DNA of 27,535 nt from a virus: the IMG/VR virus record IMGVR_UViG_3300028388_004274, positions 1 to 27,535 of that record, one strand, 5' to 3'. Shown in pieces: positions 1 through 27,535 of the stretch. The notes under the pieces were generated by a model that saw only the letters and a list, made by a program, of their open reading frames with translations, was not told where the DNA came from and ran no database searches. Both the position numbers and the translations under genes were made by a program. Each line of letters begins with the position of its first letter. Positions within the stretch are counted from its first letter, which is position 1.

Positions 1-1
1 G

Positions 2-1327
2 GCCCAGATGTCGGTGCCGTCTATTGTGGTGGACAGCGACACCCAGATCAGCGTGACCAGAGCGGCGGACCCCGACGACGGTGGTTCTGCTATCACCGGC
101 TACGACATTCGTATCTCGACAGACGAAGTGGTGTGGACGGAAAGTGCAATGACTGGCCCGTCTGAGGTATTCACTGCGCTCGCAACTGGAACCTTGTACT
201 ACGTCCAAACTCGGGCAAACAACGCCATTGGCAACGGTCCTTGGTCACTGTCTGCTTCGGCTACACCAGCAGCCGCATTCGTCCCTACTCTCACATTGGA
301 TGCGTGGGACGAAAATACCGATACCGCCGACTTGACCAGCAATGTTTCTGGGCCGGGCCATTACATTGTCCACACGTTAGGCACGACCTACACCGCAGTA
401 CAGATCGACGGTGCAACGGTAGCCGGTGACATACTTCTTGCCGGGTCGGCTGGTGAGTTCATTGCCGATGTACCTGCACAAGACCTCGTGATCGACACCA
501 CGCCGCTGACTGACGGAACACAGTACGAGTTGTCTGTTGTAGTGGATTCCGGCCCCAACGGCTATACAAACGTTGTGCGTCAAACATTTACGGCAGGTGC
601 AGGTTACACCGAAAACCCGATCACACTTAACGGTACAAGTTACCTGCAAGGCACATCTGCGATACCTAACACCTACAACCGGCTCGTGTTCTTTGCTTCG
701 ATGTCCGCGTCGTCAGATACTCGCCAGAACCTGTGGTCAACCGCCGGAACGAGTGAAGGACTTTACGCGAGTTTTACCACGTTGGCAGGCAATGTGCAGC
801 CACGCCTGAACCTCTCAAACACATTAGGTGGAACCGCTGCTTTTATAGGTGGCGGACCTATTGCGGTAAATGAGCGGTTCCATATCTGGGGCACCGCGTG
901 GATACAGGGCACGACGATCAACGCGGAATTGTACGGGTGGGACGAGACTAACACGACACCAACCCTGTATGGCGCTGTGTCGGAAACCGTTCCGGCAGGC
1001 GGGTTCTTCAATCTGGAAACACAAGCGTTCCGGTTATTTAGCCGTTCAGACAGCGTGAGCCATATTCCGTCTGGCACATTCTACCGCGCTTCTTTATGGG
1101 GTGACGCTGACGGCGAGGCATCCGGTCGTCGAATTGACTTCGGGGTAGCGGGCAATCGTGACTTGTTCGCCAACGGGGCAAGCCTAGTGGACCCCACCAC
1201 TGCGCAAACGGAGTTCTCAGCCATGACGCCGATCTTCGACGTGTACGGTCCCGCCAGCCGCCTCGGACTTACCCCGATCACTCAGCCCGCTGGCACAATC
1301 GACATCAATCCCGTGGGAGGCTTCTAA
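2..1327 (+). CDS. Virion surface protein with FnIII and lectin-like domains (5' end cut by window)
   Basis: The frame is open to the left edge, so the ATG at position 8 is probably internal and the gene starts outside the window. The first ~88 visible residues fit a fibronectin type III fold: an 'ITGYDIRIS' strand, 'YYVQTRANNAIGNGPWS', then an Ala/Pro linker. Residues ~90-200 are a second beta-rich domain. Residues ~205-400 look like a concanavalin/laminin-G-type sandwich ('PITLNGTSYLQG', 'FFASMSAS', 'FYRASLWGD'). FnIII and lectin-like domains are common on phage virion surfaces, where they bind glycans. It overlaps the next gene by one base (TAATG at 1325-1329), so the two are probably translated together. 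Because connector genes follow, a head-decoration role is as likely as a tail-fibre role; this is inference. No catalytic motif is visible. Confidence 0.7.
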   Translation, partial: AQMSVPSIVVDSDTQISVTRAADPDDGGSAITGYDIRISTDEVVWTESAMTGPSEVFTALATGTLYYVQTRANNAIGNGPWSLSASATPAAAFVPTLTLDAWDENTDTADLTSNVSGPGHYIVHTLGTTYTAVQIDGATVAGDILLAGSAGEFIADVPAQDLVIDTTPLTDGTQYELSVVVDSGPNGYTNVVRQTFTAGAGYTENPITLNGTSYLQGTSAIPNTYNRLVFFASMSASSDTRQNLWSTAGTSEGLYASFTTLAGNVQPRLNLSNTLGGTAAFIGGGPIAVNERFHIWGTAWIQGTTINAELYGWDETNTTPTLYGAVSETVPAGGFFNLETQAFRLFSRSDSVSHIPSGTFYRASLWGDADGEASGRRIDFGVAGNRDLFANGASLVDPTTAQTEFSAMTPIFDVYGPASRLGLTPITQPAGTIDINPVGGF

Positions 1328-3555
1328 TGCCTTTAACACTTCGTAAATCAGTGTCACTGCCAAGTATGGGCACTGTCCCCGTTACCGTGGAGGTACAAGA
1401 TGGGGCTATCGCACCCTGCGCCGCAGTTCTAAAAGCCGGAATAACCGGACTTGATACTTCATTTACCGATGATTTTTGGCCGGTACTAAACGAGACTTAC
1501 ACCGGCATTTTCAACCCGTGGAGACACGGCCTGTTTTTCGAGTGGACGTTCCCAGAACTGACGGGCAATTTTGAAAAACCGCGCTTGGTCAAAGAGCACG
1601 CGGCTAAGGGGTATTACATCGGCTCCGAAATTGCGGTTGTATTTCCCGAGCAAGATGATCGTGTTCCGGGGTACACGGATTACACTTGGCAGTTGAAGGT
1701 GACCGACCCTTACGATGGCAAGGTCGGCACTGCAAGTGGCACGATCCGGGTGTTCAATCCGTATACCAGTGCAACACGAATCGTTCTTGTAAACGTAGAC
1801 GGCGATAACGGCGTGGGCGCGTTTGAAGCCTTCGACCGTACTAATTTGCCGGGTGTGACAATAACTGAGAGAAATCTTGGCCCCGGCGAGCGTTTAGACA
1901 ATAACAGCACCATCATCACTGATTACGCGGCGGAAGACAACGTTCGGTGGCTGTTGAAAGGATACGACACCACCGGAGGAACACTGAACCCAACTTATGA
2001 CGTCCGTGTCCAGATTAACGATACTGCTTTCGGGTCAAATCCGTTCTTCGGAGCGTACGGCACAGGTAAAGTTCGTCTTGTTCGGTCTAACAACAGTGAT
2101 CCATGTTACGCTGCGCAGGGTAACACGGATGTGACGACCATGTGGGGACTACGTGTAACTCGGCAAGAATATATTGGACCTGTTATTCCAGAGACCACTA
2201 TTCTGATTGAAACAGGAGAGTTTTCCAACGTCGAGGCAGCGGTGTTCAATATGGACGCAGCAGGCGGTGTGTGGTATCTAATTCATGATTGTGCGGTTCG
2301 TCGCAACACCGGTTCTTTTGTGTTTAAGCAAGGTGGCGGCAGCACTAGCCCCTTCCGAGTCACCGCATCTGAATGCGAAATGACGGATGCCGTAGCGGAA
2401 TACTCTTTCCTAATCGGGGACAATGACTTAAGTATAAACGGAGGATTTCACGCCATTGGCTGTGCGTTTATTGATGCTACAGACAAGCTCAAACCAGATT
2501 CAGCCCACCAGTCTATTATTCGGTGTAGTCGTGTAGACGAAATCATCATCACGAAGTGTGAAGTATTTTTCAACAAGATATCGGGCTCGCAGTCTTCCGG
2601 AAAGCTTGGAACCACGAGCAAGAACGGCGTGTCCATTAACGTGACTCTGAATCGCATCGAGGCGTCCCAAAACGGCTGGTCATTAGGCTGGACGAACGAT
2701 TTCTTCGTCGAAAGCAACGCTTATATCGGCTTCAATCTGTTCATCTGCCCGCCATACCAGCAAACTGTTTTGTATCTGTCGGGGGAGGGCGTGACTTTCG
2801 TGAACAATTATGCCTTTCACCCGGCGTGGGGTCTTTCTGATGGGTCCGGGGACTCAATTTCTCAAGGAGACGATAACTTTTCGTTACGAAATTTTGTGTC
2901 TTGGGAGTTCAATAGGGGACGCAGGGGACCGCGAATTGGTTTCGTTGGGGCACCGAATACAATTGCCGGGAATACTCTTGTATCTTTGCTAACCTCGGCC
3001 CAGCATGGTACCAGCCTTAACAGAGACGTTTTGCCGGAAATAATTACCGTGGTTACCCTGCGTGACAATACCGTAGGATTAACGTTCGAAGACGGCTCTA
3101 CCATAACAACCACCACCCCCACACCCCCGACGACGGACATAACACGGTTCAACAGTACCAATGTTGTCCACGCTCCAAGATATACTGCGGAAGTAGGCTC
3201 TCCGACTGTGGATCGTGACCCAATATACGATGGCTTGATTGCCGACGATACGGTGTCGTCTACCGGTGAGCCCGTTCTTGTGGATGTGGACGATGCACCG
3301 CTTACGCCCAGAACAACAACGCTGCGCCTTTCTGACCCTGATAACGGGTTCCCGGCTGGGGTTAATACCGAATTGGATATATCCAGTGTGGAGGTACCAG
3401 CACCGTATCCAAGAAGTGGATCATCCGCTGACCGGGCCGGTCGGGCGGTCTACCCGCACCTCCCCCCTCTTGATTTCCTGCTTCGACCTGTAGGCCGGAA
3501 CAAGTCTGACGGTGTGCTGGAAGTTGAGAATGGAGGTAACTACGTATCTCAATAA
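1327..3555 (+). CDS. Putative virion appendage protein with predicted beta-helix
   Basis: A 742-residue protein. Residues ~60-140 resemble a PKD/Ig-like beta-sandwich ('GLFFEWTFPE', 'YTWQLKVTDPYDG', 'SGTIRVFNPY'). Residues ~150-600 are rich in short Asn/Gly-punctuated strands such as 'IETGEFSNVEAAVFNMDAA', 'IHDCAVRRNTGSFVF' and 'INVTLNRIEAS', the look of a right-handed parallel beta-helix as in tailspikes and pectate-lyase-like proteins. I see no catalytic residue set, so enzymatic depolymerase activity is not claimed. It starts at the ATG of a TAATG overlap with the FnIII/lectin gene, so the two are likely one translational unit and partners on the virion. It is the last gene before a ~100-base gap that carries a promoter-like sequence. 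Confidence 0.6.
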   Translation: MPLTLRKSVSLPSMGTVPVTVEVQDGAIAPCAAVLKAGITGLDTSFTDDFWPVLNETYTGIFNPWRHGLFFEWTFPELTGNFEKPRLVKEHAAKGYYIGSEIAVVFPEQDDRVPGYTDYTWQLKVTDPYDGKVGTASGTIRVFNPYTSATRIVLVNVDGDNGVGAFEAFDRTNLPGVTITERNLGPGERLDNNSTIITDYAAEDNVRWLLKGYDTTGGTLNPTYDVRVQINDTAFGSNPFFGAYGTGKVRLVRSNNSDPCYAAQGNTDVTTMWGLRVTRQEYIGPVIPETTILIETGEFSNVEAAVFNMDAAGGVWYLIHDCAVRRNTGSFVFKQGGGSTSPFRVTASECEMTDAVAEYSFLIGDNDLSINGGFHAIGCAFIDATDKLKPDSAHQSIIRCSRVDEIIITKCEVFFNKISGSQSSGKLGTTSKNGVSINVTLNRIEASQNGWSLGWTNDFFVESNAYIGFNLFICPPYQQTVLYLSGEGVTFVNNYAFHPAWGLSDGSGDSISQGDDNFSLRNFVSWEFNRGRRGPRIGFVGAPNTIAGNTLVSLLTSAQHGTSLNRDVLPEIITVVTLRDNTVGLTFEDGSTITTTTPTPPTTDITRFNSTNVVHAPRYTAEVGSPTVDRDPIYDGLIADDTVSSTGEPVLVDVDDAPLTPRTTTLRLSDPDNGFPAGVNTELDISSVEVPAPYPRSGSSADRAGRAVYPHLPPLDFLLRPVGRNKSDGVLEVENGGNYVSQ

Positions 3556-3599
3556 CTTTTGTTAAACGGTTCCATATGAACGCATAGTACCGCATGGGG

Positions 3600-3628
3600 G
3601 TGACTTTTGTTGTTTTATGTGTTATATT
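3600..3628 (+). promoter_or_regulatory. Possible sigma70-type promoter
   Basis: In the 98-base gap between the beta-helix gene and the 65-residue gene there is GTGACT (3600-3605; four of six bases match TTGACA), a 17-base spacer, then TATATT (3623-3628; five of six match TATAAT). An RBS-like CGGAG (3643-3647) and the ATG at 3654 follow. The gap also carries ACTTTTGTT twice (3555-3563 and 3603-3611). It would give the connector/tail operon its own transcript. Motif matching by eye only; no start site is known. Confidence 0.35.
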
Positions 3629-3653
3629 TGGATTGCAATAATCGGAGTCTACC

Positions 3654-3851
3654 ATGGCCTATAAGCGTGTCTATGCCCCTACAGGCGAACCTTTTGATGT
3701 CCCAGAAACTCGGTCAAACGAACTTATTTTACAGAATGGTTGGACACAGCAACCGCCGGTAATGGATAAGGAAAAGCCGCGCCGCACCCGTTCTCGGCCA
3801 AAGTTTGAAGAACCAAAAGTTTCTTCTGCTCAAGAGTCCTCGGAGGATTGA
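3654..3851 (+). CDS. Small hypothetical phage protein (65 aa)
   Basis: A 65-residue protein I cannot assign to a family. The first half ('YKRVYAPTGEPFDVPETRS', 'LILQNGWTQ') looks like a compact folded domain. The second half is a charged, probably disordered tail rich in Lys, Arg, Pro, Glu and Ser. An RBS-like CGGAG lies 6 bases before the ATG, and a promoter-like sequence lies further upstream, so it may be the first gene of a transcript. Its TGA stop overlaps the next ATG (TGATG, 3849-3853). Small proteins of this shape often sit near phage head genes, but a structural role is only a guess. Confidence 0.6.
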   Translation: MAYKRVYAPTGEPFDVPETRSNELILQNGWTQQPPVMDKEKPRRTRSRPKFEEPKVSSAQESSED

Positions 3852-4258
3852 TGTCAAGTAGCCAAGATTTTGGTGGAACTGGAACCGCTTTTGTACTATC
3901 AGAGCTACGTGACCTCAGAAAAGGTATGGAGGCGATGGATTTGGTTATTAGGCAGGCTATAGACAGCGTACGCGCCGATATGAAGGAGTTGTCGAGGCAC
4001 GTTGACCAATCCCAATTTACCACAAACACTACACAAACACAACTTGAATTGGTTCAAGGCGAAGCCAAACACATCCGCGAGGATTTGGAATCCCTGAAAA
4101 CAGCCATTCACAGCGAAAAAATTCGAAATGATTCCGCGTGGACTGGGCCAAAGAAGGTGGCAATGATCATCGGTTCTCTTGGGTCAATAGCTGTGGCAAT
4201 ACTGGCAATACTGAATTTCGGTCCGCAGTTGGTTCGGCTGCTTTTCGGCGGACCGTAG
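3851..4258 (+). CDS. Coiled-coil protein with C-terminal membrane anchor
   Basis: A 135-residue protein. I take the ATG at 3851 rather than the in-frame TTG at 3848, because GGAGG (3842-3846) is 4 bases before the ATG and only 1 before the TTG. Residues ~10-95 are a long charged helix with heptad-like spacing ('LSELRDLRKGMEAMDLVI', 'MKELSRHVDQ', 'IREDLESLKTAI'). Residues ~103-130 form one hydrophobic span ('AMIIGSLGSIAVAILAIL'). The architecture recalls XhlA-type haemolysin/lysis-associated proteins, but it sits 20 kb from the lysis cassette, between virion genes and phoH. It might be a lysis accessory, a membrane tether or a virion protein delivered on infection. Function unknown. Confidence 0.65.
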   Translation: MSSSQDFGGTGTAFVLSELRDLRKGMEAMDLVIRQAIDSVRADMKELSRHVDQSQFTTNTTQTQLELVQGEAKHIREDLESLKTAIHSEKIRNDSAWTGPKKVAMIIGSLGSIAVAILAILNFGPQLVRLLFGGP

Positions 4259-4283
4259 TATCAATAAATCCCTGATTCCATAA

Positions 4284-4302
4284 CACCGAGCCCGACTCGG
4301 TG
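4284..4302 (+). other. Perfect 7-bp hairpin before the phoH-like gene
   Basis: CACCGAG (4284-4290) and CTCGGTG (4296-4302) pair perfectly around a 5-base loop in the gap upstream of the PhoH-like gene. The downstream arm contains the alternative GTG start codon at 4300. No T-run follows directly, so it is more likely an RNA processing, stability or attenuating element than a strong terminator. Confidence 0.45.
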
Positions 4303-4332
4303 AACAATCTCTCTTGCTTAAAGGATAGGCGA

Positions 4333-5136
4333 ATGACCCACGACGGGGACTCGGATAACCGCCCAAAATCCGTTAGACGCCAACAAAGGAAACAGGCTAA
4401 GGAAATCAGACAGTTACGTAGAAATCCAAAGCCGATAGAAGCCAGAACGACCACCCAGAAGGAGTATATCTGTAGTCTTCACGAAAATGAACTAACGTTT
4501 GGTGTAGGACCCGCCGGTGTTGGAAAGACTTACGTACCTGCGCGTGTTTTTGGTCAGATGATTTCATCTGGAGATATCGATAAAATATACCTGTCTCGCC
4601 CGCCCGTAGCAAAATCAAGGCACCGAATGGGATTTCTACCCGGCACTGAAGTAGAAAAAACAGCACCGTGGATTGCCCCCATATATGAGGGGATAAAAGA
4701 TTCTATGTCCGTAAGCGATTTTGATCGGCTGTGTAGAGAGGAACGAATACATGTTGTTCCGTACGAATTTATGCAAGGCCGTACTTTTAGCAACGCCGCG
4801 TGGATCGTCGATGAAGCAGAAAATCTTGATCTGGACGACTTCTATATCACATTGACCCGCCAAGGCGAGGGTCTCCGCGCAGCTATTTGTGGGGATATCC
4901 AGCAGGCCAGAATAAACAATAGTGGGCTAAAGACTGTAATCAAAATGGCTGAGAGTCAGGATATGGAGGGAATAGGTATTGTTCGATTTGGGGAGGAAGA
5001 CGTCGTAAGATCGCGTCAGGCACGGCAGTGGGTAAAAGCCTTTAACCGCATCCCCTTGTCATATGAATCAAATTGTGCTAATGATGCCGGTGAACCTAGT
5101 TTTGAACTTCCAGAATTTATCCGTCGGGACAACTAA
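4333..5136 (+). CDS. phoH: PhoH-like P-loop ATPase
   Basis: A 267-residue PhoH-family protein, starting at the ATG at 4333 because AGGA (4322-4325) lies 7 bases before it; the upstream GTG at 4300 is inside a hairpin. Residues ~10-36 are very basic. The family motifs follow in order: 'GPAGVGKT' Walker A (59-66), 'SRPPVAK' and 'MGFLPG' (89-104), 'YEFMQGRTF' (144-152), 'IVDEAEN' Walker B (158-164), and 'ICGDIQQ' (185-191). The family is ATP-binding and often suggested to act on RNA or in phosphate stress, but its role in phages is not settled. Finding it between virion and connector genes is unusual, since nucleotide-handling genes normally sit in early modules. TAATG overlap with the next gene. 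Confidence 0.92.
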   Translation: MTHDGDSDNRPKSVRRQQRKQAKEIRQLRRNPKPIEARTTTQKEYICSLHENELTFGVGPAGVGKTYVPARVFGQMISSGDIDKIYLSRPPVAKSRHRMGFLPGTEVEKTAPWIAPIYEGIKDSMSVSDFDRLCREERIHVVPYEFMQGRTFSNAAWIVDEAENLDLDDFYITLTRQGEGLRAAICGDIQQARINNSGLKTVIKMAESQDMEGIGIVRFGEEDVVRSRQARQWVKAFNRIPLSYESNCANDAGEPSFELPEFIRRDN

Positions 5137-5684
5137 TGGCAATTGTATTCGAAGTGGAAGATGGCACCGGCAGCGCCAGCGCCACTTCCTATCTTAGCAC
5201 GGATGAGGCGACTGACATCCTTTCTGTGAATCCGGTGTTCACAGCTTCTTGGATTGGATTGACACCAACAGATCAAGAAGGGCTTTTGATTTGGGCGTCT
5301 CAGTATTTGGATCAACACGTTGATTGGTATGGCGTAAAAACGGTAACTGACAGCGGTTTGCGCTGGCCTCGATACGGAATTTATGATCAAGACGGCGATC
5401 TGGTATCAGACGACATAGTCCCGGCACAAGTAAAACAGGCTACGGCACAGCTTGCTATATTCCTACAAACGAGTAATTCCGCGCGAAGTGGCGGGGAAAC
5501 AACAGTTATTCCTGAAGGCATCAAGAGGGTAAAGGCTGACGTTGTTGAGGTAGAATTTGTTGATAACGCGGCAGGAGATTCGCGTTCAGGCTCTGATTTG
5601 CTTCCCGTAAACATTCGATACCTTATATATGGCCTTGGGCACATTCGGACAGGTAAACGAAGAATCGCTAGAGCCATTCGATAA
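5136..5684 (+). CDS. Putative head-tail adaptor (DnaT-like family)
   Basis: A 182-residue protein whose N-terminal ~110 residues match the pattern of phage proteins often annotated 'DnaT-like ssDNA-binding' or head-tail connector: 'VEDGTGSASATSYLSTDEA', then 'WASQYLDQHVDWYG', then 'LRWPRYGIYDQDGDLV' and 'VPAQVKQATAQLAIFL'. The last ~70 residues are beta-rich and end in a basic tail. It is the first of four consecutive small genes before the major tail protein, the normal place for the adaptor that docks on the portal. I prefer the adaptor role over DNA replication because of this context. It starts at the ATG of a TAATG overlap with phoH and ends in another TAATG overlap (5682-5686). Confidence 0.7.
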   Translation: MAIVFEVEDGTGSASATSYLSTDEATDILSVNPVFTASWIGLTPTDQEGLLIWASQYLDQHVDWYGVKTVTDSGLRWPRYGIYDQDGDLVSDDIVPAQVKQATAQLAIFLQTSNSARSGGETTVIPEGIKRVKADVVEVEFVDNAAGDSRSGSDLLPVNIRYLIYGLGHIRTGKRRIARAIR

Positions 5685-6061
5685 TGCTAAAAAGTTTGCT
5701 AAAAGACCAAGTACAAAAAGCTTTCGGAATCTTGGACCAGACCGACGGATTAGCGCCAACTGGGACCTTTTTTCGGATGGTGGCCAGCACCTATGACACT
5801 GCGACTGGTAGGGTAATTAACACGGAAACAGCGTACTCCGATGTTCCTATGGTGTTTGCGTCGTACAAGTCCGAAGAAATAGATGACAGTGAGATTGTAA
5901 CAACTGATCAAAAGGTCATAATCGCCGCAAACGACCTTCCAGTGGTTCCTAAAGTTCAGGATAGGGTGTCTGATCCAAGCGGCGAGGAATACATGATTAT
6001 GGACGTAAAGGGTGTTCCGGGCAAAAGCCTTTGGAGGCTTCAGGTGAGGAAAACGGAATAA
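5684..6061 (+). CDS. Putative head closure (stopper) protein
   Basis: A 125-residue protein with the size and position of a head-closure/stopper protein: after the adaptor and before the tail completion protein. The sequence is mostly beta ('GTFFRMVASTYDTATGRV', 'VPMVFASYKSEEID', 'QKVIIAANDLPVVPKVQDRV', then 'YMIMDVKGVPG'). Both the '...P...D.V.d..G..Y.I..v' ending and the length are typical of small head-tail joining proteins. Assignment rests mainly on gene order. No spacer separates it from the next gene (TAA 6059-6061, GTG 6062). Confidence 0.6.
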   Translation: MLKSLLKDQVQKAFGILDQTDGLAPTGTFFRMVASTYDTATGRVINTETAYSDVPMVFASYKSEEIDDSEIVTTDQKVIIAANDLPVVPKVQDRVSDPSGEEYMIMDVKGVPGKSLWRLQVRKTE

Positions 6062-6538
6062 GTGAAAAACGTTGTCACCAACTCCAGACAGCTAAATTCC
6101 GCGCTTGACTCCTATGTTAAACGGTTTGAGCGCCGTTTTCGCGTACGTGTCCGAATGCTAGTCAACGAAGGAATGCGCAGACTCCTTCGTCGAACCCCTG
6201 TAAACACTGGTCAGGCCGCAATGAATTATGTTGCATCAGTCGGGCATCCGGTCCTTTCAAATAACTCCGGCTTCACACCCGTAGAAGCAACAAACAAACT
6301 TCCTTTAGGTTCCGAGCGATTGCGGCCAGCCGCTGAGCAAGAATCAAAGGCGACTTTGGCACAAGTGGATTTCTCAGACCCATTTCGGGTTTTTTGGATA
6401 ACAAACGCCACGCCGCACATATCTGGCCTTGAATCAGGCGAACTCCCTAGTTCCCCCTATCGTCCGCGTTCTCCACAAGGAATGTTTGGTGTTACGTTAC
6501 AAGAACTAATCACTATACTTGAGACGACAAAATTATGA
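6062..6538 (+). CDS. Tail completion/neck protein, HK97 gp10-like
   Basis: A 158-residue protein starting with GTG directly after the preceding stop codon. It shows the HK97-gp10-like signature: a basic amphipathic N-terminal helix ('YVKRFERRFRVRVRMLVNEG') followed by 'LLRRTPVNTGQAAMNY', then 'PFRVFWITNATPHISGLESG' and a C-terminal 'GMFGVTLQELITIL' helix. Members act at the head-tail joint or tail completion step of siphoviruses. It overlaps the tail terminator by four bases (ATGA, 6535-6538), indicating translational coupling. The family call is fairly firm; the exact position in the neck is inferred. Confidence 0.75.
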   Translation: MKNVVTNSRQLNSALDSYVKRFERRFRVRVRMLVNEGMRRLLRRTPVNTGQAAMNYVASVGHPVLSNNSGFTPVEATNKLPLGSERLRPAAEQESKATLAQVDFSDPFRVFWITNATPHISGLESGELPSSPYRPRSPQGMFGVTLQELITILETTKL

Positions 6539-6960
6539 CACCGAAATTTATATCGTTCGTGGAGACCCTTTTTTCCGCCGATTTTTTGGCAAACCACCCT
6601 AATGTTCCAATCGAATTCCCAAATTTTACAGTAACTGATGAAGTTTCTGCTTTTGTCTCAATTCACGTACTGGCATCAGAAGACGTGTTCCCTATCAACC
6701 TTGGAATTACGGCTAAGTCTAGAAATGTAGGATTAGTTCAAGTAGATGTGTACACCCCAAAAGACACAGGCGCTGGACAGGCCAGAGAACTGGCTTACGC
6801 CGCTGGAAATGTATTCAAAAGGAAAAATTTTTCAGTAGATTCTGAAGGCACTGTTGTGTTCAAGGACCCATCGATACAAGACCGTGGACAGGAGCGCGGT
6901 CACCAAAAATACATGATGCGTGTTCCTTACCGATACGATTTCACAGATTTTGCTCCTTGA
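6535..6960 (+). CDS. Tail terminator protein
   Basis: A 141-residue protein with the pattern of the phage tail terminator-like family: a central 'VQVDVYTPKDTGAGQARELA' strand-helix followed by 'AAGNVFKRKNF' and a C-terminal 'MMRVPYRYDFTDF' strand. In lambda gpU and relatives a hexameric ring of this protein caps the tail tube at the correct length and joins the head. It is the last gene before the major tail tube protein, as in most siphoviruses. ATGA overlap with the gp10-like gene. A 159-base gap follows, with promoter-like and palindromic sequences. Confidence 0.78.
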   Translation: MTPKFISFVETLFSADFLANHPNVPIEFPNFTVTDEVSAFVSIHVLASEDVFPINLGITAKSRNVGLVQVDVYTPKDTGAGQARELAYAAGNVFKRKNFSVDSEGTVVFKDPSIQDRGQERGHQKYMMRVPYRYDFTDFAP

Positions 6961-7001
6961 TGGGTTTTACCGTTTTATTTGACCCGTTTTACAGACATCT
7001 C

Positions 7002-7030
7002 TTGACTTTTTGCAGATTATTGAGTAGTGT
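7002..7030 (+). promoter_or_regulatory. Possible promoter for the tail tube gene
   Basis: In the gap before the tail tube gene, TTGACT (7002-7007; five of six matches to TTGACA) is followed after 17 bases by TAGTGT (7025-7030; only three of six matches to TATAAT). The rest of the gap is T-rich upstream and then holds a perfect palindrome and the tube gene's RBS. A separate promoter for the most abundant tail protein would make sense, but the -10 match is weak. Confidence 0.3.
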
Positions 7031-7060
7031 TTCGACACATGGCGTAATCCGTTTTCGCCT

Positions 7061-7072
7061 ATCTCATGAGAT
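7061..7072. repeat. 12-bp perfect palindrome (possible operator)
   Basis: ATCTCATGAGAT reads the same on both strands. It lies in the 5' leader of the tail tube gene, about 30 bases downstream of the promoter-like element and 47 before the TTG start. It has no loop, so it is a better candidate for a protein-binding site than an RNA hairpin. A related half-site arrangement (ATCTCG...CGAGAT) occurs after the tube gene at 8626-8642. Confidence 0.4.
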
Positions 7073-7106
7073 AATTCAGGGCGGCGGAGCCTCCCTATCG
7101 ACAACT

Positions 7107-7112
7107 AGGAGA
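7107..7112 (+). promoter_or_regulatory. Strong RBS that fixes a TTG start
   Basis: AGGAGA lies 7 bases before TTG at 7120. No ATG or GTG downstream is as well placed, and translation from this TTG gives 'ADANRAQIRYIEETTFG', the usual N-terminus of this tail tube family. This decides the start of the major tail protein. Confidence 0.75.
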
Positions 7113-7119
7113 CCGTCCT

Positions 7120-8580
7120 TTGGCATTCGCTGATGCAAACCGCGCACAGATTCGATACATCGAGGAAACCACTTTCGGCACAACGCCGGGAAGCGGTACC
7201 ACCCGCGAAGTACGCTTAACTTCATCCTCTCTAACAGCGAGCAAAGAAACCATTGTTTCTGATGAACTCCGCTCTGACCGAATGGTTTCGGACATTGTTG
7301 AAGTTGCCGCTTCTTCGGGAGGTGATATTAACTTTGAATGGTCGTCCGGACCTCAAGACGAGTTTCTTGCGGCGTTCCTATTGAACGAGTGGACTCGCCC
7401 CATGACGATGGATTTCGTTGAGGGAATCTCTCTTTCGATTACGGCGAACAACGAAATCACCATCTATGGACGAGACGTAACGCCGCTTTTTGTTGTTGGT
7501 CGTCGCATCAAGTTGGCCGGATGGCCTACTTCTTCTAATGACGGTTACTACGAAATTGCCACGTCTACGACCAGCGGCGCAGACACCGTTATCACTGTTA
7601 CCGCCTCGACTCTTACCGCTGAAACGGGTGTGGCTGCGACGCGTGTTTTCGACGCCAACGATGTAATCATTTTGAACGACACAACCATCGCTCTTACGGC
7701 CTCCGGCCTAGACGGCGGGGGCGGCGATCCGTTTGCTGCCGCAGTGGCTGCGGGACAGTTTGTCCTTGGTCAGAAGATTTATGTAGACGTTGGCGTTTCG
7801 GCTGGTAACACTGGGTACTACACCGTCACGTCGGTTGGGGATGATGCCATTGGCCTTTCTCCGGCTCCGGCGGGCCTTGTTGCAGGGACCGCGACCACGA
7901 TAAAAGGCTCCCACGTGAGAAACTCCGCTATCGATGCCAACATTCAGCAGCGGTTTTTCTCTCTGGAAACGGCATTCCAAGACATCGGTCAGTACATGCT
8001 TCAGGACGGCATGGTAACAGGCACGTTCAATATGGAAATCGGCACCGGAGCTGTTACCGGAACCCTTGGGTTTCAAGGCCGCAGCACCACAATGAATCAG
8101 ACTACAACGCTGGGTGATGCTGGAACCTACACGGTTCTGGATTCTCAGCCGGGGGACGTTGTAAACGCAACCACCGACGTTGGAGACCTTGTCAAGGACG
8201 GAACACCGTTGTTGGCATGCATCCAGTCCATTTCGTTGAATGGCGAAGCCGGATTGCGTATGCAAAACTGTGTTGGAGAAAAATTCCCACGTGGTATTGG
8301 TACTGGCCGTTTCAATCTGACCGGGTCTATGACCGTTTACTTCGAGGATGAAGAACTGTTCGACGATTTCATCAATCACAGCACGACTTCTCTAGAATTC
8401 TCGATCACAGACCCAGAAGGTATCTCATACTTCTTCAAGATTCCTTCTCTGAAGATTTCTCAGAACGAAATCGCGCCCGGTGGTATTGACCAAGACGTGC
8501 TCGAAAACATCGAATTCACAGCGTTCCGCGATCCTACCACCGACACGATGTTTCAAGTAGATCGGTTCTCCCCGGCTTGA
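7120..8580 (+). CDS. Major tail tube protein
   Basis: A 486-residue tail tube protein with an RBS-supported TTG start. The N-terminal ~85 residues ('IRYIEETTFGTTPGSGTTRE', 'SDELRSDRMVSDIVEVA', 'GDINFEWS') and C-terminal ~210 residues ('FQDIGQYMLQDGMVTGTFNM', 'GRFNLTGSMTVYFED', 'DVLENIEFTAF') match the phage tail tube 2 family. Between them lie two similar ~50-residue beta units (about 124-175 and 213-263), each with 'VGRRIKLAG' or 'LGQKIYVDV' followed by '(N)DGYY' or 'NTGYY'. This makes it longer than many tube proteins. Subunits stack as rings around the tape measure; the extra units probably decorate the tube surface. Flanked by gaps on both sides, so expression may be set separately from its neighbours. 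Confidence 0.88.
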   Translation: MAFADANRAQIRYIEETTFGTTPGSGTTREVRLTSSSLTASKETIVSDELRSDRMVSDIVEVAASSGGDINFEWSSGPQDEFLAAFLLNEWTRPMTMDFVEGISLSITANNEITIYGRDVTPLFVVGRRIKLAGWPTSSNDGYYEIATSTTSGADTVITVTASTLTAETGVAATRVFDANDVIILNDTTIALTASGLDGGGGDPFAAAVAAGQFVLGQKIYVDVGVSAGNTGYYTVTSVGDDAIGLSPAPAGLVAGTATTIKGSHVRNSAIDANIQQRFFSLETAFQDIGQYMLQDGMVTGTFNMEIGTGAVTGTLGFQGRSTTMNQTTTLGDAGTYTVLDSQPGDVVNATTDVGDLVKDGTPLLACIQSISLNGEAGLRMQNCVGEKFPRGIGTGRFNLTGSMTVYFEDEELFDDFINHSTTSLEFSITDPEGISYFFKIPSLKISQNEIAPGGIDQDVLENIEFTAFRDPTTDTMFQVDRFSPA

Positions 8581-8590
8581 TTTTATCTAG

Positions 8591-8612
8591 TTAGGGGCGC
8601 AGACTCCCCTAA
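8591..8612 (+). terminator. Hairpin after the tail tube gene
   Basis: TTAGGGG (8591-8597) pairs with CCCCTAA (8606-8612) around an 8-base loop, 10 bases after the tube gene stop. It has the position of a terminator or 3' stabilising hairpin but no T-run follows. It may lower read-through from the tube gene into the chaperone and tape measure genes, or protect the tube mRNA. Confidence 0.45.
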
Positions 8613-8625
8613 TACTATACCCGAC

Positions 8626-8642
8626 ATCTCGTATATCGAGAT
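8626..8642 (+). other. Second hairpin, ATCTCG-TATAT-CGAGAT
   Basis: Six perfectly paired bases (8626-8631 with 8637-8642) enclose TATAT. The arms resemble the palindrome at 7061-7072, so the same factor might bind both flanks of the tail tube gene. It directly abuts a further palindrome. Confidence 0.4.
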
Positions 8643-8653
8643 TGCCATGGCAA
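8642..8653. repeat. 12-bp perfect palindrome TTGCCATGGCAA
   Basis: A perfect two-fold symmetric 12-mer between two hairpins in the 133-base gap after the tail tube gene. It contains an ATG in frame with the chaperone gene, but no RBS precedes it, so I read it as DNA or RNA structure rather than a start. Confidence 0.35.
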
Positions 8654-8688
8654 GGGGTGTGGTTAATTGTCGGGGTTGGCCACACCCC
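8654..8688 (+). terminator. GC-rich 9-bp hairpin before the tail assembly chaperone
   Basis: GGGGTGTGG (8654-8662) pairs perfectly with CCACACCCC (8680-8688) across a 17-base loop; the C-run continues to 8693, then TTTCCCTT. It is the strongest stem in this gap. The tail is C/T-rich rather than T-only, so it is a weak intrinsic terminator at best, or a barrier or processing site. The chaperone RBS (AAGG, 8703-8706) lies just outside it. Confidence 0.45.
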
Positions 8689-8713
8689 CCCCCTTTCCCT
8701 TCAAGGTAGTTAC

Positions 8714-9160
8714 ATGACTAAGAAAACTTCCGACGGCACTGTTAAGACAAACCTTCACGCCATTTTTGGGACCGACGAGCGTCTTGAAGAGGGCGGCGCT
8801 TGGGTCACTGTAAATGAAATATACAAGCTGCGCGTTAAGGTGCGGCGCCTGCGTTCCGATGCTGTGATAAAGGGGTATGACCGCGTCTCTCGCGAAGTGC
8901 TCGACGAAAAAAAGGTCCGTCGTCCAGAAGATTTGACGAACGACGAATCTATGGAAATTTTGAAGAGACAACTCGCAGAATACGTCATCGTCGATTGGGA
9001 AGGTGTCTATAATTCTAATACCGGGGAAGAAATTCCTTACTCCAAAGAAGCCGCGCTTGCAATGATGGAAATGAAAGATTTCCGTGAGTTCATATATCAG
9101 GCCGCGAGCGAGCGAGACGCTTTCCGAGAACAGGCGGATGAGGAAGCGGAAAAAAACTAA
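8714..9160 (+). CDS. Tail assembly chaperone, G-like (zero-frame product)
   Basis: A 148-residue product. I take the ATG at 8714 ('MTKKTSDGTVKTN') because AAGG (8703-8706) precedes it at 7 bases; the longer frame from 8648 would run through the hairpin region and lacks an RBS. The protein is acidic and helical, with the chaperone-like features 'WVTVNEIYKLRVKVRRLRS', 'YVIVDWEGVYNSNTGEEIPY' and a C-terminal acidic tail. As with lambda gpG it should bind the tape measure and keep it soluble before tube assembly. The gene ends in GAA AAA AAC TAA, where A AAA AAC is a slippery heptamer, and the -1 frame continues to the tape measure gene. The stop codon follows the slip site directly. Confidence 0.82.
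   Translation: MTKKTSDGTVKTNLHAIFGTDERLEEGGAWVTVNEIYKLRVKVRRLRSDAVIKGYDRVSREVLDEKKVRRPEDLTNDESMEILKRQLAEYVIVDWEGVYNSNTGEEIPYSKEAALAMMEMKDFREFIYQAASERDAFREQADEEAEKN
9151..9157 (+). promoter_or_regulatory. Programmed -1 frameshift site (A AAA AAC)
   Basis: The last two sense codons of the chaperone are AAA (9152-9154) and AAC (9155-9157), preceded by A, giving the canonical X XXY YYZ heptamer A AAA AAC. The zero-frame TAA follows at once. In the -1 frame, CTA ATA GAG TTC and onward is open to 9615. An SD-like AGGAAG (9141-9146) lies just upstream and could stimulate slippage. I see no convincing downstream hairpin. Position, direction and gene context match the conserved G/GT frameshift of lambda-type tails. 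Confidence 0.85.
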
Positions 9161-9615
9161 TAGAGTTCCTGCGTTGGACCCTGTCTTCCCCAGTAAATGC
9201 TGTTGAGAAAGACAAGTTCCTAGATTCTCTGGAAGCTGAAGACAATCCAAAGCTGAAAAAAATGCGCGAAATGCGTGCAGCCAAGGAAAAGTCCGGCGAA
9301 AAGCAGAGGAAAAAGCAGGAACAAGCCCCACACCTTTTCCCTGACTTACATTGGGTCTGGCGAGCTTACTGCTTTCTCTCAGACCAGCGAAGCGTAGGCC
9401 CTAACGGGCCTGTGCCGATAACTGTAGAAGCGATGGAATCCTACATTCGGATGTCCAATCGTTACGAGTATCCGTACGTTCAGCAGGTTATGAGGTTTAT
9501 CCCAATTCTTGATAGAGAATATTTGTCTGACTTCTATGAGAAGCAGAGAAAAGATATGGATAAACAGAAGAAAAAAGCAGAAAAAGTCGGCGTATCCCGA
9601 GGTAACAGGCGGTAA
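9157..9615 (+). CDS. T-like extension of the tail assembly chaperone (made by -1 frameshift)
   Basis: The -1 frame from the slip site codes for 152 residues with no stop, giving a fusion of about 300 residues (148 zero-frame plus 152). It begins 'LIEFLRWTLSSPVNAVEKDK', then a Lys-rich helix, then the T-like part 'HLFPDLHWVWRAYCFLSDQR', 'VPITVEAMESYIRMSNRYEY' and 'LDREYLSDFYEKQRKD', ending very basic. An internal ATG at 9262 would give only 117 residues; I see no good RBS for it, so the frameshift fusion is preferred. In lambda the T part of gpGT recruits the major tail protein to the tape measure complex. It joins the tape measure gene through a TAATG overlap. Confidence 0.82.
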   Translation, partial: LIEFLRWTLSSPVNAVEKDKFLDSLEAEDNPKLKKMREMRAAKEKSGEKQRKKQEQAPHLFPDLHWVWRAYCFLSDQRSVGPNGPVPITVEAMESYIRMSNRYEYPYVQQVMRFIPILDREYLSDFYEKQRKDMDKQKKKAEKVGVSRGNRR

Positions 9616-12600
9616 TGGCTGAAACACACGAACTTCGTTTGCGTATTAACGCGGCTGCCGCGCGTGCCGGTAGTCGCGAGTTCGTGGGGGCCATAGAGCA
9701 TGTAAAGCGTGCCGTACTGGAGCTTGAGCGCACAAGCGACGGTGCATTCAAGCGTCTGAGCAAAAATGCAAAGGACGCCGCAAAAGCAGCAAAGGTAAAC
9801 ATTAGTCCTGTAAATCGATCCACTCTGCGTGATATGGATCGGTTCATTCGGACACAGTCCCAAATAATTCGAAAGAATGCCGCTTCTCGGCGCGGTATAT
9901 CCGGCCTTCTAGAGGGCTTGTCGAATGTCGCGTCTGGATATGTTAATGCCAAATCTACCGGAGATGCATACGCGAACACGCTTCTTCGGATGAATGTTGC
10001 TTTGGCCCGTCAGGGCCAGCTCATCAAAACAACGGCAACCCCTATAGCAGCGCGCCCCGCGCGCCCCACATCAGGTGGGACCGATCCAACAATAGCGCGC
10101 AAGTCAGACGCTCTTGACCGCCAGAGAAATCTGGCTGTTTCCATCGCGGCGGCAATGCGTAAGGCTACCGAGGAAACTGCACGACTTAGCGAGCGCATGA
10201 GGCGTTTGGGGGATGTCAGGGGTATCGCGGAGCTTAATACGTCTCTCAACGTATTCCGCTCCCAAGTGGGCAGCGGAATAAATAGCGCGTCTCGTCTGCG
10301 GGTTGCGGTTTCTCAATTCGGTGATTCTGCCTCTAAAGCGAAGTTAAGCCTCATACAAATGGAGGGGGCAAAGCGCCGCTCTTCCGAAGCTGCTCGGGTG
10401 TTGGCGGCGCGAGAGCGTGACGCTTCTTCAGAAGCCCGTCGTCTAGAAAGGGAGATGCGATCTGTCGCTGGCGCGTCTAGCGCCGTTACGCAAGCTTTCC
10501 GCCGAGCTACGGGGTCCATGCGGGGGCTGGAAAATGCCTTTAGCGGTACCTATCAGATAGGCTCGGCCTTCCGCGTTCTTCTGGGAACGATCACCTTTGG
10601 TACGTTCATAAGAGAAATGTACCAAGCAGGCGCTACTTTGCAGCAATTCCGTGTAACCATGGAGGTTGCTACGGGGTCTATACAAGGTGCAGTAGCCCAG
10701 ATGGACTTCGTGGACGGCATGGCCCGAACGCTTGGTACCAGCCTTCGTACGGCGCGTGACGACTTCTCTAAATTCGCTGTTTCTGCGAGCTTGGCGGGAG
10801 TTGAAACAGCAACTGCCAGAGATATTTTTCGGTCCATTTCTCAAGCCATGACGGTTATGGGTCGAGGGGCGGAAGACCAGCGGCTTGCGTTCTTGGCCCT
10901 CGAACAAATGCTTTCGAAGAACGTCGTGTCTTCTGAAGAACTGCGTCGCCAGTTGGGCGAACGGCTACCGGGTGCCGTCAACCTGATGGCTCGTGCCGTC
11001 GGTGTCAGCACACAGGAACTGAACAAGCTCCTGAAAGCTGGTGCACTTATTTCTTCTGAAGTTTTGCCGAAGTTTGCACGAGAAGTTGACGCTGCGTTTG
11101 GTCCGGGTCTTTCCGCTTCCCTAGAACGCGCGCCCGCTGCGTTAGGACGTTTTCGCAATGAATTGGAGTTCTTCATGGCATCGGTCGCGGATGGCGGCTT
11201 TATGGATGCCATGGCACAAGGACTAGACGCCCTGACAGAAGCTCTTCGTTCAGAAGAAATAAATGCCGTGGCGAAAGCTCTGGGCGCCGGTATTTCCGAT
11301 CTAACCCAAATAGTCGTTGATTTTTCTAAGTCTTTTGTAGGCAATATTGAAACAATTGGTAGGGTAGCAAAGGCAGTAATTGGCGGTTTGATTGTCCGTC
11401 AGGCTATACTTATGGGCAATGCCCTGATAACTAGCAGCAGCAAATTCCTAATCGCTTTCAATCAATTGTCAGCCAGCATGCAGGCGAATACTGCGTCTAT
11501 CCAGACGAACAATGCTGCAATGACTGGTAATTCACAAATCCGTAGATTGTCTACTACGCAGATTTCTGCGGAGTCAGCCGCGATGGGCGTAAATACCCTT
11601 GAGCAGGGCCTTAACACGGCCTCTGCAAACGCAAACACCGTGGCTCAGACACGCCTTGGACGAGCTTTTACTTTTGCTGGCGGTTCTGCCGCCGCTGCTG
11701 GGCGCCGTCTTACGGCCATGTCTGTGATTTTTAGCGGACTGGCCGGTCCGTTGGGCCTAGCTATTACATCGCTCTCTTTGATTCCTGTACTGTTCTCAGA
11801 TACCGGAAATGCTGCTGACGAAATGGCGCGGAGATTGGACGCGGCTATTCGGCGTTCTGGGGCTTCCCTCGAAAAGTTTGAAAGACAGGCCGCTAAAGCT
11901 ACCAGCAGCATGCGGCTTCTACAGACTCTAAATGATATACGCACCCTAGAAGACGCGGTATCAAACTTTCGACGCACGTCGGAATCCGATATAAAGGCAC
12001 TGTCTGAGGCGTTCCGACTTCTTGATCAAAACCTGACGCTTGAGTTCAACAGGGCAGCGCCACAGACGCAGATTCTGGAATCTCTTTTTGGCACGGACGC
12101 CGTACTCGCGCTCAACAACATCAGTTCCGCCACAAAATCCACCATAAAAGATGTCATGGATGCGGCACTACAGGCCATCAATACTGGAAGGGGTTTCGTA
12201 AATCTTCGGGAACAGATTTCTAAGACCATTGCCTTAAATCCTTCCACCGAAAGCTTGCTGCGTCCTTTGATGGACATGACCGAGACACTGTATCTTGCGG
12301 AAGCTGGTACGGCAAGGCTGCGCATGGGCTTGGTCGATGTGTATGGTACCGCAGATGAGCGCCTCATCAAGTCTTTTGCCGATACTGCCCTTTCGGTGGT
12401 GAAGACCGGTGATGGTGTTGACGATTTGCGCCGACGCATGCAAAGCATGGCCGCAGATGCACCACATCTTTCCAAGCAGTTTGCTCAGGTTTTTGATGAA
12501 GTAGTATACGCACTAGAAAATAACATCGGCACTGACGCATTCGCGGCATCCGTAATTACGCTTTTTGATGCCAGCGTAAACTCAGTAGAGTCTTTGCGGG

Positions 12601-15600
12601 ATTCTGCGGCAAACGCAGAAGCAAGCGTTGTTTCTGCCTCTGATGGCATGTCTAAAGCCATAAACAATTTTACGGAAACGGTTCTGACAAACCACGCCGC
12701 AATGCGCGCGTTCGGCTCCGGCGTGGCAAGAGATATTGCTGAAATATCCAATCAGGTCACACAGTTTGAAGATTTTCAGGTTTCCCCGGATCGGGCAAAT
12801 GCCGTATTCTCTGGATTCCAGTTTCCCACGGAGCAAGCCAAGGCATTTAGTGAACAGATAATTGACCTGTTCTCAGCGCTTCCTGAAGGATTACAAACAT
12901 ATCAACAGCTTAACAACCTTTTTGCGCAATCAACAGGACCACATCCGCGTGGTGTTGAAGAATTTACAGACACGCTTCGGGACTCTTTGAAGGTATCGAA
13001 GGATACATCGTTCGGCTTGTCTGACTATATAGATAAGCTGGAAGAGTTCCGCGCCACCACAACGTCCGCCGCCGCAAGAGAGCACATCGACAACCTGATA
13101 AGGCAGGCTGAAGCATTGCGTGTGGCAGAAGTCGCGCAGCAGGCGGCAACGCACGCTCTCGAAGATACCACGGCAGCGATGCGTCAGTCCGCTGCCGGTA
13201 CGTCTGAGGCGACGTCTTCGCTGAAACTATTTTTGGACTTGTGGGACAAGGTAGGAAAGGTTACAGAAGATTCCCAGAGCACGCTAAAAGCGGCTATGAG
13301 AACCTCTTTTGAAGAATTCGATCTTTCTAGATTCTCTGGTGCTGATGCTGATGTAGCCGGATACTTCGCCAGCTTTGGTGAAGGCGGCGGGTTGGTTGCA
13401 GAAGCGCGTGAGCAAGTCGAAACTCTTCGGGAAGAGTTTAGAACATTTTCCAGCACTCCGGGGGCGGCGTTGCTTCCTCCCGGAGCACTGTCTGATCTAA
13501 AGAAGCAGATCGATGATCGGGAGCGGCAGATTGATCGCTTTGTTCGTCAGCAGGGAGTGATGCTGCGCGCGCAGAGCGCCGGAACAATTGATGCGTCAGA
13601 TAGCGCCCTGACAAAAGCCATTATGGAAGTGACAGATGCTCTTCCTGACTTCTCTTACGCAACACAGCGTGTTGTGGATGAGACCCTAAAGGCAGCAAAA
13701 GCCGCATCGAAGAGCGGTGGCGGGTTTATTGAACTCCGTGCAAAGATTGAAAAAGCACTGCTTGATACTCCCACTGCGCGCCCGCTTTTGGATCAGTTGC
13801 AGTCAGTAATAAACTATTTTGCGAATACTGAGGAATCGGCGGCGAAAGCCCGTATAAGTGTGAATGGACTTCTTGACAACACTTACGGAGACCGCTTGGC
13901 GGGTTCGTTCGCACGGCTAGGCGCCCGTGTTGTCACTGGCACTGCTTCGGTGGAAAAACTACAAGAAGAGTTTGACCGAATGGTTGATCAGGCGCCGCAC
14001 CTAGAGCAGCGTCTAAAAGCTATATTTGTTGAAGCAATGAAAGCGCTAGAGTCTGGGGACGAGGCTCTGTTTTTGTCGCGTGTGGTTAATGTTGTAGATC
14101 AGGCCGGTGCCCAAATGGCGCGGCTTCGCCGAGAAGCGCAACTAACCTCTGCCGCCGCCGATGATGCTGCCGTACGGTTCTCAAACGCTTTCCGGGATGT
14201 TACCGTCGCCATCACAAAGGCCACATCCGATGACGTTCAGATAAACACTGGCATTACCGATCAAGACATATTCTTGTTGAATCGGGCGACGGATGCGTTC
14301 AAAAAGCTCGACACGGCTACTGTAACCATTCAGGACGTCGCCAACGCACTGGAATCGACGACATTCCCGTCGCGTGCGGCGCGGGAATTTGCTTCGGAAC
14401 TTAGCGCACAGTTCTCCGCGCTTCCGCAGGCTCAGCGCAACTATGAAAACTTCAACAAGCTCCTAATAGAGGTAGGCGAGTCTTTCCCAGAAGTCGCTGC
14501 GACGGGGTTTGCCGATAGCCTGAGACAGCAGGTATTTGCGAGCAGTTCTGCCGGGACCGCAACCGCAGCGTACATACAGCAGTTAAGCGCCCTGCGCAAC
14601 GCTACACCTATTCCAGAACTGAAGGACTACATTCAGCGCCTTATGGACGCTGCGGAGAGAACGCGCGACGCGGATCGAGCCGCTGGTGAGGCAGAGGGCG
14701 CGGTTCGCGCCCTAGGAAACGCAGCAGCCCTTGCAGGCACACAAGCAGCAAGCGCGAGCGGAATGTTCAAGTCCATGGCTGAAGCGGCTGCTTCGGCCTT
14801 TGGCGCGGTGGCAAACATTCAGGCAGAGATCAGCACTTCTCTTAGCGACGCATCCAACGACGTTCTTCGCCAGATCGAGATAGCCGGAATGTCGGGGCGC
14901 GAGGCTGCCGTTGCGCAGGCACAAGATCGGCTTGAAAAGCAGATAGATGCCAAGATAAGATTGGCCCGTTCTGAGCTTTCAGATTTCGCTCCCGGCTCCG
15001 CCGAAGGTGCCGCCGCGCGCAGCCGCATTGCTGAGTTGGAAACTGAGCGAGAACGTATAACGGAAATAGCGAACCTATACGGTGTTCTGTATGATGTCCG
15101 CCAAGAAAATCAAGGCGGCGGGGGCGGCGCCAACGACTTGAACGAACAAGCCGCTGCACTTAAAACTTTGGTAGACGGGGTTAAGTCACACGTGCATGCT
15201 ATGCACGCCCAAAGTGCTGCTTATGCATTACTGGCATCCCGAACTACAAGCTCTGAAACAGCGGCTCAGCTTCTGGGTGAGGCTATGGCAAGCGGCGTGG
15301 AGCTTACACAGGCACAAACCACTGCGATAATTGAACAAGCCGAGGCGGCGGAGCTACTAAAAGAGAAGTTGCAGAGCTTGGCAAATGATCCGGTCAATGA
15401 CTGGATTAACAGTGTTCCAAACTGGATAGAAGCCGGACAGAAGATAGAAGTGGATGTTCTGGACAGTCTCAGTGATTCCATATCTTCATTTATCAAGACC
15501 GGAGAATTTGATTTCCGTTCTTTCGCTTCGTCTATTGTAGACACAGCGGCTGATCTGTTGGCCGATGCATGGGTTAAACAGCTTGTTTCTTGGATTGGAG

Positions 15601-16463
15601 GAAATACCTCCGGAGACGGTATCGGCGGGTTTGGCTTAGGGGCTTTCCTTGGTTTCGGTAATGGTGGAGGAAACGTCCCGCCTGCGAACATGGGAGAGGG
15701 CGCGCAAGTAAGCGCTGGTATCGTTTCCGGCGGACAGCAAGTAGCTGCTCTTCTGGAACAGGCACTTATTCGGGGCGGGCAGACTGCTGCTCAAAGCCTG
15801 TCTGCGTCGTCTGCTGCATCTGGAGAAATCGTATCCCAGAACGTCCAAATGGCGTCCATTCGTGCAGGCAGTTCAATATCTTCTAGCATGGCTGTCGGCG
15901 GCACAACTGCGGCATCCCAAATATCCACACAGATGGGCGCTTCAGGAAGCACGGTTGCCAACCAAATCTCAACCAAAATGCAGACCGCCGGTGCCCAAGT
16001 TGCGGCGCAGATAGGGGCGGCTACCGGCGGCGCTAAAAGAAGCGGTGGCTTCTTGGGGGGTCTTTTCGGTGGAGGTGGTATGGGTCCTCTAGGCGCCGTT
16101 CTGGGTCTGGGCGGGCTTTTGATGCCACTGATGGGCTCCACACCCAGAACATCTAGCGTACCTTCTTCTCCAAAAAAGACTCCCAATCAAATCTACTACA
16201 ATCCAGATAGTCTGCCCTCCCCGAACGCTGGGGGCTTGACTTCTGGGGCGCCTTCTGGTATGGGTGGCTCTATTGGCGGCAGTCCCGCAGAATCTGCGTC
16301 CAATGTATCTATTGGAGATATTTCCGTAACCGTAGAAGGCAATGTTTCGTCTACGGAAGACGCTCAGACTCTGGCGGCGGCGGTTGGACAACAGATCGAG
16401 ATGGTCGTCGATAGAAAACTTTCTGATGGTCTCCGTTACGGAGGTCGATTTAATCCGAGATAA
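9615..16463 (+). CDS. Tape measure protein
   Basis: The largest gene, 2282 residues. Residues ~325-510 carry the classic tape-measure domain: 'FREMYQAGATLQQF'-like start, 'TLGTSLRTARDDFSKFAVSA', 'SSEELRRQLGERLPGAVNLM', 'LNKLLKAGALISSEVLPKF'. Residues ~700-728 are hydrophobic. Two related helical segments of about 350 residues follow (about 845-1190 and 1350-1700). Residues ~1850-2060 are helical; 2080-2175 hold short Ala/Ser/Gln repeats then a Gly-rich hydrophobic stretch. The C-terminus 'LRYGGRFNPR' is typical of the family. At about 0.15 nm per residue the tail would be near 340 nm, before any processing. It sets tail length and is probably ejected ahead of DNA. Starts in a TAATG overlap with the chaperone fusion. 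Confidence 0.95.
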   Translation: MAETHELRLRINAAAARAGSREFVGAIEHVKRAVLELERTSDGAFKRLSKNAKDAAKAAKVNISPVNRSTLRDMDRFIRTQSQIIRKNAASRRGISGLLEGLSNVASGYVNAKSTGDAYANTLLRMNVALARQGQLIKTTATPIAARPARPTSGGTDPTIARKSDALDRQRNLAVSIAAAMRKATEETARLSERMRRLGDVRGIAELNTSLNVFRSQVGSGINSASRLRVAVSQFGDSASKAKLSLIQMEGAKRRSSEAARVLAARERDASSEARRLEREMRSVAGASSAVTQAFRRATGSMRGLENAFSGTYQIGSAFRVLLGTITFGTFIREMYQAGATLQQFRVTMEVATGSIQGAVAQMDFVDGMARTLGTSLRTARDDFSKFAVSASLAGVETATARDIFRSISQAMTVMGRGAEDQRLAFLALEQMLSKNVVSSEELRRQLGERLPGAVNLMARAVGVSTQELNKLLKAGALISSEVLPKFAREVDAAFGPGLSASLERAPAALGRFRNELEFFMASVADGGFMDAMAQGLDALTEALRSEEINAVAKALGAGISDLTQIVVDFSKSFVGNIETIGRVAKAVIGGLIVRQAILMGNALITSSSKFLIAFNQLSASMQANTASIQTNNAAMTGNSQIRRLSTTQISAESAAMGVNTLEQGLNTASANANTVAQTRLGRAFTFAGGSAAAAGRRLTAMSVIFSGLAGPLGLAITSLSLIPVLFSDTGNAADEMARRLDAAIRRSGASLEKFERQAAKATSSMRLLQTLNDIRTLEDAVSNFRRTSESDIKALSEAFRLLDQNLTLEFNRAAPQTQILESLFGTDAVLALNNISSATKSTIKDVMDAALQAINTGRGFVNLREQISKTIALNPSTESLLRPLMDMTETLYLAEAGTARLRMGLVDVYGTADERLIKSFADTALSVVKTGDGVDDLRRRMQSMAADAPHLSKQFAQVFDEVVYALENNIGTDAFAASVITLFDASVNSVESLRDSAANAEASVVSASDGMSKAINNFTETVLTNHAAMRAFGSGVARDIAEISNQVTQFEDFQVSPDRANAVFSGFQFPTEQAKAFSEQIIDLFSALPEGLQTYQQLNNLFAQSTGPHPRGVEEFTDTLRDSLKVSKDTSFGLSDYIDKLEEFRATTTSAAAREHIDNLIRQAEALRVAEVAQQAATHALEDTTAAMRQSAAGTSEATSSLKLFLDLWDKVGKVTEDSQSTLKAAMRTSFEEFDLSRFSGADADVAGYFASFGEGGGLVAEAREQVETLREEFRTFSSTPGAALLPPGALSDLKKQIDDRERQIDRFVRQQGVMLRAQSAGTIDASDSALTKAIMEVTDALPDFSYATQRVVDETLKAAKAASKSGGGFIELRAKIEKALLDTPTARPLLDQLQSVINYFANTEESAAKARISVNGLLDNTYGDRLAGSFARLGARVVTGTASVEKLQEEFDRMVDQAPHLEQRLKAIFVEAMKALESGDEALFLSRVVNVVDQAGAQMARLRREAQLTSAAADDAAVRFSNAFRDVTVAITKATSDDVQINTGITDQDIFLLNRATDAFKKLDTATVTIQDVANALESTTFPSRAAREFASELSAQFSALPQAQRNYENFNKLLIEVGESFPEVAATGFADSLRQQVFASSSAGTATAAYIQQLSALRNATPIPELKDYIQRLMDAAERTRDADRAAGEAEGAVRALGNAAALAGTQAASASGMFKSMAEAAASAFGAVANIQAEISTSLSDASNDVLRQIEIAGMSGREAAVAQAQDRLEKQIDAKIRLARSELSDFAPGSAEGAAARSRIAELETERERITEIANLYGVLYDVRQENQGGGGGANDLNEQAAALKTLVDGVKSHVHAMHAQSAAYALLASRTTSSETAAQLLGEAMASGVELTQAQTTAIIEQAEAAELLKEKLQSLANDPVNDWINSVPNWIEAGQKIEVDVLDSLSDSISSFIKTGEFDFRSFASSIVDTAADLLADAWVKQLVSWIGGNTSGDGIGGFGLGAFLGFGNGGGNVPPANMGEGAQVSAGIVSGGQQVAALLEQALIRGGQTAAQSLSASSAASGEIVSQNVQMASIRAGSSISSSMAVGGTTAASQISTQMGASGSTVANQISTKMQTAGAQVAAQIGAATGGAKRSGGFLGGLFGGGGMGPLGAVLGLGGLLMPLMGSTPRTSSVPSSPKKTPNQIYYNPDSLPSPNAGGLTSGAPSGMGGSIGGSPAESASNVSIGDISVTVEGNVSSTEDAQTLAAAVGQQIEMVVDRKLSDGLRYGGRFNPR

Positions 16464-16465
16464 TT

Positions 16466-16807
16466 ATGGCAGTCTTTCCGGACATTCCCCCAGATTTTGA
16501 TACGAAACGGACAAAAAATTTTCGGGTTCTATCGGCTCCATTTGGTGACGGGTACAGCCAAGTGGTGGGGGACGGCATAAATACACAAACAGAAATGTGG
16601 AAAGTCTCTTTTTCTGACCGACCTCGGGCGGAGATTCAGCAAATCGTTTCCTTTTTGGATTCTGTTGGGGCCGAAACCGCTTTTTCGTGGACTCCGCCTT
16701 ACGAAGCGTCCCCTAGATTGTTTCGTCTTGTAGGGGATTACGTTGAGGAATACATTGGATTTGACGCTGGTTCCGTTAAATTCGACATCAGCGAGGTGTA
16801 CGCATGA
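16466..16807 (+). CDS. M: Minor tail protein, lambda M-like
   Basis: A 113-residue protein with the family signature of lambda gpM: 'FGDGYSQVVGDGINTQTEMW', then 'FLDSVGAETAFSWTPPYEAS' and a C-terminal beta strand. Length matches the family (~110). It lies 2 bases after the tape measure stop and shares four bases (ATGA, 16804-16807) with the L-like gene. In lambda gpM joins the tail-tip complex late, near where the tube starts. Symbol given by lambda analogy. Confidence 0.9.
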   Translation: MAVFPDIPPDFDTKRTKNFRVLSAPFGDGYSQVVGDGINTQTEMWKVSFSDRPRAEIQQIVSFLDSVGAETAFSWTPPYEASPRLFRLVGDYVEEYIGFDAGSVKFDISEVYA

Positions 16808-17511
16808 GTATTCAGTCAGATGTCCAAAAACTAGAGCCCGGTGCACTTGTTTCCCTGTATACGCTGGATACTACTCCAATATCCGGAACTACCATAGTTC
16901 GGTTTACTTCGGGAAGGTATGGGGATTCCGACGTTGTCTTGGGCGGTTTGTCTTACACCCCGATGGATGTAGAGGTTTCTGGTTTTTCTTGGGATGGACG
17001 GGGAAGCTTCCCTCGCCCAACCCTGCGTGTATCCAACATAGGTGGATTTGTTTCAGGTCTTTTGGCCACCGAGGGTGACATTGTCGGCAGCACGTTTACC
17101 AGAGTTCGAACTTTCGCCCAATACCTCGATAATGGTGATACACCAGACCCTACGGCAGCTTTTCCTGAAGAACGGTTCACCGTGAATCAGCGAACGAACC
17201 ACACAAAAACATTTATCGAGTGGGAACTGGCGTCGGTTTTCGAGTATATCGGCGTCGGGCTGCCCCGCCGTCAGTGCATTCGAGACGTGTGCACGCATAC
17301 TTACCGCAAATGGGATGGCTCGGCGTTTGATACGACGAATACGTCTTGCCCATACACGGGAACCGATTATTTTGATGAACAGGATAACCCGGTAGCCGCT
17401 CCTTCGGATGACAAATGTTCAAAAACTTTGGCTGGGTGCCGCCTTCGTTTTGGGGGCAATTCGGTTCTACCTACTCGACAATTTCCGGGGATAACCAAGC
17501 AGCGCATATGA
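16804..17511 (+). CDS. L: Minor tail protein, lambda L-like
   Basis: A 235-residue lambda gpL homologue. The N-terminal beta domain has the characteristic 'RFTSGRYGDSDVVLGGLSYT' and 'GSFPRPTLRVSN'. The C-terminal domain carries the conserved 'RRQCIRDVCTHTYR', 'CPYTG..YFD' and 'DKCSKTLAGCRLRFG' with cysteines 158, 163, 182, 205 and 212. In lambda gpL this C-terminal domain is known to bind an iron-sulphur cluster; the cysteines are all here, so the same is likely. It forms part of the tail-tip ring. ATGA overlaps link it to M (upstream) and K (17508-17511, downstream). Confidence 0.92.
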   Translation: MSIQSDVQKLEPGALVSLYTLDTTPISGTTIVRFTSGRYGDSDVVLGGLSYTPMDVEVSGFSWDGRGSFPRPTLRVSNIGGFVSGLLATEGDIVGSTFTRVRTFAQYLDNGDTPDPTAAFPEERFTVNQRTNHTKTFIEWELASVFEYIGVGLPRRQCIRDVCTHTYRKWDGSAFDTTNTSCPYTGTDYFDEQDNPVAAPSDDKCSKTLAGCRLRFGGNSVLPTRQFPGITKQRI

Positions 17512-18257
17512 TAACCGAATTTTCCAAGTTTGATCTCGGCCTCATTAGTTACGCCGAAAAATTCCCAAATCAGGAGGTATGTGGCTACATCTCTACGGAG
17601 GATGAGATTGTTTGGGTAGAAAATACCAGCAAAAATCCGTCAGACAGTTTTTCCGGAAAATTCCCGGACGAATATAAAGCCATTGTCCACTCACACCCAG
17701 ACGGACCATACTTCCCCTCCGAAACCGACATGCGGCAGCAAATTGCGTCAGCGGTTCCTTGGGGGATCATAGTTCCTCACCCTAAGCATAAAACCGTGAT
17801 TTGGTTTGGAGATGGCGTATCTTACCCAATAATGGATCGAACATTCGTTTACGGCGTTACGGATTGTTACAGCCTTCTTCGAGACATTTATCTGGTTTTT
17901 TACGATTTACGTCTAAACGAGTTTCCCCGGCGCTGGGCGTGGTGGGAAGGGGCCAAGGAAAACCTGTATTTAGACAATCTAGTTCCCGAGGGCTTTCATC
18001 AGACCAACATATCTGATATACAGCCCGGAGACCCTATATTGTTTCGAATACGCTCTCAAGTCCCAAACCATGTCGCGGTTTACATTGGTGATGGGCTTAT
18101 GGTACACCATCTGTGCGGCAACGTTCCGTTTGACCCGACGCGAAAACCAAAGATTGAACCAGTCTCAAGATGGCTGAATATGGCACCCACGGTGGTTACA
18201 CATGAAAAAGATTTGTCTTTCCGGAAGATTAGCCAAGAAATTCTCACCGCAATATAG
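17508..18257 (+). CDS. K: Tail tip assembly protein, lambda K-like (JAB/MPN + NlpC/P60)
   Basis: A 249-residue protein starting at the ATG of an ATGA overlap with L; a longer in-frame start at 17415 would overlap L by 97 bases and is rejected. The N-terminal half is a JAB/MPN metalloprotease-like domain: Glu23, His61-Ser-His63-Pro, Ser71 and Asp74 fit the JAMM pattern. The C-terminal half is NlpC/P60: catalytic Cys120 in 'GVTDCYSLLRD', His188 in 'PNHVAVYIGDG', and His200/201. Lambda gpK has both domains and is needed for tail tip assembly; the P60 half may cut peptidoglycan during entry. All visible catalytic residues are present, so both domains may be active. Confidence 0.93.
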   Translation: MITEFSKFDLGLISYAEKFPNQEVCGYISTEDEIVWVENTSKNPSDSFSGKFPDEYKAIVHSHPDGPYFPSETDMRQQIASAVPWGIIVPHPKHKTVIWFGDGVSYPIMDRTFVYGVTDCYSLLRDIYLVFYDLRLNEFPRRWAWWEGAKENLYLDNLVPEGFHQTNISDIQPGDPILFRIRSQVPNHVAVYIGDGLMVHHLCGNVPFDPTRKPKIEPVSRWLNMAPTVVTHEKDLSFRKISQEILTAI

Positions 18258-18819
18258 CCTAGATGTGCGAGACCCCGCCGAAGCAATCCAAGCGCTTTGC
18301 TATATGGTTCCGGGCTTTGAAAAAAGTCTACGGGAGGGGTCTTATACGGTAACGCGTGTTTACCCGGATCGTGAAGAATACATAGGCACAGAAGAAGTCG
18401 AAAAGGACGCGCTCCATGTGTCGTTTGGCACCAGTACCGGGCTTCGCATTGTTCCTGTAGTCGCAGGCGCTCGTCGTGGGTCCGGTAAAGTTGTTCTTGG
18501 CGCACTATTGGTGGCCTCTGCCTTTTTCACGGGAGGGGCTACTTTGGGATTGGGGGCAACCGCCGGTACAGTCTTCGGAACCTCGATCACATACGGCAAC
18601 ATAGCAACGCTTGGGGCGACTCTTCTTTTGCAGGGTGCTTCGTCGCTTCTTGCCCCAACCCCAAAAGGGCCTGTTGATCCAAACGAATCTTATGTTTTCT
18701 CTGGTTTGGGGAACACCAGCACTCAAGGTGTTGCAGTGCCTCTTGTATTTGGGGAGTGCTTCACCGGATCGGTAGTCATTTCAACGGGCCTTGTGGCCGA
18801 GGATAAAGACGATGGCTGA
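18202..18819 (+). CDS. I: Tail assembly protein, lambda I-like
   Basis: A 205-residue homologue of lambda gpI. Residues 1-85 are the ubiquitin-like N-terminal domain ('LSGRLAKKFSPQYSLDVRDP', 'AEAIQALCYMVPGFEKSLRE'). Residues ~95-150 are a Gly/Ala-rich hydrophobic region that could form membrane-like helices ('VLGALLVASAFFTGGATLGL'). It overlaps K by 56 bases, which is large but preserves the conserved N-terminus, and overlaps J by 8. gpI acts with K in building the tip and is not abundant in the virion. Start chosen because the family begins with the same basic strand. Confidence 0.88.
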   Translation: MKKICLSGRLAKKFSPQYSLDVRDPAEAIQALCYMVPGFEKSLREGSYTVTRVYPDREEYIGTEEVEKDALHVSFGTSTGLRIVPVVAGARRGSGKVVLGALLVASAFFTGGATLGLGATAGTVFGTSITYGNIATLGATLLLQGASSLLAPTPKGPVDPNESYVFSGLGNTSTQGVAVPLVFGECFTGSVVISTGLVAEDKDDG

Positions 18820-21800
18820 TATTTTTGGTCAAAAGGGTGGCGGCAAGGGTGGCTCCGCTCCCGTAGAATCTCCGAACACGCTCAGTTCTACGGCAACTGC
18901 GCGCATTGTTGACTTGGTGTCAGAAGGCCCGGTTGTGGGCCTTCAAAACGGTCTAAAAGACATTTTCTATGATGACGTTCCCCTTCAGAACGATGACGAC
19001 ACGTTCAATTTTTCTGGACTGACTATTTACACGAGAGAAGGTCTTCCAGATCAGGCGCATATTCCCGGTTTTCCAGAAGTTGAAACCGAAATATCAGTAA
19101 GCGCACCCGTAACTACCACAATACCAGTAACCCGAACCGTTTCTGATGATTCGGTGGATGCCGTACGTTTCCGGCTCCAAGCTGGTCCACTGTTCGAGGT
19201 AGAAGATGACGGGGACATCAAACCCACAGAAGTGACATTGCGCATCAGCGTTCGAAACAACGGCGGATCGTTTGTAGAAGAGCGTCTAGTCACGATTTCT
19301 GGCAAGTCCTCCGGGGCATACGAGAAATCCATACGCGTGGAACTGGACCAAGGCGCCCACCCTTGGGACATTCGTGTGGAGCGTGTTACTCCGGACAGCA
19401 CATCCAGTCGGCTAAGCAACGCAACTACGTGGGCGAGCTATACTGAAATTGTGGACGCGAAACTATCATACCCAGACAGCGCTCTTGTTGCAACAGAGGT
19501 CAGCGCGAAACAGTTTGGTTCAAGGATTCCGGAACGAAAATATCGCTACCGTGGGCTGATAACACCTGTTCCGTCCAATTATGATCCGATTGCGCGTACC
19601 TACACGGGCGTGTGGGATGGGACATTTGTAAATGCGTGGCATAGTAATCCGGCTTGGGTTCTGTATGCCCTGATGACAAACACACGCTGGGGACTAGGCG
19701 ATCTGTTAGACACGGCATTTGTCAACAAATTCGCTTTGTATGAAATCGGAAGATATTGCGACGAGTTGGTCCCAGACGGTAAGGGCGGAACCGAGCCGAG
19801 ATATTCCTTTAACGGGACCATCAAAGATCGCCGTGAGGCGACAAAAGTCCTAGATGCTGTGTCATCCGTATTTCGGGGAATGATATACTGGGGGTCGGGT
19901 ACCGTAAATTTTGCGCACGACGCCCCATCTACGCCTACAAAGCTGGTTACACCCGCTAACGTTCTGGACGGAGAATTCTCATATGCAAGCTCTCCATTAT
20001 CTTCACGCTCGTCCAGTGTAGCCGTTACATGGAATAATCCAGAGGATTTTGGGAGGCAGTCTGTACTGGTCATTCAGGACGATTCCCTTATACAACAGTT
20101 TGGAGATAAGCGAAAATCCGTAACTGCGTCCGGATGCACGTCGCGAGGGCAGGCCCGACGTGTTGCGGAATGGCTACTGTACACGGAGGCTTTTGAATCT
20201 GAAATTGTCAGTTACCGGGCTTCTCTAGATCACGCCGACGTGCGCCCCGGACAAATAATTGCCATTTCTGACCCCATGTATTCCGGACAGCGTTTGGGTG
20301 GGCGCCTTGTCTCGTTTGATGGCGCCACCGGAACGTTCACACTAGACGCTGCTTTTGACGCCGGAGGGGGCGGCACTGGATTTTCCATAACCGTTATTTC
20401 CCCAGACGGCACTCTGTCTGAGTACGCCATTGATAGCTTGGCTCCGGGGGAGCATTCAACCGTATCAAGTGCAGCCGCGCAGTCTCTCCCATTGGGTGAC
20501 CGCCCACAGGCGGGGTCTGTGTACGTCATAACTACTGATACGGTAGAACCGCGCTTGTACCGCGTTGTGTCTGTTACTGAATCTGAAGACAACGTATATA
20601 CGATAAGTGGGCAATTGCATTTGCCCGGAAAGTACGCGTTTGTTGAACGTGACGTTCCGATGGACGACACCGATATTTTCCCTCCGGTAAGCGGCAGGCT
20701 TTTTGCGCCTCTGGCGCTGACCCTTTCAGGATACCGACAACCGCGCAATGGGGCTGTATCCGCTGTTCGGATCATTGCCGGATGGCAGCGGGCACCCGAC
20801 TCCCGAGTTGAGTTTTACCGGGTTTGGATTAAGGAACCCGGAGCACCTGAGAGATGGGTTGCCGATACTGAAAATTTATCAATAGATATTCTTTCTGACG
20901 GTAATTCTGAAGGCGTGTACTCTGTTCGTGTATCCGCGATTAGCTACGACGGTATTACCTCTCCGTCCATTAGCCAAACCTTTGATACTGCGACCTTGGA
21001 TTACGGTCTGCTGGCTCCAACAAACTGGGTTGGACAAGGCTACCATCAGACGATCACTCTGGCGGGTGATCCGTACGATAATCCGGAATTCAAGGCTTTC
21101 AGAATCTACGGTGCAACCGACACGAACGAAGACCTCACACTTCTAGGCGAGGCTAACACCAGTGTTTTTGTTCGCAGCGTTCCGGACGGTGATACATATA
21201 CACGATATCGGGTTTCGGCACTGCTGCACTCGGGTCAAGAGAGCCCGCTAACCGCGTTTATTGCCGTCGTTCCAGTACCATCTAAACTCATTGATTTGGA
21301 CGCGTCTGTTCAGGCGGCGATTGACAGCGCGCAAGCGGACGCGGATCAGGCACTACAAGATGCTCAAGATGCGATCAATGGTGTAGCCGGTGTGGAGGGC
21401 GAAGTAACTCAACTGCGGCTTTCGACAAGAAGTAATCTCCCAACAACTTTCGACTCAACTGACCCTTGGAATAACCTTGGGGCAGGCGACCCCGACGGTT
21501 TCGATAATCCTCTAACCGATACTTGGGGTGTAGAAAACCTATCAGGCTTAGGCAAAGTAGCGTACACTCTGGACCTGACAACTCCGGGGTCGCGGTACAT
21601 ATACACTAGGGGAGTTATCAGTCCCGTTGCGGGACGCACGTACCGAACCACGGTAATGGCGAGATACGTTGGAACGCTGGGCACTGACGGTAATGGAGAT
21701 CGCATTTCTATTGCCATAATCGATCTTGATTCGGCGTATGCGTTTTCCGGAGTTGAGAGTTTGTCCGGATATCCTCTGACAAATACGTTTCAAACGTACA

Positions 21801-23227
21801 CTACGCAGTTTACGGCGGATGGATCAGAAGATGCATTTATTAGAGGCGGCATTACGACTCGGCCCGACGCTACAGGAACGGGCAGAATCGAGGTTCTATC
21901 TATAGCCTTTGAAGACATCACCGATGAACAGCTTACGTCGGACGCCCTACAGTCTCTCACTGTACGCGTAACGGACAACGAAGGAGACATATCTACACAG
22001 GCGTCGGCTGTAACTTCTCTTCAGTCTGACTTGTCCTCCGCAGAGGGTGACATTCTGGCGAACTCCAGCGCCATCAATACACTTACCACACGCGTTACAG
22101 ACAATGAAGGAGACATATCTACACAGGCTACTAATATATCCAGCCTCAGTTCGAGCGTTGGTGGTCTAAATTCCTCGGTCAGTGTTTTGCAAACGGCGCA
22201 AGCCGACCTTGATTCGGCACTAGCTGGTTACGTGGTAAGCGTCGAGACTAACGACGGCGGCGCTACGTTTGAGATGGTTGCCCGACAAGTATCAAACGGC
22301 CAAGAAATAAGCCGCATTCTGCTGACCGCAGACAACATCGATATGGTGGGCGACGTCGTTATTGACGGAACACTGGACATCTTGAAAAAAGGTGCTCCGG
22401 GAACGCTAAAAGCGCCGCTGAACCCTGTTGACTTTGAAGCAATTGAGACCACCACCGGCTCTTTTCAGTTCAAGACGGCAGGGTCAGCGATTGTGTATCT
22501 TTTGGGGGCCGGTGGTGGTGGCGGCGCTGCACGTGCAAATGGAAGGAATAAGGCTGCTGCCGGTGGCGGTGCCGGGGGTACATGCATAAAGTTCTTCCCT
22601 GAAGTTAATCTGTCAACCAATTACCAAGTATCTTTGGCTTCTGGTGCCCTCGGCGGTGTTGCTTCTGCTGACAATACCAGAGACCTCGGTAACAATGCCG
22701 GACAATCCCGTTTTTGGGGTCCCGGAGTAGACTTGCGCGCCAACGGCGGTACGGGCGGCAACGCCCGCAGGTCTCTGAACGATACCATCACGGCGGAAGC
22801 AGGTCTAGGAGGCAGCGCCACAGGTGGAGACCTGAACTATACCGGCGGTAGGGGCGGAAACGCTACTGCCAGCATCGAAGTTGGATGTGCTACCGGCGGC
22901 GGGGCACTAAATTTTGGCCTGAATGGAGCAGGTGTGTCCCCCAATTGCCCAGATTTGACCAACAGCGATACCAACGGCAACAACAACGCACGTCTGGTAT
23001 CCTTGGAGATGGAGAATATGACGTCAGGCCCTGTACCGTTTATAAAATACGACGGTAGGGAGTTTTATGGCACTGTGGGGAGAAGAAATGAAAATAGTGA
23101 TGGTGATAGTACCCGTTTTTGCGGTGGTGGTGGTGGTTGTGTGGAGTCTAATACGGGTGCTGAAGGTGGTAGGGGCGGTGACGCTATATGTTTTGTGTAC
23201 TACTTCGGTGATAGGAGCTTTATTTAA
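18812..23227 (+). CDS. J: Tail tip / host specificity protein, lambda J-like, with glycine-rich tip
   Basis: A 1471-residue central tip protein. I choose ATG 18812 with GAGGA (18799-18803) 8 bases before it, over the in-frame TTG at 18791. The N-terminal ~620 residues match lambda gpJ ('LSSTATARIVDLVSEGPVVG', 'YRYRGLITPVPSNYDP', 'WVLYALMTNTRWGLG'). FnIII-like domains follow (~630-830), then a short helix (~830-870), a carbohydrate-binding-module-like sandwich (~870-1030), a coiled coil with a 42-residue repeat (~1032-1145), the conserved 'ILLTADNIDMVGDVVIDGTL', and a Gly-rich tip domain (~1209-1471) with several GGGG runs and paired cysteines. The conserved front builds the tip; the variable C-terminus should bind the receptor. 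TAATG overlap with the next gene. Confidence 0.93.
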   Translation: MADIFGQKGGGKGGSAPVESPNTLSSTATARIVDLVSEGPVVGLQNGLKDIFYDDVPLQNDDDTFNFSGLTIYTREGLPDQAHIPGFPEVETEISVSAPVTTTIPVTRTVSDDSVDAVRFRLQAGPLFEVEDDGDIKPTEVTLRISVRNNGGSFVEERLVTISGKSSGAYEKSIRVELDQGAHPWDIRVERVTPDSTSSRLSNATTWASYTEIVDAKLSYPDSALVATEVSAKQFGSRIPERKYRYRGLITPVPSNYDPIARTYTGVWDGTFVNAWHSNPAWVLYALMTNTRWGLGDLLDTAFVNKFALYEIGRYCDELVPDGKGGTEPRYSFNGTIKDRREATKVLDAVSSVFRGMIYWGSGTVNFAHDAPSTPTKLVTPANVLDGEFSYASSPLSSRSSSVAVTWNNPEDFGRQSVLVIQDDSLIQQFGDKRKSVTASGCTSRGQARRVAEWLLYTEAFESEIVSYRASLDHADVRPGQIIAISDPMYSGQRLGGRLVSFDGATGTFTLDAAFDAGGGGTGFSITVISPDGTLSEYAIDSLAPGEHSTVSSAAAQSLPLGDRPQAGSVYVITTDTVEPRLYRVVSVTESEDNVYTISGQLHLPGKYAFVERDVPMDDTDIFPPVSGRLFAPLALTLSGYRQPRNGAVSAVRIIAGWQRAPDSRVEFYRVWIKEPGAPERWVADTENLSIDILSDGNSEGVYSVRVSAISYDGITSPSISQTFDTATLDYGLLAPTNWVGQGYHQTITLAGDPYDNPEFKAFRIYGATDTNEDLTLLGEANTSVFVRSVPDGDTYTRYRVSALLHSGQESPLTAFIAVVPVPSKLIDLDASVQAAIDSAQADADQALQDAQDAINGVAGVEGEVTQLRLSTRSNLPTTFDSTDPWNNLGAGDPDGFDNPLTDTWGVENLSGLGKVAYTLDLTTPGSRYIYTRGVISPVAGRTYRTTVMARYVGTLGTDGNGDRISIAIIDLDSAYAFSGVESLSGYPLTNTFQTYTTQFTADGSEDAFIRGGITTRPDATGTGRIEVLSIAFEDITDEQLTSDALQSLTVRVTDNEGDISTQASAVTSLQSDLSSAEGDILANSSAINTLTTRVTDNEGDISTQATNISSLSSSVGGLNSSVSVLQTAQADLDSALAGYVVSVETNDGGATFEMVARQVSNGQEISRILLTADNIDMVGDVVIDGTLDILKKGAPGTLKAPLNPVDFEAIETTTGSFQFKTAGSAIVYLLGAGGGGGAARANGRNKAAAGGGAGGTCIKFFPEVNLSTNYQVSLASGALGGVASADNTRDLGNNAGQSRFWGPGVDLRANGGTGGNARRSLNDTITAEAGLGGSATGGDLNYTGGRGGNATASIEVGCATGGGALNFGLNGAGVSPNCPDLTNSDTNGNNNARLVSLEMENMTSGPVPFIKYDGREFYGTVGRRNENSDGDSTRFCGGGGGCVESNTGAEGGRGGDAICFVYYFGDRSFI
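21965..22128 (+). repeat. Two 38-bp direct repeats inside J (126-bp period)
   Basis: A 38-base sequence at 21965-22002 recurs at 22091-22128 with three differences. The period of 126 bases equals 42 codons, that is six heptads, so it encodes a repeated coiled-coil segment (both copies read 'RVTDNEGDISTQA'). It looks like a recent in-frame duplication in the fibre shaft. Confidence 0.85.
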
Positions 23228-23715
23228 TGCCAGAATATCAAATAACTGGAGAGCAGGGGACAAATAGAATTGTTGCCCCAAATTTGGCTACGGCAATAGC
23301 TGTAGCCGAACCCGGCGATACGGTAGTTCTTGTGGACGATAGAGCAGACTGGCCATTACAACAGTGGCGCTCACGTGCAGTCGTTTTCAAAGCCGCTTTT
23401 TTCGAAATGCTCCTGAGAGTTCCGAGTACCGATGCAGGTTCATCACATCTGTGGGAAAGGATCGATCAAATCGCAGGTACCGAGGGAAGTCCGTATGGGG
23501 ATATCACGCGACGCATGAACCTCATAACGCAATTTGTGCGAAACCATCCAGACATAGGCTTGATATTGAATTTGCTTATGACTGATCAGGGATATACTGA
23601 ACAAGAGGCTACCGAGTTGCTGGACCGCATTTTTGCAGCAGCCATGGCACACGAGAAAAATTTTTCCGACGACGCCGTTAACGCCATTCTAGACGGGACC
23701 CAAAGTTTCTTGTAG
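23227..23715 (+). CDS. Hypothetical protein after the tip adhesin
   Basis: A 162-residue protein I do not recognise. The N-terminal ~40 residues are a small beta unit ('EYQITGEQGTNRIVAPNLAT', 'PGDTVVLVDD'). The rest is helical and acidic, with 'WERIDQIAGTEGSPYGDITR' and 'LILNLLMTDQGYTEQEATEL'. No signal peptide, membrane span or catalytic motif is seen. It begins at the ATG of a TAATG overlap with J, so it is co-translated with the adhesin. Genes in this place in other phages often code for adhesin or fibre assembly chaperones; that is a positional guess only. Confidence 0.6.
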   Translation: MPEYQITGEQGTNRIVAPNLATAIAVAEPGDTVVLVDDRADWPLQQWRSRAVVFKAAFFEMLLRVPSTDAGSSHLWERIDQIAGTEGSPYGDITRRMNLITQFVRNHPDIGLILNLLMTDQGYTEQEATELLDRIFAAAMAHEKNFSDDAVNAILDGTQSFL

Positions 23716-23755
23716 TGAAGTATGTTCATCAAATATTTTCAACTTTTTGGTAAGG

Positions 23756-23767
23756 TTATTCGAATAA
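23756..23767. repeat. 12-bp palindrome overlapping the RBS of the membrane protein gene
   Basis: TTATTCGAATAA is perfectly symmetric; its right arm runs into AAGG (23766-23769), the RBS of the gene starting at 23777. It also lies between two copies of TAAGGT (23751-23756 and 23765-23770). Pairing, or a bound protein, could hide the RBS. Confidence 0.4.
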
Positions 23768-23776
23768 GGTGTGTTT

Positions 23777-24139
23777 ATGCCAGTTACTCCAGACAGATAC
23801 TACAAAGACCCTGTAGGGTACGCACGCAACCAGACATTGCACGCATTGCTTGGCTGGTTCAGTTTTCACGTGGTATTCTGGCTTGCGCTGCTGGGACCTG
23901 TTAATCCCATTTTTTACGCTGTCGGTGTGGCAGCTATTTACTTTGTCGTCATAGAGATTCCCCAAATTGTTGGCAGCAACAAATCTTGGGTCGTTGGAGA
24001 TAGCTTGTCAGACACAATGTATGTGTGGTTCGGTGCCGCGTATGCGGCGACTGAAAGTATTATTATCTTGGCGTTTGTGACCGCAGCGCTGGCGGCTGGA
24101 TGTTATTACCGATATAAAAGAGCGAGATCAGGCGAATGA
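23777..24139 (+). CDS. Multi-pass membrane protein, holin candidate
   Basis: A 120-residue protein, starting at ATG 23777 with AAGG (23766-23769) 7 bases upstream; GTG at 23771 would abut the RBS. It has three likely membrane spans: residues ~23-41 ('ALLGWFSFHVVFWLALLG'), ~44-62 ('PIFYAVGVAAIYFVVIE') and ~94-111 ('SIIILAFVTAALAAGCYY'), and a basic C-terminal tail 'RYKRARSGE'. It overlaps the amidase by four bases (ATGA). Size, three spans, charged tail and position fit a class I holin, which would let the endolysin cross the inner membrane. A second candidate lies at 25670. I know of no motif that proves either. Confidence 0.65.
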   Translation: MPVTPDRYYKDPVGYARNQTLHALLGWFSFHVVFWLALLGPVNPIFYAVGVAAIYFVVIEIPQIVGSNKSWVVGDSLSDTMYVWFGAAYAATESIIILAFVTAALAAGCYYRYKRARSGE

Positions 24140-24924
24140 ACCACATCACATCGCATGAACTAGACTATGCCATAAAGGCAGAGTCCCCGAATCGCGGCGG
24201 GATTATCTACCCGCGTTTTGTCGTCATGCACTACACCGCTAGTTTCGACGTGCTTAGCGCTGTTTCCACGCTGACTAACCCAAATTCTAGAGTAAGCGCG
24301 CACGTCACAATAGATAAAAACGGGATGGTTTATCAGCATGTTCCGTTCAACGTCAAAGCGTGGCACGCGGGACCTTCGAGCTACGCCGGATATTCGGGAC
24401 TAAACGATCACTCAATCGGTATTGAAATTGTAAATCCCGGATGGTTCCGTCGCTCGACTGATGGGACTTTTTATCGCGACGGCACTCTTGTTTCAAAAAG
24501 CAGGCTAGGTCCGATGATCGAGGCCCCTAACTCCAGAGTTGGAAGCGGATTACTTTATTGGCCTGAATATACTGCTGCCCAACTGGAAGCGGTCGAAGAC
24601 CTGACTAAATACCTTATCGATGCGTACGACATCCTAGACATTGTCTCTCATGAGGAAATCGACACACGAGGGTGGAAAACCGATCCGGGTCCGGCTTTTC
24701 CAATGCTGCGATACAAGAAGATTCTTCCAGATCGCATTTTGGACTCGGAAAAATTTGCCGTGAACGCTCACACGCTCAATGTTCGCGGTGGACCGGGCAC
24801 AAACTTCTCTGTACTGTACAAACTGCGCAAGGATGACCGCGTGAGAGCCATCGAAAAAGATGGAGCTTGGGTGCGAATCTCTGCGGATGGGTGGGTACAC
24901 GGTGCATACATCCGCCTAACGTAG
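24136..24924 (+). CDS. Endolysin: N-acetylmuramoyl-L-alanine amidase with SH3 domain
   Basis: A 262-residue endolysin. Residues ~20-190 are an Amidase_2 domain: His32 in 'FVVMHYTAS', His77 in 'AWHAG', Glu97 in 'IGIEIVNPG', His172 in 'SHEEID', and Lys181/Asp183 in 'KTDPGPAFP'. His32, His172 and Asp183 are the expected zinc ligands, with Glu97 and Lys181 in catalysis, by analogy to AmiD/T7 lysozyme relatives. Residues ~205-262 are a bacterial SH3 domain ('TLNVRGGPGTNFSVLYKL', 'GWVHGAYIRL') that likely binds the wall. It cuts the amide bond between MurNAc and L-Ala. No signal peptide or SAR segment is visible, so a holin is needed. An SH3 module is more common in endolysins of Gram-positive phages, so the fusion is a little unusual here. 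Confidence 0.93.
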   Translation: MNHITSHELDYAIKAESPNRGGIIYPRFVVMHYTASFDVLSAVSTLTNPNSRVSAHVTIDKNGMVYQHVPFNVKAWHAGPSSYAGYSGLNDHSIGIEIVNPGWFRRSTDGTFYRDGTLVSKSRLGPMIEAPNSRVGSGLLYWPEYTAAQLEAVEDLTKYLIDAYDILDIVSHEEIDTRGWKTDPGPAFPMLRYKKILPDRILDSEKFAVNAHTLNVRGGPGTNFSVLYKLRKDDRVRAIEKDGAWVRISADGWVHGAYIRLT

Positions 24925-24931
24925 GTGACGC

Positions 24932-25228
24932 ATGCTTTACGTGGTGTTTGTCGCTGTCATGTGCACTATTGTTAGGGCACGGCACCACGGGGTTCCTTGG
25001 AGTGATATTTGTGCGTTTTCTTCCAAATGGTTCAATTGGGTTATTTTTGGTAGGGACTTCTCAGAGACCTTTTCTGCGCATGTGGGTAGCCGTGTAGAGT
25101 TCAATCAAAAGCCTAGGTTTGTGTGGAGGCTTTTGGCCAGAACTCTGGATACATTATTCTGGGTAAAAGAAAAGAATCACTGCGCTGAATCTCTGGAAAG
25201 ATGGATAAAAAGAAATTGGATGACCTGA
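24932..25228 (+). CDS. Small hypothetical protein in the lysis cassette (98 aa)
   Basis: A 98-residue protein. AGGTGA (24923-24928) overlaps the amidase stop and lies 3 bases before the ATG. The N-terminus is hydrophobic ('LYVVFVAVMCTIV'), possibly a membrane anchor or uncleaved signal. The body has 'FSETFSAHVGSR' and 'LLARTLDTLFW', then 'HCAESLERWIKR', a pattern I have the impression of seeing in other small proteins beside phage lysins, but I cannot name a function. It overlaps the next gene by 28 bases. It could be a lysis regulator or antiholin; unproven. Confidence 0.6.
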   Translation: MLYVVFVAVMCTIVRARHHGVPWSDICAFSSKWFNWVIFGRDFSETFSAHVGSRVEFNQKPRFVWRLLARTLDTLFWVKEKNHCAESLERWIKRNWMT

Positions 25229-25692
25229 CAAGCATTATCAGCAATTCCGGAGATGTTGAGGCCGTAAAGGCATCTCTGGAGAGCATAAAGATAGCGCTGA
25301 ATGCCTCTGCATACGACTACGCCAAAGGGGCGCTAAAAGCAGCAAATGAAGCCCTTGAAGCGGCGCTAATAGAGTCTCCTTGTTCCGTAGTTTTTGCGCG
25401 CATTCAGGAATATCAGGAATTGGCGCTCAAGGCTGAGTTTTCGGTGAAGAGTTGTTCAGCCGCGATAGACATGCTGTCTCAGGCAGAAGAAACTGGTGAT
25501 GAATCAATCGATAAATTAGTGAATAAAGTTCATAGAGATTCTGTAGATACTTACGTAGTCTATTCAATGTTGGAGGGCGCCGCAACCCGTGCCCAACTGT
25601 CATTGAACACAATGCCGGATAACCCTGTCTGTGGAGCGCGCTGTGTTCCTAGCAAATTGGATATATTTGATGGATCAAAAGACCCCAAATAA
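25201..25692 (+). CDS. Hypothetical helical protein in the lysis cassette (163 aa)
   Basis: A 163-residue protein not recognised. It is mostly helical, with Ala/Glu/Lys-rich amphipathic stretches ('LESIKIALNASAYDYAKGAL', 'AANEALEAALIE', 'SCSAAIDMLSQAEETGDESI'), and Cys residues in 'SPCS', 'KSCS' and 'CGARCVPS'. No signal peptide or membrane span is visible. The start is only weakly backed by GGAAAG, adjacent to the ATG. It overlaps the genes on both sides (28 and 23 bases), so it is a coupled member of the lysis operon, but its role is unknown. Confidence 0.6.
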   Translation: MDKKKLDDLTSIISNSGDVEAVKASLESIKIALNASAYDYAKGALKAANEALEAALIESPCSVVFARIQEYQELALKAEFSVKSCSAAIDMLSQAEETGDESIDKLVNKVHRDSVDTYVVYSMLEGAATRAQLSLNTMPDNPVCGARCVPSKLDIFDGSKDPK

Positions 25693-25966
25693 AGACCCTA
25701 TACAGGCTCCGGTAGACCGCGCTCGAAGATTCTTTTTCGTATCGCGTATGGTTGGATTTTGTATGCTGGCATCATTGGGTGTCGTTTTGGCGGCTGGTAT
25801 GGGATATCTAGGCGCAGCCCCAAATCTTGCACAGATGTACGTTCAGTCACTTGTGGCCACCGGTACTGCTTTGTCTCTTGCGTATATTGGCGGCTCCGTG
25901 ATAGACTACAATGGCGGCATTGGTGGCCTTGTTCGCGGCCTTGTTAAAAACAGGGATCAAGGATGA
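25670..25966 (+). CDS. Two-span membrane protein, second holin candidate
   Basis: A 98-residue protein. I prefer ATG 25670 ('MDQKTPNKDP') because the upstream start at 25631 adds residues that overlap the previous gene further and has no better RBS. There are two likely membrane spans: ~22-47 ('FFFVSRMVGFCMLASLGVVL') and ~58-78 ('QSLVATGTALSLAYIGG'). It has a hydrophilic N-terminus and basic C-terminus ('RGLVKNRDQG'). It overlaps the i-spanin by four bases (ATGA, 25963-25966). Position directly before the spanins and two spans fit a class II holin or an antiholin. The start codon is the least certain part. Confidence 0.6.
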   Translation: MDQKTPNKDPIQAPVDRARRFFFVSRMVGFCMLASLGVVLAAGMGYLGAAPNLAQMYVQSLVATGTALSLAYIGGSVIDYNGGIGGLVRGLVKNRDQG

Positions 25967-26346
25967 TTGGAGCAATTCTTTCAATTAAACGGTTTCTTAA
26001 CCCAAAGAGACTACTTTTAGGTGTTGGGTTTGTTGTTGCATCCACAGTATTGTGGAATGTGTGGGGTTTTGTGGATCAGGCGATGGAAGATCGCCAAAGG
26101 GTTGTCCAGCAGAATCTACAATTGGAACTTCGGCAGAGCGAAATCGATACATTACAAACTAGGCTCGACCAAGCAGAACGTGCGTATGAAATATCAAAAG
26201 AAGCACAAGACGCTGCGGAAGCCAGAGAAGAACAATTGCGGCGAATTCGAGATACTGCTTTACAAACGGGAAGTGACGATGACGGGCCAATTGCGCCGGT
26301 GCTTGGTGAGACTCTTAGGGCCTTGCGTGGCGATAGCAGTCCTTAG
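25963..26346 (+). CDS. Inner-membrane spanin (Rz-like)
   Basis: A 127-residue protein with the layout of an i-spanin: one N-terminal membrane span (~17-37, 'LLLGVGFVVASTVLWNVW'), a long charged coiled coil (~40-100, 'QQNLQLELRQSEIDTLQTRL', 'EAQDAAEAREEQLRRIRD'), and a flexible C-terminus with 'APVLGETLRALRG'. A lipoprotein gene starts inside it in another frame at 26279, the classic Rz/Rz1 arrangement. Together they span the periplasm and fuse inner and outer membranes in the last step of lysis. Starts in an ATGA overlap with the second holin candidate. Confidence 0.85.
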   Translation: MIGAILSIKRFLNPKRLLLGVGFVVASTVLWNVWGFVDQAMEDRQRVVQQNLQLELRQSEIDTLQTRLDQAERAYEISKEAQDAAEAREEQLRRIRDTALQTGSDDDGPIAPVLGETLRALRGDSSP

Positions 26347-26593
26347 CGGATGTGCTGGGATAACTTCTGGTAATACCAAGTATTCGGAACACACAAATTT
26401 TCAAACTCGTGTGTACGTTCCTAGTATACCGTATCACAATCTTGAATGCCCAACTGTCCCGATTCCGCCTAATCCGGATACTGCCACGCAACGCGACATA
26501 GCGATATATTTGCCAGAAGTCATCGAAATAGCCGAGCACTGTCGTCTAGACTTGGCCGTAGTTCGAGACATTCTGAATCAAGCACAGGAATAA
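26279..26593 (+). CDS. Outer-membrane lipoprotein spanin (Rz1-like)
   Basis: A 104-residue protein starting at ATG 26279, with GGGAAG (26268-26273) 5 bases upstream. The longer open frame back to 26021 is only the shadow of the i-spanin. The N-terminus is a lipoprotein signal: 'MTGQLRR', a hydrophobic core, then lipobox Leu22-Ser-Gly-Cys25. The mature part has a short Pro-rich stretch ('CPTVPIPPNPD') and a C-terminal helical region ('YLPEVIEIAEHCRLDLAVV'). Its first 68 bases overlap the i-spanin in a different frame. At ~80 residues mature it is longer than the smallest Rz1 proteins. It should sit in the outer membrane and meet the i-spanin C-terminus. Confidence 0.85.
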   Translation: MTGQLRRCLVRLLGPCVAIAVLSGCAGITSGNTKYSEHTNFQTRVYVPSIPYHNLECPTVPIPPNPDTATQRDIAIYLPEVIEIAEHCRLDLAVVRDILNQAQE

Positions 26594-26595
26594 CC

Positions 26596-26655
26596 GTGGA
26601 AACTGTGGTATGGCTGTCCCTACTTTTAGTTTTTTCGTTGCTGTACTTCCAATAA
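26596..26655 (+). CDS. Possible 19-residue membrane peptide
   Basis: Three bases after the o-spanin stop, GTG at 26596 opens a 20-codon frame giving METVVWLSLLLVFSLLYFQ and TAA. AGGA (26586-26589), inside the end of the spanin gene, is 6 bases upstream, a good spacing. The peptide is almost entirely hydrophobic with one acidic residue near the start, enough for a single membrane span. It is too short for automatic gene calling. It might be a tiny lysis or membrane peptide; it might also be chance. Function unknown. Confidence 0.4.
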   Translation: METVVWLSLLLVFSLLYFQ

Positions 26656-26670
26656 TAGGCCACCACGCAC

Positions 26671-26704
26671 AAAAAAGCCCTTCTCCAAAAAAGGAAGAAG
26701 GGCT
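26671..26704 (-). terminator. Intrinsic terminator of the minus-strand dut/grx operon
   Basis: AGCCCTTCTCC (26676-26686) pairs with GGAAGAAGGGCT (26693-26704) with one bulged base and an A6 loop. On the minus strand the stem is followed by a T-run (complement of AAAAAA, 26671-26676), the form of a rho-independent terminator, 28 bases after the dUTPase stop. On the + strand the bases after the stem are not T-rich, but the stem may still slow transcripts from the lysis operon. Confidence 0.85.
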
Positions 26705-26731
26705 ATCAATTAAGTGGGGAGACCCAGAGAC

Positions 26732-27196
26732 CTAGACTCCTGTGGACCCGTATCCGCCAGCGCCCCTCTCTGTTTCGTCTAGGTTATCGACCAAAACAAA
26801 ATCAGCCACACTTACCGGGGACACGACCAGTTGTGCGATTCGGTCTCCATGTTTGATTACGAATAGTTCCGTTCCCGTGTTCAACAGGATCACGCCTAAA
26901 GGACCACGGTAGTCACAGTCAACAGTTCCCGGAGCATTGACGACCGTAATCCCATTTTTCAGTGCAAGACCGCTGCGCGGACGTACCTGTACTTCGTATC
27001 CGTCTTCGACGGCAATCGCAAGACCGGTAGGAACCAAGACTCGTTCTCCCGGTGCGAGGTTGTATGCGCTATACCCAGCACCACCAAAGTTTGCGCGAAC
27101 GTCTGCGCCAGCGGCACCGGCAGTCTGGTATTCAGGAAGCTCGACAGACTGGTCGGCATCGGGAAGCCACTTGAAGCGCACAGTCGGGTTAGCCAT
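26732..27196 (-). CDS. dut: dUTP diphosphatase (dUTPase)
   Basis: A 154-residue trimeric-type dUTPase with all five motifs: I 'AGADVRA' (29-35), II 'RPRSGLA' (72-78), III 'GTVDCDYRG' (90-98, with likely catalytic Asp93), IV 'GDRIAQLVV' (117-125), V 'RGAGGYGSTG' (144-153). It hydrolyses dUTP to dUMP and pyrophosphate, keeping uracil out of phage DNA and feeding dTMP synthesis. Motif V has Tyr where Phe is common; both are aromatic and stack on the base. It is the last gene of a minus-strand operon, overlaps the glutaredoxin gene by 8 bases and ends just before an intrinsic terminator. Confidence 0.97.
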   Translation of the reverse strand: MANPTVRFKWLPDADQSVELPEYQTAGAAGADVRANFGGAGYSAYNLAPGERVLVPTGLAIAVEDGYEVQVRPRSGLALKNGITVVNAPGTVDCDYRGPLGVILLNTGTELFVIKHGDRIAQLVVSPVSVADFVLVDNLDETERGAGGYGSTGV

Positions 27197-27446
27197 TGTT
27201 TAGATACTCCTTCAATTCTGCGTAGCCGCCCACAAGGCGGACGCCGTGGTAAATGATTGGAACGGTGCTCATTTCAGCATGATCCGCCGCTTCGCGCAAG
27301 TCCGATTTTTTGAGCGGGCGCAAGTTATACCGTAGCCCTTTTTCGTCCAGTAGCTCCGCTGCTTTGTCACACCACGGGCATGGGAATCCTGCCCGTGTGA
27401 TTACCGTGTACTTTGCGTAGCTGTATTTCATTTCATCCAAACCCAT
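27189..27446 (-). CDS. Glutaredoxin-like protein
   Basis: An 85-residue single-domain glutaredoxin: 'YTVITRAGFPCPWCDKA' with the CPWC redox motif at 23-26, cis-Pro in 'STVPIIYHG' (60-68) and the 'VGGYAELKEYL' C-terminal helix. It probably reduces ribonucleotide reductase or other disulphides; the neighbouring dUTPase fits a nucleotide-supply operon. Two starts are possible: ATG 27446 (AAAGGA a few bases upstream) and ATG 27431, which forms an ATGA overlap with the stop of the preceding minus-strand gene and gives 80 residues. I keep the longer one but the shorter is quite plausible. CPWC differs from the common CPYC. Confidence 0.9.
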   Translation of the reverse strand: MGLDEMKYSYAKYTVITRAGFPCPWCDKAAELLDEKGLRYNLRPLKKSDLREAADHAEMSTVPIIYHGVRLVGGYAELKEYLNNG

Positions 27447-27535
27447 CTATCCTTTCCGCAATCCCAAATTCTTCCGAAGCCTGCTTCTTCCATCATTTCC
27501 CGTTCCGTCTTATCTGGATCATACAGTTCAGGAAA
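27428..27535 (-). CDS. C-terminal end of an unknown minus-strand gene (partial)
   Basis: From the right edge the minus strand is open for 35 codons to TGA at 27430-27428. The product ends '...EREMMEEAGFGRIWDCG', '...DRWVWMK'. The stop overlaps a possible glutaredoxin start (ATGA, 27431-27428), and the longer glutaredoxin start at 27446 lies inside it; such overlaps mark real operon genes. The fragment is too short to assign. The rest of the gene lies outside the window. Confidence 0.55.
   Translation of the reverse strand, partial: FPELYDPDKTEREMMEEAGFGRIWDCGKDRWVWMK

Follow-up and report, generated by a model that had tools for sequence, protein, structure and literature searches.

The siphophage structural module carried on the virus contig analysed here (the window, 27,535 bases) contains a tail assembly chaperone gene that almost certainly uses programmed −1 ribosomal frameshifting as known from lambda G/GT, and this gene is preceded by a conserved, structured RNA leader. 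Frameshifts of the G/GT type are already known and widespread, and the site in the window adds one more; it is ordinary in kind, and follow-up is warranted above all for the leader. The module encodes connectors, the tail tube, the G/T chaperone, the tape measure protein, lambda-like minor tail proteins and a J-like fibre protein. The two-frame chaperone gene sits between the genes for the major tail tube protein (7120–8580; PF18906 Phage_tube_2, E 3e-40) and the tape measure protein (9615–16463, 2282 aa; phrog_9807, E 3.7e-103, PF20155 and PF09718), giving the gene order tube-G-T-tape measure. These genes, the signals around the slip site and the leader are all on the plus strand. Judged by sequence comparison, the Ruegeria and Rhodobacter phages DSS3P8 and RcXuper are relatives of this phage, and phiCbK is a more distant one; a search for near-identical phage DNA found none. 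Elsewhere in the structural region, a PhoH-like gene (4300–5136) lies immediately ahead of the connector genes, and a 742-residue open reading frame (1327–3555) had no match in a PHROG search.

G, a short tail assembly chaperone of 148 aa, starts at ATG 8714, runs in the zero frame to 9160 and ends in AEKN. It matches phrog_313 (E 8e-21) and positions 4–140 of the 271 positions of the phrog_8233 profile (E 2.8e-16). The −1 frame extension T (9157–9615, 152 codons) matches positions 140–263 of the same profile (E 2.8e-14), back to back with the match of G, and scores above the cut-off for PF23812, the Pfam tail assembly chaperone TAC_18. Its stop codon at 9613–9615 overlaps the ATG of the tape measure gene at 9615. 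The slippery heptamer A AAA AAC (9151–9157) lies in phase at the end of G, with the zero-frame codons AAA AAC, in the context GAT GAG GAA GCG GAA AAA AAC TAA TAG. An initial annotation of this DNA had proposed a programmed −1 frameshift at an in-phase heptamer followed straight by a stop codon (TAA, 9158–9160), with a −1 frame that stays open over 152 codons until the tape measure gene and a chaperone fusion of about 300 residues as the product. All of these points hold: the two parts add up to 300 residues, both halves match phrog_8233, and homology and conservation lend strong support to the frameshift reading.

Most ribosomes would thus terminate at TAA 9158 and release G, and a minority would slip one base back with AAA AAC in the ribosome and re-pair on AAA AAA. 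The slipped ribosomes would then read CTA ATA GAG (LIEFL...) and append the 152-residue T domain, thereby producing GT (300 aa). If the analogy with lambda applies, G would coat the tape measure protein, the rarer GT would recruit tail tube subunits, and both would depart before the tail is completed. That slippage occurs, how efficient it is, when it takes place with respect to the stop codon in the A site and which roles G and GT play are predictions from the sequence and from this analogy.

An in-phase heptamer alone means little, because G contains two further in-phase XXXYYYZ motifs, at 8869 and 8908; both precede 9142, the point from which the −1 frame is open. What lifts the slip site above chance is that its position, phase and open frame are conserved in 49 non-redundant relatives. 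Relatives were taken from phage genomes searched at the protein level with the fusion as query (37 records) and from profile searches of viral contigs (52 and 20 loci), and the 49-site set left out G-only matches whose slip site lies more than 40 nt from the stop codon. About five distinct distant relatives outside the set have a slip site 51–60 nt from the stop. The alignment of related phages that had been proposed as a check therefore bears out the heptamer and its frame.

The adjacent stop codon and the flanking RNA

In the window, the TAA directly 3' of the heptamer is followed by an in-frame TAG (9158–9163). The zero-frame stop abuts the heptamer in 33 of the 49 sites and lies 3 nt away in another 8; in others it is found 12–24 nt past the heptamer. 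For comparison, the average distance for two sets of phage frameshifts is 26 and 36 nt (PRFect, PMC10885494). The conserved −1-frame leucine and the base that follows it constrain the zero-frame codon, and the expected frequency of an adjacent stop was therefore calculated from local CTN usage. Given this constraint, stop adjacency was observed 32 times against 14.2 expected and CTA at the start of the −1 frame 18 times against 5.0. The tandem in-frame stop created by the rare isoleucine codon ATA is also more frequent than codon usage predicts, in 8 of 23 cases against 2.2. All of these counts ignore shared ancestry among relatives that are not statistically independent, and their P values are optimistic. 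Tandem stops of this kind occur in the window and in L022, L033, L037, L048, L054, L076 and L080. Direct stop adjacency thus looks like a selected feature, and the stop may stimulate slippage, as the initial annotation had suggested.

The same annotation had suggested a second possible main stimulator, the Shine-Dalgarno (SD)-like AGGAAG. The motif is present (9141–9146); however, it ends 4 nt upstream of the heptamer, and the reported SD spacing for −1 shifts, as in the dnaX type, is 9–14 nt (PMC5009743). AGGAAG is therefore probably not a −1 stimulator. Across the family, complementarity to the anti-SD sequence peaks 3–7 nt upstream of the heptamer, which is likewise too close, and the SD was rejected as a candidate stimulator; this peak may merely reflect acidic codons (GAG GAA/GAC).

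The initial annotation had seen no downstream structure, which is about right for the window within the first 90 nt and does not hold for its relatives. A possible weak fold at 9170–9280, in which UUGGA/UGUCUUC would pair with GAAGACA/UCCAA, has a z of −2.08 against dinucleotide shuffles; against codon-preserving shuffles, z varies with the length and offset chosen, from about 0 to −2.3, and is −0.8 over the first 90 nt. In the relatives, folding just after the heptamer gives a mean z of −2.92, compared with −0.3 to −1.3 elsewhere except in the overlapping stretch, and the signal is kept under shuffles that preserve protein and codon usage (mean z −2.62). The stem of the sphingomonad-phage clade begins 10 nt past the heptamer, and three of its pairs have changed on both sides in a compensatory manner. 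Most relatives thus have a selected downstream stem and the copy in the window is weak; over the first 90 nt, the window is an exception, as are L001 and L017, which are close to it. With stretches of 110–130 nt, these three reach a z of about −2 to −2.7, and a longer-range fold is possible there. A consensus fold sought for the window's own clade yielded only a 5-bp hairpin without compensatory changes and was discarded.

These observations bear on how the shift would be stimulated. It is possible, though on the doubtful side, that the frameshift is mainly driven by the stop codon, with slow termination leaving AAA and AAC in the E and P sites and the fusion ratio following the supply of release factor. 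Such a mechanism would account for the adjacency of the stop and for the use of the rare codons CTA and ATA beyond codon usage, and it would fit the weak downstream stem in the window's clade. However, one sense codon precedes the stop in the 8 sites mentioned above, which include L001 and L017, the stop is more distant still in others, and most relatives possess a downstream stem; the early stop may merely be the tidiest end for G. For the −1 programmed frameshift in the window, efficiency could be low: the downstream fold is weak, the SD is badly spaced and, in E. coli, A AAA AAC is reported to slip far less readily than A AAA AAG (PMC5009743).

Heptamer classes and the start of T

The in-phase heptamer at the end of G is GGGAAAC at 27 of the 49 sites, AAAAAAC at 20, and AAAAAAG and GGGAAAG at one each. 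On a tree built from G and T with the slip codons excluded, the heptamer class has switched about ten times, and at least seven of these switches are forced by well-supported branches. Glycine and lysine are thus swapped and the XXXAAAC pattern stays, which argues for selection on slippage. Two very distant homologues found via the leader, L114 and L134, carry an in-phase T TTT TTG 6 nt before the stop. The seven consecutive As of the window (9150–9156) could also be read as a site at which RNA polymerase stutters, so that a mixed mRNA population would fuse G and T. Such transcriptional slippage is very improbable, since GGGAAAC, in which no single-base run exceeds three, occupies this position in more than half of the relatives, and the tree shows repeated switching between the two classes; the pattern they share is explained by tandem tRNA re-pairing and not by a stuttering polymerase.

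The earliest possible start codon in T is ATG 9262, 35 codons in. The start-less first part (LIEFLRW...) is conserved among relatives; Leu1 and Leu5 do not vary among the 13 members aligned, and the T of a relative may offer no start codon until codon 85, a position within the conserved domain. A reading in which T is a gene of its own, with an internal start at ATG 9262 or further on, would match the ATG-started frame at 9262–9615 and the annotation of several relatives in deposited genomes. It is less probable still, because it gives no account of 35 conserved codons without a start codon or of the conserved slip site. With the T of the window as query, no relatives were found in bacterial genomes.

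The frameshift indicates that T is mis-annotated in several deposited genomes of this phage group, where it is annotated from a later ATG or is absent. In addition, the variants described above, namely stop adjacency, presence or loss of the stem and two interchangeable heptamers, form a natural series on the efficiency of −1 frameshifting in Alphaproteobacteria.

A structured leader upstream of G

The gap between the tail tube gene and G measures 133 nt and is conserved at the nucleotide level in relatives, with the layout CCCGACATCTYG, CGAGATYGCCATGGC, a hairpin with the loop TTGTCGGGG, CCCGACGAGG and the ATG of G. The structured leader itself spans 8618–8710 and is recovered by a covariance model built without the window (65.6 bits, E 6.3e-15). 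It consists of a segment, CCCGACA (8620–8626), which is complementary to the loop of hairpin P3 and could form a pseudoknot with it, followed by the hairpins P2 (TCTCG/CGAGA) and P2b (TTGC CATG GCAA; together 8627–8653), both with compensatory changes in relatives, and by P3 (8654–8688). P3 has 13 unbroken pairs, of which those nearest the loop are two A-U and two G-U, and is the longest stem around a 9-nt loop within the window (loop at 8667–8675). The ribosome-binding site of G, AAGG, lies at 8703–8706. In most relatives it is preceded by CCCGAC, a second complement of the P3 loop, which is degenerate in the window (CCCTTC).

Positions 1–10 of the P3 stem show two to five pair types each among 31 distinct leaders, and random re-pairing of P3 arms between leaders lowers the mean number of pairs, out of seven, from 5.8 to 3.1. 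The loop pairings with CCCGACA and CCCGAC are nearly invariant in Rhodobacter-type leaders, and in phiCbK-like phages the three loop and partner segments change together to CCCCGAT/ATCGGGG/CCCCGAT. A pattern scan that was blind to G found 20 distinct loci at which the hairpin has at least 8 pairs, and 18 of these sit directly upstream of a G homologue. The same covariance model also finds the leaders of sphingomonad-type phages, of one phiCbK-like phage and of the Citromicrobium phage. The leader is missing or goes unrecognised in several distant relatives (L009, L029, L032 and L034). An Rfam search of the window gave no match to the leader at E ≤ 1, the leader searched alone gave only weak, unrelated matches (E 1–8), and neither a sigma-70 promoter nor a terminator was found in it. 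Two reading frames happen to be open across the leader in the window; a coding role looks unlikely, since the gaps that distinguish leaders have lengths not divisible by three.

The best reading is that the leader is a cis-acting RNA that controls the translation of G through one loop, which pairs in two mutually exclusive ways. The long hairpin would present a 7-nt loop sequence, UGUCGGG or, in phiCbK-like phages, AUCGGGG, which would pair either with the upstream complement or with the copy that abuts the ribosome-binding site or, in some phages, flanks it. Of the two partners, the window retains just the upstream one in intact form. That the leader switches, what signal it responds to and in which direction it acts are proposals based on these pairings, and the leader probably sets the overall translation of the chaperone cassette. 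On balance, it appears somewhat more plausible than otherwise that 8618–8710 represents an undescribed class of cis-regulatory RNA that specifically precedes the G/GT genes of large, mostly alphaproteobacterial phages, acts as a two-state loop-pairing switch for G translation, is possibly sensed by a tail protein and complements the frameshift by which the GT:G ratio is set. No published description of such a leader was found in the literature searched, the coverage of which was incomplete. The ratio of the products of this gene is critical for tail assembly; if the leader is truly an RNA switch, it would add a second layer of control here and would be a new regulatory RNA in phages.

Some features around this element were also observed. 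Just upstream of the leader, TTAGGGG...CCCCTAA forms an extra hairpin (8591–8612), which is not a plain terminator since it lacks a T run; relatives have a hairpin of different sequence at this place. The leaders of L100, L129, L154, L012 and L010 contain an additional CCCGA-like motif 3' of the ribosome-binding site, and the loop complement is thus found on both sides of that site in some phages. The tetraloop of P2b (8642–8653 in the window) is self-complementary and varies as a unit in relatives (CATG, TGCA or CTAG, and GCGC in phiCbK-like phages), which makes loop-loop dimers conceivable.

Comparison with known systems

Both major heptamers were reported in 2012 by Gill et al., who described AAAAAAC in phiCbK and GGGAAAC in Colossus (PMC3556154). 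The Caulobacter phage phiCbK and its relatives encode homologous G and T proteins (gp93/gp94 in phiCbK) and have, like the window, A AAA AAC directly followed by TAA; the phiCbK site is annotated as 'programmed frameshift' in the deposited record. The phiCbK proteins are about 25–32% identical to those of the window, with a longer insert near the start of T. phiCbK also has a G leader, in which the loop and both partners have changed jointly to the set given above, whereas the second loop partner is degenerate in the window. The closest annotated relatives are DSS3P8, vB_RpoS-V10, RcXuper, RpAliso, DSS3_MAL1 and the Phaeobacter phage MD18, with 51–56% identity over the fusion. This Ruegeria/Rhodobacter phage group shares the gene order, the stop directly after the heptamer and the leader with the window; however, its heptamer is G GGA AAC instead of A AAA AAC, and in the deposited annotations G and T are split or T is omitted.

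The G/GT system of lambda resembles that of the window in gene position, in the logic of two products and in a −1 slip near the end of G. The lambda heptamer and its distance to the stop codon differ from those of the window. In E. coli dnaX, a −1 shift likewise takes place on an A-rich heptamer; however, in dnaX the heptamer is A AAA AAG, the SD is well spaced and a stem-loop lies on the 3' side, whereas the site in the window has AAC, an SD that is too close and a weak stem.
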